Source of the DNA: Betaproteobacteria bacterium Ga0077540
GTDB taxonomy: Bacteria > Pseudomonadota > Gammaproteobacteria > Burkholderiales > Methylophilaceae
Reading direction: 5' to 3'
Assembly (NCBI GenBank): GCA_001464125.1
Contig: LNEP01000003.1
Span: 186,001-250,000, forward strand
DNA: 64,000 bases
The position numbers and the translations under genes are program-made. Below, piece by piece: positions 1-64,000 of the stretch (its first letter is position 1; each line of letters begins with the position of its first letter). The notes beneath the pieces were generated by a model, which did not search any database, was not told the DNA's origin, and saw nothing but the letters and a program-made list of their open reading frames with translations.

Positions 1-330
1 TACAACGGTTTGACTGCTGAAGATGGTAAATTATTTGTCAGCCACACTCTAGGTTCGGTCTATTCACTAGACTATGAAAATGGTCGTACTTTCTGGCGCC
101 AAGGCAATTTAGCTAACCGACGTCTCACCAAACCATTATCAATGGGTACGTTTATCGCTGTCGGTGATCTGGAAGGTTATATTCACTTCTTGAGCCGTGA
201 CGATGGTAGCTTCGTCGGTCGAATTAAAATTGATGACGAAGCGGTGATGTCTATCGTGGCTGGCAACAACTCCTCTCAACTGATTGCGGAAACACGTGGT
301 GGCGGCCTATATGCCATCACAGTCAAATAA
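1..330 (+). CDS. bamB: Outer membrane assembly factor BamB, C-terminal part (5' end outside window)
   Basis: The reading frame is open from base 1 and ends at the TAA at 328-330, so only about the last 109 residues are present. They show repeated beta-propeller blades of the PQQ-like type (GRTFWRQ, VGDLEGYIHFLSRDDGSFVGR, GGGLYAI), as expected for the periplasmic lipoprotein BamB of the beta-barrel assembly machinery. The gene ends 3 nt before der, and bamB-der adjacency is usual in beta- and gammaproteobacteria, which supports the call. The signal peptide and lipobox are upstream of the window and cannot be checked. Confidence 0.9.
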   Translation, partial: YNGLTAEDGKLFVSHTLGSVYSLDYENGRTFWRQGNLANRRLTKPLSMGTFIAVGDLEGYIHFLSRDDGSFVGRIKIDDEAVMSIVAGNNSSQLIAETRGGGLYAITVK

Positions 331-333
331 CTT

Positions 334-1764
334 ATGTTACCCACCATTGTATTAGTCGGCCGACCCAACGTCGGCAAATCCACACTATTTAACCGCCTAA
401 CCAAAAGTAGAGATGCGTTAGTAGCAGATTTGCCCGGCCTCACGCGCGACCGTCATTACGGGCGAGGCATTGGCGCTAGTAAACCATACCTAGTCATTGA
501 TACAGGCGGCTTTGAACCTACAGCCGAAAGCGGCATTCTCAAAGAAATGGCCAAACAAACCTTGCTTGCGATTGATGAAGCAGACGTGATTATCTTTTTG
601 GTGGATGGTCGTGCTGGTTTAACGCCACAAGAATTTATCATCGCCGATAAACTACGCAAGGCGCAACGCCCAGTGTTACTGGCTGTCAACAAAACCGAAG
701 GTATGAATAAGGCAGTCGTCGCTGCAGACTTTCATGAGTTAGGTCTGGGTGATCCGCTTTCTATCTCCTCTGCGCATGGTGAAGGTGTTAAAGATATCGT
801 CGAGTTAGCACTCGAGCATTTTCCAGAACCTGAGATTGACGAGACCAAGACCAACGATAAAATCCCGCGTATCGCCATTGTGGGCAGACCCAACGTCGGC
901 AAGTCTACGCTGGTTAATGCATTGTTAGGTGAAGACCGGGTGATTGCTTTTGATGAACCTGGGACCACCCGCGACTCCATTGAAATTGATTTAGAAAAAA
1001 ATGGTAAACGTTACACCATTATCGACACTGCTGGCGTGCGTAAGCGCGGGCGAGTATTTGAAGCGATTGAGAAGTTCTCGGTCGTTAAAACCATGCAAGC
1101 TATTGAAGATGCCAATGTGGCGATTTTAGTAGTCGACGCACAAGAAGGAATCACCGAACAAGATGCGCACGTGGCAGCCTATATTCTAGACTCCGGACGT
1201 GCTTTGGTGGTTGCTATTAATAAGTGGGATGGCCTGAAGGAAGACGAACGTGACTGGATTAAACGCGAAATTGACCGCAAGTTAATTTTTCTAGACTTTG
1301 CCAAATTTCATTACATCTCGGCGTTGCGTAAAAAGGGTTTGCCTGAGTTACTCAGCTCAGTTGATGACGCGTTTAAAGCAGCCATGACCAAGTTACCCAC
1401 ACCGCAACTCACACGGGTACTCACAGATGCTATCGCGCAACACCAGCCGCCCATCACGCGCGGTATTCGTCCCAAACTGCGCTACGCGCACCAAGGTGGT
1501 ATGAATCCACCAATTGTCGTGATTCATGGCACACATATCGATGGCATCAAAGATAGCTATAAACGCTATTTGGAAGGTGTTTTCCGCAAGACTTTCCAAC
1601 TCACAGGCACGCCCCTACGCGTGCAGTTTAATCAGGGTGAAAATCCATTTGCAGAACCTGAAAAGCGCAAATCCGGCGAGGGTATTGTGAGCATGCGCCG
1701 TAGAAAAACAGCACAACGCGCAGAGCTGAAAGCAAAAAAAGACGCAGAAAACAAAAAGCGTTAA
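334..1764 (+). CDS. der: GTPase Der (EngA), ribosome assembly
   Basis: 476 residues, normal for Der, an essential double-GTPase needed for maturation of the 50S subunit. Two P-loops of sequence GRPNVGKST lie at about residues 9-17 and 183-191. The second domain has a standard INKWD G4 motif near residue 295. The first domain has NKTE instead of NKxD; from memory a Glu here is common in betaproteobacterial Der proteins, so I do not treat it as a defect. A KH-like domain and a basic C-terminal tail ([15 protein letters not shown]) follow. It starts 3 nt after bamB, probably in one transcript, and is followed by a hairpin shared with the convergent PEP-CTERM gene. Confidence 0.97.
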
Positions 1765-1784
1765 TTGATACTGCACGAAAATCA

Positions 1785-1806
1785 CCCCAACCCAGTTGAG
1801 TTGGGG
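1785..1806. terminator. Hairpin between convergent der and PEP-CTERM gene
   Basis: CCCCAAC (1785-1791) pairs with GTTGGGG (1800-1806) around an 8-nt loop. T-rich sequence follows on the plus side and a short T stretch on the minus side, so it can serve both converging genes. The U-tract is imperfect, hence moderate confidence. Confidence 0.6.
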
Positions 1807-1817
1807 CAATTCTAATT

Positions 1818-2699
1818 TTATTTTTGTTTGCGACGTGCACTAAACCCCAAAATACCCAAACCAGCAATCAGCATGGCATACGTTTCTGGCTCTGGTACTG
1901 GTGCCACGGTTAAGCCATTAATAGTACCGTTAAATGTACTCACCCACTCCGCTTGGCCTGTTATGGTGTTGATTCTAATGAACTCAGACTTCAAAAAGCC
2001 ATTGTCCATATTCACAGCGGCATAACCAATCCCATTCGCATCAACCTCAAAGCCATTAGCACTCAAAATATCAATGCCTAAACCACCGATGATGCTGATG
2101 GATGGATTATTAAAAGCGGTTGTTGCAACATTAAGCGTGTCGTTTGCGCTATTGATGTAATACAGGGCAGTGCTGCTTGGTACAGTGGTTGGATTATTTG
2201 CATTACTGTTTGTATAAGAAACACCAGTAAAGCCCGTAATCAAGGAAGTGGCTAATGTCACAGCACCCGTATTGACGTTGACAGCATAATTATCGCCAGT
2301 TGAACTAACCAAACGTAATGAAGACGCACCGCTGATATCTGCCACTGGGTTAAAATCAAAACCGTATGACTTGCTTGCAGCCACTACTGGATTGGCCAAA
2401 CTTGCCACAAATGTGCTGCTGCCAGTGTATGCATCAATCGTGTAAATTTTATTGCTACGTGTAATGCCGTATACCGTGTTATTAGATGGGCGCAAGTCAA
2501 TCCCAATAAAACTTTCACCTGCTGCATCGCCGGAAATAGTATTAAACACTGCATCCCCAGCATTGCTTACATTAAATACACCAATTTGATTGCTACTATT
2601 AATCGCAACTAAATTCGCAGCATAGACACTTGTCGCAGACATCGACATGAGCACCGTCGCAAATACACTCGCCTTCCAAATCAATTTAGAACTTCGCAT
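1818..2699 (-). CDS. PEP-CTERM sorted secreted protein, DUF4394-like
   Basis: I chose the ATG at 2699 (293 aa) over the upstream in-frame start at 2723, because a GGAG motif sits 6-7 nt before it. The protein has a signal peptide of about 27 residues ending VYA. The body is poor in Cys and rich in Asn, Ser and Thr, with repeated NTVYGITRSNKIYTID-like blades as in DUF4394 proteins. A PEP-CTERM tail follows: VPEPETYAMLIAGLGILGF, then ARRKQK. PEP-CTERM proteins are processed by an exosortase and are tied to exopolysaccharide and floc formation; no exosortase gene is in this window. The specific function is unknown. Confidence 0.85.
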   Translation of the reverse strand: MRSSKLIWKASVFATVLMSMSATSVYAANLVAINSSNQIGVFNVSNAGDAVFNTISGDAAGESFIGIDLRPSNNTVYGITRSNKIYTIDAYTGSSTFVASLANPVVAASKSYGFDFNPVADISGASSLRLVSSTGDNYAVNVNTGAVTLATSLITGFTGVSYTNSNANNPTTVPSSTALYYINSANDTLNVATTAFNNPSISIIGGLGIDILSANGFEVDANGIGYAAVNMDNGFLKSEFIRINTITGQAEWVSTFNGTINGLTVAPVPEPETYAMLIAGLGILGFSARRKQK

Positions 2700-3148
2700 T
2701 TCATTCTCCAAAGAATAATTCACAAAAATTGATCATTTCCTCAGTGTCTGCATCGAATTACGCTAACGCTTGCAAGGACGTTAAGAAAATAACCATTTGT
2801 TGCGCCACTCAAATTCACCATTTCATCAAGCTTTTAATGCATAGTTGAGCACGCGAATTAATTAGCGCGTGAAATGATATTAAACTAACTTTATGACACA
2901 TTTATTCAAAGTTGGATTAGGCTTAACTAGTACCATTTGACAGAAATTTTCTGAAAAGGCATTTACTTTAATTGATACATAATCTCAATAAATATGACCG
3001 ACAGAATAGATTTGCTATGAAATCTATCTCAAACATAATTATTTACATGAAATATTGAAAATATTAGACAGGTATATAAAAAATATGACCCAAAAAAACC
3101 TGATAGAGTGTAATATTTAAATTATTTTAATAACAATTCATCGTCCAA
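2700..3148. other. AT-rich divergent intergenic region with three inverted repeats
   Basis: 449 bp without a credible gene, between the PEP-CTERM gene and ohrR, which diverge. Inverted repeats are seen at 2850-2871 (CACGCG-N10-CGCGTG), 2941-2953 (CAGAAA-T-TTTCTG) and 3006-3027 (ATAGATTT-N6-AAATCTAT). They may be operators. A TTGACA-like hexamer lies at 2937-2942, but I see no convincing -10 at the right distance. I did not find a clear OhrR-type TACAATT palindrome in front of ohrR. Confidence 0.4.
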
Positions 3149-3610
3149 ATGAAACACATCAACTTACGGCTAGATAACCAATTATGTTTTGCGTTGTATT
3201 CAGCAACGCATGCACTCACCCGCGCATACAGAAACGCGTTAGACGAAAAAGGCCTCACCTATACCCAATACTTGGTTCTGCTTGTTCTATGGGAATACAA
3301 CACCATGAGTGTCAGTGCTATTGCACAAAAGCTAGACTTAGATTCGGCCAGTTTAACCCCAATCTTAAAACGCTTAGAAACTGCTGGCATTTTGCAAAGG
3401 CTACGCAATAAATCAGATGAGCGCGTAGTAGAAATCAAACTCACCGAAAAAGGCTACGCGCTTCAAGATGAAGTGGCAGAAATCCAAAAAGGGGTCGCTT
3501 GTAAAACTGGTCTTAGTAATGAAGCGTTTGATCAACTTAAAAAATCACTGCATGATCTTGTCAGAGTGATGAACTCTGAAACCGAGGCACAGTCCGCTAA
3601 GGTCGCGTAA
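3149..3610 (+). CDS. ohrR: OhrR, organic-peroxide-sensing MarR-family repressor (2-Cys type)
   Basis: 153 residues with the MarR winged-helix fold. The N-terminal signature LDNQLCFALY is diagnostic for OhrR; its Cys13 is the peroxide-reactive cysteine. A second cysteine at position 118 lies 105 residues downstream, the same spacing as Cys22/Cys127 of Xanthomonas OhrR, so this should be a 2-Cys sensor that forms a disulfide. DNA-binding helix: ASLTPILKRLETAGIL; wing: NKSDERVVEIKLTEKG. OhrR normally controls ohr, but no ohr gene is adjacent, so its target is elsewhere or in the divergent region. A strong terminator follows directly. Confidence 0.9.
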   Translation: MKHINLRLDNQLCFALYSATHALTRAYRNALDEKGLTYTQYLVLLVLWEYNTMSVSAIAQKLDLDSASLTPILKRLETAGILQRLRNKSDERVVEIKLTEKGYALQDEVAEIQKGVACKTGLSNEAFDQLKKSLHDLVRVMNSETEAQSAKVA

Positions 3611-3623
3611 TTTGATTTGATAC

Positions 3624-3649
3624 AAAAAACCCGCTACAGCGGGTTTTTT
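3624..3649 (+). terminator. Intrinsic terminator of ohrR
   Basis: CCCGC (3630-3634), loop TACA, GCGGG (3639-3643), then six T; an A-run precedes the stem, so the A and T tracts extend the pairing. Located 14 nt after the ohrR stop. Confidence 0.9.
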
Positions 3650-3849
3650 GTTTGGTGGAGCAGGCGGGATTGCTCAGCTTTCGCATTACACCCGCGAAAA
3701 CTTCGGCCTAAAGGCCCGCTTCGCAGGCTCAGCGTCCAAGCAACCAGTGGTTGCTTAGTCGAACCCGAGGCAGCTTCTCATCCTCACCCACTACACAAAC
3801 AAAAACACCACCCGAAGGTGGTGTTTATTGTTTGGTGGAGCAGGCGGGA
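3648..3849. repeat. 22-bp direct repeat duplicating the 3' end of ssrA
   Basis: An identical 22-bp sequence (core TTTGGTGGAGCAGGCGGGA) occurs at 3648-3669 and 3828-3849, exactly 180 bp apart. The right copy is the 3' CCA end and acceptor/T-arm start of tmRNA. The left copy is a detached duplicate lying beyond the tmRNA terminator. The 3' end of ssrA is a classic integration site for tyrosine-recombinase elements, so this looks like an att-type scar, but the segment between the copies contains no integrase or other gene. Confidence 0.75.
3803..3826 (-). terminator. Intrinsic terminator of ssrA (tmRNA)
   Basis: Ten-base-pair stem (AACACCACC type) closed by a TTCG tetraloop as read on the minus strand, followed by a T-run. 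It begins 7 nt after the CCA end of tmRNA. Confidence 0.85.
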
Positions 3850-4197
3850 ATCGAACCCGCGTCCGCAAGCCCTCCACAGACAGTTCTACATACTTAGCTG
3901 TGTTGTTTAATTTAACCGTACACTCACCAACGAGCAAGCAAATGTAAAGCGAGTTACCTTAGATTTAATGATGTATTAAGTAACCCAATACACCACGATC
4001 TTCTCTTTATGACGCTGCTGCTAGTTACCTAGCCCGACCGAGAAGCCCTTCGGTGCAGCGTTCAGCCGGTATTAAGCGGCTAAAGCGTAAGTTTCGTCGT
4101 TTGCGACTATACTTGTTCAGATGGATTTACGAGGAAACCTGAACCCTCGGTATGCCCTGCACTGCTTTGCAACCCACGTCGAAACCTGGTCAGCCCC
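3833..4197 (-). ncRNA. ssrA: Transfer-messenger RNA (tmRNA, SsrA)
   Basis: About 365 nt on the minus strand. The 5' end begins GGGGCTGACCAGGTTTCGAC at 4197. The 3' end carries the tRNA-like T-arm GGTTCGATTCC and ends in CTCCACCA at 3833, with CCA encoded. The internal tag frame reads ANDETYALAA followed by TAA. tmRNA with SmpB (smpB at 46.6-47.1 kb here) rescues stalled ribosomes and marks the nascent peptide for proteolysis. It is a one-piece, non-permuted form. Boundaries are inferred from the conserved ends. Confidence 0.95.
4072..4104 (-). other. tmRNA proteolysis-tag reading frame
   Basis: Resume codon GCA at 4104-4102, coding A-N-D-E-T-Y-A-L-A-A and a TAA stop. The YALAA end is the degron recognised by ClpXP/ClpAP. 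Thr at position 5, where ANDENYALAA has Asn, is a small variation. Confidence 0.92.
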
Positions 4198-4313
4198 AAA
4201 GCTTTTTACATTATACGTCATAACGCGGTTACTATCACTTTTGTTGACCGCTCTTAGCAAAACGTCTGACATGTTACAATTTGGGATTAATTTTAATAAT
4301 TCAAGATACTGTT

Positions 4314-5177
4314 GTGAAAAAGCTGGTTATTTTTGGTGTTGGCCTTATTGGTGGCTCGGTTGCGCTTGCTTTAAAAAAAGCAGGCGTTAACACCCAGATC
4401 GTGGGCGTTGGACGTACGCGTCAAAGCCTGAATGAGGCTTTAAATTTGGGTATTATTGATGTTGCTGAGTCTGATATTCAAGCAGCAGTGCATGATGCGG
4501 ACGTAATTATGCTGGCGGCCCCAGTTGCACAAACCACACAAATTCTAAAAAGTATCCAACCATTTCTACAAGCCAATACAGTAATCACCGATGCAGGTAG
4601 TACCAAAGGCGATGTATTGAACAGTGCCAAAACCGTCTTGGGTAGCCAATTTAATCAGTTTATTGGCGGACACCCGATTGCAGGCGCTGAAAAAAGTGGT
4701 GCCGCTGCCGCCATGGCCGATTTATTTGTGGCTAAAAATGTAGTGCTGACACCCACGGATGAAACAAATCCTGAAGCTGTGAACACAGTAACCACGTTAT
4801 GGCGTGATTGTGGTGCCAATATCACTACCATGTCAGCTGAACAACATGACGCGATTTTTGCCGCAGTAAGTCACCTACCCCATTTGCTGGCATTTGCTCT
4901 GGTGGATGATATTGCATCGCGCCCCAATGCCTCACAGTTATTCAGTTTTGCTGCCAGTGGTTTTAGAGACTTCACACGTATTGCAGGTAGCCATCCAGAA
5001 ATGTGGCGCGATATCAGCTTGGCCAATAGACAAGCATTAATTAATGAAATCAGCGCCTTTGAACAAGAATTAGCCACCGTGAAACAATTGCTGACGCAAA
5101 GCGATAGCGCTGGTTTAGAAGCGTTGTTCGAGCGCGCCAGCCATGCCAGAAACCAATGGGCAAAGCGCCAACAATAA
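4314..5177 (+). CDS. tyrA: Prephenate/arogenate dehydrogenase TyrA
   Basis: NAD(P)-dependent oxidative decarboxylation of prephenate (or arogenate) in tyrosine synthesis. I place the start at GTG 4314 (287 aa): the Rossmann fold begins immediately ([19 protein letters not shown]), while the longer frame from a TTG at 4281 adds eleven unlikely residues. Conserved [12 protein letters not shown] and the catalytic-region sequence [13 protein letters not shown] are present. No fused chorismate mutase or ACT domain is seen, so this is the monofunctional form. It lies 46 nt before aroA, forming an aromatic amino acid pair. Confidence 0.92.
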
Positions 5178-5223
5178 CAGCCGGCATCATCATCAAAACT
5201 CATCATTAGAACTAGCAAATACC

Positions 5224-6504
5224 ATGGAACAATTACTTTTAGACGCCTTTCACCATGCCAACGGCGAGATTAAACTACCAGGCTCAAAAAGTATTTCCAA
5301 CCGTACTTTGCTATTGGCTGCGTTATCCAAAGGCACTACGCTAATTCGAGATTTACTGATTTCCGATGACACCAATCGCATGTTAGATGCACTCAAGCTA
5401 TTGGGAGTTACATTAGATCAATGTGGCGAGCACGACTGGAAAGTGACCGGTTGTGCCGGGCAATTTCCCAACAAGCAAGCAGATTTGTTTTTAGGTAATG
5501 CCGGAACTGCATTCAGACCACTTACTGCTGCGTTAGCACTCTCTCACGGGCATTATCATCTGCATGGCGTACCGCGTATGCACGAGCGCCCAATAGGCGA
5601 TTTGGTAGATGCGCTACGTCAAGCCGGTGCAGGGATTGCATACGAGGCAAATAACGGATTCCCACCACTGAACATCTCCCCTGCTCAGTTAGATGTAAGA
5701 AATCCGATTCAAATCCGTGGCGACGTATCCAGCCAGTTTTTAACAGCATTGCTCATGGCGCTCCCGCTCACGCAGCAACAAGCAACCATAGAAGTGGTGG
5801 GCGAGCTAATTTCCAAGCCCTACATTGAAATCACACTGAATTTGATGGCCAAATTCGGCGTACATGTACAACGTGATGGCTGGCAGCGCTTTACGATTCC
5901 TGCGAACAGCCAGTATCAAAGTCCAGCTGAAATGTATGTAGAGGGAGATGCCTCGAGTGCTTCTTACTTTATTGCTGCCGGCGCCATCGCTGGCAATGTA
6001 ACGGTAACAGGGTTGGGACAAACCAGCATTCAGGGTGACGTGCGTTTTGCCGAGGCAGTGCAACTGATGGGTGGCAATATCCACTATGATATTAACCATA
6101 TTCAATCCAGCCAGGGCAAAGCAATCCAAGCGATTGATTTGGACTGCAATCATATCCCCGATGCCGCCATGACTTTGGCTATATTGGCATTATTTGCCGA
6201 GGGTACAACCACCTTAAGAAATATTGCCAGCTGGCGCGTAAAAGAAACCGACCGTATTGCAGCGATGGCGACTGAACTGCGCAAAGTGGGTGCGATTGTT
6301 GAGGAAGGCGCCGATTACATCAAAATCACACCCCCTGCACAACTTACACCGAATGCAGTCATTGACACCTATGACGACCACCGCATGGCGATGTGTTTTT
6401 CATTGGTGAGTTTAGGGGGCGTACCCATTACGATCAATGACCCTAACTGTGTGGCAAAAACCTTCCCTAACTACTTTGATGAATTCAAAAAACTGGTTTC
6501 ATAA
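5224..6504 (+). CDS. aroA: 3-phosphoshikimate 1-carboxyvinyltransferase (EPSP synthase)
   Basis: 426 aa from ATG 5224, close to the 427 aa of the E. coli enzyme; the frame extends upstream to 5143 but overlaps tyrA and adds a His/Asn-rich stretch without homology, so I reject it. It joins shikimate-3-phosphate and phosphoenolpyruvate to EPSP. Class I signatures are clear: [18 protein letters not shown] near the N terminus, [15 protein letters not shown] around residue 90, and [17 protein letters not shown] near residue 340. A Gly precedes Thr in GNAGTA, as in glyphosate-sensitive class I enzymes. Cotranscription with tyrA is likely; cmk and rpsA follow as in many proteobacteria. Confidence 0.96.
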
Positions 6505-6524
6505 TCCAAGCAACATGGGCAACA

Positions 6525-6749
6525 TTAATGCAAGTGCATCCATCCTTGGCTAACCGCTTTTGCATGCCCTGCCGGATTTGAGGCTTCAAATTTTTTCCAA
6601 GCTTTTTCATGAAAATGAAATACCACGGTGTTGCATGTAGGCTCTATCACAGCCAACAATCCACCCACCATGGCACTGCCTGTTAGTAAATAACCCACCG
6701 TAAATGCTACGGTAAAGTGTAAAATTGCAAAGGTCATTGTTTTTGTCAT
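6525..6749 (-). CDS. DUF2061 small membrane protein
   Basis: 74 aa, on the opposite strand inside an otherwise plus-strand run (aroA to cmk). It matches the DUF2061 pattern: TFAILHFTVAFTVGYLLTG, a second hydrophobic segment with GGLLAVIEPTCNTVVFHFHEKAW, and a short polar tail ending in His. Two membrane helices are likely. The family has no established function. A GGAAAA-type ribosome site precedes the ATG. Confidence 0.8.
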   Translation of the reverse strand: MTKTMTFAILHFTVAFTVGYLLTGSAMVGGLLAVIEPTCNTVVFHFHEKAWKKFEASNPAGHAKAVSQGWMHLH

Positions 6750-6843
6750 GATTGTTTTCCTGCTTGTATTCGATGACCCATTATTGGATAGCGTGGTTAT
6801 TTAGTCCAATTGATTATTTCAAACAATTTGATAAGTTTTATTA

Positions 6844-7533
6844 ATGAGTAATATATCCACCCTTGTCCCTGTGATAGCGATTGATGGCCCTTCTGCCTCA
6901 GGCAAAGGCAGTGTTGCCGAGCTTGTTGCAGAACAGCTTGGATTCCATTATTTGGATTCAGGAGCTATTTACCGGATTGTTGCTTACGCCAGTCAGCAGA
7001 ATCAGATTGCATGGAGTGATGCGGAAGCTATCGCCAAACTGACTGCGCAACTTCATATTGAATTTTCACATGGCAATATTTTGCTTAACGGTAATGACAT
7101 CACCACCGAGGTGCGCAGCGAGGAAATGGGACGAGGTGCATCAGAGGTCGCGGTGCACCCAGCAGTGCGGCATGCCCTGCTCGATTTACAAAAACAGTTT
7201 CGGCAATTGCCTGGCTTGGTCGGAGATGGCCGAGACATGGCCTCTGTAGTGTTTCCGGATGCCATACTCAAAATATTCTTAACTGCCGATGTGGAAATTC
7301 GCGCGCAGCGACGTTACCAACAGTTACGCAACCGCGGACTAGCTGCTGATTACGAAACGATTTTACAAGATCTGCAAGCGCGTGATTTGCGTGATAGTCA
7401 ACGCAGTGCAGCACCCCTCAAACAGATGCCTGATGCACTATTATTGGACACATCTAACCGCACTATTCAGCAAGCAGTGGATTTTGTATTGAATGCTTAC
7501 AAAAAAACCACAGATACCTACAAAAAAACATAG
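6844..7533 (+). CDS. cmk: Cytidylate kinase
   Basis: 229 aa. It phosphorylates CMP/dCMP with ATP. The P-loop GPSASGKGSVAELVAEQLG starts near residue 15, followed by YLDSGAIYR. GDGRDMASVVFPDA (substrate binding) and the LID region RRYQQLRNRG are intact. The C terminus ends in a short internal repeat (YKKTTDTYKKT) made by a tandem 18-nt-like duplication, giving a slightly longer tail than usual. It lies just upstream of rpsA, which is the standard cmk-rpsA order, but rpsA has its own strong promoter immediately after this gene. Confidence 0.95.
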   Translation: MSNISTLVPVIAIDGPSASGKGSVAELVAEQLGFHYLDSGAIYRIVAYASQQNQIAWSDAEAIAKLTAQLHIEFSHGNILLNGNDITTEVRSEEMGRGASEVAVHPAVRHALLDLQKQFRQLPGLVGDGRDMASVVFPDAILKIFLTADVEIRAQRRYQQLRNRGLAADYETILQDLQARDLRDSQRSAAPLKQMPDALLLDTSNRTIQQAVDFVLNAYKKTTDTYKKT

Positions 7534-7552
7534 AAAAAAAGCATTTAAGTCA

Positions 7553-7581
7553 TTGAACATAAGATATTTTTTGTGTAATAT
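7553..7581 (+). promoter_or_regulatory. Strong sigma-70 promoter of rpsA
   Basis: TTGAAC (7553-7558), 17-bp spacer, TAATAT (7576-7581). The predicted start near 7588 gives a leader of about 127 nt before the rpsA ATG. Confidence 0.8.
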
Positions 7582-7592
7582 CGCAGGTTCGA

Positions 7593-7692
7593 ATTACGAC
7601 TACTTTTAGCCGTAATACTTTAATTAACTTCCCCACTGCTAGGTGGGATTACTTAATACCGACTTTGGATACCACTTTGGCTTATTAAGTAA
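7593..7692 (+). promoter_or_regulatory. Structured rpsA mRNA leader with three consecutive hairpins
   Basis: Hairpin 1: ATTACG (7593-7598) with CGTAAT (7611-7616), inner CTA/TAG. Hairpin 2: CCCAC (7632-7636) with GTGGG (7643-7647). Hairpin 3: a perfect 10-bp stem TTACTTAATA (7649-7658) with TATTAAGTAA (7683-7692), 24-nt loop containing GGA. No good Shine-Dalgarno precedes ATG 7715. E. coli rpsA likewise has a three-hairpin initiation region with poor SD, through which S1 represses its own translation. By analogy this is an autoregulatory leader. Confidence 0.65.
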
Positions 7693-7714
7693 CTTATTTG
7701 GATACAAACTTTTA

Positions 7715-9223
7715 ATGGCTTCTACTTCTAACTCAACCCCATCTACTATGGAATCTTTTGCAGCCCTCTTTGAGGAAAGCTTAGCGCGTCAAGAAATGCG
7801 CTCAGGCGAAGTAATTACTGCTGAAGTTGTTTCTGTAGATAACGATTTCGTAATTGTTAATGCTGGTCTTAAATCTGAAAGCGTGATTAACGCTGATGAG
7901 TTCAAAAATGCGCAAGGTGAACTCGAAGTTGCCGTAGGTGACTTTGTAAAAGTTGCGATTGAAAAACTCGAAGACGGCTTTGGCTCTACACAACTTTCTC
8001 GCGAAAAAGCGAAGAAAATGCAAGCATGGCTTGATTTAGAAGATGCAATGAACGAAGGCCGTGTAGTTAAAGGCTTCGTGAGCAGCCGTGTTAAAGGTGG
8101 TCTGCGCGTTTCTGTAAACGGCATTATGGCTTTCCTACCAGGTTCATTGGTAGATGTGCGTCCAGTAAAAGATACAACGCCTTACGAGAACAAAGAGTGG
8201 GATTTCAAAGTCATCAAATTAGACCGCAAACGTAACAATATCGTGGTGTCACGTCGTGCTGTGATGGAAGACAGCATGGGTGCAGACCGTGAAGCGTTAA
8301 TGGGCACATTGACTGAAGGTGCTGTAATTAAAGGTATCGTTAAAAACATTACTGACTACGGCGCATTCGTGGATTTGGGTGGCATTGATGGCTTACTACA
8401 CATTACAGACTTGGCATGGCGTCGTGTTAAACACCCATCAGAAGTATTGACTGTAGGTGAAGAAGTTGAAGCAAAAATCTTGAAGTTCGATCAAGAGAAA
8501 AACCGCGTTTCATTAGGTATCAAACAATTGGGCGACGACCCATGGGTGGCATTAACACGCCGTTACCCAGTAGGTACACGTTTATTCGGTAAAGTGTCTA
8601 ACTTAACTGACTACGGCGCGTTCGTTGAAATCGAGCCAGGCATTGAAGGTTTGGTACACGTTTCTGAAATGGATTGGACCAACAAAAACATCCATCCAGG
8701 CAAAATTGCTCAATTAGGCGATGAAGTTGAAGTGATGATTCTTGAAATTGATGAAGAGCGTCGTCGTTTATCATTGGGCATGAAACAATGTAAACCAAAT
8801 CCATGGGATGACTTCTCAGCCACTCACGCTAAAGGCGACAAAGTATCTGGTCAAATCAAATCAATCACTGATTTTGGTGTGTTCATTGGTCTGCCAGGTG
8901 GCATTGATGGCTTGGTACACTTGTCTGATTTATCATGGACACAGTCTGGCGAAGAAGCTATCCGCAACTTCAAAAAAGGTGATGAATTACAAGCCGTTAT
9001 CCTTGCCATTGATGTAGAGAAAGAGCGTATTTCTTTAGGCGTTAAACAATTAACAGAAGACCCAAATGGTAGCAGCAACCCTGCAGCCGACGATAAAGCA
9101 GCGAAGCCAAAAGCAAAAGCAGCTAAAACAAAAGCAGACGACATCGTTGCTGATGACTCTGCGGCAGCCGGTACTACTAACCTTGGCGCGTTATTAAAAG
9201 CCAAGTTAGATAGTAAAAAATAA
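7715..9223 (+). CDS. rpsA: 30S ribosomal protein S1, five-domain form
   Basis: 502 aa from ATG 7715; the alternative ATG 7748 ([10 protein letters not shown]) matches the E. coli N terminus equally well, and neither has a clear SD. Five S1/OB repeats are visible, starting at [36 protein letters not shown] and GDKVSGQIK. Domain 5 ends [12 protein letters not shown], as in other S1 proteins. The sixth S1 domain expected next is absent; instead comes an Ala/Lys/Asp linker and the end [17 protein letters not shown], which from memory is the usual betaproteobacterial S1 C terminus. S1 unfolds mRNA and docks it on the 30S subunit. The shortened form is probably an internal deletion. Confidence 0.95.
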
Positions 9224-9253
9224 TCGTCATCTACCTATTTAGGGCTTAAAGCA

Positions 9254-9538
9254 ATGACAAAATCTGAATTAATCAACCTGCTTGCGGAGCGTTTTCCGCA
9301 GCTCGTCGTTAAAGATGCAGAACTCTCTGTAAAAGCGATTTTAGATGCCATGACAGATAATTTATCTACTGGTGAAAGAATCGAGATTCGTGGCTTTGGT
9401 AGTTTTAGTTTAAATTACCGTCCGCCACGTTTGGGACGCAACCCCAAAACAGGTAGCAAAGTGCAAGTACCTGCAAAACATGTACCGCACTTTAAAGCAG
9501 GTAAAGAATTACGCGATCGCGTAGATTCTGCGACTTAA
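9254..9538 (+). CDS. ihfB: Integration host factor subunit beta
   Basis: 94 aa. IHF-beta pairs with IHF-alpha to bend DNA sharply at WATCAANNNNTTR sites. Conserved features: [14 protein letters not shown] at the N terminus, [25 protein letters not shown] with the intercalating proline in the beta-arm tip, and [12 protein letters not shown] at the end. It sits 30 nt after rpsA, the usual rpsA-ihfB pair, and is followed by a strong terminator. IHF is directly relevant to the sigma-54 control region at about 27 kb. Confidence 0.96.
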
Positions 9539-9574
9539 TGCTATGTTGATATTTTAATTCAAAAGCAACAATAG

Positions 9575-9605
9575 AAACGGCACATGAAAATGTGCCGTTT
9601 TTTTT
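9575..9605 (+). terminator. Intrinsic terminator after ihfB
   Basis: AAACGGCACAT, loop GAAA, ATGTGCCGTTT, followed by an uninterrupted T-run (eight T in all). It separates rpsA-ihfB from lapB-pyrF. Confidence 0.93.
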
Positions 9606-9668
9606 AAATCATTAGCCTAGTACACCCCCATTAGGTAAAATACCTACATTACGTTTTATGCAGAATAT

Positions 9669-10874
9669 ATGGCCGTAGAATTTGAATATTGGTGGTTACT
9701 TGTCCTTCCTCTCTTCTTTACATTAGGTTGGATAGCTGCGCGCGTAGATATCAAGCAACTCATCTCTGAATCCACCACTCTCCCAGCCGCCTATTTCAAA
9801 GGGCTTAACTTTTTAATTAGCGACCAGCATCACAAAGCAGTCGAAGCATTTACCGAGGCGGTTAACATTAACCATGATTCGCTAGAACTGCATTTTGCGC
9901 TAGGTAGTTTATTCCGTCGAACTGGCGAGACAGATCGTGCCATTCACTTACATTTGAGTTTGCTAGAAAAAAAAGAACTGACTGAACCGCAAAAGAATGC
10001 AGTTAAAGCAGAATTAGCACAAGATTATCTCAAAGCAGGTTTGTTTGACCGTGCAGAAGAGCTGTTTAAAGGGCTGGACGATACCCGCTACCGCCAGCCA
10101 GCATTACGTTCATTGCTCGAAATTTATGTGAGGGAGCGTGAATGGTCACAAGCAATTACCATTGCAACTGAGCTAGAACGCTTATCAGGCGTGCCTTTCC
10201 GTAAAGAAATCGCACAGTATTATTGCGAGCTAGCGATGAACGTCATCATTACGCAAGATTACGATGCGGCTAAACCCCTGCTGGCACAAGCGCTAGAGGC
10301 CAATAAGGACTGCGTACGTGCCAATGTGTTACTTGGTGATATTGAAGCGAATAGTGGCGCGCATACAGCCGCCATTGCTTACTGGAAACGTATTGAGTTT
10401 CAGCAGCCAGAGTTTTTAGGCTTGGTAGCCAATAAAATGCTCAAAAGTTATTCCGCTAGCAAAAAAGGTAGCGCCGGCTTAAAAGAAGGCATTGCACAGC
10501 TCAATCAATACTTAGAGACCTATCAACTGCCTACACTGATCTCAGTATTGTATGAAGCGACACTGGCGGAAGAAGGTGCAGAGGCAGCTGCTAAACTGGC
10601 GCGCAACGAGTTGATTCGCAAGCCAAATTTAAAAGCGCTCGATCAGCTATTGCAAGCACGCGCTATGGTCAATGATCATCAGCAAGATATCCAACTGATG
10701 CAACAAACTGTGCGTAACGCTATCGGTGACCGCGCGGCTTATCACTGTAATCAGTGCGGATTCCGCGCCAAACAATATCACTGGCAATGCCCAGCTTGTA
10801 ATGCTTGGGAGTCATTGCCGTCTGAACCATCTGAAGCTACTATCCGCGATATTAAGCTTATTAATAGAAAATAA
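9669..10874 (+). CDS. lapB: Lipopolysaccharide assembly protein LapB (YciM)
   Basis: 401 aa. LapB is an inner-membrane-anchored TPR protein that controls LPS amount by promoting FtsH-dependent LpxC turnover. Visible here: an N-terminal membrane segment (WWLLVLPLFFTLGWIAA, about residues 7-23), tandem TPR helices from about residue 35 to 340 (AVEAFTEAVNINHDSLELHFALG is one), and a C-terminal rubredoxin-like zinc knuckle with CNQCGF and CPACNAW (residues about 360-383). pyrF follows 9 nt later as in E. coli lapAB-pyrF. The small membrane partner lapA, which usually lies directly upstream, is absent from the 130-bp gap after ihfB. Confidence 0.93.
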   Translation: MAVEFEYWWLLVLPLFFTLGWIAARVDIKQLISESTTLPAAYFKGLNFLISDQHHKAVEAFTEAVNINHDSLELHFALGSLFRRTGETDRAIHLHLSLLEKKELTEPQKNAVKAELAQDYLKAGLFDRAEELFKGLDDTRYRQPALRSLLEIYVREREWSQAITIATELERLSGVPFRKEIAQYYCELAMNVIITQDYDAAKPLLAQALEANKDCVRANVLLGDIEANSGAHTAAIAYWKRIEFQQPEFLGLVANKMLKSYSASKKGSAGLKEGIAQLNQYLETYQLPTLISVLYEATLAEEGAEAAAKLARNELIRKPNLKALDQLLQARAMVNDHQQDIQLMQQTVRNAIGDRAAYHCNQCGFRAKQYHWQCPACNAWESLPSEPSEATIRDIKLINRK

Positions 10875-10883
10875 CCTACCCCT

Positions 10884-11618
10884 ATGCAACACTCCGCTAG
10901 CCATGATTTTGTAGATAGTCCTATTGTCGTTGCACTTGATTTCCAAGATCAACAACAAGCGCTGGCATTTGCTGCGCAAGTAGATCCGGCGCGCTGCAAA
11001 TTAAAGGTAGGTAAAGAGTTATTTACTAGTGCTGGACCACAACTGGTAGAACAACTAGTGAACAAGGGATTCAAGGTTTTTTTAGATCTTAAATTTCATG
11101 ATATTCCGAATACTGTTGCCAAAGCCTGCGAAGCAGCGACCAAACTTGGTGTTTGGATGTTGAATGTGCATGCCAGTGGTGGCAGCGCGATGATGCAAGC
11201 TGCACTCGAAGGTGTATCCAAGGGCAGCTCAGGTGATTATAAGCCTCACCTTATTGCTGTCACCGTGCTCACCAGTATGAATCAGTCTGCATTAAGCGAA
11301 ATTGGTATTGAAACCAGTGTTGAAGAGCATGTCCTCAAATTGGCTAAACTCACAGCACAATCTGGCCTTCACGGTGTGGTCTGCTCGGCACAAGAGGCTT
11401 CTCTCATTCGCCAACATATCACCACGGACTTTCTATTGGTAACGCCTGGTATTCGCCCCAGTTTTTCCAACAAAGATGACCAAAGTCGCATCCTCACCCC
11501 AAGCCAAGCTTTAACGGCAGGCGCAAATTACTTGGTGATTGGTCGGCCAATTACGCAGGCAAGCAACCCTTTAACTGCACTTTCTATGATTGCTGAAGAA
11601 ATCCAAGCAGCCCGCTAA
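10884..11618 (+). CDS. pyrF: Orotidine 5'-phosphate decarboxylase
   Basis: 244 aa, short (class I) OMP decarboxylase making UMP. PIVVALDFQDQQQALAFA starts the barrel; KLKVGKELFTSAG and the catalytic DLKFHDIPNTV (Lys-His-Asp network) are intact; VTPGIRPSF and NYLVIGRPITQA form the phosphate-binding end. It lies 9 nt after lapB, probably one transcript. Confidence 0.96.
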   Translation: MQHSASHDFVDSPIVVALDFQDQQQALAFAAQVDPARCKLKVGKELFTSAGPQLVEQLVNKGFKVFLDLKFHDIPNTVAKACEAATKLGVWMLNVHASGGSAMMQAALEGVSKGSSGDYKPHLIAVTVLTSMNQSALSEIGIETSVEEHVLKLAKLTAQSGLHGVVCSAQEASLIRQHITTDFLLVTPGIRPSFSNKDDQSRILTPSQALTAGANYLVIGRPITQASNPLTALSMIAEEIQAAR

Positions 11619-11657
11619 TCTGTTCAGCCTAACTATAGGCACACACTTCTGAAAGCA

Positions 11658-11685
11658 GTACAATCGTGCTTGTACGGGTGTACAA
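11658..11685. promoter_or_regulatory. Alternating GTACAA/TTGTAC half-sites upstream of the ComEA-like gene
   Basis: GTACAA (11658-11663), N6, TTGTAC (11670-11675), N4, GTACAA (11680-11685): three half-sites forming two overlapping inverted repeats, ending 26 nt before the ATG at 11712. The position fits an operator over a promoter core. The binding protein is unknown. Confidence 0.45.
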
Positions 11686-11711
11686 AATAATAATTTTAAT
11701 TGGAGAAATCT

Positions 11712-12341
11712 ATGAAAAAGCTACTCGCTTCAATCGCGCTATCATTTGTGTTCAGCTTATCAGCGTTTTCCGCTGTAAACCTCAATACTGCTACACAGGC
11801 AGAGTTGGAAAGCCTTGAGGGAATTGGTCCAGTCAAAGCACAAGCGATTGTCGATTACCGCAAAAAAAATGGCGGTTTTAAGTCAGTAGATGAGCTCGAA
11901 AAGGTTGACGGTGTTGGCCCTGTTACGTTACAAAATGTACGTAAAGATGTTTCGGTAAGCGGCAAAACTAGCTTGCCCGCTGGCGCATCTGCAAAAGCAG
12001 CAGAGAAGTCTGGTAAAAAAACCGACAAACCAGCTAAAGAAAGCTCAAAATCAGTTGGATCTGAAAAAGCAGCTGCCAGCGGTAAAACTGCTGATAGTAA
12101 AACTGTAAAAGCCGACGAACCTAAAAAAGAAAAATCAGCAAAAGCCAGCGATACCAAAGCGAAAGAAACTCAAGCAGCCAAGGATGATAAAACTGCCAAA
12201 GAGACCAAAACAAAAACTAAGAAAGAATCAACAGCTAACAAAGAAACAACAGCAAAAGAAGAAAAAACCACTAAAGCTAAATCTGAGACTAAATCCAAAA
12301 AAGAAACAGCAGTCAAAAAAGACACTAAAGCAAAGTCTTAG
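11712..12341 (+). CDS. Secreted ComEA-like helix-hairpin-helix protein with long lysine-rich tail
   Basis: 209 aa from ATG 11712, which has GGAG 7 nt upstream; the TTG at 11700 is rejected. Signal peptide of about 20 residues (KKLLASIALSFVFSLSAFSA). Residues about 22-80 are a ComEA-type HhH pair: VNLNTATQAELESLEGIGP and FKSVDELEKVDGVGPVTL. This domain binds double-stranded DNA in the periplasm during uptake. The remaining 125 residues are low-complexity Lys/Ala/Thr/Glu/Ser, resembling histone H1 tails, which typical ComEA-like proteins of about 90-110 aa lack. Its role in uptake is inferred from the HhH domain. A terminator follows. Confidence 0.85.
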   Translation: MKKLLASIALSFVFSLSAFSAVNLNTATQAELESLEGIGPVKAQAIVDYRKKNGGFKSVDELEKVDGVGPVTLQNVRKDVSVSGKTSLPAGASAKAAEKSGKKTDKPAKESSKSVGSEKAAASGKTADSKTVKADEPKKEKSAKASDTKAKETQAAKDDKTAKETKTKTKKESTANKETTAKEEKTTKAKSETKSKKETAVKKDTKAKS

Positions 12342-12353
12342 CCGTTTAACGTC

Positions 12354-12389
12354 TAATAAAAAAGCCACCCTTCGGTGGCTTTTTTATTA
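12354..12389. terminator. Bidirectional intrinsic terminator
   Basis: GCCACC, loop CTTC, GGTGGC flanked by complementary A6 and T6 tracts and TAATA/TATTA arms. It serves the ComEA-like gene and the convergent glycine-zipper gene. Confidence 0.92.
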
Positions 12390-12415
12390 GACTCTATTTA
12401 AGGCTCTACACACAT

Positions 12416-12853
12416 TTAATGGTCATGCTTATGATGGCCTTTACCACGCTTATGCTTGTGTCGTTTTTTATAACTACGATCACCTTTTGCAGGCTCATCA
12501 ATCACTTTGCCGACTACAGCGCCACCTGCACCACCTAAACCAGCCCCTACAACTGCGCCAGTACCTGTACCGCTCACTTTACGGCCTACATAAGCACCAC
12601 CAGCACCACCGGCAGCACCGCCAATCACAGCACCAGCTTGACCAGAACCTTTAGTGGTTACAGCGCCGCCAAGGCCGCCGCCAACGGCACCGCCCACCAC
12701 TTCACCGGTGCTACCCCCCACCACTCCACCAATCGCGGTACCTGCTGCTGCACCCAAGCCACCGCCTACTGCTGTTTTGGCATTACTGTCTCCAGCCATC
12801 GCATGGCCTGAAATCAGCAAAGCGCCAAGTATGAGTGTAAATGTATGTTTCAT
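12416..12853 (-). CDS. Exported glycine-zipper protein with His/Lys-rich C terminus
   Basis: 145 aa from ATG 12853, preceded by AGGAAG; the longer frame to 12910 is rejected. A signal peptide (KHTFTLILGALLISGHAMA) is followed by about 90 residues of Gly/Ala/Val repeats (GGGLGAAAGTAIGGVVGG and similar), a glycine-zipper pattern that forms packed membrane-associated helices. The last 17 residues are almost all His, Lys and Arg (KKRHKHKRGKGHHKHDH), which could bind metal or polyanions. No specific family function is recognised. It is convergent with the ComEA-like gene. Confidence 0.75.
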   Translation of the reverse strand: MKHTFTLILGALLISGHAMAGDSNAKTAVGGGLGAAAGTAIGGVVGGSTGEVVGGAVGGGLGGAVTTKGSGQAGAVIGGAAGGAGGAYVGRKVSGTGTGAVVGAGLGGAGGAVVGKVIDEPAKGDRSYKKRHKHKRGKGHHKHDH

Positions 12854-13013
12854 TATGACTTCCTTTTCGTATAGATAACTACTTGTGTATCGCGAGGCTA
12901 TATTAAACATGCCTGCTTTGATGTCCTATAGGCTAATGCTGATTTACTTGTAGGAATATGCTGACACGCTATCATTTGCGCGCGTCCAAATAAAGACACA
13001 CAAATGATAAAAG

Positions 13014-15071
13014 CTACTTCACGCGCATCCCTGGATGAGCGCCAGCATCTGGACTGAGAATATATGGGCCACCCCGCTCATCTGAAGCAGCAAGTACCAT
13101 TCCTTCGCTCATCCCAAACTTCATTTTTCTAGGCGCTAGATTAGCTACCATCACTGTTTGGCGGCCCACTAGCGTGGCTGGATCGTATGCTGATTTAATG
13201 CCAGCAAATACCTGGCGCGGTTTTTCTTCACCAATATCAAGCAACAGTTTTAGCAACTTCTCAGCACCTTCCACATGCTCTGCACTCACAATCTTAGCAA
13301 TACGCAAATCAACTTTCGTGAAGTCATCAATACTGATATGTTCTACTGCCGCCACTTCTGTTGCAGCCTGCTGACTTTGTGCATGATGCGCTTGCGAGTG
13401 TGGTGTGGACGTTGTCGCCTGCAGGCTTTCTTTGTTAGCTTCAACCATCGCTTCTATTTGCTTACCTTCTAAGCGTGTCACCATATGTGCATATGGCTGA
13501 ATTGTCTGCGCTCTCAAACCTAGTGCAACATCTGTCCATAGCAATGGTTGTATATTCAAAAATGCCTCCACTGCCTCAGCAATATTGGGCAATACGGGTT
13601 TGAGATAGATGGTCAGCAGGCGGAACATTTCTAGTGCATTACTGCAGATTGTATGTAGCTCTGCTGTTTTACTCTCATCTTTTGCAACTACCCATGGTGC
13701 CTTTTCTGCCACATAACCATTGGCAGCATCCGTTAGTTTCATGATTTCACGCAACGCACGTGCAAAATCGCGTGCTGCATACGCTTCGGCGATTGCTGGT
13801 GCTGCTGCACGCATATCGTCTATCACCGCATGCTGCGCAGAAATGACTTTGTTTTCAAATTTCTTGGCGATAAATCCGGCAGTACGGCTGGCAATATTGA
13901 TGTATTTGCCCACTAAGTCACTGTTTACGCGCGCGACAAAATCCTCCAGATTCAAGTCGATATCTTCCATGCTGCCATTGAGTTTGGCAGCATAGTAATA
14001 ACGTAAATACTCAGGATTTTTTACATGTTCTAGGTAGCTACGCGCCGTAATAAATGTACCGCGCGACTTGGACATTTTTTCGCCATTAACTGTTAAGAAA
14101 CCATGTGCAAAAACATTGGTTGGCGTGCGATGTCCAGAGTATTCCAACGTGGCTGGCCAGAACAAGGCGTGGAAATACAAAATATCCTTACCAATAAAAT
14201 GATAGAGTTCAGTCGTGGAATTCTTTTTCCAGTATTCGTCGAAATCTAAGCCTATTTTACTGCAAAGATTTTTAAAGCTAGCCATATAACCGATTGGCGC
14301 GTCTAACCAGACGTAAAAGTACTTACCAGGTGCATCTGGAATTTCAAAACCAAAATAGGGTGCATCACGCGAGATATCCCAATCAGAGAGCTTGTTCTCA
14401 CCAGCCTCACCTACCCATTCGCTCATTTTATTGGCTGCTTCAGCCTGCAATGTGCCGGAACGTGTCCAGTCACGCAAAAAATCTGCGCACTCACTGAGTT
14501 TAAAGAAATAATGCTCTGTTTCTTTACGAATGGGTGTTGCGCCCGAAACTGCTGAATAAGGATTCACCAAATCGGTCGGACTGTAAGTCGCACCGCACAC
14601 TTCACAGTTATCGCCATACTGGTCTTTGGCTTTACATTTAGGGCACTCGCCTTTAATAAAACGATCCGGCAGAAACATGTTTTTGACCGGGTCAAAATAT
14701 TGCTCAATCGTTTTAGTAGCAATCTTGCCGTTAGCTTTTAATGCACGGTAAATATTGCCTGATAACTGACGGTTTTCTTCGGAGTTGGTCGAATAATAAT
14801 TATCAAACTCCACCAAAAACTCAGCAAAATCCTGACTATGCTCAGCGTGCACTTTTTCAATCAGTGCTTCTGGTGTAATGCCTTCTTTTTCTGCACGCAG
14901 CATAATCGGCGTGCCATGTGTATCATCCGCGCAAACATAATGCACGGTATGGCCTTGCATCTTTTGAAAACGCACCCAAATATCAGTTTGGATATATTCA
15001 ACCAAATGACCTAGATGAATGCTGCCGTTGGCATAAGGCAAAGCAGATGTAACCAATAATTTACGCGTCAT
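13014..15071 (-). CDS. metG: Methionyl-tRNA synthetase
   Basis: 685 aa, the long MetRS type. [15 protein letters not shown] holds the HIGH-like signature near residue 12; KMSKSRGTF is the KMSKS loop near residue 330. A zinc knuckle [18 protein letters not shown] lies around residue 145. The C-terminal 110 residues (from about [17 protein letters not shown]) form the OB-fold tRNA-binding dimerisation domain, joined by a Ser/His/Gln-rich linker. It diverges from apbC, the common metG-apbC arrangement. Confidence 0.97.
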
Positions 15072-15206
15072 GAGTTAACTTAAGTTTAATTCGTGAATGA
15101 ATCTGTCATTTTAACAAATGACAGCGGCTTGCACATGGTTTATCGCCGAATATATGGTTTAAAATTGAGGCTATTGAATACTCAAGAATATTTGCAAGGA
15201 AAACGG

Positions 15207-16295
15207 ATGGCCATCACAGAATTACTGATTCAAAGCGCACTTAAATTAAGCATAGACCCGAATACGGGCAAAGATTTTATTAGTGCTAAATCCATCAAAA
15301 ATATCCAGATTTCTGGCAATGACGTGAGCCTGGATGTGGTTCTTGGCTATCCTGCCAACAGCCAGTTAGAAGCAATACGTACTCAAGTCAAGAGCGCTTT
15401 ATCTTCGCTAGAAGGTATTGGCAATATTCAGGTAAATGTGGGCTGCCGCATCGTTTCACATAGTGTGCAACGTGGCGTAAACTTATTACCGAATGTTAAA
15501 AATGTCATCGCAGTTGCCTCTGGCAAAGGTGGCGTGGGCAAGTCCACCACCTCGGTCAACCTGGCATTGGCACTTGCTGCCGAAGGTGCGACAGTTGGCT
15601 TGCTTGATGCAGACATCTATGGCCCAAGCCAACCACAAATGCTCGGCATTAGCGGTCGCCCAGAAAGCATGAATGGCAAGAGCATGGAACCGATGGTGGC
15701 GCACGGATTACAAGCCATGAGTATTGGCTTTTTGGTGGATACCGATACTCCTATGGTATGGCGCGGCCCAATGGTGACTGGTGCATTGGAGCAACTATTA
15801 CGTGATACCAAATGGCGAGATTTGGATTATCTGGTGATTGATTTACCACCTGGCACGGGCGATATTCAACTGACATTGGCGCAAAAAATCCCTGTTACTG
15901 GTGCGATTATTGTCACCACACCGCAAGATATTGCCCTACTGGATGCACGTAAGGGGTTGAAAATGTTCGAGAAAGTCGGCATTCCTATTTTAGGCATTGT
16001 AGAAAATATGAGCACCCATATATGCTCAAACTGTGGCCATGAAGAACATATTTTTGGGGCGGGCGGTGGTGAGATCATGGCCAAGGATTACAACGTGGAG
16101 CTACTAGGTAATTTGCCTTTAGATATCAATATCCGCATGCAAGCCGATGGCGGCAAACCAACGGTCATTGCAGAACCTGATAGCAAAGTAGCGGAAATTT
16201 ACAAGGAGATTGCACGCAAAGCAGCCAGTAAAATCGCTATGGCCAGTTTGGACCACAGTGCAAAATTCCCAAGCATCGTGATACAAAATACATAA
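15207..16295 (+). CDS. apbC: Fe-S cluster carrier ATPase ApbC/Mrp
   Basis: 362 aa from ATG 15207 with AAGGA 6 nt upstream; the frame extends to 15093 without support. The N-terminal MIP18/DUF59 domain (about 1-80) is followed by a deviant Walker A, ASGKGGVGKSTTSVNLALAL, near residue 107, and the switch motif DLPPGTGD. The C-terminal HICSNCGHEEHIFG carries the CxxC that holds a bridging 4Fe-4S cluster in the dimer. It delivers Fe-S clusters to target enzymes. Divergent from metG; a strong terminator follows. Confidence 0.95.
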   Translation: MAITELLIQSALKLSIDPNTGKDFISAKSIKNIQISGNDVSLDVVLGYPANSQLEAIRTQVKSALSSLEGIGNIQVNVGCRIVSHSVQRGVNLLPNVKNVIAVASGKGGVGKSTTSVNLALALAAEGATVGLLDADIYGPSQPQMLGISGRPESMNGKSMEPMVAHGLQAMSIGFLVDTDTPMVWRGPMVTGALEQLLRDTKWRDLDYLVIDLPPGTGDIQLTLAQKIPVTGAIIVTTPQDIALLDARKGLKMFEKVGIPILGIVENMSTHICSNCGHEEHIFGAGGGEIMAKDYNVELLGNLPLDINIRMQADGGKPTVIAEPDSKVAEIYKEIARKAASKIAMASLDHSAKFPSIVIQNT

Positions 16296-16305
16296 ACAGG
16301 CTTAC

Positions 16306-16334
16306 AAAAAAAGGCGCATCAAGCGCCTTTTTTT
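16306..16334. terminator. Bidirectional intrinsic terminator between apbC and pgl
   Basis: A7-GGCGC, loop ATCAA, GCGCC-T7. The symmetrical A and T runs let it work for both converging genes. Confidence 0.92.
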
Positions 16335-16357
16335 ATTTTTGCCTTATCTGTATGGCG

Positions 16358-17041
16358 TTAGTTTAGCGTCACACCGAAGCAATAAACATCGACACCATTC
16401 GCTGGCGCGATTAATGTTGCAGGAATTGCTACGCCGTTACGCCAATTATCTACAGCTTCTTGCTTACCAGCACCGGTGACTAAAAACATCACTTCATGCG
16501 TGTTATTCAAACGATTTTGGCTCATAGTCACGCGGTCAGCAGGTGGTTTTGGCGCATTAAATACGGGCACCACATCCGCACTGTTGTCCACTGCTTGATT
16601 AGGAAATAAGCTGGCAGTGTGGCCATCCTCACCTAAGCCTAGAATCACCAAATCAAATATACGTACATCGGCCAATGTTTTCGCATAGGCTTTTGCGCCT
16701 TCCACATTACCTAACTCTGTAGGGATATCATGAATTTGATTCGCAGGAATCGCCACATGACTGAGCCAAGCGTCACGCGCCATTTTGCTGTTGCGTTCAA
16801 CGTGATCTACCGGCAAGCAACGGTCATCATTATGAAATATATGCCATTTAGACCAATCGGCCTGTTGTTTGCTGAGTAATTGATACACGCTTTTGGGTGT
16901 GCTCCCCCCAGCCAATACCACTAAAAAACTACCATGTTTTGTTATGGCCTCTGTTGCTGCGGCCAAAATTCGTGTTACAGCTGCCTGATTAATGTCGTCT
17001 TGCGATTGAAACGTGTGCCAACGCGTTTGATTGAGTGCCAT
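16358..17041 (-). CDS. pgl: 6-phosphogluconolactonase
   Basis: 227 aa from ATG 17041, preceded by GGTGG; the TTG four codons earlier is less likely. It hydrolyses 6-phosphogluconolactone to 6-phosphogluconate. DevB-type motifs: VVLAGGSTPKSVYQLL, HIFHNDDRCLPVDHVERNS, LGLGEDGHTASLFP. It is divergent from gnd and near zwf, so the three oxidative pentose-phosphate enzymes are clustered. In RuMP methylotrophs this trio closes the dissimilatory cycle that oxidises formaldehyde to CO2. Confidence 0.93.
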   Translation of the reverse strand: MALNQTRWHTFQSQDDINQAAVTRILAAATEAITKHGSFLVVLAGGSTPKSVYQLLSKQQADWSKWHIFHNDDRCLPVDHVERNSKMARDAWLSHVAIPANQIHDIPTELGNVEGAKAYAKTLADVRIFDLVILGLGEDGHTASLFPNQAVDNSADVVPVFNAPKPPADRVTMSQNRLNNTHEVMFLVTGAGKQEAVDNWRNGVAIPATLIAPANGVDVYCFGVTLN

Positions 17042-17088
17042 GAAAACCACCAAAAACTGAGATATAGATAAAAAAAGAAAAGCAGCCT

Positions 17089-17116
17089 TTGAGTGCTAAG
17101 CTGCATTTGCTATAAT
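17089..17116 (+). promoter_or_regulatory. Sigma-70 promoter of gnd
   Basis: TTGAGT (17089-17094), 16-bp spacer, perfect TATAAT (17111-17116). The predicted start is about 70 nt before the ATG; the leader contains a bulged hairpin CATCT-T-ACC / GGTAGATG. Confidence 0.72.
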
Positions 17117-17195
17117 TATACCTAACTCTGCAAATGAGTGCATCTTACCCACAAGGTAGATGTTTCTTAACAATCCTCATACCATAGGAAAATCA

Positions 17196-18101
17196 ATGAA
17201 ATTAGCAATGATAGGCTTAGGCAAAATGGGCGGCAACATGGCTGCACGTTTACTCCGTCACAAAATTAAAGTAGTTGGCTTTGACTTTAATACCGAGTTC
17301 GTCAACAAACTAGTTAAAGACGAAGGCCTGGAAGCAGCGACCTCAGTCGCAGATGCCGTAAGCAAACTTGAAGGCCAAAAAATAGTCTGGTTGATGTTAC
17401 CAGCTGGTGAAATCACCGAAAAACAAATCAAAGACCTCGTCCCAATGTTGAACAAAGGTGACATTATTGTGGATGGTGGCAACTCTAACTACAAACACAG
17501 CCAACGTCGTGGCGCAATGCTTGCAGAGCAAGGCATAGGCTTTATTGACTGTGGTACCTCTGGTGGCGTTTGGGGCTTGGATAACGGCTACTGCTTGATG
17601 TATGGTGGCGAAAAACAATACGCTGACGTATTAGCACCTTATGCGCAGGCATTGACACACGCAGACCGCGGTTGGGCACACGTAGGTCCAGTGGGTTCAG
17701 GTCACTTCACCAAAATGATACACAACGGTATTGAGTACGGCATGATGCAAGCGTTTGCTGAAGGCTTAGATTTGATTAAAGGTAAAGAAGAGTTCAATCT
17801 TGACTTGGCGCAAATCACTGAATTATGGCGTCATGGCTCAGTGGTGCGTAGTTGGTTGCTCGATTTAACAGCTGAAGCGCTCAAAGAAGACCAAAGCCTT
17901 CAAGAAATTGCACCTTATGTGGCTGACTCGGGCGAAGGTCGTTGGACAGTGGTTGAAGCCGTTGAGCAAGGCGTTGCAGCTCCAGTATTAACGACTGCGT
18001 TGCAGGCACGCTTTAGAAGTCAAGACTCAGAAGGTTACAGCTACAAATTGTTATCACTAATGCGTAATGCATTTGGTGGCCACGCAGTTAAATCCAAATA
18101 A
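17196..18101 (+). CDS. gnd: 6-phosphogluconate dehydrogenase (decarboxylating), short form
   Basis: 301 aa from ATG 17196 with AGGA upstream. This is the short (about 300 aa) Gnd type, as in GntZ/YqeC proteins, rather than the 470-aa NADP-dependent enzyme; such forms often prefer NAD. N-terminal Rossmann motif IGLGKMGGNMAARLL; substrate loop GTSGGVWGLDNGYCLM; catalytic KMIHNGIEYGMMQAFAEG with the Lys and Asn of the family. It oxidises 6-phosphogluconate to ribulose-5-phosphate and CO2. zwf follows 124 nt later. Cofactor use is inference. Confidence 0.94.
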   Translation: MKLAMIGLGKMGGNMAARLLRHKIKVVGFDFNTEFVNKLVKDEGLEAATSVADAVSKLEGQKIVWLMLPAGEITEKQIKDLVPMLNKGDIIVDGGNSNYKHSQRRGAMLAEQGIGFIDCGTSGGVWGLDNGYCLMYGGEKQYADVLAPYAQALTHADRGWAHVGPVGSGHFTKMIHNGIEYGMMQAFAEGLDLIKGKEEFNLDLAQITELWRHGSVVRSWLLDLTAEALKEDQSLQEIAPYVADSGEGRWTVVEAVEQGVAAPVLTTALQARFRSQDSEGYSYKLLSLMRNAFGGHAVKSK

Positions 18102-18164
18102 TCATTGGATGTCTAGCGCGTATAGCGCGGTGCGCTTAATGGCAAACTGTGTTAATAGCATAAT

Positions 18165-18186
18165 GGGAAAGGCTTGCGCCTTTCCC
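18165..18186 (+). terminator. Hairpin between gnd and zwf
   Basis: Perfect 9-bp stem GGGAAAGGC / GCCTTTCCC with TTGC loop. No T-run follows (TATTACTT), so it may attenuate, stabilise or process a gnd-zwf transcript rather than terminate fully. Confidence 0.55.
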
Positions 18187-18225
18187 TATTACTTTAAATT
18201 TTAAGGTTTCTTTTTTGGATTTATT

Positions 18226-19707
18226 ATGACAAAACAAATTGATCCTTGTACCTTGGTTTTATTTGGCGCAAGTGGCAACCTAGCACGCGTTAAGCTTTAC
18301 CCTGGCTTATTCAGATTAGATTTACTGGGTCGTCTACCTGCGGAAATGAAAATCATGGCAGTTGGTCGTCAAATCGTCGATTTAGAGGCATGGCGTGCGG
18401 ACATTAAAAGCATGCTCGATACCAAATTTAAAAAAGGTTACGATCAAAAAGTATTTGAGCGTTTTATTGCGCGTAACTTCTACCATGCCAATCCACCCTC
18501 AGACCCAGATGCGTTTAAAAAACTCAGCGCCACATTGAGTGACGAAAATACATTCCCACAAAACCTGGCTTACTTCTTGTCAGTCCGCCCAGTTGATTTT
18601 GCACCGGTTGTAGAGTCATTGGCTAAAGTGGGTTTGACCAATGAAGACAAATATTGGCGCCGTGTAGTGATTGAGAAACCGTTTGGTACCGATTTGGCCT
18701 CTGCTAAAGAACTGCAAAAAGCCATCACGACGCATTTAAAAGAGCATCAGATTTACCGTATCGACCATTATTTAGGCAAATCTGCATTGCAAAACATTTT
18801 GCTGCAACGCTTTACCAACACTATTCTGGAGCCAATCTGGAATAACCAATACATTGATCACGTACAAATCACCAATACCGAAATGCTAGGTGTGGGCGAT
18901 CGCACGCAGTTCTATGACAGCACAGGTGCCCTGCGCGATATGATTCAAAGTCACATCTTGCAAACATTGGCACTGGCCACCATGGAAATGCCAAAAGATT
19001 TAACACCGGATGGTATTCGTGAGGCAAAAATCAAGGTGTTGGAGGAAATTCGTCCAATTCCAGTCAACGAATTAAGCAAACATGCATTCCGCGCGCAATA
19101 TGCTGCAGGTGAAGTGAACGGTGAAAAAGTGCCTGGCTACTTAGAAGAGTTGGGTGATAGCAACAGCGTGGTTGAAACTTATGCTGCATTAAAACTGTTT
19201 ATTGATAACCCGCGTTGGAAAGGTGTACCTTTTTATATCCGTACTGCAAAACGTTTGCACGAGGCCGATACACGCATTTCGGTTCGCTTTAAGAAATCAC
19301 CTATGCAAATCAACGGTGGCCAAGACCAAAACTGGCTGATCATTGGCATTCAACCACGTGAATGTATCAAGATGGAAATTCAATCAAAGATTCCAGGCTT
19401 GGATATCAACACACGCACCATTCAATTGGATGCAGCTAACCGCTTGCCAGAAGATGATACTGTAGATGCGTACGAGGCGCTATTGCTTAACTTAATGCAA
19501 GGCGACAACTCAAACTATCTGCATATTTCAGAAGCTGAAGCACAATGGCGTTTGGTGGACCCAGTGGTGAAAGCTTGGGCAGAAGACCGCAAACCAGTGC
19601 ATCAATACCCTGCTGGTAGCCGCGATCCAGAAGCTTCAAAAGTCATCTTTGAAGCTGAAGATCAGTTCTGGCGTTACTCAATAGAACTGGGTGGCGACAA
19701 GCATTAA
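18226..19707 (+). CDS. zwf: Glucose-6-phosphate 1-dehydrogenase
   Basis: 493 aa, typical length. It oxidises glucose-6-phosphate to 6-phosphogluconolactone. The nucleotide-binding motif is LFGASGNLARVKLYPGLF (Asn where many have Asp) and the substrate/catalytic motif is RIDHYLGKSALQN. The DHYLGK core is intact, but Ser replaces the Glu that usually follows GK. With pgl and gnd it supplies the oxidative branch needed for cyclic formaldehyde oxidation and NAD(P)H. Start ATG 18226. A strong terminator follows. Confidence 0.96.
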   Translation: MTKQIDPCTLVLFGASGNLARVKLYPGLFRLDLLGRLPAEMKIMAVGRQIVDLEAWRADIKSMLDTKFKKGYDQKVFERFIARNFYHANPPSDPDAFKKLSATLSDENTFPQNLAYFLSVRPVDFAPVVESLAKVGLTNEDKYWRRVVIEKPFGTDLASAKELQKAITTHLKEHQIYRIDHYLGKSALQNILLQRFTNTILEPIWNNQYIDHVQITNTEMLGVGDRTQFYDSTGALRDMIQSHILQTLALATMEMPKDLTPDGIREAKIKVLEEIRPIPVNELSKHAFRAQYAAGEVNGEKVPGYLEELGDSNSVVETYAALKLFIDNPRWKGVPFYIRTAKRLHEADTRISVRFKKSPMQINGGQDQNWLIIGIQPRECIKMEIQSKIPGLDINTRTIQLDAANRLPEDDTVDAYEALLLNLMQGDNSNYLHISEAEAQWRLVDPVVKAWAEDRKPVHQYPAGSRDPEASKVIFEAEDQFWRYSIELGGDKH

Positions 19708-19723
19708 TTAGCCACACCAAATC

Positions 19724-19759
19724 ATCCCCGTTTGATGAAAATTGAACGGGGATTTTTTT
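19724..19759 (+). terminator. Intrinsic terminator after zwf
   Basis: CCCCGTT (19726-19732) pairs with AACGGGG (19745-19751), then A and seven T. Confidence 0.88.
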
Positions 19760-19844
19760 CGCCCATTTACTGTAAATTTTCATCATTTCTCAGTATTTAG
19801 GCCTTATAATGCGTTTCACTTTTAACCTAATAAACCAAACGCAA

Positions 19845-20420
19845 ATGAGCATTAAGTCAGATAAATGGATTCGTAAAATGGCCGAACAATATGGCATGAT
19901 TGAGCCGTTTGAGCCTAATCAAGTCAAGCAGAATGCCGAAGGCCAACGGCTGGTTTCTTACGGTACCTCTAGCTACGGCTACGATATTCGTTGCTCAAAA
20001 GAATTTAAGCTATTTACTAATTTAAATAGCACCATTGTTGATCCAAAAAACTTCGACCCAAATTCATTTGTTGAAGTCAATGCCGATTACTGCATCATTC
20101 CACCTAACTCTTTTGCTTTGGCGCGCACAGTAGAATACTTCCGCATTCCACGCAATGTGTTGACCGTATGCTTAGGTAAATCCACCTATGCACGTTGTGG
20201 CATTATCGTGAACGTCACCCCCTTTGAACCAGAGTGGGAAGGTTATGTGACCTTAGAATTTAGTAACACGACCCCACTACCGGCAAAGATCTATGCTAAC
20301 GAGGGCTGTGCACAAGTGCTATTTTTTGAAGCGGATGCTGACGATGTATGCGAGACTTCTTACAAAGACCGCGGTGGCAAGTACCAAGGGCAAGTGGGTG
20401 TAACATTACCCAAGATTTAG
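19845..20420 (+). CDS. dcd: dCTP deaminase
   Basis: 191 aa from ATG 19845 ([15 protein letters not shown]), the usual betaproteobacterial N terminus; an upstream in-frame ATG at 19809 is rejected. It converts dCTP to dUTP for thymidylate synthesis. Catalytic region [19 protein letters not shown] and the Glu in [17 protein letters not shown] are present, and the C-terminal lid [16 protein letters not shown] is intact. thyA and folA in the same window belong to the same dTMP pathway. Confidence 0.95.
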
Positions 20421-20438
20421 CAGCTATTCTCCATTGCA

Positions 20439-20687
20439 ATGGAAATTACTCCAAAAATATTTGTCATAGCATTAGCTATTTTCTGCTTGATACTTCTTCC
20501 AACTTGGATGTACGAAAAAAACCTGAGCGAAGCAAACATTCAACTCGAAGCCGATTGTGAAAAAAAGTGTGTATCCAAAGATATGGACTATAGATTCATA
20601 CCGGCAGAAAAGAAAAGTGGGCGTAAATCAGTTCTATTCATGAATAGATTCAGCCCCAGCAAATGTGAATGTATATCAGATTACTAA
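20439..20687 (+). CDS. Unknown small membrane-anchored protein with four cysteines
   Basis: 82 aa, ATG 20439, 18 nt after dcd and 15 nt before the decarboxylase gene, so likely in the same transcript. One N-terminal membrane segment (IFVIALAIFCLILLPTWMY) is followed by a polar domain with a C-x3-C pair (CEKKC) and a C-x-C pair (CECISDY), which if periplasmic could form two disulfides. I do not recognise a family. Its reading frame is free of stops over its length and closely packed, which favours a real gene, but it could also be lineage-specific or spurious. Confidence 0.5.
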   Translation: MEITPKIFVIALAIFCLILLPTWMYEKNLSEANIQLEADCEKKCVSKDMDYRFIPAEKKSGRKSVLFMNRFSPSKCECISDY

Positions 20688-20702
20688 AATTAGGCCGATA
20701 TT

Positions 20703-22940
20703 ATGAAATTTAGATTCCCCGTTGTCATCATCGACGAAGATTTCCGCTCCGAGAACTCCTCCGGCTTAGGCATTCGCGTACTTGCTAAAGCCATTGAAGA
20801 CGAAGGCGTAGAGGTATTAGGTGTTACAAGTTATGGAGACCTGACTTCTTTTGCCCAACAGCAAAGCCGCGCTTCTGCATTTATTTTGTCGATTGACGAT
20901 GAAGAAATCGTTGAGGAAAAACCAGAAGCAATTGAGCAACTGCGCAAGTTTGTAAGCGAAATTCGCTATCGTAATGAAGAAATACCAATCTTCCTACATG
21001 GTGAAACCCGCACTTCCCGCCATATTCCCAATGATGTGTTGCGTGAACTGCATGGCTTTATTCATATGAACGAAGACACGCCAGAATTTGTAGCGCGCTT
21101 GATTATTCGTGAGGCCAAAGCCTATTTAGATAGCCTGCCCCCACCATTCTTTAAAGCGCTTACGCACTATGCCGCAGATGGCTCTTACTCTTGGCACTGC
21201 CCTGGCCATTCCGGCGGCGTAGCGTTTCTAAAATCCCCAGTAGGCCAAATGTTCCACCAGTTTTTTGGGGAAAACATGTTGCGCGCCGACGTGTGTAACG
21301 CGGTAGATGAGCTTGGTCAACTGCTGGATCATACGGGACCGGTGGCTGCATCTGAACGCAACGCGGCACGTATCTACAACTGTGATCACTTGTACTTTGT
21401 CACTAACGGCACATCTACTTCCAACAAAATCGTTTGGAACTCAACCGTTGCACCAGGTGATATTGTAGTGGTGGACCGAAACTGCCATAAATCGGTATTG
21501 CATTCCATCATCATGACTGGCGCGATTCCTGTCTTTTTGATGCCCACACGCAACCATTTTGGCATTATTGGCCCGATTCCAAAAAGTGAATTTACTTGGG
21601 AAAATATTCAAAAGAAAATTCAACTGAACCCGTTTGCTACGGACAAAAATGCAAAACCACGTGTGTTGACGATTACACAATCCACTTACGATGGTGTGTT
21701 GTATAACGTCGAAGAAATCAAAGACATGTTGGATGGCAAAATTGATACCCTGCACTTTGATGAGGCTTGGCTGCCACATGCTACCTTCCATGATTTTTAT
21801 GGTGATTACCACGCGATTGGTGCTGACCGCCCACGTTGTAAAGACAGCATGGTGTTCTCTACACAATCCACGCACAAATTATTGGCGGGTTTAAGCCAAG
21901 CCTCACAAATTCTGGTGCAAGATGCCATTGAGAACCGCCTAGACCGTGATGTGTTCAACGAGGCGTACTTAATGCACACGTCCACCAGTCCGCAATATTC
22001 AATTATTGCCAGTTGCGATGTAGCCGCAGCTATGATGGAAGCCCCTGGTGGCACGGCCTTGGTGGAAGAATCCATTATGGAAGCCTTGGATTTCCGCCGC
22101 GCGATGCGCAAGGTGGACGAAGAATGGGGTGCAGACTGGTGGTTTAAAGTTTGGGGTCCGGATGATTTAACCGAAGAAGGCATTGAAGAACGCGATGCGT
22201 GGATGCTAAAAGCTGGTGAAGCATGGCATGGCTTTGGCGACTTAGCCGAAGGCTTTAATATGCTAGACCCGATTAAAGCAACCATCATCACCCCTGGCTT
22301 AGATATTCATGGTGATTTCTCTGACAAGTTTGGTATCCCTGCGGCGATTGTGACCAAGTATTTGGCTGAGCATGGCGTGATTGTAGAAAAAACCGGCCTG
22401 TATTCATTCTTTATTATGTTCACCATAGGCATTACCAAAGGCCGTTGGAACACCATGGTAGCTGCATTACAGCAATTCAAAGATGATTATGATAAGAACC
22501 AACCGTTGTGGAAAGTATTGCCAGAGTTTGCACAAAAACATCCACGCTATGAGCGTATGGGCTTACGTGATTTGTGCACACAAATTCATGAGGTGTACAA
22601 AGCCAATGATGTGGCACGCCTGACCACTGAGATGTACCTGTCGAACATGGTGCCTGCAATGAAACCTACCGATGCGTTTGCTAAAATGGCGCATCGTGAA
22701 ATTGACCGTGTGCCGATTGATGAGTTAGAAGGTAGAATCACTGCTGTACTTCTGACGCCATACCCACCAGGGATTCCTCTGTTGATTCCTGGCGAGCGCT
22801 TTAACAACGTGATTATTAACTATCTCAAATTTGCGCGTACATTTAATGAACGCTTCCCTGGCTTTGAAACAGATGTACATGGCTTGGTAAAACAAGTGGT
22901 GGATGGCAAAGCCATCTACTACGTAGACTGCGTAGCGTAA
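20703..22940 (+). CDS. Orn/Lys/Arg decarboxylase (fold type I, PLP)
   Basis: 745 aa, full length for the bacterial inducible/biosynthetic amino acid decarboxylases. An N-terminal receiver-like wing domain (about 1-125, VVIIDEDFRSENSSGLG) precedes the PLP domain, with WHCPGHSGGVAF, TNGTSTSNKIV and the Schiff-base Lys392 in STHKLLAGLSQAS. The C-terminal domain includes LTPYPPGIPLLIPGE. Substrate (arginine, lysine or ornithine) cannot be decided from motifs; related betaproteobacterial genes next to dcd are usually annotated arginine/lysine/ornithine decarboxylase. A polyamine role is likely. Its terminator lies inside folA on the other strand. Confidence 0.9.
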   Translation: MKFRFPVVIIDEDFRSENSSGLGIRVLAKAIEDEGVEVLGVTSYGDLTSFAQQQSRASAFILSIDDEEIVEEKPEAIEQLRKFVSEIRYRNEEIPIFLHGETRTSRHIPNDVLRELHGFIHMNEDTPEFVARLIIREAKAYLDSLPPPFFKALTHYAADGSYSWHCPGHSGGVAFLKSPVGQMFHQFFGENMLRADVCNAVDELGQLLDHTGPVAASERNAARIYNCDHLYFVTNGTSTSNKIVWNSTVAPGDIVVVDRNCHKSVLHSIIMTGAIPVFLMPTRNHFGIIGPIPKSEFTWENIQKKIQLNPFATDKNAKPRVLTITQSTYDGVLYNVEEIKDMLDGKIDTLHFDEAWLPHATFHDFYGDYHAIGADRPRCKDSMVFSTQSTHKLLAGLSQASQILVQDAIENRLDRDVFNEAYLMHTSTSPQYSIIASCDVAAAMMEAPGGTALVEESIMEALDFRRAMRKVDEEWGADWWFKVWGPDDLTEEGIEERDAWMLKAGEAWHGFGDLAEGFNMLDPIKATIITPGLDIHGDFSDKFGIPAAIVTKYLAEHGVIVEKTGLYSFFIMFTIGITKGRWNTMVAALQQFKDDYDKNQPLWKVLPEFAQKHPRYERMGLRDLCTQIHEVYKANDVARLTTEMYLSNMVPAMKPTDAFAKMAHREIDRVPIDELEGRITAVLLTPYPPGIPLLIPGERFNNVIINYLKFARTFNERFPGFETDVHGLVKQVVDGKAIYYVDCVA

Positions 22941-22953
22941 TGACCTACAGACA

Positions 22954-23436
22954 CTACTTACGCATATAAGTTAAATCGCTATAGGCAAGACCACTTGTAG
23001 ATAAGTGGTCTTTTTTTTCAATTAAAGTCCACGCGTGCCAGTCAATTTCTGGTAAAAATGCATCGCCATGCACTTCAATATCAACACGCGTGATATACAA
23101 CTTATTCACAAGCTTGAGCCCTTCTTGATAAAGCTGCGCACCACCAATTAAAAACAGCTCTTCATCTTTCTGGCAAAAGTGCATAGCTTCTTCTAGCGAA
23201 TGTACAACCACTGCACCTTCAACTTGATAACCACGATTTCTCGACACAATCACGGTGATCCTACCCGGTAACAAGCGCCCAAGCGATTCATAAGTTTTTC
23301 GTCCCATGATGATATGGTGACCCATGGTGAGTGCGCGAAACCGCTTTAGATCTTCAGGAACGTGCCAAGGCAAAGTGTTATTCACCCCAATCACACCGTT
23401 ATTGGCCACTGCCACAATCATCGATAAACAAGACAT
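22954..23436 (-). CDS. folA: Dihydrofolate reductase
   Basis: 160 aa from ATG 23436; a second in-frame ATG five codons on (23421) is possible. It reduces dihydrofolate to tetrahydrofolate with NADPH. Signature VANNGVIGVNNTLPWHVPEDL contains the active-site loop with a Pro-Trp and an acidic Asp at the substrate site; GHHIIMGRKTYESLG and RLLPGR bind NADPH. A TATAAT about 10 nt before the ATG suggests a very short leader. It converges on the decarboxylase gene, whose terminator is inside its coding region. Confidence 0.93.
   Translation of the reverse strand: MSCLSMIVAVANNGVIGVNNTLPWHVPEDLKRFRALTMGHHIIMGRKTYESLGRLLPGRITVIVSRNRGYQVEGAVVVHSLEEAMHFCQKDEELFLIGGAQLYQEGLKLVNKLYITRVDIEVHGDAFLPEIDWHAWTLIEKKDHLSTSGLAYSDLTYMRK
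22987..23018 (+). terminator. Intrinsic terminator of the decarboxylase gene, embedded in folA
   Basis: Perfect 10-bp stem AAGACCACTT / AAGTGGTCTT, loop GTAGAT, followed by eight T on the plus strand. It lies 33-78 nt inside the 3' coding end of folA, encoding part of its C terminus on the minus strand. Confidence 0.88.
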
Positions 23437-23482
23437 TTTTCCATTATACTGGATGTTTACACTGATACACCTGCAATACCTG

Positions 23483-24910
23483 ATGCGTATTCAATACCCC
23501 AACTCGTTTCTTAAGCTTTTACTGACTGGCTTTGCATTTGCAATTTTGCCGCTGATATTTGCTTTTATTAATGCAAATATTGCGTTCAGTAAACTATCTG
23601 AAAATAGCCAAAATACGATTGCAATGTCGGTTAAATCTACGCGTGCCAGTCAAGTGCTGCAAGAACAATTACATTTAATGGAGCGCAGCGCTCGTCAATA
23701 CTTTGTGTTGAGTGAATTTGAACTGTTAGAGCATTACCAAAACAGCCGGTTTGCTTTTATCCAGGCATTGCATGAGCTGATCAAACTGAACTCCGATCAA
23801 ATACAAATCAAAAAACTACAAAATATCGAGGAAATTGAATTTAACCTACATGTCTACATCATGCATACAAACATCAGCAGCCTAGAAGACATGCCTTTTC
23901 TAAGTGATTTCGGATTACTCGCGCAGAAGGTAGATGAAGTCATAGAGCTTAATAATCAACGTATCGACAACGCCTCCTTGCAATTGGCCAATGATGCAAG
24001 CAAAGCACAGCGGCGGTTTTTTCTGCAGAGTCTCATTTTGATTCCTTTTGCATTGCTGATTGCCGTTATTTTAGCGTTCATGCTGGCCAGACCAATTCAA
24101 CGCATGGATACAGTGATAGAGGATCTAGGTAAAGGTGTGTATGAGCATGAAATCAAAATCGATGGGCCAGGAAATTTGCGCCTATTGGGCAAGCGACTAA
24201 ATTGGTTGAGGCAAGAACTGTTGGACTTAAAAGAACAAAAGCAGCGTTTTTTACAGCACATTTCCCATGAACTCAAAACACCACTGACTGCAATCCGTGA
24301 AGCGACGGAACTGCTGACTGATGGCGTGGGCGGCGCACTCTCTGAACAACAGTCAGAGATTGTGCATATTCTTAAGCACAACAGCGTGCGCCTGCAGAAA
24401 ATGATTGAGAACTTGCTGACATTCACCAAGATGGAGTCTGATAAGCATGTTCTACAAATTGAGACGCTGGATGTCGAGACAATGGTCAATGCCGCATTGA
24501 GTGCACATACGCTGAGTATCCGGGCTAAAAATATTGATATAGAAACCTTTTACTTTGTTGATAAGATTCGTGCAGATGCAGAAACTGTAAGGGTTATACT
24601 GGATAATCTGTTTTCAAATGCGGTAAAATTCACACCTGAAAATGGTCAAATCATTTTCTCGTCAAGAATCGAGAAACCATGGCAAGTTTTAGAGGTTCAA
24701 GATGACGGCCCGGGCTTTAGCAAAGAAGATATGGACCGTATATTTGACCCTTTTTATCAAGGAAAAACATTGCACCAAGGACTTGTCAGCAGTACTGGCT
24801 TGGGTCTGACTATTGTCAATAATTTAATCGAAGCACACAAAGGTTTAATTGAATTTGCTCACAAAACACGTGGGGCACATGTCATCGTCAAATTACCTAT
24901 ATTGGAATAA
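23483..24910 (+). CDS. glrK: Sensor histidine kinase GlrK (QseE)
   Basis: 475 aa from ATG 23483; an ATG at 23453 is possible, while the longer frame overlaps folA. Two membrane helices (about residues 10-30 and 180-205) flank a periplasmic domain with the GlrK-like MERSARQYFVLSEFELLEHYQ. A HAMP-like linker, the H-box HISHELKTPLTAIREATELL (His about 262) and the ATPase boxes (DNLFSNAVKF, DDGPGFS, GLGLTIV) follow. The sequence, and the order kinase-lipoprotein-NtrC regulator, match E. coli glrK-qseG-glrR, which senses envelope or amino-sugar related signals and controls small RNA genes. Confidence 0.9.
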   Translation: MRIQYPNSFLKLLLTGFAFAILPLIFAFINANIAFSKLSENSQNTIAMSVKSTRASQVLQEQLHLMERSARQYFVLSEFELLEHYQNSRFAFIQALHELIKLNSDQIQIKKLQNIEEIEFNLHVYIMHTNISSLEDMPFLSDFGLLAQKVDEVIELNNQRIDNASLQLANDASKAQRRFFLQSLILIPFALLIAVILAFMLARPIQRMDTVIEDLGKGVYEHEIKIDGPGNLRLLGKRLNWLRQELLDLKEQKQRFLQHISHELKTPLTAIREATELLTDGVGGALSEQQSEIVHILKHNSVRLQKMIENLLTFTKMESDKHVLQIETLDVETMVNAALSAHTLSIRAKNIDIETFYFVDKIRADAETVRVILDNLFSNAVKFTPENGQIIFSSRIEKPWQVLEVQDDGPGFSKEDMDRIFDPFYQGKTLHQGLVSSTGLGLTIVNNLIEAHKGLIEFAHKTRGAHVIVKLPILE

Positions 24911-24917
24911 TAGATCA

Positions 24918-25502
24918 GTGAAACATTTATTTTCTTATTTTTTCTTAACTTTTATGGCCGTGGGCTGCGCCACACAGCCTACAGTGTTGCCTAGCACAGA
25001 TGTCATGCAAAGCAATGAGAGCGCAGTCAACACAATCGCCAATAACAGCGGCATTACCTTGTTGCCAACTCCTGTAGAGGCTGTCACGTTGCCTATTGTT
25101 GCTTGTGACAATTACAGCAAACTAGACACCAATGCTCAAAAAAAGCAATTGATTGAGACTCAGCAAGCACTTGCAAAAAATAAGCAAGATTTGTTGCACC
25201 GCATTAGACTCGCTTGTGTTTATGCATTACCTAGCAGCTATGCCAAAGATGCAACAAAAGCGCATGTGCTATTACAACAACTTAAAGATGATGAGATGTT
25301 AAATAATACTGACAAGGCTTTTATTAGCCATATCTACATGTTTAATAACGAAAATATCAAGCAACAGCAAAAGAGTCGAGATGATGCCAGGTCATTAGAG
25401 TCGCTTACGCAAAAGTATGAAATGCTGGAAAAGAAATATGATGCAAGTGAGCAAAAGCTCATACAACTAAAAAACATAGAAAAAAAACTAAATGTTCGTT
25501 AA
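24918..25502 (+). CDS. qseG: QseG-like lipoprotein of the GlrK/GlrR system
   Basis: 194 aa from GTG 24918, 7 nt after glrK; this start gives an N terminus KHLFSYFFLTFMAVGC that looks like a lipoprotein signal with Cys about residue 17, though Ala at -3 of the lipobox is atypical. After a Ser/Thr/Asn-rich stretch comes a region with CDNYSKLD and helical repeats, then a C-terminal coiled coil (SLTQKYEMLEKKYDASEQKL). E. coli QseG is an outer-membrane lipoprotein that contacts the kinase QseE. The assignment rests mainly on position between glrK and glrR, plus size and coiled coil. Confidence 0.72.
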   Translation: MKHLFSYFFLTFMAVGCATQPTVLPSTDVMQSNESAVNTIANNSGITLLPTPVEAVTLPIVACDNYSKLDTNAQKKQLIETQQALAKNKQDLLHRIRLACVYALPSSYAKDATKAHVLLQQLKDDEMLNNTDKAFISHIYMFNNENIKQQQKSRDDARSLESLTQKYEMLEKKYDASEQKLIQLKNIEKKLNVR

Positions 25503-25528
25503 CTTGCACCTAGCAGTCAGCATTGCGC

Positions 25529-26881
25529 ATGAAATCAGCTAGCATTCTCATTGTTGATGACGATCATGACATCTTACGATTGATCGATTTACGATTGCAG
25601 TCAGCAGGTTACCACACCACGCTTGCTCATAATGGCGCAGCAGCACTAGCTAGTGCCGCAATTCAACGGCCTGATTTAGTTATTACCGACCTGCAGATGC
25701 CTGAATTGGATGGCATGGAGTTGATGCTGCAATTACATCGCCACCACCCTACTTTGCCTGTGATTATTCTCACCGCGCATGGCACTATTCCAGATGCAGT
25801 GGCGGCTACCCATCAAGGGGCTTTTAGCTTTTTATCAAAACCGTTTGAGAGCCAAGTATTACTACAGCAAGTAGCCAATGCTTTACAAATAAGCGGTATA
25901 AGCTCGCAAGCACCTGAAGCACAAGACATTTGGCGCAAGATGATTCTAACCAAAAGTCCACGTATGGAGAATCTACTCAGTCAAGCCAAACAGATTGCCA
26001 GCAGTGATGTTAGCGTTTTGATACAAGGCGAAAGCGGAACGGGTAAAGAGTTGCTTGCACACGCTTTACACCAAGCCAGTACGCGCCAGCATCAACCATT
26101 TGTTGCCATTAATTGTGGCGCCATTCCAGAAAATTTATTAGAGTCCGAGTTGTTCGGCCATACCAAAGGCGCGTTCACCGGAGCAGTGAATGCGCACGTG
26201 GGCCTATTTCAAGCAGCTGATGGCGGTACATTATTTTTAGATGAGATTGGCGATATGCCACTGTCACTACAAGTCAAAGTATTGCGTGCATTGCAAGAGC
26301 GGATGATACGGCCCGTGGGTAGTACTCAGACGATTCCTATTAATGTCAGGCTGATTTCGGCAACCCATCGCGACCTGATAGTAGAAATGAAAGCGCAACA
26401 GTTCCGAGAAGACTTGTTTTACCGTATCAACGTCGTCAATTTGGTGCTGCCATCGTTGGCTGAACGACGCGAAGACATTCCTTTACTCACGCATCACTTT
26501 CTCAAGGTATTCAGTGAGCGGCATCAAAAAACACTACAAGGCTATGCACCGGATGCACTCAGCTATTTAAGCCAAGCGGCGTGGCCTGGTAATATTCGCC
26601 AACTGCAAAATGTGATTGAACACACGGTAGTGCTAGCCACTACGCCTGTAATTCCTGAGAGCTTGGTGAAAAAAGCACTGCAAGCTGATCATGATGCTGT
26701 GTTGCCGTTTGAGGTAGCTCGCCAACAGTTTGAACATCAATATTTGGTCAATCTATTGAAAAGTACTCATGGTAATGTCACCCAAGCGGCTAAACTCGCT
26801 CAACGCAATCGCACTGAATTTTATCGCTTATTAGAACGTCATGCGATTGATCCACAATTATTCAAACATCCATTACAGTAA
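25529..26881 (+). CDS. glrR: Sigma-54-dependent response regulator GlrR (QseF)
   Basis: 450 aa from ATG 25529 (the frame's upstream TTG is ignored). Receiver domain with acidic pocket DDDHD and phosphoacceptor Asp54 in VITDLQMPELDG; AAA+ domain with Walker A GESGTGKELLAHAL, the sigma-54 contact loop GAFTGA at about residue 214, and the arginine-finger region; C-terminal Fis-type helix-turn-helix (HGNVTQAAKLAQRNRTEFYRLL). It activates sigma-54 promoters when phosphorylated by GlrK. Immediately after its stop codon lie three sites of the GlrR type, an IHF site and a sigma-54 promoter, so the gene's own 3' flank is a likely target. Confidence 0.92.
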   Translation: MKSASILIVDDDHDILRLIDLRLQSAGYHTTLAHNGAAALASAAIQRPDLVITDLQMPELDGMELMLQLHRHHPTLPVIILTAHGTIPDAVAATHQGAFSFLSKPFESQVLLQQVANALQISGISSQAPEAQDIWRKMILTKSPRMENLLSQAKQIASSDVSVLIQGESGTGKELLAHALHQASTRQHQPFVAINCGAIPENLLESELFGHTKGAFTGAVNAHVGLFQAADGGTLFLDEIGDMPLSLQVKVLRALQERMIRPVGSTQTIPINVRLISATHRDLIVEMKAQQFREDLFYRINVVNLVLPSLAERREDIPLLTHHFLKVFSERHQKTLQGYAPDALSYLSQAAWPGNIRQLQNVIEHTVVLATTPVIPESLVKKALQADHDAVLPFEVARQQFEHQYLVNLLKSTHGNVTQAAKLAQRNRTEFYRLLERHAIDPQLFKHPLQ

Positions 26882-26882
26882 C

Positions 26883-26900
26883 TGTCGCCCATCTGTGTCA
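26883..26900. promoter_or_regulatory. Putative GlrR site 1 (imperfect)
   Basis: TGTC-N10-GTCA directly after the glrR stop codon. It matches the TGTC-N10-GACA motif known for GlrR at seven of eight fixed positions. Its centre is 32 bp (three helical turns) upstream of site 2. Confidence 0.55.
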
Positions 26901-26913
26901 CAACATGCTAAAG

Positions 26914-26933
26914 TTGTCGCTAATTAGCGACAA
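26914..26933. promoter_or_regulatory. Putative GlrR site 2 (perfect 20-bp palindrome)
   Basis: TTGTCGCTAATTAGCGACAA is a perfect palindrome and contains TGTC-N10-GACA exactly. Its centre is about 162 bp upstream of the predicted transcription start, a normal enhancer distance for sigma-54 activators. Confidence 0.8.
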
Positions 26934-26979
26934 TTAATTTCATTTAAATTCAACAACTTAGAATAAACCTTACAAAACC

Positions 26980-26997
26980 TGTCACAAATGAGCGACA
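26980..26997. promoter_or_regulatory. Putative GlrR site 3
   Basis: TGTC-ACAAATGAGC-GACA, a second exact match to TGTC-N10-GACA. Its centre is 65 bp (about six turns) from site 2 and about 98 bp before the predicted start. Confidence 0.75.
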
Positions 26998-27029
26998 AAC
27001 TTGTCCGAGTGCCTGATATACAAAATTTT

Positions 27030-27042
27030 TAACTCATTGATT
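27030..27042 (-). promoter_or_regulatory. Perfect IHF consensus site
   Basis: On the minus strand AATCAATGAGTTA matches WATCAA-N4-TTR at every fixed position. It lies between the GlrR sites and the sigma-54 promoter, where IHF bending would bring the activator to the polymerase. Confidence 0.75.
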
Positions 27043-27058
27043 TATATAGATAAAAAAG

Positions 27059-27075
27059 TTGGCACACTATTCGCT
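27059..27075 (+). promoter_or_regulatory. Sigma-54 (-24/-12) promoter of the small RNA
   Basis: TTGGCAC-ACTAT-TCGCT. GG is at 27061-27062 and GC at 27073-27074, the invariant 12-bp offset; the -24 element TTGGCAC is ideal, and the -12 element is TCGC instead of TTGC. Predicted start is about 27086-27088. Confidence 0.78.
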
Positions 27076-27086
27076 AATAGTAAATT

Positions 27087-27158
27087 AGTGACTTCCTCCC
27101 TTGTAGTCACCTACTTCTGAAGTTGCCCAATAAAAAACAAACTGGGCAACTTTTTTTT
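27087..27158 (+). ncRNA. Candidate GlrR-controlled small RNA (new family)
   Basis: About 72 nt from the predicted sigma-54 start to the end of a T-run. Hairpin 1: GTGACT (27088-27093) pairs with AGTCAC (27105-27110), and its 11-nt loop TCCTCCCTTGT carries an anti-Shine-Dalgarno sequence. A short linker (CTACTTCTG) follows. Hairpin 2 is an intrinsic terminator with an A-rich 13-nt loop and eight T, features that suit Hfq binding. No open reading frame with a ribosome site is present, and the next gene (thyA) is on the other strand, so the transcript is non-coding. In Enterobacteriaceae GlrR activates glmY/glmZ in the same way; no sequence similarity to those RNAs is evident. Function is inferred. 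Confidence 0.72.
27120..27158 (+). terminator. Intrinsic terminator of the small RNA
   Basis: AAGTTGCCCA (27120-27129) pairs with TGGGCAACTT (27143-27152) over ten base pairs, loop ATAAAAAACAAAC, T-run 27151-27158. Confidence 0.92.
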
Positions 27159-27183
27159 GCCCAAAATTTGTGATGTGCTTAGG

Positions 27184-27214
27184 TTTTAATAGTTAACAGG
27201 ATTAACTATTAAAA
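27184..27214. repeat. Long AT-rich inverted repeat downstream of thyA
   Basis: Perfect 13-bp arms TTTTAATAGTTAA and TTAACTATTAAAA around CAGGA. It lies 18 nt beyond the thyA stop. No T-run follows on the minus strand, so it may be a 3'-end stabilising hairpin or a weak terminator. Confidence 0.55.
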
Positions 27215-27231
27215 AATTTAGACAGCCAAAG

Positions 27232-28083
27232 CTAGACAGAAAATGGGTATTTGATGGGTGGATGGCACTCATAGCCCTCTACTGTGAAATCGTTCACAGT
27301 GACCCAAGTTTCCACATCCTTGAGTGTTTTAATGTCTGGATTAATAATGAGTTTAGGCGAGGGGTACGGTGTTCGCTTCAGCTGAACATCACGCATTAAC
27401 TCAAGTTGATCTTCGTAAATATGTGCGTTAACGAGCTTATGAAATGCTTTTCCTGCTTTTTTACCCGTAATCTGCGCAACCAACGCCAGCAAGAAATAGA
27501 CTTGCACCATATTGAAGTTAAGGCCAAGCGGTACATCACAACTTCTTTGTGTGCTGTTCAGATATAGCGTATCACCCAACAGAGAAAAGTGATGGCTGTA
27601 CATACAAGGCCTTAAGCAGCCCATATGGAAAACGCCAGGGTGGTAAAAAGTGAGGATTTCGCCTCGATTATCAATGCCTTGCGTCAGGTCATCGATAATG
27701 TTTTTCAGTAAATCAATACTGCCGCCATCTGGCTTGGGAAAATTTCTAGCTACTTTGCCGTAGATAAAACCACAGTCGTCTTGCCCCTTGCGATAGGGAT
27801 TGGCCAGCCAGTCTTGATTTTCGTTGGCATTAGCATCCCAAGTGGTAGTGCCCGCTGCTCTAAAATCTGCTGCATTGTCATAGCCACGCAGGTAACCAAG
27901 CATTTCTGCAATGGCTGATTTATAAAAGCTTTTACGGGTAGTAACTAATGGAAAAACACCATTTTCAAGATCATAGGTAAGGTCGGCATTGATGATGGTC
28001 AGACATCTTTTACCGGTCCGCTTATTCTCAACCCAGACGCCCTCGTCAATGATTCTTTGGCATAACTCAAGGTATTGCTTCAT
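27232..28083 (-). CDS. thyA: Thymidylate synthase, 283-aa type
   Basis: 283 aa; methylates dUMP to dTMP using methylene-THF. Catalytic Cys160 lies in [16 protein letters not shown], and [15 protein letters not shown] and [12 protein letters not shown] form the substrate and dimer sites. E. coli ThyA is 264 aa with APCHAFFQF at the active site. The form here, including the [10 protein letters not shown] motif and length, resembles the one I recall from Vibrio and related gammaproteobacteria. It lies near but not beside folA: the glr operon and the small RNA separate them. Confidence 0.94.
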
Positions 28084-28129
28084 ATCTGCACTCGGATAAA
28101 AGTGAAACTAACTAACCACATGACTGTGA

Positions 28130-28151
28130 CTGCATTGTGCATACAATGCAG
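28130..28151. repeat. Perfect hairpin between thrC and thyA
   Basis: CTGCATTGT / ACAATGCAG, 9-bp arms with a 4-nt loop, 8 nt after the thrC stop on the minus strand. No T-run follows, so its role as terminator is doubtful. Confidence 0.5.
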
Positions 28152-28159
28152 CTTAAAAC

Positions 28160-29593
28160 CTAAGTATTTGCGACGATAAATGCTTTTACTGCATTGACAT
28201 CAACATCCATCACCACAGAGCGCTGTGGCAAGTCTTCAAGGCCGTTTAAATTAGCTGGACGTGATGGCACATGACCCAATGCCTCTACAATCGCATCCTC
28301 AAATTTAGCTGGCAGCGCAGTTTCTAATACCAACATCGGTACATCTGGTTTTCTAAGCTCAAGCGCAACTTTCAACCCGTCTGCCGTATGCGTGTCAATG
28401 GTCACTCCATATTTTGCTTGGGTTTCACGAATAGTGTGTAAACGGTTAGCATGGTTACTACTGCCTGACACAAACCCATAATCAGGCACGCGATTAAATG
28501 CACCATCTGCTTTCAAATCAAAAGCCCCACCAGCATCGACACTGGCCCATAAATCACGCACTTTGGCGCCTTCACGGCCAACCAAGTCGTAAACAAAGCG
28601 CTCGAAATTAGACGCTTTACTAATATCCATCGATGGGCTGGAGGTATGGTAAGTATTGGCTGCGCCACGTGGTCGGTAAACCCCAGTTTTGAAAAATTCA
28701 TCCAATACGTCATTTTCGTTGGTGGCTACTACCAACTGATCGATCGGCAAACCCATCATACGTGCAATATGACCTGCACAAACGTTGCCAAAGTTACCGC
28801 TAGGTACAGCAAAACTTACTTTTTGGTTATTGTTCTGCGTGACTGCCAAATAGCCTTTAAAGTAATACACCACTTGTGCGGCAATACGGCCCCAGTTAAT
28901 GGAGTTCACAGCGCCAATTTTATATTGGGCTTTAAACGCATGGTCATTGGATACAGCTTTGACAATATCTTGTGCATCGTCAAACACACCTTTGATGGCA
29001 ATGTTAAAAATATTCTCGTCTTGCAGACTGAACATCTGCGCCGTCTGAAAGCGACTCATTTTTTGGTATGGCGAAAGCATAAAGACGCGCACACCTTTTT
29101 TACCACGCATTGCATACTCAGCCGCAGAGCCGGTATCACCGGATGTCGCACCTAAAATATTGGTGGTCTCACCCTTTTTAGCGAGTACATATTCAAACAA
29201 GTTGCCCAACAATTGCATGGCCATGTCTTTAAAAGCCAATGTCGGCCCATTCGACAAGCTTAACAAATACAAGTTATCTTCTAGCTTTAAGGTTGGCGTT
29301 ATATCCTCAGCGTTTTGTCCATCACGCACATAGCCATAGACCTCAGCACGGTAAGTTTTATTGATAATCGTACGCAAATCATTCGCAGGAATATCACTCT
29401 CATCCACTAATCGACTCAAGATAGCGAACGCTAAATCACGATAGTGCATGCCACGCATAGCAGTCAAATCGGCATCGGTAAACTGCGGATAGGTCTCAGG
29501 CAGATACAAACCACCATCTGGCGCTAAGCCACCCAATAAAATCTCACTGAAGCTTAATGCAGGCGATTGCCCACGGGTACTGATGTATTTCAT
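28160..29593 (-). CDS. thrC: Threonine synthase
   Basis: 477 aa, the long (E. coli/yeast-like) class. PLP enzyme converting O-phosphohomoserine to threonine. The PLP lysine is in SNGPTLAFKDMAMQLLGN (about residue 118); GATSGDTGSAAEYAM binds the phosphate and SFAVPSGNFGNVCAGHIA the cofactor. It starts 6 nt after hom, in the order alaA-hom-thrC on the minus strand, and the two steps lead from homoserine to threonine. Confidence 0.95.
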   Translation of the reverse strand: MKYISTRGQSPALSFSEILLGGLAPDGGLYLPETYPQFTDADLTAMRGMHYRDLAFAILSRLVDESDIPANDLRTIINKTYRAEVYGYVRDGQNAEDITPTLKLEDNLYLLSLSNGPTLAFKDMAMQLLGNLFEYVLAKKGETTNILGATSGDTGSAAEYAMRGKKGVRVFMLSPYQKMSRFQTAQMFSLQDENIFNIAIKGVFDDAQDIVKAVSNDHAFKAQYKIGAVNSINWGRIAAQVVYYFKGYLAVTQNNNQKVSFAVPSGNFGNVCAGHIARMMGLPIDQLVVATNENDVLDEFFKTGVYRPRGAANTYHTSSPSMDISKASNFERFVYDLVGREGAKVRDLWASVDAGGAFDLKADGAFNRVPDYGFVSGSSNHANRLHTIRETQAKYGVTIDTHTADGLKVALELRKPDVPMLVLETALPAKFEDAIVEALGHVPSRPANLNGLEDLPQRSVVMDVDVNAVKAFIVANT

Positions 29594-29599
29594 AACAGA

Positions 29600-30913
29600 T
29601 TAACGACCTAACTCTTCCATACGGATTTTTGTGACATGCCCAGCAATTGCTGGTAGTGCTTGAATTGCCTCAATCGCCGCATCCATATTTCGCTCCATGG
29701 TTACATGCGTCAAGATAACGATATCAGCTTCAGATTCACCTTCTTGTGGTTCTTTTTGCATCATGGCGTCGATTGAAATATCACGATCACCCAAAATTTT
29801 AGTGACTTCTGCCAACACTCCTGGCTTATCCATAGCGCGCATACGTAGGTAATAAGCACTGCTGACTTCACTGATTGGCAATACGTTCAGCACAACCTGT
29901 TGTTCTAATTGAAAGCCCAAATATGGCACACGCTGTTCAGCACTGGCATTGGTTAAACGTGCAATATCAACTAAATCAGCCACCACCGCACTGGCCGTGG
30001 GTTCTGCACCAGCACCAGCACCGTAATACAAGGTTGGGCCGACTGCATCGCCTTTGACTACGACGGCATTCATTGCACCATTCACATTAGCCACCAAGCG
30101 TTTTTCTGGAATCAGCGTTGGGTGCACACGCAACTCCACCCCAGCATCCGTTTTCTTGCTAATACCCAATAATTTGACGCGGTAACCAAGCTCTTCGGCA
30201 TATTTAATATCTTTTATCGTGAGCTTGGTAATGCCTTCGGTATAAGCCTTCTCAAACTGCATAGGCATACCAAACGCAATCGCCGCCATGATAGTCAACT
30301 TGTGTGCAGCATCAATACCTTCCACATCAAATGTCGGGTCGGCTTCTGCATAACCTAAGCGTTGCGCTTCTTTCAGCACATCGTCAAAAGCCAAGCCCTT
30401 TTCGCGCATCTCACTCAAAATAAAATTGGTGGTGCCATTGATAATACCGGCCACCCATTCAATGCGATTAGCACTTAAGCCTTCACGCAGCGCCTTGATG
30501 ATGGGGATACCACCTGCCACGGCTGCCTCAAATGCAACAATTACGCCTTTTGCAGCTGCTGCCTTAAATATCTCGTTACCGTGAACAGCAAGCAATGCTT
30601 TGTTAGCGGTCACCACGTGTTTGCCATTTTCAATGGCTTTCAACACCAACTCTTTGGCGACTGTGTAGCCTCCAATCAGCTCTACCACCACATCGACATC
30701 CGGATTGTTCACAACGGCAAACGCATCGTCTGTTACCGCGACGTGGCCACCAGTCACTTGCTTGGCATGTGCCAGATTGCGGTCAGCCACTTGCACTACG
30801 CGCACAGTTGTACCTAAGCGTCGTGAAATCTCCGCTTGGTTTCGCGTCAACACGGTGTAGGTTCCACCGCCCACTGTACCAATGCCCAACAATCCTACTT
30901 TTAATTCTTTCAT
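29600..30913 (-). CDS. hom: Homoserine dehydrogenase
   Basis: 437 aa, the monofunctional form with N-terminal NAD(P)-binding domain (GLLGIGTVGGGTYTVL), catalytic domain (VVTANKALLAVHG, GIINGTTNFILSEM, AEADPTFDVEGIDAAHKL) and a C-terminal ACT domain (about residues 350-430, MDKPGVLAEVTKILG) that normally gives threonine feedback control. It reduces aspartate semialdehyde to homoserine. It is 6 nt from thrC and 48 nt after alaA. Confidence 0.96.
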   Translation of the reverse strand: MKELKVGLLGIGTVGGGTYTVLTRNQAEISRRLGTTVRVVQVADRNLAHAKQVTGGHVAVTDDAFAVVNNPDVDVVVELIGGYTVAKELVLKAIENGKHVVTANKALLAVHGNEIFKAAAAKGVIVAFEAAVAGGIPIIKALREGLSANRIEWVAGIINGTTNFILSEMREKGLAFDDVLKEAQRLGYAEADPTFDVEGIDAAHKLTIMAAIAFGMPMQFEKAYTEGITKLTIKDIKYAEELGYRVKLLGISKKTDAGVELRVHPTLIPEKRLVANVNGAMNAVVVKGDAVGPTLYYGAGAGAEPTASAVVADLVDIARLTNASAEQRVPYLGFQLEQQVVLNVLPISEVSSAYYLRMRAMDKPGVLAEVTKILGDRDISIDAMMQKEPQEGESEADIVILTHVTMERNMDAAIEAIQALPAIAGHVTKIRMEELGR

Positions 30914-30961
30914 TTCAACCTTTATTTATTCATTCAACAGTTGTTCTGTATTCAATAAGCG

Positions 30962-32188
30962 TTATTTTTGATGCTTTTTGCGATAGCCTTCTAGGAAGCG
31001 CGCAATGCGTTGTATCGCTTCGGTTAAGTCGTCCACGTTGGGTAAGAACACTACTCGGAAGTGGTCCGGCTTTTTCCAGTTAAACCCGGTGCCTTGCACC
31101 AACAACACTTTCTCTTCCAGCAACAGGTCTAAAATGAACTGCTGGTCATCCGCAATCGGATAAATATTAGGGTCAAGCTTGGGAAACAGATACATGGCTG
31201 CTTTAGGCTTGACACAAGTCACGCCAGGAATCGCTGTTAGCATCTCGTAAGCTAAATCACGTTGCTTACACAAGCGACCGGATGGCGCCACCAAGTCATC
31301 AATGCTCTGATAACCTCCCAGCGCGGTCTGAATCGCTAACTGGCCAGGCACATTGGCACACAGGCGCATCGAAGCAAGCATATTTAAGCCTTCGATATAA
31401 TCGGTCGCATGTTTTTTCTCGCCGGAAATCACCATCCAACCAGCACGATAGCCGCATGTGCGGTAGTTTTTAGATAATCCATTGAATGTTACAAATAACA
31501 CATCATCGGCCAAAGAAGCCATGGAGATATGCTCATTGCCGTCATACAACACTTTGTCATAAATCTCATCAGCAAAAATCACCAAGCCATGATGGCGAGC
31601 GATTTCGATAATCCCTTCCAAAATCTCTTTTGGATACAACGCACCTGTCGGATTGTTAGGGTTAATCACCACAATACCGCGCGTATTGGCATTAATTTTG
31701 GATTCAATGTCTTTTAAATCCGGCAGCCACCCGCTAGCCTCATCACACATATAGTGGCGAGCTGTACCACCTGCGAGTGTTGCAGCCGCCGTCCATAACG
31801 GATAATCAGGCATCGGCACCAGCATCTGGTCGCCATTGTTTAGCAAGCCTTGCATGGCCATCACAATCAACTCGGATACACCATTACCAATAATGATGTC
31901 ATCTACGGTTACGCCAGCAATATTTTTGCTCTGGGTGTAGTGCATGATGGCTTTGCGTGGCTCAAACAAACCTTTACTATCTGTATAGCCACCCGCCTTA
32001 CCCATATTGCGGATCGTATCTTGTTGAATTTCTTCCGGCACTTCAAAGCCAAAGGCAGCAGGGTTGCCAATATTCAACTTGATGATGCGCTGTCCTTCGT
32101 CTTCCATTTGACGGGCGCGCTGAAGCACTGGACCACGAATATCGTAGCAAACATTGCTGAGCTTATTTGATTTGTTGACTGGCTGCAT
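30962..32188 (-). CDS. alaA: Alanine-synthesising aminotransferase AlaA-type
   Basis: 408 aa, PLP fold type I. The N terminus (KSNKLSNVCYDIRGPVLQRA) and many blocks (NIGNPAAFGFEVPEEI, GNGVSELIVMAMQGLLNNGD, INPNNPTGALYPKEIL, FNGLSKNYRTCGYRAGW with the PLP lysine) match E. coli AlaA (YfbQ), a glutamate-pyruvate transaminase. It is the first gene of the alaA-hom-thrC set, a common betaproteobacterial arrangement. Physiological substrate is inferred from family. Confidence 0.9.
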   Translation of the reverse strand: MQPVNKSNKLSNVCYDIRGPVLQRARQMEDEGQRIIKLNIGNPAAFGFEVPEEIQQDTIRNMGKAGGYTDSKGLFEPRKAIMHYTQSKNIAGVTVDDIIIGNGVSELIVMAMQGLLNNGDQMLVPMPDYPLWTAAATLAGGTARHYMCDEASGWLPDLKDIESKINANTRGIVVINPNNPTGALYPKEILEGIIEIARHHGLVIFADEIYDKVLYDGNEHISMASLADDVLFVTFNGLSKNYRTCGYRAGWMVISGEKKHATDYIEGLNMLASMRLCANVPGQLAIQTALGGYQSIDDLVAPSGRLCKQRDLAYEMLTAIPGVTCVKPKAAMYLFPKLDPNIYPIADDQQFILDLLLEEKVLLVQGTGFNWKKPDHFRVVFLPNVDDLTEAIQRIARFLEGYRKKHQK

Positions 32189-32315
32189 AAGGACTAGAAT
32201 TCACCCATCTAAGCATTAGCCAGATGAGCATTGAACAAAAAACTTATTTTACCTTAGAAAGGCCCCGTTCTTCAATGAAAGCGGAGTCAATCGTACAGAA
32301 CGTGAGCACACTTGT

Positions 32316-32687
32316 ATGAAGCTACATTTAACCACCGCAGAAAAGCAAAACCTAATCACTGGTTACGGGGATGATTTTATTGAAATTAACCGTCAACGCT
32401 ACCAGCATAACTTGATTGTGACCCCGGAAAACATCATCAGTGATTGGGATTGCATTGGATTTACCTCACTTTCGACAGAACACTTTACAGAAATTGGCCA
32501 GAGCAAGCCTGAGGTAGTGCTATTAGGATCAGGCGCAGCCCACCGCTTCTTGCATCCACGGATTTATGCAGCGCTGACAGCGCAAGGAATTCCGCTGGAG
32601 TGTATGAACACAGCAGCAGCTTGCAGAACCTATAATATATTGATGAGTGAAGGACGCAATGTAACTGCGTTATTGTGCTTAACTTAG
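32316..32687 (+). CDS. Mth938-like (DUF498) domain protein
   Basis: 123 aa. The pattern is the Mth938/NDUFAF3-like fold: SKPEVVLLGSGAAHRFLHPRIYAALTAQGIPLECMNTAAACRTYNILMSEGRNVTALL split over a single domain, with GSG and MxTxAACRTYN as the best conserved parts. Bacterial members have no settled biochemical function; the eukaryotic relative helps assemble complex I. Monocistronic between alaA and the converging DUF1439 gene. Confidence 0.85.
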   Translation: MKLHLTTAEKQNLITGYGDDFIEINRQRYQHNLIVTPENIISDWDCIGFTSLSTEHFTEIGQSKPEVVLLGSGAAHRFLHPRIYAALTAQGIPLECMNTAAACRTYNILMSEGRNVTALLCLT

Positions 32688-32705
32688 CCGAGCAGATTAA
32701 AGATT

Positions 32706-33266
32706 CTAACGCTGTGGCGTAAGCGTGATTTGCAAACCTTGATCGGTTACTAACAGGTCTTTGGGCTGGTAATGTGTGTTCCCTATGGTGAGGTCTTGTG
32801 GCTTAACCGTATATAGCGGCAAACCATTCAACATCTGACTACCCAGCTTTTTGGCAAGCGCATTCAACATTTCAGTTTGTTTGGCTTGCATGCCATCTAA
32901 TTCAAAATGCTCAATTTCTGCTTCGTCTAAAATAACGGCTTGCGTTGGCGCGTCGAACCTCAACTTTCCAGACAAAGCCAACTTACCGTCATAAGCCTCT
33001 TCGAGCAAAGTACTGCTCAAATGTGTATTGAATGTTGTATGCATACGGCCAGTGGTTTTATCAAACGTGACTAGCGCATTGGATAAATTCATATCAAAAA
33101 TCTTGAGCAGTGAAAACGGGACAGACAATCGCTCATTAAGCTTTTGCTGAATTTGTGCTTCCGTGATATTGACTGTCTTATTGCCGAGCCCTGCACAGCC
33201 TGCACTGAGCACAATAAGACCTATGGTTAGGCTGTAGAAAACTTTTTGCAAAACCATCTTTGGCAT
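32706..33266 (-). CDS. DUF1439 lipoprotein (YceB-like)
   Basis: 186 aa from ATG 33266 (ATG 33257 also possible; the longest frame overlaps fabB). Signal with VLQKVFYSLTIGLIVLSAGC and a candidate lipidated Cys. The mature part begins VNITEAQIQQKLNERL, followed by alternating beta segments and the helical motif MQAKQTEMLNALAKKLGSQM, as in DUF1439 lipoproteins of the YceB type. Function is not established. It is about 37 nt downstream of fabB on the same strand. Confidence 0.78.
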   Translation of the reverse strand: MPKMVLQKVFYSLTIGLIVLSAGCAGLGNKTVNITEAQIQQKLNERLSVPFSLLKIFDMNLSNALVTFDKTTGRMHTTFNTHLSSTLLEEAYDGKLALSGKLRFDAPTQAVILDEAEIEHFELDGMQAKQTEMLNALAKKLGSQMLNGLPLYTVKPQDLTIGNTHYQPKDLLVTDQGLQITLTPQR

Positions 33267-33303
33267 ACAGCGAACGCTTATAGTCAAGCGCATTGACAGC
33301 ATG

Positions 33304-34545
33304 TTATTTATCAAGGTACTTGGTAGACATTGTGAGCGTGGCATTAGTGCCACCAAAACCAAAACTGTTGGATAACGCTGTTTCAATTTTTACGTTTTCA
33401 ATCGGTTTGCGCACAATATTCAAACCTTCTGCGGCTGGATCCAAGGTCTCAATATTGGCAGAAGCAGCAATAAAGTTGTGCTTCATCATCAATAAGGTAT
33501 AAATGGCTTCATTAACACCTGCTGCCCCCAGCGCATGACCTGACAGTGATTTAGTCGAAGCAATCGCTGCCGGATTATCAGTACCGAACACTTCGCGAAT
33601 CGCTTCCAATTCTTTGGTGTCACCTACTGGGGTACTGGTGCCATGTGTGTTGATGTAATCTACCTTATCAATGGCTTTGCCATCTGCCGTTTGCAACGCC
33701 AGCTGCATACAACGAACTGCACCTTCACCGCTTGGTGCCACCATATCATAGCCATCAGATGTTGCCCCATAACCCACGACTTCCGCATAAATCTGTGCGC
33801 CGCGTGCTTTGGCATGCTCATACTCTTCCAACACCACAATGCCACCACCACCGGAAATCACAAACCCATCGCGGTTTGCATCATAAGTACGGGAAGCTTT
33901 TTCAGGCGTTTCGTTATACTTGGAAGACATAGCACCCATGGCATCAAACAAATAAGACAAGCTCCAGTGCTCTTCCTCACCGCCACCGGCAAACACAATA
34001 TCTTGTTTACCCAGTTGAATTTGCTCTACACCCGCGCCAATACAATGCGCACTGGTAGAACAGGCTGAACTAATACCATAGTTCACACCTTTAATTTTTG
34101 CACCGGTAGCTAAAGTTGCCACAATACCGCTACACATGGCTTTAGTGACCATGTAAGGCCCAACACGGCGAATCCCTTTTTCAGCCAACACAGCATTACT
34201 TTGCTCAATACTTTCGGTAGAGGGGCCACCGCCGCCCACAATAATGCCAGTACGTACATTGGAAACTAGGCTTTCATCCAAACTAGCATCGGCAATTGCT
34301 TCTTGCAAAGCCAACCAAGCGTAAGCGTGACCTTTGCCCATAAAGCGTAATAACTTGCGGTCAATCAGTTCTTCGAGATTGAGGTTTTTGATAGAACCGG
34401 CCACCTGCGAGCGCAAGCCACGCTCAGCATATTCCGGCTGATAAGTGATTCCGGATTTACCTGCTTTTAAACTTGCAAGCACTTCATCTTTGTTGTTACC
34501 AAGACTAGAAACGATGCCTAATCCTGTAATGACGACGCGACGCAT
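33304..34545 (-). CDS. fabB: 3-oxoacyl-[ACP] synthase I
   Basis: 413 aa. Elongating ketosynthase needed, with FabA, for unsaturated fatty acid synthesis. Catalytic Cys in [19 protein letters not shown] (about residue 163), and the two catalytic His in [11 protein letters not shown] and [15 protein letters not shown]. It follows fabA by 46 nt on the minus strand, a classic fabA-fabB pair. Confidence 0.95.
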
Positions 34546-34591
34546 TGAGTATTCCCTTGCCTAAATCTTATTATTCTAAAAATGGTGAGTC

Positions 34592-35107
34592 TTAGAAATT
34601 GTCAGTAGTAGTAAACAAACCTACGCGCAAATCATTTGCTACGTAGATTTCACGCCCATCTACTTCCATGCGCGCATCTGCAATACCCATGACCAATTTA
34701 CGCATAATAACTCTTTTTAAATCAATATGATACCTAACCAGTTTAGCCTTAGGTAATACTTGGCCGGTAAATTTAACTTCGCCAGCGCCTAAGGCGCGAC
34801 CACGACCGGGGCCACCTTTCCAGCCTAAGTAAAATCCCACCAATTGCCACATGGCATCTAGCCCTAAACAGCCTGGCATCACTGGGTCTCCGGTAAAATG
34901 GCAATCAAAAAACCATAGGTCGGGCGTCACATCTAACTCGGCAATAATTTGCCCAGCATCATACTTGCCGCCATCTTCGGTGATGGAGACGATGCGATCA
35001 AACATTAACATCGGCGGCAATGGCAATTGCGCATTACCTTCACCAAATAACTCCCCGCGACCACACGCTAATAATTCTTCTTTGGTATAACTTGTTTGTT
35101 TAGACAT
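34592..35107 (-). CDS. fabA: 3-hydroxydecanoyl-[ACP] dehydratase/isomerase
   Basis: 171 aa, exactly the FabA size. It dehydrates 3-hydroxydecanoyl-ACP and isomerises the product to cis-3-decenoyl-ACP. Active-site His is in [22 protein letters not shown] and the catalytic Asp in the same block. It is the first gene of fabA-fabB; upstream, in the region shared with the divergent mxa operon, there is a GTATACA inverted repeat. Confidence 0.96.
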
Positions 35108-35210
35108 TCAATATAACTTCAAATAGACGATATTTACGCTATTTTCGCTGGAAATTGCATTTAACGAAAGCCCTAACTGTAAACTAATGATGAAATAGCA
35201 AAAAAATATA

Positions 35211-35228
35211 GTATACAAACCTGTATAC
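35211..35228. promoter_or_regulatory. Inverted repeat in the fabA/mxaR divergent region
   Basis: GTATACA (35211-35217), AACC, TGTATAC (35222-35228). An 18-bp operator-like repeat about 104 bp upstream of fabA and 97 bp upstream of mxaR. Fatty-acid regulators of the TetR type bind repeats of this size, but the sequence does not match the FabR consensus I know. Confidence 0.45.
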
Positions 35229-35254
35229 ACTTTTATAAATTTGGTTTATATTAT

Positions 35255-35287
35255 TTACAAATCACTTACAAATTATTTACATTTACA
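35255..35287 (+). promoter_or_regulatory. Three 11-bp-phased TTACA direct repeats upstream of mxaR
   Basis: TTACA at 35255, 35266 and 35277, each 11 bp apart, with a further TTTACA at 35282-35287. Direct repeats at 11-bp spacing are typical of OmpR/PhoB-family regulator sites. The last repeat is 38 nt before the mxaR ATG. Confidence 0.5.
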
Positions 35288-35324
35288 CCATTCTTCACCA
35301 CTTTTACTCTTTTAGGAATCCACG

Positions 35325-36341
35325 ATGAGCGATCGTCTACTTGCCGACTGGCGCCAGCATGCCTTAACCCTAGAATCCGAAGTCAATAAAGTTGTCGTCG
35401 GTCAAAGCAATCCAGTACGTTTGATTACGATTGCGATTTTCGCACGCGGACACGTGTTGCTAGAAGGCGACGTAGGTGTTGGTAAAACCACGCTGTTACG
35501 CGCATTTACGCGCGGCATTGGTGGTGGTTATCAGCGTATAGAAGGCACGATTGATTTGATGCCCAACGATTTGGTGTATCACACTTATTTAGGTGAAGAC
35601 GGCAAACCACATGTCAGCGCTGGACCATTGTTAATGTCTGGTGAAAATCTATCTGTATTCTTTTTTAACGAGATCAACCGCGCACGCCCACAAGTGCATT
35701 CTCTGCTCTTGCGCGTGATGGCGGAGCGCACGTTGTCTGCGTTCAATAAAGAACATGTGTTTCCACACATGATTGTGTTTGCCGACCGTAACCAAGTGGA
35801 AAAAGAAGAGACGTTCGAAATTCCATCGGCCGCTCGTGACCGCTTTATGATGGAAATCCCAATCGTTGTACCCAACGATGATGCCATCATGCAAGGCCTG
35901 ATGTTTGATACGAAATTTCATAACGTAGATGCATTGGTCGATACGCTCAGAGCGGATATTTTACAATTTGACCAACTCAATAGCTTCTCCAGCGTGATAC
36001 AAAACAGTGTTGAAGCCTCGCCTACCCTGCAGAAATATGCGCTGAATCTTTGGAAAGCCACGCGTCAACCGCTGGAATATGGTGTCAAAGTCAGTAACGT
36101 AGACATGAACCGGTTAGTTTTAGCTGGCGCTAGCCCACGCGGTATGAGCATGATGTTACGTGCTGCACGCGTAAACGCATGGTTGAACGAGCGCACAGCG
36201 GTGACACCAGAAGACATTCATGCGGTATTCCATGAAACCGTGGCGCACCGCTTAGTATTCAGCCCTGTGTATGAGATGCGCCGCACCGAAATTGCGCGTG
36301 AAATGCTGACCAGCATTATTAATGTGGTAGCAGCACCCTAA
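35325..36341 (+). CDS. mxaR: MoxR-family AAA+ ATPase MxaR
   Basis: 338 aa. Walker A EGDVGVGKTTLLRAFT near residue 48 and Walker B/NEINRARPQVHSLLL, with the sensor region FADRNQVEKEETFEIPSAARDRF, typical of MoxR chaperone ATPases. The first of six tightly packed genes in the order R-S-A-C-K-L, as in the methanol dehydrogenase cluster of methylotrophs. MoxR proteins work with vWA-domain partners; MxaC, MxaL and MxaS here fit. The mxaFJGI structural genes are not upstream; fabA lies there instead. Confidence 0.88.
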   Translation: MSDRLLADWRQHALTLESEVNKVVVGQSNPVRLITIAIFARGHVLLEGDVGVGKTTLLRAFTRGIGGGYQRIEGTIDLMPNDLVYHTYLGEDGKPHVSAGPLLMSGENLSVFFFNEINRARPQVHSLLLRVMAERTLSAFNKEHVFPHMIVFADRNQVEKEETFEIPSAARDRFMMEIPIVVPNDDAIMQGLMFDTKFHNVDALVDTLRADILQFDQLNSFSSVIQNSVEASPTLQKYALNLWKATRQPLEYGVKVSNVDMNRLVLAGASPRGMSMMLRAARVNAWLNERTAVTPEDIHAVFHETVAHRLVFSPVYEMRRTEIAREMLTSIINVVAAP

Positions 36342-36361
36342 TCTAGACTTGAGTACAGTAC

Positions 36362-37228
36362 ATGACTGGCTTTAATGAGATAAAAGAGTTTTCTTACCAC
36401 ATCGGTTGGCGTAACCGCGGCAGACATCCTGGTCGTCACGCCAGTACGCAGCGCGGCATGGGCATGGAATTTATCGGCCATACTACGTTGGTTGCTTATC
36501 CAGATCCGCGCCGTATCGATTTGCGTCAAACCATTCGCGATCCGATGGAGCAAGTGTATGTGCGCTTATTTAATCAAAAAAGCGCCACGCCTGTGTTTGC
36601 CATTTGCGATATGTCTGGCAGTATGAACTTTGGCGCAAAGACACGCAAAATCCGCCGTGCAGCTGACATCGTCGAATCTATTGCAAGGTCTGCAAGCAGA
36701 AATGCGGATCCTTTTGGTTTTGTCGGCTTTGATGAAATTGTGCGTGAAGATTGGATTAGCACTGCCTCTTTCAAATCACAGCGCGCCATAGAGCTCATGG
36801 AGCGTCTGAAAGAACATCATCCACAAATGGTCTCAGGAAACGGTGTTGCCGATGTCTGGCGCTATCTGCCTAGAGAGCGTTCATTGGTATTTATGGTGTC
36901 CGATTTCCATATGCCGCTCAAGCAGTTAGAAGAAGCGTTAGCGAACTTACTAAGGCATCATATTGTGCCGGTGGTGCTATGGGATGCCGACGAATATACC
37001 GCGTTACCGGAATTTGGAATCACTGCAGTCACCGACCCAGAATCAGGTGTTAAGCGCACGTTGTTTCTGCGTAAAGAGTACCGTGACCGCATTATTGCTG
37101 CTTTTGAAGCACGCCGTGAAGCCATCTACAAACTCTTCATGCAGTTTGATATGCCACCTTTCTTTGTAGAGGGTGAGTTTGATGCAGACGCTCTAACTGA
37201 ATACTTTCATCAATTTGTTGCCGCTTAA
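36362..37228 (+). CDS. mxaS: MxaS, DUF58-type protein
   Basis: 288 aa, 20 nt after mxaR. DUF58 proteins contain a vWA-like domain; here PVFAICDMSGSMNFGAK (about residue 85) is a MIDAS-like D-x-S-x-S motif, followed by RRAADIVESIARSA and LVFMVSDFHMPLKQLE. No membrane helix is evident. It is considered a partner of the MoxR ATPase in methanol dehydrogenase maturation; the precise role is not known. Confidence 0.85.
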   Translation: MTGFNEIKEFSYHIGWRNRGRHPGRHASTQRGMGMEFIGHTTLVAYPDPRRIDLRQTIRDPMEQVYVRLFNQKSATPVFAICDMSGSMNFGAKTRKIRRAADIVESIARSASRNADPFGFVGFDEIVREDWISTASFKSQRAIELMERLKEHHPQMVSGNGVADVWRYLPRERSLVFMVSDFHMPLKQLEEALANLLRHHIVPVVLWDADEYTALPEFGITAVTDPESGVKRTLFLRKEYRDRIIAAFEARREAIYKLFMQFDMPPFFVEGEFDADALTEYFHQFVAA

Positions 37229-37244
37229 TGTATTTCTACACACT

Positions 37245-38249
37245 ATGAAAAATTTTTTACATACCCTGCTCATGACCTTAAGTATAGGACTGCTTTCTGG
37301 CCATGTATATGCATTAGAAACAGATTTTTTGCCCGATGTAAAAGATGGTGTTGTGAGCATCAACATTAAAGAGCCTGAACGCGATGTAGGTTACACCGTA
37401 GGCGATATTCTGACGCGGAACATTACCATAACCATCAAAAAACCTTACGTACTGGTGGAAGAATCGCTACCAATTGTAGGTTATGAGCGCAGGTATAAAG
37501 GTCAGTTAATAGGCATTGATTTAGCCAAACTCGATTACAGCAAAGAAAGCGCAAAAGAAGCCAACACGCACCACATTTCTCTGAGTTATCAAGTATTTAC
37601 TAACAATGTAGTTGCCAAGCCTGCGGCATTGCCCGGTGAGTATTTGCGGCTGTTGGACACATCATCCAAAGATAGAAAAGTCTACAGATATCGTATCCCT
37701 AGCTGGAACTTCTCTATCTCACCCATCTCTGTTTTCGGACAAGTTAAAGTGGAGTCAGATATGAGTGGCTACCGTGGACCTTTATTGCTAGATGCCTCAC
37801 CCCTAAAAGTACGATTGAACGTGCTGCTTACAGTGCTAGCGATTGCTTTGGTTGCACTGTTATATATGCTAGGCAAACATACATGGTTACCACGTATGGG
37901 TGGCCCTTTTGCAAAAGCATACCGCAGTATTGCTAAATCAACACACAATGCAGAAGGTTTGCAGCAGGCAGTGAATCGCTTGCACGATGCATTAAATACT
38001 AGCGCAGGCTACAGCTTGTTTAGCAATAATCTCAGTGCATTTTTACTGAAGAAACCTGCTTTCCAACATATCCAAGCCGAGCTAGCACAGTTTTTTGATT
38101 TATCACGTCAAGTGTTCTTTGAGCCCAATCCAAACAAATCTCTGGGCGAGCAGGAATGGGCTTGGCTAGCGCAGTTCTGTAAACAATGTCGTGATTGTGA
38201 GCGCGGTTTGATTCCGGATAGCGTTAGCACCTCACGTAAGGCAGCTTAA
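37245..38249 (+). CDS. mxaA: MxaA, periplasmic/membrane methanol dehydrogenase maturation protein
   Basis: 334 aa from ATG 37245, 16 nt after mxaS. A signal peptide (NFLHTLLMTLSIGLLSGHVYA) is followed by a beta-rich periplasmic domain (about 25-190, VSINIKEPERDVGYTVGDIL), a membrane helix near residue 200 (VLLTVLAIALVALLYML), and a cytoplasmic helical C-terminal part. In Methylobacterium mxaA, mxaC, mxaK and mxaL are required for calcium insertion into methanol dehydrogenase. Assignment is by position and overall architecture. Confidence 0.82.
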   Translation: MKNFLHTLLMTLSIGLLSGHVYALETDFLPDVKDGVVSINIKEPERDVGYTVGDILTRNITITIKKPYVLVEESLPIVGYERRYKGQLIGIDLAKLDYSKESAKEANTHHISLSYQVFTNNVVAKPAALPGEYLRLLDTSSKDRKVYRYRIPSWNFSISPISVFGQVKVESDMSGYRGPLLLDASPLKVRLNVLLTVLAIALVALLYMLGKHTWLPRMGGPFAKAYRSIAKSTHNAEGLQQAVNRLHDALNTSAGYSLFSNNLSAFLLKKPAFQHIQAELAQFFDLSRQVFFEPNPNKSLGEQEWAWLAQFCKQCRDCERGLIPDSVSTSRKAA

Positions 38250-38251
38250 AG

Positions 38252-39235
38252 ATGGCGTTTTCTAATCCTTATGTGTTGTGGCTGCTCCCACTTGCATTAT
38301 TGCCGCTGGTATTTCAGCGTACCCATGCGCACAACTACTCATGGTTGGACATGCTTCCAGCAGATCCTCTTTCTAATATCATCGGCTTTATTTTAAAAAT
38401 ACTGGCCGTATGCATTCTTACCAGCATTATCATTGGATTAAGTGCGCCACATAGCCATCAACAAGAGGTGGAACGCATTGGTGTTGGTGCGCAAATTGCT
38501 CTTGTATTGGATCGCAGTGCCAGTATGGATGACCCGTTTTCGGGCACTTCGTCTACCACTGTGGGTGAAACCAAATCAGCAGCGGCTAGCCGTTTAATTA
38601 CTCAGTTTGTGAAATCCCGCCAAAACGACATGATGGGCATGATTACCTTTAGTAACTCTGCTATGTATGTACTACCGCTCACCGAAAATAAAGAGGCGAT
38701 TGTAGCTGCTGTTCGCGCCACCGCTGGCAATGCGCTATTCCAAACCAATATCGGCAGCGGCTTAACCTCAGGGGCTGGCTTGTTTGACAAAGTGCCTAAC
38801 TCTGGCTCACGTGCCGTAATTTTACTTTCAGACGGCGCTGGTAGGATTGACGCCAACACCCAAGAAAAAATTCGTGAGTGGTTCGACCGCATGGAAATCG
38901 GGTTGTATTGGATTGTGCTCAGACAACCCGGTGGCTTGAGTATTTTTGATAAAAACTACAAACCGCAAGAGGATCAGCCTTTGCCTCCAGAAATCGAGTT
39001 GTATGAGTTTTTTAAAACGTTGAAAACACCATTCAATGCCTATGAAGCTGAGAATCCACGCACCTTGCAAACTGCGATAGATGACATTAACCGTAAAGAG
39101 AAAAAACCAATTAAGTATATGGAAAAAATCCCAGGTAAAGATTTTTCCAATATTTTCTTTTTGATAGCAGCAGTATTGATTGCACTACTGTTAGGCGTGA
39201 AATATTTAGAGGTCAACACATGGCGTACAACATAA
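38252..39235 (+). CDS. mxaC: MxaC, membrane vWA-domain protein
   Basis: 327 aa, 2 nt after mxaA. Two N-terminal membrane segments (VLWLLPLALLPLVFQ and IIGFILKILAVCILTSIIIGL), a vWA domain with MIDAS motif LDRSASMDD and VILLSDGAGRID, and a C-terminal membrane helix (FSNIFFLIAAVLIALLLGV). This is the BatA-like arrangement seen in MxaC. It overlaps mxaK by 16 nt. Confidence 0.86.
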   Translation: MAFSNPYVLWLLPLALLPLVFQRTHAHNYSWLDMLPADPLSNIIGFILKILAVCILTSIIIGLSAPHSHQQEVERIGVGAQIALVLDRSASMDDPFSGTSSTTVGETKSAAASRLITQFVKSRQNDMMGMITFSNSAMYVLPLTENKEAIVAAVRATAGNALFQTNIGSGLTSGAGLFDKVPNSGSRAVILLSDGAGRIDANTQEKIREWFDRMEIGLYWIVLRQPGGLSIFDKNYKPQEDQPLPPEIELYEFFKTLKTPFNAYEAENPRTLQTAIDDINRKEKKPIKYMEKIPGKDFSNIFFLIAAVLIALLLGVKYLEVNTWRTT

Positions 39236-39774
39236 CATCTTGGTTTACAGTGAAAAAACTTACTTGGCTATTGGTGGGCATTAGTTTGCTGTGCATACTA
39301 ACCAGCTTATATACTTACCAAAGTATTCAGAAAATTAATGCTTTCAACAAAGCAGTGCTTGCTGGCAAAACACCAGAAACGCATCAACAAAGCTTTGAGG
39401 CTAAATTTGCCACCGCGCTTTATTTAGCCAAAAAAGAACGCTACAAAGAAGCTACCCTGCTATTTACGCAACTGATGCCTAAAGGCAATGATGAACAAAA
39501 AGCAGCGGTGCAGTACAACATTGGCAACATGTTCTTTTTACGCGGATTAGCCATTAACGGCACCAACATGACCGTGCGTAACGAAGCTGAATACTTTATC
39601 CGTCAAGCCAAAGCTGCCTATCAGGCATCATTAAAACTAGACAATAGCCATTGGGATGCGCGTCACAACATGGATCGGCTGCTGACCATGTTGCCAGGCA
39701 CGCCAACACCAGGCGTAGGAGAGTCTGACTCACCCGGTTTGATTATGGGCAATATTCCGGTGGGACTACCTTAA
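39220..39774 (+). CDS. mxaK: MxaK
   Basis: 184 aa, overlapping mxaC by 16 nt. One N-terminal membrane helix (LTWLLVGISLLCILTSLYTY) and a helical, TPR-like periplasmic part (FATALYLAKKERYKEATLLF, QYNIGNMFFLRGL, YQASLKLDNSHWDARHNMDRL). Part of the MxaACKL group for calcium insertion into methanol dehydrogenase. The call rests on order plus this architecture. Confidence 0.84.
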   Translation: MAYNITSWFTVKKLTWLLVGISLLCILTSLYTYQSIQKINAFNKAVLAGKTPETHQQSFEAKFATALYLAKKERYKEATLLFTQLMPKGNDEQKAAVQYNIGNMFFLRGLAINGTNMTVRNEAEYFIRQAKAAYQASLKLDNSHWDARHNMDRLLTMLPGTPTPGVGESDSPGLIMGNIPVGLP

Positions 39775-39776
39775 TT

Positions 39777-40787
39777 ATGTCTAAGAAACTCTTCAATTAT
39801 TTACGCCATCGACGCGATTTGGCCTTGCTATTCACAGCATTGTTGCTGCTAATCGTGGCAATGTTCAAACCGACTGTGCCGATTAAACGCGATATCTACA
39901 GTTACTTGTTAGTAGCAGATATTTCACAAAGTATGAATGTGAAAGACATGTCGATTCTGGGCAAACCAGCCACGCGTATGGAGTATCAAAAATATATGCT
40001 TCACCGTGTGATTGGCGAACTACCATGCGGCACATTGGTTAGTGTAGGGTTATTTGCTGGCGTTAGTGTTGCCGCTCTGTATACACCGATTGAAGTCTGT
40101 GAAAATTTTCACGCGATTGAAGACAGCATCGATCATTTGGATTGGCGCATGGGCTGGTCTGGCAACAGTCGTGTGCGCGAAAGCATGTTTACACTAGCCA
40201 GATTGATTCGGAGCTTCCCGGAACCTGCGCAAGTAGTCTATTTTAGTGATGGTGAAGAAGCGCCTAAACTGCATGCGTTCAACACCAAAGATCTGACCGG
40301 GTTTCAAGGCGGTAAAAATTGGCTATTTGTAGGCATCGGTAGCGACAAAGGCACCGCGGTACCTAAGCTTGATGCGAATAACCAGTTAATTGGTTATTGG
40401 TCAAATGAAAGTTTTGCCATGCAGCCTGGTATTGCACAAATTTCTGAAGCTAACATTGGTATTCGCGATGACAACGTTGCCCCCGGTGAGAGTGACCGCT
40501 ATTTATCTAGGCTGGATGAAAAATATCTTGAGTCTATTGCAAAAGAGGTGACTGGCAACTATGTGAATGGTGAGAGTGTGCAAAAAGTACTAGCTGCGAT
40601 GAAAGCACAACCACCAGCGCGCCGAGACAAAGCACGTTTCGAGTTGCGTTGGCTATTAGCCAGCTTTGCCGGTTTACTGTTCTTAATGGCTTATATTCCT
40701 AAACACCCCATTAATGAAAGTAAACATGCATGGCAGATACTGCGCATGCGCTTTAGACGCTATTCAGCCAATACATCTAAAGTTTGA
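39777..40787 (+). CDS. mxaL: MxaL, membrane vWA-domain protein
   Basis: 336 aa, 2 nt after mxaK. N-terminal membrane helix (LALLFTALLLLIVAMF), vWA domain with MIDAS motif VADISQSMNVKD and VVYFSDGEEAPKLHAF, and a C-terminal membrane helix (ELRWLLASFAGLLFLMAYI). It is the last gene of the mxaRSACKL run; no mxaD follows. Its 3' end overlaps the converging ygfX-like gene by 28 nt. Confidence 0.86.
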   Translation: MSKKLFNYLRHRRDLALLFTALLLLIVAMFKPTVPIKRDIYSYLLVADISQSMNVKDMSILGKPATRMEYQKYMLHRVIGELPCGTLVSVGLFAGVSVAALYTPIEVCENFHAIEDSIDHLDWRMGWSGNSRVRESMFTLARLIRSFPEPAQVVYFSDGEEAPKLHAFNTKDLTGFQGGKNWLFVGIGSDKGTAVPKLDANNQLIGYWSNESFAMQPGIAQISEANIGIRDDNVAPGESDRYLSRLDEKYLESIAKEVTGNYVNGESVQKVLAAMKAQPPARRDKARFELRWLLASFAGLLFLMAYIPKHPINESKHAWQILRMRFRRYSANTSKV

Positions 40788-41248
40788 TGTGTAGCTGTGT
40801 TAGGCTTTCCCCAATTCAGCCAAATCCGAAGTTTGCGGTATTGTTGAGGCTCTTCTGCGTTCCAAGGTGTAATCATTAGGCTATTACGCAAGCCATACTG
40901 ATATGCCAATCGTTTAAAGCGCAATATGGTCAGCCTAGGATGGCTGACAGTGGAAACAAGCAACATCACTTCAATCATATCTCCACGCTGATTATGCAGA
41001 CGCACTTGACCATGGCTTGTCACCTCGACCAATTGCCAAGACCAAGGTAAACATAACAGGACATCCTGCAATATCGCATAAATTATCGCTATAATCACTG
41101 TGACGGCAATCGCACACTTAAGTAGTAGTGGGAGCTTGACTAGCACTAAACTGATTAGGCTGAGCATTGAAACCAACACATACCAACCCAATATCCGATA
41201 GGAAGGTTTTAGCTTGAGATATATCGCCGGAACTATTCTTGTTTTCAT
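40760..41248 (-). CDS. YgfX (CptA)-like membrane protein
   Basis: 162 aa from ATG 41248; ATG 41272 would add eight residues. Two adjacent membrane helices (WYVLVSMLSLISLVLV and KCAIAVTVIIAIIYAIL) precede a beta-rich C-terminal domain, the YgfX pattern. In E. coli ygfX lies beside sdhE and near ygfZ; here it is divergent from ygfZ, which supports the call. E. coli YgfX has been described both as a toxin acting on FtsZ/MreB and as a membrane factor linked to flavinylation; neither is shown here. Confidence 0.65.
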   Translation of the reverse strand: MKTRIVPAIYLKLKPSYRILGWYVLVSMLSLISLVLVKLPLLLKCAIAVTVIIAIIYAILQDVLLCLPWSWQLVEVTSHGQVRLHNQRGDMIEVMLLVSTVSHPRLTILRFKRLAYQYGLRNSLMITPWNAEEPQQYRKLRIWLNWGKPNTATHQTLDVLAE

Positions 41249-41278
41249 TTTTAACTCTAACTTTAGGCACATACTGGC

Positions 41279-42322
41279 ATGACTGCAACGCAATGGCAAT
41301 CCTATTTAAACGCACACGGCGCTCATATCGAAAATGATGCAGTGGTGGATTTTGGTCAGCCATCGCAAGAAATTGCGCAAACAGCACAAAGCAACACGCT
41401 ATGCGATTTATCGCATTTAGCGTTATTAGAAATTGACGGCGCGGATGCAGTGACTTTTCTGCAAGGGCAAGTCACCAATGATGTTAAGTTGTTGAATGGT
41501 CATGTAGCACACTACACCGGATATTGTTCTCCAAAAGGTAGGTTGCTAGCATTATTTTTGGCGTTTGCGCATCAGGGGCATATCCATTTGCAGCTACCCA
41601 AACCAATTGCCGAAGCGATTACTAAACGCCTAAAAATGTTTGTGATGCGAAGCAAAGTCACCATTAGCGATAGCGCTGACCGCATTATCAAGCTTGGACT
41701 AAATGGCCCGCAAGCGACACCGTTGTTACTAGAACATTTTAGTGATGTGCCGACAGCACCTTACACGCTAAGTACTTTAGAAAACGCTACTTTGCTTAAA
41801 TTACCTAGCATTGACGGGCATGATCGCTACCAGATATTGACCACCGTAGATTTCGCAACGCCCTTATGGGACTCACTCAAACAAAAAGCCAGTCCAGTTG
41901 GCAAGCCATGTTGGGATTGGCTAGAAATTAACGCAGGTATTCCGGAAATCGTCGCATCTACCCAAGAACAATTTGTGCCACAAATGGTGAATTTAGATTT
42001 ACTGAATGCCATCAACTTCAAAAAAGGTTGCTATACCGGCCAAGAGATTGTGGCACGTACGCACTATTTGGGCAGCGTCAAACGCCGGACATTCTTAATG
42101 CATATTGCCAGTGAACAGGTGCCAAATCCAAATGATAAGCTTTTGGATAGTAATGGCGCTGAGGTAGGACAAATTGTTCGCAGCGCACCTGCAATTACTG
42201 GCGGATTCGATGTATTGGCTGAGTTGAGAATAGAAATTCAACAAGCTGGGCCGGTGTATTGGCAAAGTTATGAACTTACGCCTAAACCACTGCCCTACTC
42301 TTTAGGTTTAGATGAAGCTTGA
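41279..42322 (+). CDS. ygfZ: YgfZ/GcvT-family folate-binding Fe-S factor
   Basis: 347 aa. YgfZ is a folate-binding protein that helps repair or assemble Fe-S enzymes. The hallmark KGCYTGQEIVARTHYLG (Cys of the K-G-C-Y-x-G-Q-E motif) is near residue 247; the N-terminal barrel includes FLQGQVTNDVKLL and YCSPKGRLLALFL. It diverges from the ygfX-like gene and overlaps the convergent ftsB end by 28 nt. Confidence 0.92.
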   Translation: MTATQWQSYLNAHGAHIENDAVVDFGQPSQEIAQTAQSNTLCDLSHLALLEIDGADAVTFLQGQVTNDVKLLNGHVAHYTGYCSPKGRLLALFLAFAHQGHIHLQLPKPIAEAITKRLKMFVMRSKVTISDSADRIIKLGLNGPQATPLLLEHFSDVPTAPYTLSTLENATLLKLPSIDGHDRYQILTTVDFATPLWDSLKQKASPVGKPCWDWLEINAGIPEIVASTQEQFVPQMVNLDLLNAINFKKGCYTGQEIVARTHYLGSVKRRTFLMHIASEQVPNPNDKLLDSNGAEVGQIVRSAPAITGGFDVLAELRIEIQQAGPVYWQSYELTPKPLPYSLGLDEA

Positions 42323-42681
42323 GTTTCAGGTATATTAATTTCTGGGGTTAGGTTATTAGCAGTGGGAATATCTACAGCGGACGATGGTGCTTCTAAAGCT
42401 CGCAACATGGGCTGATCAATCACTTGGTAAAATACTTCGTCTTCTTTGATCATGCCTAGTTCACTACGCGCACGTTCTTCAATAGCCGCGTTACCTTGCT
42501 TTAAGTCGCGAACTTCTGCACGCAATGTGTCGTTGCGTAACTTATAACTGACATTGAGTTTTTTCTGCTCATCAATTTTCTGACTTACATTCCACACTCT
42601 CAACCAGCTACCTTTGCCTAGCCACAGCGGGTACTGTAGCAAGGCAATCAGGACAACAAATATAAGCGTTAGCGCTTTCAA
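42295..42681 (-). CDS. ftsB: Cell division protein FtsB
   Basis: 128 aa. A short N terminus, one membrane helix (LTLIFVVLIALLQYPLWLG), then a periplasmic coiled coil (SQKIDEQKKLNVSYKLRNDTLRAEVRDLKQG split over two heptad blocks) ending in EERARSELGMIKEDEVFYQVI, the FtsB/DivIC signature. The C-terminal 40 residues are a Pro/Ser/Thr-rich extension. FtsB joins FtsL and FtsQ in the divisome. It starts 3 nt after eno, the usual eno-ftsB pair. Confidence 0.92.
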   Translation of the reverse strand: MKALTLIFVVLIALLQYPLWLGKGSWLRVWNVSQKIDEQKKLNVSYKLRNDTLRAEVRDLKQGNAAIEERARSELGMIKEDEVFYQVIDQPMLRALEAPSSAVDIPTANNLTPEINIPETQASSKPKE

Positions 42682-42684
42682 CTG

Positions 42685-46538
<3,854 letters not shown>

Positions 46539-46608
46539 TCACCACAACGAAAGCGGTGATAAATAAATCAAAATAAAACGCTGTACAACTGGGTGTTGAC
46601 TGTACTAG

Positions 46609-47058
46609 CTATTTATTATGCGAGCGCATAATACGGCCTTTTTCGCGTTCCCAATCACGCGCCTTTTCTGTATCACGCTTATCATGTTGCTTTTTACCTT
46701 TGGCTAAACCGATCTGTAGCTTGATTTTACCACGCGTAAAATGCATATCGAGCGGCACCAAGGTGTAACCAGCGCGCTCTACTTTGCCAATCAACTTAGC
46801 TATTTCTTCGTTATGCAATAGCAGCTTACGCGTGCGGATAGCATCGGGACGAATATGGGTGGAAGCTGCGCCCAAGGGGGTTACATGACACCCTATCAAA
46901 TACACTTCGCCACGCATAATCACCACATATGCTTCTTTTAGATTGATGCGGTTTTCGCGAATCGCTTTCACCTCCCAACCTTCCAAGACAATACCAGCCT
47001 CATATTTTTCTTCGATAAAGTAATCGAAAAAGGCTTTTTTATTTTGGGCAATACTCAT
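46609..47058 (-). CDS. smpB: SsrA-binding protein SmpB
   Basis: 149 aa. Partner of tmRNA in trans-translation; the OB-fold body ([28 protein letters not shown] in part) and the [18 protein letters not shown] tail, which mimics the missing anticodon region, are intact. tmRNA itself is in the window at 3.8-4.2 kb, about 43 kb away. Divergent from ratA, a usual betaproteobacterial arrangement. Confidence 0.97.
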
Positions 47059-47120
47059 AAATCTGCTTTTTGCGGGTGAATGACTTAAAATGGCATTTTA
47101 CTCTAACTCATTGCATTGGC

Positions 47121-47558
47121 ATGGCACAAGTTGAAAAAACGGTTTTGGTGATGCACTCATGTGAACAAATGTTTGCATTGGTAGACGATGTAAACAGCTA
47201 CCCGACATTTTTACCATGGTGCGGCGGCGTAGATATACAAGAGCAAACGGATATCATCACGCAAGCCACCTTGCATATCAGCTATCACGGCATCAAACAG
47301 AACTTTACCACCCGCAATAGTAAACAATACCCGCACCACATGGATATCGAACTGACCAATGGACCCTTTAAGCACATGCAAGGTCATTGGCATTTTATTG
47401 CACTACGTGAGGATGCCTGTAAAATTGAGTTTAAACTGAACTACGAATTTGCCAACACTTTGTTAGAAAAAATGATTTCCCCAGTATTTAGCCATATTGC
47501 TAATACATTTGTGGATAGTTTTGTATTGCAAGCAAACAAGATTTACACATCTACTTAA
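47121..47558 (+). CDS. ratA: RatA/COQ10-type START-domain protein
   Basis: 145 aa from ATG 47121; the frame extends to 47070 without support. START-like cyclase/lipid-binding fold: MFALVDDVNSYPTFLPWCGGVDI, FELTNGPFKHMQGHW-like block, and FVDSFVLQANKIY at the C terminus. E. coli RatA was reported to block ribosome subunit joining, while COQ10 homologues bind ubiquinone; I cannot choose between these. It is followed 29 nt later by rnfH as in many genomes. Confidence 0.88.
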   Translation: MAQVEKTVLVMHSCEQMFALVDDVNSYPTFLPWCGGVDIQEQTDIITQATLHISYHGIKQNFTTRNSKQYPHHMDIELTNGPFKHMQGHWHFIALREDACKIEFKLNYEFANTLLEKMISPVFSHIANTFVDSFVLQANKIYTST

Positions 47559-47587
47559 TCTTTTTAATTTGGAGATTTCCACCGAGC

Positions 47588-47923
47588 ATGAACGATTCTG
47601 ATACACAAATTACGGTTGAAGTTGCGTATGCGCTACCAGAACAGCAAGCCATCATTCCATTGCGCGTCAACGACAATTGCACTGCAGAAGAAGCTGTAAG
47701 ATTATCAGGCATTTTGCAAAAATTTCCGGAGATCAACGCTGACGCTCTCCAGCTAGGCATTTTTGGAAAACTCACCAAAAACGATATTAAGTTGCGCCAT
47801 TTAGATAGAGTTGAGATTTATCGCCCACTCATTGCAGATCCAAAAGCGGTTAGAAAACAGCGTGCCGCCGATGGAAAAATCATGAAAAAGGGTGGTGGTG
47901 ATTTGCCATCTGAGAATGATTAG
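47588..47923 (+). CDS. rnfH: RnfH family ubiquitin-like protein
   Basis: 111 aa, beta-grasp fold: ITVEVAYALPEQQAIIPLRV, LGIFGKLTKNDIKLRHLDRVEIYRPLIADPKAVRKQRA in part, the last block being the RnfH signature. E. coli RnfH pairs with RatA; biochemical function is unclear. An SD-like GGAG lies 10-15 nt upstream. Confidence 0.92.
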   Translation: MNDSDTQITVEVAYALPEQQAIIPLRVNDNCTAEEAVRLSGILQKFPEINADALQLGIFGKLTKNDIKLRHLDRVEIYRPLIADPKAVRKQRAADGKIMKKGGGDLPSEND

Positions 47924-47932
47924 CCATTGCCG

Positions 47933-48445
47933 CTAATTGCAATACTCGTTAATTTCCCGTTTTGCTTGAGCGGCACCATCAGCTAATTCTTTATCGCCTA
48001 AGTAGATACGCTCACCTTTTTCGTTGGTTTTGTAAATACGCCCACCCTGACTGTAGCTTTGATAATTTGATTTTGCTGCCGTACAGTTCAACTGTTTTTG
48101 TTTAGCTTGAGCTTCTTTTTCTGCTTTGTTTTTCTTTTCCACCTCATCTATCTCACGTTTTTTCTTTGCCAATTCTTGCTCAGATGCTGTGCCATCGGCA
48201 CCTATTGCTTGTGTTTGTGCTGGATTCGCTAGTACGCCACCTGGGGCAGCCACAGGTGTAGTTACTGGATTTGTCGCTTTCTTTTTAATAGTTGACAGTG
48301 TTTTTGCGCCATTTGGCGGGGGCGTATCGGTGTACTTCACGCTGCCATCTTTATCCACCCATTTATAAATCTCAGCATGAGCTGGCAAAGTTGTAATTAA
48401 CAGCGCTCCTAGAGCTATCAAGGACTTCACATAAGCATTTTTCAT
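47933..48445 (-). CDS. DUF4124 domain periplasmic protein
   Basis: 170 aa. A signal peptide ending LPAHA is followed by the DUF4124 motif EIYKWVDKDGSVKYTDTPPP. A Lys/Glu-rich coiled coil (ELAKKKREIDEVEKKNKAEKE) and a C-terminal domain with two Cys (LNCTAAKSNYQSY and EINEYCN) follow. The domain is frequent in gamma- and betaproteobacterial exported proteins, with no known activity. Convergent with rnfH, 9 nt apart. Confidence 0.85.
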   Translation of the reverse strand: MKNAYVKSLIALGALLITTLPAHAEIYKWVDKDGSVKYTDTPPPNGAKTLSTIKKKATNPVTTPVAAPGGVLANPAQTQAIGADGTASEQELAKKKREIDEVEKKNKAEKEAQAKQKQLNCTAAKSNYQSYSQGGRIYKTNEKGERIYLGDKELADGAAQAKREINEYCN

Positions 48446-48600
48446 ATTACACCTTATACAATTGATTCTATTAATTATTTTTTCTGTAAACCACTCAACA
48501 CTCGCTCAAATTACTTATACATATGATTTAATGAGTTTACTGTAAAACGTAGCAAAGCCCAATTGGTTGATAGCAGCATACAGAATTATCACGTTGAACT

Positions 48601-48628
48601 TTGAATAAGTGTTGCAAATCGGTATAAT
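48601..48628 (+). promoter_or_regulatory. Sigma-70 promoter of guaBA
   Basis: TTGAAT (48601-48606), 16-bp spacer, perfect TATAAT (48623-48628), 27 nt before the guaB ATG. A small hairpin AATCTC / GAGATT overlaps the start region, and AAGGA at 48644-48648 is the ribosome site. Confidence 0.75.
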
Positions 48629-48645
48629 CTCGTTTTGGAGATTAA

Positions 48646-50115
<1,470 letters not shown>

Positions 50116-50134
50116 CCCTTTTTAATTATTCTAA

Positions 50135-50176
50135 AAAGGCACAGAACTCAGTACTTTTCTGAGTCACTGTGCCTTT
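50135..50176 (+). promoter_or_regulatory. Long hairpin between guaB and guaA
   Basis: AAAGGCACAG (50135-50144) pairs with CTGTGCCTTT (50167-50176), with an inner stem ACTCAG / CTGAGT and a 7-nt loop. It resembles a terminator but is followed only by a short T stretch (TTTGTGTCTT). It ends 23 nt before the guaA ATG, so it may attenuate guaA or shield its start. Confidence 0.6.
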
Positions 50177-50198
50177 GTGTCTTAAAGCAAACGACAAT

Positions 50199-51782
50199 AT
50201 GCATAGCAAAATACTGATTCTTGATTTCGGCTCACAAGTCACACAACTCATCGCTCGCCGTGTACGTGAAGCACATGTCTATTGTGAAATTCACCCTTGC
50301 GATGTCTCGGATGAGTTTGTACGTAATTTTGGTGCCGATGGCATCATTCTCTCTGGCAGCCATGCCAGCGTGTACGAAGAAGAAACCGATAAAGCTCCAC
50401 AGGCTGTATTTGAGCTAGGCAAGCCGGTATTAGGAATTTGCTATGGCATGCAAACCATGGCGCAGCAGTTGGGCGGCAAGGTAGAGGCTGGACATAAACG
50501 TGAATTTGGCTACGCACAAGTACGTGCACGCGGCCACTCTGCCCTTTTCCGTGATATACAAGACGCCACCAATGCCGAAGGCCATGGTTTAGTAGACGTA
50601 TGGATGAGCCACGGCGACAAAGTAACAGAATTACCTGCTGGATTTAAAGTTATCGCGAGTAATGACACCACACCAATTGCAGCGATGGCCGATGAATCCC
50701 GTCAATTTTACGCAGTACAATTTCACCCGGAAGTGACCCATACCAAGCAGGGCCAAGCCATGCTGGAACGCTTTGTATTAGAGATTTGCCAAGCCAGACC
50801 TGATTGGATTATGGGTGATTACATCAGTGAAGCCGTAGCCAAGATCAAAGCCCAAGTGGGCGATGAAGAAGTGATTTTAGGCTTGTCCGGAGGCGTCGAT
50901 TCTAGCGTAGCCGCTGCATTGATTCATCGTGCCATTGGCGACCAACTCACCTGTGTATTTGTAGACCACGGACTGCTGCGCTTGAACGAGGGCGACATGG
51001 TGATGGAAATGTTTGCAGGCAGATTGCATGCCAAAGTGATTCGTGTGGATGCCACGAAACAATTTATGAGCAAGCTTGCGGGTGTTAGCGATCCAGAAGC
51101 CAAGCGTAAAATCATCGGTGCTGAATTCGTGGAAGTGTTTCAATCCGAAGCCAAAAAACTATCCAACGCTAAGTGGCTGGCGCAAGGCACTATCTATCCG
51201 GACGTCATTGAATCGGGTGGCGCGAAATCTAAAAAAGCAGTCACCATTAAAAGTCATCACAACGTCGGTGGCTTGCCTGAAAAGTTAGGTTTAAAACTAT
51301 TAGAGCCTTTGCGCGACCTATTCAAGGATGAAGTGCGCGAGCTTGGTGTTGCATTAGGATTACCGCATGATATGGTCTACCGCCATCCATTCCCTGGTCC
51401 AGGCTTAGGCGTTCGTATTTTGGGTGAAGTCAAACATGAATATGCACAGCTATTACAACGCGCTGATGCCATTTTCATTGAAGAATTACGCAATACAGTA
51501 TGTGAGAAGACTGGCAAAACTTGGTACGAGCTCACCAGCCAAGCCTTTACCGTATTCTTGCCAGTGAAGTCTGTTGGTGTAATGGGTGATGGCCGCACTT
51601 ATGACTATGTTGTAGCATTACGTGCTGTCGTCACCAGTGACTTTATGACAGCACATTGGGCAGAACTGCCTTACAGCTTGCTAGGCAAAGTATCTAACCG
51701 CATTATTAATGAAGTACGTGGTATCAATCGTGTGGTCTACGATATTTCTGGTAAACCGCCAGCAACGATTGAGTGGGAATAA
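50199..51782 (+). CDS. guaA: GMP synthase (glutamine-hydrolysing)
   Basis: 527 aa from ATG 50199; the frame start at 50169 lies in the upstream hairpin. Glutaminase domain with catalytic Cys in [16 protein letters not shown] and [12 protein letters not shown] pyrophosphatase P-loop [17 protein letters not shown]-terminal dimerisation domain ending KPPATIEWE. It converts XMP to GMP. greB follows 12 nt later. Confidence 0.97.
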
Positions 51783-51794
51783 GCACGTTCAATT

Positions 51795-52292
51795 ATGAGC
51801 AGAGGCTTTGTAAAAGAAGATGATTTGGAGCATGCTGGAACGGATTTACCAGAACGACCCGTCAGCACGCATCCCAATTACGTCACACCTAATGGTTTAG
51901 CGCAATTAGAAGCGCAAGCGCAAGCGCTAGAGCAAGAGCGCCTTTTATTGAGTAAGCGTAAAGATGACCCAACAGCTCATCAACGCTTTAGTGTCATTGA
52001 ACGTGATTTACGCTACATCAGTGCACGCTTAGAGAATGCAATACTGGTCGATCCTGCACAACAAGACCAACATACCGTGTTGTTCGGTGCACATGTCAAA
52101 GTAGAAGATGAAATGGGTGAAATCAATCACTTTATTATCGTTGGCGAAGATGAAGCGAATATCGCAGAACACAAAGTCAGCTACATTTCCCCCATTGCCC
52201 GTGCATTGATTGGGCGCAAAGTAGGTGATAGCGTGGTGTGGCATCGACCCGCTGGCAATTTACAATTAGATATTATTGAAATCCATTATTGA
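51795..52292 (+). CDS. greB: Transcription elongation factor GreB
   Basis: 165 aa. GreA/GreB family: an N-terminal coiled coil (NGLAQLEAQAQALEQERLLL, then RFSVIERDLRYISARLENA) and a C-terminal FKBP-like domain (VSYISPIARALIGRKVGDSV). It stimulates transcript cleavage by stalled RNA polymerase. GreB rather than GreA is suggested by the MSRGFVKEDD N terminus and length. It lies between guaA and the nitroreductase with short gaps. Confidence 0.88.
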   Translation: MSRGFVKEDDLEHAGTDLPERPVSTHPNYVTPNGLAQLEAQAQALEQERLLLSKRKDDPTAHQRFSVIERDLRYISARLENAILVDPAQQDQHTVLFGAHVKVEDEMGEINHFIIVGEDEANIAEHKVSYISPIARALIGRKVGDSVVWHRPAGNLQLDIIEIHY

Positions 52293-52303
52293 AAGCTTTA
52301 ACT

Positions 52304-52906
52304 ATGCAAGTTTCTGAAGCCATTATTGCGCGACGCTCTGTGAAGTCTTACGACCCAAATCACAAAATGACGGACGCCGAGATTCAACAGCTCATGTCGC
52401 TGGCCATCCTCTCCCCCACCGCATTTAATATTCAAAACTGGCGTTTTGTATTGGTAACCGACCCAGTCTTGCGCCAACAAATCCGCGCAGTGAGTTGGAA
52501 CCAAGCACAAGTGGAAGAAGCTTCATTATTAATTGTACTCACAGCAGACTTAAACGCTTGGGATAAACAACCCGAACGCTATTGGCGCAATGCGCCTCAG
52601 GCGGTACAAGACTTTTTGGTGCCAGCCATTGGCAATTACTACCGTGGAAACGCACAAGTGCAACGCGATGAAGGCATGCGCTCTTGCGGCATGGCAGCAA
52701 CCACTATAATGTTGGCCGCCAAAGAAATGGGCTACGACACTTGCCCGATGGATGGTTTTGATTTTGACGCTGTAGGTAAACTATTAAAACTTCCAGAAGA
52801 CCATACCCCTGTCATGTTTGTAGTGGTGGGCAAAGCATTAGAGCCAGCGCGTCAACGTGCTGGGCAACTCGACTTAAATGAAGTCGTTATCTACAACACC
52901 TTTTAA
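52304..52906 (+). CDS. Nitroreductase-family FMN oxidoreductase
   Basis: 200 aa from ATG 52304. Nitroreductase fold: EAIIARRSVKSYDPNHKMTD (FMN phosphate-binding Arg-Arg-Ser), LSPTAFNIQNWRFVLV, GMRSCGMAATTIMLAAKEMGYDT, and a C-terminal DLNEVVIYN. It should bind FMN and use NAD(P)H; the physiological substrate is unknown. The greB stop is 12 nt upstream. Confidence 0.88.
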   Translation: MQVSEAIIARRSVKSYDPNHKMTDAEIQQLMSLAILSPTAFNIQNWRFVLVTDPVLRQQIRAVSWNQAQVEEASLLIVLTADLNAWDKQPERYWRNAPQAVQDFLVPAIGNYYRGNAQVQRDEGMRSCGMAATTIMLAAKEMGYDTCPMDGFDFDAVGKLLKLPEDHTPVMFVVVGKALEPARQRAGQLDLNEVVIYNTF

Positions 52907-52941
52907 TTTCACCATTATTTAATCTTAAGTTTTGAGAGTTT

Positions 52942-54537
52942 ATGTTAATTGCTAACAATATCACCATGCAGTTTGGCTCCAAGCCGCTGTTTGAAAATGT
53001 CTCTGTCAAATTTGGCGACGGTAATCGTTATGGCCTGATTGGCGCCAACGGTTGTGGTAAATCTACCTTTATGAAGATTCTGGCCGGGGTGCTGGAACCT
53101 ACTAGTGGCAACGTTAGCCTTGATACCAATGAGCGTATGGCATTTTTGAAGCAAGACCAATTTGCTTACGAAGATCAGCGTGTGCTGGATGTGGTGATGA
53201 TGGGCCACGAGCAAATGTGGAAAGCCATGCAGGAGCGTGATGCCATTTACGCTAACTTGGAAGCCACGGAAGACGACTACATGCGTGCGGCTGAATTAGA
53301 AGGCGTGTTTGCAGAGTACGACGGCTACACCGCTGAAGCGCGTGCAGGTGAATTGTTGTTAGGCGTTGGTATTCCGCTCGAACAACACAACGGCCCAATG
53401 AGCGCAGTCGCACCAGGCTGGAAACTACGTGTATTGCTAGTACAAGCCCTGTTTGCGAACCCAGATGTATTATTACTGGATGAGCCTACCAATAACTTGG
53501 ACATCAACACCATTCGCTGGCTGGAAGACGTGGTCAATAATCGTGACTGCACCATGGTCATCATTTCGCACGACCGTCACTTTTTAAACCAAGTGTGTAC
53601 GCATACTTGCGATATGGACTACGGTAAGATTACCTCCTACCCTGGCAACTACGATGATTACATGGAGGCCAGCATTGCAGCACGTAACCAGCAAGCCAAG
53701 GACAATGCCAAAGCTAAACAGCAAATTGCCGACTTACAGGATTTTGTGCGCCGCTTCTCTGCTAACGCTTCTAAAGCTAAGCAGGCCACCAGCCGTGCCA
53801 AGCAAATTGATAAAATCAAGGTCGAGGAATTCAAACCTTCCAGCCGTCAGTATCCCTTTATTCGCTTTGAGTTTGACGACAGGGAAAAATTGCACCGCAA
53901 TGCCGTTGAGCTAAAAAAATTGAGCCATGGCTTTGATAAACCTTTGTTTAACAATGTCGAAATGATATTCGAGGCGGGTGAAAAAGTCGCCATCATTGGT
54001 GAAAACGGGATTGGTAAAACCACTTTCCTGCGTTGCTTGGCTGGCGATCTGCAACCCAAACATGGCGAAGTCAAATGGGCAGAAAAAGCCAAGCTCGGCT
54101 ATTTTGCGCAAGACCACGAGTACGAATTCGAAAAAGGGGAAGACCTGTTTGAATGGATGACTGCACAGCGCCAGCAAGGCGATGATGACAACACTGTGCG
54201 TAGTATGCTCGGCCGTTTGCTGTTCCCGACAGAAGCGACCAGAAAATCCGTCAAGGTCCTCTCTGGTGGTGAAAAAGGTCGTATGCTTTACGGCAAACTG
54301 ATGTTGGCGAAAACCAATGTATTATTGATGGATGAACCCACTAACCACATGGACATGGAATCTATTGAGGCCCTGAATACTGCACTAGACAAATACAAAG
54401 GGACTTTATTCTTTGTGAGTCACGACCGTGAGTTTGTCAGTTCGATTGCCACCCGTATTATCGAAATCAAAGCGGACGGTATTGTCGACTTTACCGGCAA
54501 CTATGAGGATTACTTGGCCAGTCAGGGAATTGAGTAA
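52942..54537 (+). CDS. ybiT: ABC-F ATPase YbiT
   Basis: 531 aa, colinear with E. coli YbiT. Two ATPase modules: Walker [15 protein letters not shown] and [14 protein letters not shown]; Walker [16 protein letters not shown] and [15 protein letters not shown]. The first module has [11 protein letters not shown] in place of the LSGG signature, as E. coli YbiT does, and the second has the normal [14 protein letters not shown] proteins act on the ribosome E site during translation. No membrane domain. Confidence 0.95.
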
Positions 54538-54560
54538 TATCTATACCGCAAGAAAACTGC

Positions 54561-54597
54561 ATAATAAAAAAGCCGCTTAAAGCGGCTTTTTTATTAT
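54561..54597. terminator. Bidirectional intrinsic terminator between ybiT and typA
   Basis: GCCGC, loop TTAAA, GCGGC flanked by complementary ATAATAAAAAA and TTTTTTATTAT. Confidence 0.93.
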
Positions 54598-54604
54598 CTA
54601 CTCA

Positions 54605-56413
54605 TTACTCTTTTGAAGCACGTTTACGCTCGTGCTCTAACAGATGGCGTTTACGGATACGGATACTTTTAGGTGTAATTTCTACCAATTCGTCATCATC
54701 AATAAACTCAACCGCAGACTCTAAAGACAATGCAACTGGTGGAATCAAGCGTACCGCTTCATCGGTGCCAGATGCGCGCACGTTAGTCAGTTGTTTACCC
54801 TTAATAGGGTTCACAATCAAATCGTTATCGCGGCTATGAATACCAATCACCATACCCTCGTACAATTTATCACCAGGGCTTGAAAACATCTTGCCGCGAT
54901 CTTGTAACTTCCATAAGGCGTAAGCAACGGCTTCACCGTGTTCAGCTGAAATCAACACGCCATTACGACGGCCTGGCATATCCGCTTTTACTGGCGCATA
55001 TTCATCAAAAATGTGTGCCATTAAGCCAGTACCACGGGTCATGGTTAAAAACTCACCTTGGAAACCAATCAAACCACGCGCTGGAATTTTATATTCCAAA
55101 CGTGTACGTCCATTACCATCGGACTCCATATTTTGCATTTCACCACGACGGCGACCCAACTCCTCCATGACTGCACCTTGGTTTTCATCTTCTAAATCCA
55201 CGGTAAGTATTTCATATGGCTCACATTTCACACCTTCTATTTCACGGTACACCACGCGTGGCTTAGCAACTGCCAGTTCAAACCCTTCGCGACGCATGTT
55301 CTCGAGCAAAATTGTCAGATGCAATTCACCACGCCCAGAGACACGGAACACATCGGTATCTTCAGTATCTTCAACACGCAATGCCACGTTGACCAGTAAC
55401 TCTTTAGTTAAACGGTCTCTAATCTGGCGTGAAGTCACGAACTTACCTTCGGTACCAGCTAATGGCGAAGTATTCACCATAAAGTCCATAGTCAAGGTAG
55501 GCTCATCTACGCCGAGATGCGGCAAACCGACAGGTTTATCACGATCACAGATAGTGAAGCCAATACCAATATCATCTAAGCCAGAAATAATGACAATGTC
55601 ACCCGCTTCCGCTTCTTCTACTGGCACGCGCTCCAATCCTTGGAAACCCAACACTTGGTTGATGCGGCCTTGTGCTACTTGTTCGTCTTCACGCATCACC
55701 GCAACCACTTGGCCTGGTTTAATTCGGCCATTACGCACACGACCAACACCTAAGCGGCCTGTATATGTAGAGTAATCTAACGCTGAGATTTGCAATTGCA
55801 GTGGCGCATCGCTGTCACCTGCTGGCGGTGCGACGTGGCTTAAAATCGTTTCAAATAACGGACGCATGGTCTCAGATGGCGTTTTCATATCCAAAGTCGC
55901 AAAACCATTCAGGGCTGACGCATACACGACTGGGAAGTCCAATTGCTCATCGGTTGCGCCTAAGTTGGCAAACAAATCAAAAGTGTGGTTAATCACCCAA
56001 TCAGGACGTGCGCCAGGACGATCCACCTTATTAATCACCACGATTGGTTTTAAGCCAAGCGCTAATGCCTTTTTAGTCACAAAACGCGTTTGTGGCATCG
56101 GGCCTTCAACCGCATCCACCAACAACACCACACCATCAACCATGCCTAATACGCGTTCTACTTCACCACCAAAGTCAGCGTGGCCTGGGGTATCCACAAT
56201 ATTAATGTGAGTACCTTCAAAGTTAACGGCTGTATTTTTAGCCAAAATGGTAATGCCGCGCTCTTTTTCAATGTCGCCACTGTCCATCACACGTTCGGTC
56301 ACCGCTTGGTGAGATGCAAACGTACCTGCTTGTTGTAAAAGTTTGTCCACCATGGTTGTTTTACCATGGTCAACGTGCGCAATAATTGCGATATTTCTAA
56401 GATTACGAGACAT
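54605..56413 (-). CDS. typA: Ribosome-associated GTPase TypA/BipA
   Basis: 602 aa from ATG 56413 ([20 protein letters not shown]); an in-frame ATG at 56461 adds an unconserved extension. Translational GTPase with G1 [15 protein letters not shown], switch [16 protein letters not shown] and [12 protein letters not shown], followed by EF-G-like domains and the BipA-specific C-terminal domain ending in basic residues. It supports ribosome assembly and growth at low temperature. Convergent with ybiT. Confidence 0.96.
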
Positions 56414-56490
56414 GAAAGCTGCCAATTGTTTGGAAGGGCGCGATTTTAACACATTTAACATGAAACTTATTTGACAGAGTGAATTTTAAT

Positions 56491-56518
56491 TTGACATTTG
56501 AGTGGATATGGTTATACT
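56491..56518 (+). promoter_or_regulatory. Sigma-70 promoter of the first DEAD-box helicase gene
   Basis: Perfect TTGACA (56491-56496), 16-bp spacer, TATACT (56513-56518). Predicted start about 56525, giving a leader of about 300 nt. Another TTGACA is present 20 bp upstream (56471-56476). Confidence 0.72.
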
Positions 56519-56524
56519 GCGCAC

Positions 56525-56824
56525 AACTTAAAACTTATGCAGTATTTAAAAGTTTTAGATTCATTGCCCTGACCCAACGGCTACTCGCGAAATATGGAAG
56601 TAGCAATCTTTTAGATGAGAGTCATCTTATCTATCTTTTACTGGTTAGCGGCTATGCCCGTGCGCTAGTAAAAAGCATTTACATGAAGTCATTTATTGTT
56701 ATTCATACTGCTTTCGCGTATTACGTTGAATATTTATTCAGCTGAACTGTGTTTTGCTCGCGCCCTTTTTGTACTTAACTTTGCTTATCACTTGTTGTGA
56801 TAACTTATTAGAAAGGGACATACT
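56525..56824 (+). promoter_or_regulatory. Long structured leader of the DEAD-box helicase gene
   Basis: About 300 nt without a credible gene. A hairpin AGATGA-GAG-TCATCT lies mid-leader, and a perfect 7-bp hairpin TTATCAC / GTGATAA (56785-56803) ends 10 nt before the AGGGA ribosome site. Long leaders are known for cold-shock DEAD-box helicase genes, whose mRNAs are autoregulated; that role here is inference. Confidence 0.5.
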
Positions 56825-58444
56825 TTGTCTTTTGAATCATTAAATTTACACCCAACTATTCTACGTGCCGTGCTTGAAGCTGGTTACGACACGCCTACTG
56901 CTGTACAAGCCCAAGCTATTCCGGAAGCATTAAATGGCCGCGACATCATGGCCTCTGCACAAACCGGTACCGGCAAAACAGCGGCATTTACATTGCCAGC
57001 GCTTAACTTATTAGCTACCCCACATGAGTCTAAAAGCCGTGGTCCACGCATTTTAGTACTGACCCCTACACGTGAATTGGCTGCGCAAGTGAATGAAGCT
57101 GCGCGTAAATACGGCAAATACATTCGTGCACGTACTGTAAGTATCGTGGGTGGCATGCCTTACCCACTACAAAACAAATTGCTGTCACAACCATTAGACA
57201 TTTTAGTCGCCACACCTGGTCGCTTTATTGACCATTTAGATCGTGGTCGTATTGATTTAAGCCGCTTACAAATGTTGGTGTTGGACGAAGCTGACCGCAT
57301 GTTAGACATGGGCTTTATGCCTGACGTTGAGCGTATTTGTGAGGCTTTGCCTAAAGAGCGTCAAACGCTGTTATTTTCAGCCACATTAGATGGCATTATG
57401 CACATCGGCAAACAGTTCCAGAACAATCCACTTACAATTCAAGTGGCTGGCCAAAAAGAAAAACATGCCAACATTGAGCAACGTTTACACTTTGTGGACG
57501 ACATGAACCACAAAAATAAATTGCTAGAGCATTTATTGATTGCACCAGATGTAAACCAAGCCATTATTTTCACTAGCACCAAGCGGCATGCCGATCTATT
57601 GGCAGAGGACTTGTATGCAGCTGGTCACAAAACTGCAGCCTTACATGGCGACATGACACAAGGCGCACGTAACCGTACGCTAACAAAATTGCGTCACGGC
57701 GATGTGAAAGTATTGGTAGCCACAGACGTGGCTGCGCGTGGGATTGATGTGCATGGTATTAGCCATGTGATTAATTACGATTTACCAAAATTTGCAGAAG
57801 ACTATGTACACCGTATTGGCCGTACGGGTCGCGCTAACAATTCTGGTATCGCTATCTCATTTGCCTCTAATGTAGACCGTCACTTGTTACGTAAGATTGA
57901 GCAATATACTGGTCAAAAATTAGAAGCTGCAGTGATTGCTGGTTTTGAGCCAAAACGCGCGATGAAATCTGAAGCACCTGCTGGCAAACGTGGTCGCAAT
58001 AACGACCGTGGTACCGCCCATAAACCAGGCGGTCGTGGTGGTTATCAATCACGCGACAACGCACGTGGCACAAGTTTTGGTGACCGTGTAATGAACGAGC
58101 GCGGTGCTAAACCGCAAGCAAACCGCAATTTTGCAGATGGTGCTCGCCGCGAAGATACGCCGCGTAACCAAGACGCTGCACCACGTGGTGAAGTGAACGG
58201 TAATAGCAAAAACTACAAAAAAGACACAGATTTTCAATTTGCACGTGCACTGAGCCAAGAGTTTGGTGGACGTGGTCGTCAAGATAGAACAGCGCGTAGT
58301 GATGCGCCACGCGAAGGTCGTCCAAGTCACGCTAATCACGGTGAAAAATTTGGCAACCCACGCCCACAGCGTAGTGCTCCTAGAACGAATGCCAGTGGAT
58401 TCAGTGGTGATAACAAACCTAAACGTAACCGTAGTTTTGCTTAA
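56825..58444 (+). CDS. DEAD-box RNA helicase with RG-rich tail
   Basis: 539 aa, starting with TTG at 56825, supported by AGGGA 6-7 nt upstream and by the family N terminus MSFESLNLHPTILRAVLEAGY. Helicase core: Q motif TPTAVQAQAI, Walker A AQTGTGKTAAF, PTRELAAQ, VLDEADRMLDMGF, SAT, and HRIGRTGRANNSG. The last 150 residues are basic and rich in Arg, Gly, Asn (RGRNNDRGTAHKPGGRGGYQ and similar), typical of RNA-binding tails. It probably acts in ribosome assembly or mRNA turnover, perhaps in the cold. A second helicase gene follows 21 nt later. Confidence 0.93.
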   Translation: MSFESLNLHPTILRAVLEAGYDTPTAVQAQAIPEALNGRDIMASAQTGTGKTAAFTLPALNLLATPHESKSRGPRILVLTPTRELAAQVNEAARKYGKYIRARTVSIVGGMPYPLQNKLLSQPLDILVATPGRFIDHLDRGRIDLSRLQMLVLDEADRMLDMGFMPDVERICEALPKERQTLLFSATLDGIMHIGKQFQNNPLTIQVAGQKEKHANIEQRLHFVDDMNHKNKLLEHLLIAPDVNQAIIFTSTKRHADLLAEDLYAAGHKTAALHGDMTQGARNRTLTKLRHGDVKVLVATDVAARGIDVHGISHVINYDLPKFAEDYVHRIGRTGRANNSGIAISFASNVDRHLLRKIEQYTGQKLEAAVIAGFEPKRAMKSEAPAGKRGRNNDRGTAHKPGGRGGYQSRDNARGTSFGDRVMNERGAKPQANRNFADGARREDTPRNQDAAPRGEVNGNSKNYKKDTDFQFARALSQEFGGRGRQDRTARSDAPREGRPSHANHGEKFGNPRPQRSAPRTNASGFSGDNKPKRNRSFA

Positions 58445-58465
58445 TTAAGGCTAATCTTACCTTAC

Positions 58466-59863
58466 ATGAATACCAAAACTGTTATAGATTCTGATGCGCC
58501 TAGTTTTGAAACCCTTGGTCTTGCAGCCCCTCTGCTCAAGGCCATTGCAGAAACTGGTTACACCACACCTACCCCAATTCAAGCCAAAGCAATACCGCTG
58601 GCATTGCAAGGCTTGGATTTGATGGCAGGTGCGCAAACTGGCACTGGGAAAACCGCTGCGTTTTCTCTACCGGTGTTACATAAGCTACTGCCTTTTGCAA
58701 GCACTAGCACTTCGCCTGCTAAGCATCCAATTCGCGCACTTGTACTTACGCCTACGCGTGAATTAGCAATTCAGGTAGAAGAAAGCGTAAAGGTTTATGC
58801 CAAACACACACCCTTGTCCAGCTTGGTAGTGTACGGTGGCGTTGATATTAAATCGCAAACACCTGCATTAAAAAAAGGTGTGGAAGTATTGGTGGCAACA
58901 CCTGGCCGTTTACTAGACCATATCGAGCAAAAAACGCTTTCTCTTAGCCAAGTACAAATATTGGTGTTGGATGAAGCGGACCGTATGCTGGATATGGGCT
59001 TTATGCCAGACTTGAAACGCATTTTGGCGCTGTTACCTAAGCAACGTCAGAACTTGATGTTCTCAGCTACTTTTTCTAATGAAATCAAAAAACTAGCGGA
59101 TGAGTTTTTAACCAACCCAACCTTGATTGAAGTCGCCAGAAGCAATGCGACCAATGACAATGTGTCGCAGCAAGCTTATGCAGTTGCTGCATCACAAAAA
59201 CAGGCGTTTTTGGTGCAACTGCTGAAAGAAGCAGATACAAACCAAGTGATTGTGTTTACCAAAACCAAATTAACTGCGAGTAAGTTGGCACGCGCATTAC
59301 AAAAAGAAGATATTTCTGCTGATGCGATTCACGGCGATAAATCGCAAAAAGAGCGTATCGAGGCATTAGACGCGTTTAAAGCTGGCAAGGTCAAAGCCCT
59401 GGTGGCTACAGATGTAGCTGCCCGTGGTTTAGATATTAGTGATTTACCCATGGTCATTAACTATGAAATCCCAAGCGCGCCCGAAGACTATGTGCATAGA
59501 ATTGGCCGGACCGGCCGAGCAGGTGCCAGCGGCATTGCGATTTCACTAATTTGTGATGACGAAGAAAAGTATTTTGCTGAGATTGAAAAGCTCATTAAAA
59601 AATCTATTGCGCGTCAAACTGCACAAGTTAAGACGCAGACACGTTCTAGTTCTAGTCAGCCAGACAAACGTGCTCATGCAACAACACATGTCAGCGCGAC
59701 TAGTGCACCGAGAAAATCAAAATCATCATCAACAGATGCTTGGTTCAATAAGCCATATGAACCGAACACAGCTGTAGCTAAAGCAGTTGTGAGAACGAGC
59801 CCTAGTCAGAGTCGCAAAGCACCTGTTGCAGCCCTACTGGGTGGGCTAAAACAACGCTCCTAG
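58466..59863 (+). CDS. rhlE: RhlE-type DEAD-box RNA helicase
   Basis: 465 aa. Full DEAD-box core: TPTPIQAKAIPLALQG, AQTGTGKTAAFSLPV, PTRELAIQ, TPGRLLDHIEQKTL, LDEADRMLDMGFMPD, FSATFSNEIKKLA, and HRIGRTGRAGASG. The motif GGVDIKSQTPALKKGVEVLV and the following IEVARSN resemble RhlE most. The C-terminal tail is Ser/Thr/Lys/Arg-rich and short. Not near-identical to the preceding helicase, so an old rather than recent duplication. It overlaps the converging GGDEF-EAL gene by 4 nt. Confidence 0.92.
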   Translation: MNTKTVIDSDAPSFETLGLAAPLLKAIAETGYTTPTPIQAKAIPLALQGLDLMAGAQTGTGKTAAFSLPVLHKLLPFASTSTSPAKHPIRALVLTPTRELAIQVEESVKVYAKHTPLSSLVVYGGVDIKSQTPALKKGVEVLVATPGRLLDHIEQKTLSLSQVQILVLDEADRMLDMGFMPDLKRILALLPKQRQNLMFSATFSNEIKKLADEFLTNPTLIEVARSNATNDNVSQQAYAVAASQKQAFLVQLLKEADTNQVIVFTKTKLTASKLARALQKEDISADAIHGDKSQKERIEALDAFKAGKVKALVATDVAARGLDISDLPMVINYEIPSAPEDYVHRIGRTGRAGASGIAISLICDDEEKYFAEIEKLIKKSIARQTAQVKTQTRSSSSQPDKRAHATTHVSATSAPRKSKSSSTDAWFNKPYEPNTAVAKAVVRTSPSQSRKAPVAALLGGLKQRS

Positions 59864-62010
59864 TTTTCTTTTTTGACCAGCCACTGTGTCACCTGCTCAG
59901 GTGGCACAGGTCTCGAATATAAGTAGCCCTGAATCACCTTGCAACCACTAGCAAGCAAAATATCTGCTTGATGTTGATTTTCAACACCTTCGCCTACCAG
60001 ATCTAAATCTAATGCTTGAGCCAGCGCAACCATGGCGCGGACGATGGCTCTATCTTCATCACTGTTCACCAAGTCGTTCACAAAGGTACGGTCAATTTTC
60101 ACTTCGTCTACCGCCCAACGTTTGAGATAGAGCAGTGATGAATGTCCAGTACCAAAATCATCTAGCGATATGCCAAACCCAGCTTTTTTAATCGCCTGCA
60201 TATTGTGCTTTACTGTTGCACTTTCTTCCAAAATGGCATGTTCGGTAATTTCAATACACAACATGTGTGGCTCTATCCCATAATGTTTAGGGATATTACC
60301 CAATAAATTCATCAGGTTATCAGAACGCAAATGTCTTGCAGACATATTCACAGATACACGTGGCAACTGATAACCAGCATCCAGCCAAGCACGCATTTGT
60401 CTGCATACCTCCTCCAACACCCAGTCATCAATATTGTTGATGAGAGAAGATTGTTCAGCTACGCGAATCAGCTCATTAGTCGCAACTAAGCCATGGTCAG
60501 GGTGCGTCCAGCGGATAAGTGCTTCCATGCCCACAACTGCTTTACGCTCAGCATCTAATTGCGGTTGATACACCATGTGAAACTCGTTTTTGCGTAAAGC
60601 TAAGCGTATGCCATGCTCCATATCCATCCACTCTTTGGGGATAAAGTTCATATTGGGCGTGTAAAACTCAAAGCTGTTTCGACCATTTTGCTTGGTGCGA
60701 TACATCGCTAAATCAGCGTAAGTAAGCAAGGTTTGCAAATCTGTCGCATCATCAGGATAGACGCTCACACCTATACTCACCGTGGTGTAGACGCGCTGTT
60801 GTAATATCTCAAACGGCAGAGAAAATGCTTTCACAATATTCCGAACGATATGGTGTCCATCTTGGGGAGTGGCCGACTCAATCACCATCACAAATTCATC
60901 GCCCCCCATGCGGTAAAGCACATCTGTATTTCTGGCGCACTCCATAATACGTTGTGTAGACATCAACAATAATTGATCGCCTGCTTCATGACCGAGCGTA
61001 TCGTTGACCAATTTAAAGTGGTCGATATCTAAATAGAGCAACAGCAATTGTTGATGATTGCGTTCTGCTTTTTTGAGAGCCGTAGTCAAATTGGTTTTAA
61101 ACACACTACGGTTCGGCAATCCAGTTAGCTCGTCATGCGAGGCTAAAAACTCTACTTTGCGATTCAGCGCAATCATCTCACTTACATCTTTGCCCACACC
61201 CCGATACCCAATAAAATTGAGTTTCTCATCAAAAATGGGTTTGCCAGACACACGCAAATACATGTGTTTTTCATTGGCATCCACAAAATGCACAATAAAA
61301 TCTGAGAATGGTAAGCGTTGTTGCAACACACTCAGCATGTCATCAGCCAGATGGCTTTGGCAGGTTTTGGCAATATCCTTCAAATTACAAACGCTTAACC
61401 CCATAGGCGCACCGCTCAAGGCTTGAATATTCAGTGCTGCATCAGACTCCCAAAACCAGTCTGCAGAAGCTTCTGCAAAGTCTCTAAAGCGTGCTTCACT
61501 CTCAATCAGCTTTTGACGTTCTTGATTAAGTTCTACAATCTTCTTATCCAGTTTGGCACGTACCAAATCGGTATGTTGCTTATCAAACTTAACCGGTGCA
61601 ACACGATACAAACCACGCCCTTTAGGAATACGCGGATGTTTAGCATCACTTTTAGTGACCTCGGCAATCACCTCTAAAAAAGCTTGTAAATCCATAGGCT
61701 TAATCAAAAAGGCTGAGGCGCCCAAAGACATAGCAAAGCGCTCATCTTGGCTAGAAGTATAGGTAGCGGTATAGAATACAAATGGGATTTTTTGCAAAGA
61801 CATATTTTGTTTGACGGCACGACACAGCCCATAGCCATCCATTTCTGGCATCAGAATGTCCGACACAATCAAATCAACGGGATGAGAATGCAAGTGCGCC
61901 AACGCCTTTAAGCCATTATCAAAACTTGCTACCTCATCCGCTTTGGACTGAAACAAATCTACCAATAACTGTCTTGAGTTATCGTCGTCTTCAGCTATCA
62001 GCACTTTCAT
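59860..62010 (-). CDS. Response regulator with PAS, GGDEF and EAL domains
   Basis: 716 aa. Receiver domain (1-120) with phosphoacceptor in LIVSDILMPEMDG; a coiled linker; PAS/PAC domain (about 175-285, RFRDFAEASADWFWES); GGDEF domain with canonical RMGGDEF and an intact RxxD inhibitory site (RNTD) five residues before it; EAL domain with GMEALIRW, DDFGTGHSSL and VKIDRTFV. Both cyclic-di-GMP synthesis and hydrolysis motifs look complete. It overlaps the receiver gene upstream by 4 nt, forming the output of a phosphorelay with the hybrid-type kinase. Confidence 0.93.
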   Translation of the reverse strand: MKVLIAEDDDNSRQLLVDLFQSKADEVASFDNGLKALAHLHSHPVDLIVSDILMPEMDGYGLCRAVKQNMSLQKIPFVFYTATYTSSQDERFAMSLGASAFLIKPMDLQAFLEVIAEVTKSDAKHPRIPKGRGLYRVAPVKFDKQHTDLVRAKLDKKIVELNQERQKLIESEARFRDFAEASADWFWESDAALNIQALSGAPMGLSVCNLKDIAKTCQSHLADDMLSVLQQRLPFSDFIVHFVDANEKHMYLRVSGKPIFDEKLNFIGYRGVGKDVSEMIALNRKVEFLASHDELTGLPNRSVFKTNLTTALKKAERNHQQLLLLYLDIDHFKLVNDTLGHEAGDQLLLMSTQRIMECARNTDVLYRMGGDEFVMVIESATPQDGHHIVRNIVKAFSLPFEILQQRVYTTVSIGVSVYPDDATDLQTLLTYADLAMYRTKQNGRNSFEFYTPNMNFIPKEWMDMEHGIRLALRKNEFHMVYQPQLDAERKAVVGMEALIRWTHPDHGLVATNELIRVAEQSSLINNIDDWVLEEVCRQMRAWLDAGYQLPRVSVNMSARHLRSDNLMNLLGNIPKHYGIEPHMLCIEITEHAILEESATVKHNMQAIKKAGFGISLDDFGTGHSSLLYLKRWAVDEVKIDRTFVNDLVNSDEDRAIVRAMVALAQALDLDLVGEGVENQHQADILLASGCKVIQGYLYSRPVPPEQVTQWLVKKEN

Positions 62011-62384
62011 GGTGTACTATCCTTACCTATCACGGCTTCTATCTGGGCAATGACTGTCATAGGGTCGATTGGCTTTTCAATGTAACTGGTGCAACCTGCA
62101 CTTAATAGGCGTTCTTTATCGCCGGACATTGCATAGGAAGTCATTGCAATAATGGGTACAGTTTGACCAACCGGATTTGCACGAATGCGTTTGAGCACCT
62201 CCAGTCCGTTAATGTCTGGCAATTGAATGTCCAATACAATAAAATCTGGCGGTATGGTCAGTGCCTGCTGCACACCTTCCAATCCTGTCATGGCAAAGCG
62301 CACTCGGTAGCCAGCTTGTTGCAAAATAAAGCGTATCAGCTCTAAATTATTGTCATTGTCTTCAATTATCAATGCAGTTTTCAT
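62007..62384 (-). CDS. Single-domain response regulator (CheY/DivK-like)
   Basis: 125 aa, receiver domain only: acidic pair IEDND, phosphoacceptor Asp in FIVLDIQLPDINGLEVLKRI (about residue 52), Thr in IAMTSYAMSGD and Lys in YIEKPIDP. No output domain, so it is likely a phosphate carrier between the kinase and the GGDEF-EAL regulator. It lies 2 nt after the kinase gene and overlaps the next gene by 4 nt. Confidence 0.92.
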   Translation of the reverse strand: MKTALIIEDNDNNLELIRFILQQAGYRVRFAMTGLEGVQQALTIPPDFIVLDIQLPDINGLEVLKRIRANPVGQTVPIIAMTSYAMSGDKERLLSAGCTSYIEKPIDPMTVIAQIEAVIGKDSTP

Positions 62385-62386
62385 GA

Positions 62387-64000
62387 TTAGCTTTCCAGTA
62401 TATTCACTGTTTTTCCAACTTGCACTTCTGGTATTTGAAATGGCAAGCGCATGGTGAATGTGCTACCTACCCCAACCTTACTTTTTACCTCAATTGTGCC
62501 ACCCAGCAATAAGGTAAGAATTTTATGTGTTAAATAAAGACCTAACCCTGTGCCTAAGGTTTTGATTTTTAGGTGAGAATCAATACGCTCGAACGGTTTA
62601 AATAATTTCTGCAACCCGGCTTCGTCGATACCAATCCCTGTGTCCTCGACCATAATTTCCAACATTTCCTCATGAGGAGTAAACACCACATCCACATTAC
62701 CTTTCTCAGTATATTTCAGGGCATTTGATACCACATTGAGCACCACTTGGTATAGACGTTTTCGGTCTGAATTTAAGGTGATGTTATCTGGACAATTGAC
62801 GCGTAATTCTAGATTGCGTTCTGTCACTAAATGCTGCACTGCATGCGACACCTCATCCATGACATCTTTCACATTAAACATTTCCTGATGCGTCTCTAAA
62901 AAGCCAGCCTCGATCTTAGAGATATCTATCACATCTGTAATGAGAGAGAGTAAATGCTTTGATGAAGCATAAGCACGCCCTAACTGGTCTTTTTGCTTGG
63001 GGTTTAAATCTCCAGACATTCCCTGTAACACTACCCCCAAAAAGCCAATGATGGAATTTAATGGCGTGCGCAACTCATGTGACATCGACGCTACGAACAT
63101 CGATTTAATCCTATCCGCAGACTCTGCGGCCTCTCTAGCTTGTATCAGCGACGCCTCTAACGCTTTTTGCTGGCTGATGTCTTGCCCGATGGAAATAATC
63201 ACAGGGTTGCCATCTGCGTCCAACTCCATGCTTCTAGAGACTGAGAGTTCAATGGTCGAACCATCTGCACGGCGGATGAGCATTTCCTGCCCTTGTATTT
63301 TGTTACCATAAAATACTTCACTAAAGTATTTATCGTGATCTTGGCTAAGTTCTTTAGGGACAAATAAGCTTTGATACGTTTTACCAATAGCATACTCTCG
63401 GCTATAGCCGCTAATACGCTCAGCCTCAGGATTCATCTCGATGATTTCATTGGCCGCATTCATATACAAAATGGTGACGGGTGCGCGCTCGACCAAAAAG
63501 CGGAACAGCTTGGCATTGCTCTCAATGGAGGCGGTGCGGCTTTTCAACATATCTTCAAAATTTTCTTGATGCTCGACTAAATCCGTTTCTACTTTTTGTC
63601 GTCTGTGCAATTCAACATTCAGACGCGCCAAATCAGCTAGTGAGCCAGCATAGTTTTGTTCATCCAAAGTCCACTCACGAGAGCCTCCAACGTGCTCATG
63701 GCAAATCACACCTATCATCTCTCCATCATGCCAAATGGTGGCATCCAACATTGCACCTACACGGTATGTGGGAAAGTAATCAGCAAGAAACTCTTGCATG
63801 GCGCTATGTTGATAGACATCATTGGCAACAACCACACGCGATTGTTCCAGCGCGCTAAAGTACTGAGGTAGCTCTTTTGCAGCCAACATCTGACCTTGTG
63901 TGTAGGTTTGTGTTTTCAAATCGTAAAGCGATTCGCACACCAGCTCTTGTTTATCTTTGGAATATAACCAGACGCTGACACGCGCTACATTGAGTGTTTC
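62387..64000 (-). CDS. GAF-PAS sensor histidine kinase, N terminus outside window
   Basis: The frame stays open to base 64000, so the 5' end is missing; 538 codons including stop are present. The visible part starts inside a GAF domain (LNVARVSVWLYSKDKQELVCE), followed by a coiled coil, a PAS domain with FLVERAPVTILYMNAANEIIEMN, H-box FVASMSHELRTPLNSIIGFL, and a catalytic domain with NVVSNALKYTEKGN, VEDTGIGIDEAG and TGLGLYLTHKI. No receiver is fused at the C terminus; the next gene supplies it. It is the signal input of the three-gene operon. Soluble or membrane location cannot be judged. Confidence 0.92.
   Translation of the reverse strand, partial: ETLNVARVSVWLYSKDKQELVCESLYDLKTQTYTQGQMLAAKELPQYFSALEQSRVVVANDVYQHSAMQEFLADYFPTYRVGAMLDATIWHDGEMIGVICHEHVGGSREWTLDEQNYAGSLADLARLNVELHRRQKVETDLVEHQENFEDMLKSRTASIESNAKLFRFLVERAPVTILYMNAANEIIEMNPEAERISGYSREYAIGKTYQSLFVPKELSQDHDKYFSEVFYGNKIQGQEMLIRRADGSTIELSVSRSMELDADGNPVIISIGQDISQQKALEASLIQAREAAESADRIKSMFVASMSHELRTPLNSIIGFLGVVLQGMSGDLNPKQKDQLGRAYASSKHLLSLITDVIDISKIEAGFLETHQEMFNVKDVMDEVSHAVQHLVTERNLELRVNCPDNITLNSDRKRLYQVVLNVVSNALKYTEKGNVDVVFTPHEEMLEIMVEDTGIGIDEAGLQKLFKPFERIDSHLKIKTLGTGLGLYLTHKILTLLLGGTIEVKSKVGVGSTFTMRLPFQIPEVQVGKTVNILES

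Follow-up and report, generated by a model that had tools for sequence, protein, structure and literature searches.

The region between glrR and the convergent gene downstream of it in the window (the whole stretch of DNA that was analysed, 64 kb in length) very probably gives rise to a small RNA of 73 nt which, judged from its sequence, corresponds to the 3' hairpin and terminator of an operon that in relatives also encodes a protein. The explanation we favour, and consider likely, is that this is a GlrR/sigma-54-dependent, probably Hfq-assisted sRNA of the 3'UTR type, freed from its mRNA, and that its CCUCCC loop acts by pairing to ribosome-binding sites; this estimate draws mainly on the identities within a clade of genomes that carry the RNA alone, the glrR tree, the hairpin scan, the covariation and the fourfold sites. 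On the same comparisons the predicted RNA is a selected and conserved element, the protein having been dropped and the RNA kept in one clade. The features are listed below, in which "RNA-only" refers to four genomes, that of the window and G067, G078 and G070, where there is no ORF and the hairpin begins 12 nt past the promoter 16-mer.

23324..24910, + strand: glrK candidate; Pfam HisKA and HATPase_c over the cut-off, HAMP under; start codon not fixed
24849..25502, + strand: qseG candidate, named by position only; lipobox-like sequence near the N terminus, judged by eye
25523..26881, + strand: glrR; receiver, AAA+ sigma-54 activator and Fis-type HTH (HTH_8 just under the cut-off)
26883..26900, + strand: possible third GlrR site, imperfect TGTC-N10-GTCA; also in G067 (7/8 positions), not in G078 or G070
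26915..26932, + strand: GlrR-type dyad 1, TGTCGCTAATTAGCGACA; 94-100% identical in the four RNA-only genomes
26980..26997, + strand: GlrR-type dyad 2, TGTCACAAATGAGCGACA; 83-94% identical in the four RNA-only genomes
27030..27042, + strand: IHF-type core YAANNNNTTGATW; predicted site only
27060..27075, + strand: sigma-54 promoter, -24/-12, TGGCACACTATTCGCT; 16/16 identical in the four RNA-only genomes
27086..27158, + strand: predicted small RNA, from +1 to the end of the U-tract; 73 nt, sequence-based
27088..27110, + strand: hairpin 1, GUGACU-UCCUCCCUUGU-AGUCAC; CU-rich loop, covaries in relatives
27094..27104, + strand: hairpin 1 loop, UCCUCCCUUGU; CU-rich, proposed pairing site
27120..27158, + strand: intrinsic terminator, second hairpin AAGUUGCCCA/UGGGCAACUU followed by eight U
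27232..28083, - strand: convergent gene, which from its sequence we take to be thyA; outside the operon of the RNA

Control region

A -24/-12 promoter with exact GG-N10-GC spacing had been proposed in the first-pass annotation and is borne out here, with GG at 27061-62, GC at 27073-74 and a predicted +1 at 27086. The sigma-54 pattern has a single match in the window against 0.67 expected, and 46 of 100 shuffles contain at least one, so that taken alone it says little and it is the context which raises it above chance. A gene for RpoN was found in all six genomes examined.

Upstream of the promoter are two dyads, both exact TGTC-N10-GACA and spaced 65 bp; this is the binding motif given for QseF/GlrR in the available part of one report (PMC8745638), whilst the excerpt of another describes QseF, assisted by IHF, as binding upstream sites and driving glmY via a sigma-54 promoter (PMC6075780). 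Exact dyads occur three times in the window (these two and one elsewhere) and three or more were found in 8 of 100 shuffles, thus the count is modest and it is the pairing and the conservation which carry weight. Across the 2.33-Mb genome the exact dyad is present in 12 places, compared with 28 for the reversed control, and a close pair is found only at this locus. The combination of a dyad, 55-72 nt and the sigma-54 pattern was identified in 29 of 187 family genomes, each one of them a GlrR genome, with one for the reversed control. There are 33 such places in total, a few of which are not beside glrR (G139:C12:166012, G128:C7:9708, G120:C28:51440, G032:C131:11737 and G183:C56:533); these are possible second GlrR targets.

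Between the dyads and the promoter lies the IHF-type core. An exact core 30-32 nt ahead of the TGG is found at 26 of 54 family promoters, including those of two of the four RNA-only genomes, and is absent in G078 and G070, the other two; on both strands of the 64 kb it occurs 11 times. Together, the two dyads and the IHF-type site, which were absent from the first-pass annotation, are the strongest evidence for the predicted control by GlrR.

GlrR and neighbouring genes

Of the NCBIfam models, that for GlrR matched the glrR product best. It scored 617.5 bits, short of the curated cut-off of 763, and the runner-up scored 416.4; the product is considered a GlrR relative because this model is the best by 201 bits and because the sites are of the TGTC-N10-GACA type. 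For the qseG candidate there were no family matches in Pfam or NCBIfam. With a threshold of E<=1e-120, 56 of the 187 family genomes carry GlrR, and within the window's genus it is patchy, being present in 6 of 22 genomes at this threshold. A divergent GlrR-like group (L052, L059 and L060) forms a clade of its own (100/100) with other ORFs downstream, and the C-rich hairpin described below was not found after the GlrR-like gene at these three loci.

Structure of the predicted RNA

The initial description of an RNA of about 72 nt with two hairpins, the second a terminator, and with no coding potential agrees with the analysis: the RNA measures 73 nt from the predicted +1, the second hairpin pairs AAGUUGCCCA with UGGGCAACUU and is followed by eight U at the end, and the frame opened by GTG 2 nt inside the RNA comprises only 10 codons. 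The fold of 27086-27158 reaches -21.8 kcal/mol, compared with -9.6 +/- 2.5 in 200 shuffles (z -4.86), none of which was as low.

At the 3' end of the RNA, the terminator scan detected a terminator on the - strand; loops of 3-8 nt were allowed, so that the + strand terminator, with a loop of 13 nt, was invisible to it. On the reverse strand an overlapping terminator serves thyA, and its U tract is formed by the A-rich loop of the terminator on the + strand. Positions 27116-27175 make up an interlocked bidirectional terminator, containing three copies of TTGCCC/GGGCAA, the letters of which are nearly unchanged across the four RNA-only genomes.

When the window was searched against Rfam at the gathering score, the small RNA matched no family, and a search of 26882-27231 at E<=10 returned only sub-threshold matches (E 0.68-9.6). 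The only match in the window at the gathering score was a tmRNA (3833-4197, - strand).

The RNA in related genomes

Within 420 nt downstream of glrR, a dyad (7 of 8 letters) is present in 47 of the 56 GlrR genomes and a dyad pair in 39, whilst the sigma-54 pattern follows glrR in 51; these counts take one locus per genome, the second GlrR copies L032, L052 and L059 being left out. In most GlrR relatives the promoter is then followed by a small ORF, encoding an EF-hand, EF-hand/BON or other protein. Five promoter-downstream proteins were compared with Pfam and EF hands were found in four, one of which also contains BON, with the match in G071 lying below Pfam's cut-offs; Pfam gave no match for the promoter-downstream protein from genus g14. 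For the remaining ORFs, EF-hand motifs and signal-peptide-like starts were judged by eye. An orthologue of the G071 EF-hand protein was not found in the four RNA-only genomes (G067 is one contig and 99% complete, G000 and G070 approximately 88%), where the best matches covered only the EF motif, with E of 7e-4 to 9e-7; these resemble weak paralogues in G071 and G077, compared with 1.4e-13 for the G077 gene at the locus.

The EF-hand ORF of G071 is followed by GTGGCTTCCTCCCTTGTAGTCAC and a GTTGCCC/GGGCAAC terminator, nearly identical to the RNA of the window. In other genera the GlrR operon also finishes with a hairpin, the loop of which reads, for example, CCUCCCCUA, CCUCCCCGA or CUCCCCUUAG; this hairpin is placed before the terminator or forms it, and in some genera 1.6-1.9 kb downstream of glrR. 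A strict scan for hairpins with a C-rich loop (stem of at least 7, T run within 85 nt) recovered 41 of the 56 GlrR genomes, with 42 matches in 105 kb downstream, whereas the controls gave 2 matches (161 kb of upstream sequence) and 1 match (105 kb of the reverse strand); as the scan was designed after examples had been seen the positives are post hoc, the controls having been run under the identical rule. The 15 genomes missed include the four RNA-only genomes, which have a 6-bp stem, and three which can be explained, G137 by its loop CCCACACCC and G143 and G147 by an operon located elsewhere; for eight (G178, G179, G177, G034, G156, G169, G035 and G120) there is no explanation. When the T-run rule was dropped, this looser scan for the C-rich hairpin gave 7 control matches over 169 kb of upstream sequence and a single one over 103 kb of the reverse strand.

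A covariance-model search of other Methylophilaceae, the check put forward in the first-pass annotation, was carried out with a model (R1) built from 15 sequences; at E<=0.05 there were matches in 22 of the 187 genomes. At E<=0.001, 19 of the 56 genomes with GlrR were matched, as was 1 of the 131 others; with the 15 model-building genomes removed this becomes 4 of 41 against 1 of 131 (Fisher p 0.012). The non-GlrR match, in G040, is there too downstream of an EF-hand-like frame. Each of G078, G067 and G070 has a further R1 match (E 0.001-0.014), located after another gene and without a C-rich loop, and these were rejected as chance terminators. The 16 genomes of the window's genus without GlrR gave no R1 match at E<=0.05. 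In G158 (L276) the whole dyad-promoter-EF-hand-hairpin unit is tandemly duplicated and both RNA copies match the model.

By its position, after the ORF and before the T run, the putative RNA of the relatives is a 3'UTR element, and the predicted RNA of the window is their 3' hairpin and terminator minus the ORF. The earlier suggestion that this lineage has its own GlrR-dependent RNA stands as regards the conservation of the control region and the RNA, but needs amending in that the same RNA ends a GlrR/sigma-54 operon in the relatives.

Selection, covariation and loss of the reading frame

Among the four RNA-only genomes, hairpin 1 is identical at 22-23 of 23 positions, the terminator at 38-39 of 39 and the dyads at 83-100%, compared with 44-89% for the linker, 57-65% for the 60 nt past the terminator and 30-40% for the fourfold sites of codon-aligned glrR. 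On these identities, hairpin 1, the terminator and the control sites are under strong purifying selection, as reconstructed since the clade diverged. As the A-rich loop doubles as the U tract of the thyA terminator, the opposite strand may explain part of the terminator conservation; the conservation of hairpin 1 is not attributable to this overlap. The promoter and the RNA are conserved downstream of glrR in relatives; the absence of conservation, which the first-pass annotation had named as grounds for rejection, was not observed.

In an alignment of 24 matches (23 distinct sequences), double changes were found in 13 of 18 base pairs, in both helices. Double-change cells numbered 56, compared with 13.3 in shuffles, and 94.1% of cells were paired, with slid versions nowhere near these values; these figures are biased in favour of covariation, because the alignment is structure-fitted and the 15 sequences of the model are among those aligned.

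The four RNA-only genomes form one clade in the glrR tree (100/100), the sister of which is the EF-hand-bearing G071 (100/99), represented by a GlrR fragment of residues 82-449. Methylophilaceae bacterium 11 (JCKJ01000001.1), the closest relative that bears a name, is in the RNA-only state. A single ORF loss thus explains all four genomes, and the retention of the RNA and its control region after this loss suggests that the RNA itself has a job.

Function and alternative explanations

We propose that envelope signals would lead to the phosphorylation of GlrR, which, with IHF assisting, would activate the sigma-54 promoter. The RNA would have its source in the 3'UTR of a GlrR-controlled mRNA encoding a small EF-hand protein; with the ORF and leader deleted in the clade, the promoter would now fire directly into the 3' hairpin and terminator, giving a primary transcript of approximately 73 nt that starts with a hairpin and finishes in a U-rich stretch. 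This RNA would be bound by Hfq, and the exposed CCUCCC loop would pair with G-rich ribosome-binding sites and repress the target mRNAs, whilst in the relatives the RNA would be released from the end of the mRNA, as CpxQ is from cpxP. The 5' hairpin, exposed CCUCCC and eight U fit an Hfq-dependent sRNA which covers ribosome-binding sites, and a gene for Hfq was found in all six genomes examined, in five of them over the cut-off.

In a target search for the exact 8-nt complement of the loop, AAGGGAGG, before ATG, the six genomes gave 15 matches against 8 for the reversed sequence, with no convincing shared gene; in the window's own genome there were 2 against 3 in the reversed control, and 12 of the 15 matches belong to open frames of 37 codons or fewer. 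The loop sequence varies between genera, thus conserved targets should not be assumed. This lack of a clear mRNA target fits the proposal that a protein is bound (RapZ, ProQ, titration of Hfq, or other) and that the RNA does not work by pairing, much as GlmY acts on RapZ, and a gene with a RapZ-type domain is present in all six genomes; according to the available excerpt of PMC7073468, GlmY serves the RapZ pathway of E. coli as a decoy. Nevertheless, the element most constant across genera is the C-rich loop, carried on varying stems, as pairing with ribosome-binding sites needs, and we regard action through a protein as rather unlikely.

The hairpin of the relatives could instead work only in cis, on message stability or termination, with the freed copy merely stopping transcription, and in several genera the C-rich loop does lie within the terminator hairpin itself. 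However, the clade of the window has no message to stabilise and the loop is still invariant; termination needs no C-rich loop, and the strict-scan controls held only 2 such hairpins in 161 kb and 1 in 105 kb. A purely local role is for these reasons improbable.

Smaller still is the chance that the promoter and terminator are functionless left-overs of the deleted ORF. Such a relic would account for the missing ORF, which has no orthologue elsewhere in the four genomes, and for the unsuccessful target search, but not for hairpin 1, the dyads, the promoter and the terminator being 83-100% identical when the glrR fourfold sites are 30-40% identical and the flank and linker have drifted; nor would hairpin 1 be expected to be necessary for termination. 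That the RNA is a GlmZ-like activator of glmS is barely credible, for although its type of promoter control and neighbourhood are those of glmY and genes for GlmS and RapZ are found in 6 of 6 genomes, there is no Rfam GlmY/GlmZ match even at E<=10 and the duplexes of the loop with glmS in the six genomes are weak (-7.2 to -10.6 kcal/mol, no background having been computed for comparison).

With the sRNA freed from a 3'UTR as the preferred explanation, a wider proposal is that the constant output of GlrR-type systems outside the enterobacteria is the RNA, the protein in front of it being exchanged and in one clade shed; we would give this an even chance. It would hold for the Methylophilaceae, and might extend further into the order, with the GlrR/IHF/sigma-54 promoter retaining a C-rich-loop RNA at the transcript end behind EF-hand, EF-hand/BON or other small proteins. 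RNA data are the usual basis for arguing that a 3'UTR hairpin is itself a regulator. In the present case a natural deletion, in which the ORF is gone and the RNA and control region are kept, would show cleanly how a 3'UTR turns into an sRNA gene, and the sister states with and without the ORF offer a pair for experiments.

Beyond the family

In the wider order, 40 loci hand-picked from 151 GlrR genomes included 31 with a dyad and 21 with a dyad pair; a C-rich hairpin with a T run was found at 8 of these loci, and at 3 on the reverse strand, counts which are suggestive only. At several loci of other families of the order (L186, L190, L196, L198, L179 and L180) there are terminator-like hairpins with loops such as UUCCUCCCUU. 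From such GlrR-operon hairpins in other families, the RNA may be older than the Methylophilaceae. No clear RNA of the same layout was seen at L076-L085, ten of 80 loci (eight gammaproteobacterial, one from a Burkholderiales MAG and one from Parazoarcus); at two of them, L084 and L085, a dyad is accompanied by a sigma-54 pattern on the opposite strand, close to an ORF start.

Comparison with known systems

Among the open-licence papers listed, none dealt with this RNA, with the targets of GlrR in Methylophilaceae or with GlrR EF-hand/BON operons; GlrR is listed in Acidithiobacillia in an article whose available part mentions no such RNA (PMC12194929).

The closest comparison as regards control is GlmY, with which the predicted RNA shares TGTC-N10-GACA sites, an IHF-type site, a sigma-54 promoter, an RNA output and linkage to glrK-qseG-glrR (PMC6075780, PMC8745638, both as excerpted); the layout of two dyads, an IHF-type site and a sigma-54 promoter is that reported for E. 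coli glmY in the parts available. In contrast, the RNA of the window is located after glrR, with GlmY before glrK, and is 73 nt with a C-rich loop, derived from a protein operon and without support for a link to glmS. Membership of GlmY/GlmZ was rejected, with no Rfam match at the gathering score or at E<=10. The first-pass annotation, which had proposed a GlrR-dependent RNA of unrelated sequence by analogy with GlmY/GlmZ and glmS, is thus upheld by the conserved dyads, IHF-type site and sigma-54 promoter and the lack of an Rfam match, as far as predicted control goes; the analogy holds for the control region, but no support was found for a role in glmS regulation. The link between GlrR and a regulatory RNA known from GlmY would appear to have an unrelated betaproteobacterial counterpart, making the ancestral function of the system testable.

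In form, the RNA resembles the double-hairpin RNAs of Burkholderia (RF02278), which are described in the excerpted source as very short, betaproteobacterial and composed of two hairpins, with unpaired CU-rich sequence that is predicted to mask ribosome-binding sites (PMC5688073). It is not considered a member, as there was no match in 26882-27231 at E<=10 and none at the C-rich element of 17 loci at E<=1; the search gave one sub-threshold match, on the other strand of L050 and away from the C-rich element. Bordetella S17, a processed 67-nt RNA with a C/U-rich stretch, is similar by description, which is the only level at which the two were compared, and for most of its candidate targets the predicted contact is with the ribosome-binding site; S17 differs in its sigma-A promoter and its locus, and it represses a sigma-54 activator (PMC11722255, in part).

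As regards origin, the likeness is to CpxQ, where a stress regulator drives the cpxP mRNA and a conserved 3'UTR RNA acts as an sRNA (PMC9438474, as excerpted). Here too a regulator would drive the mRNA of a small protein bearing a conserved 3' hairpin and terminator, with release from the mRNA being predicted in the relatives; the difference is that one clade now has no ORF, leaving the putative RNA alone under the same promoter.
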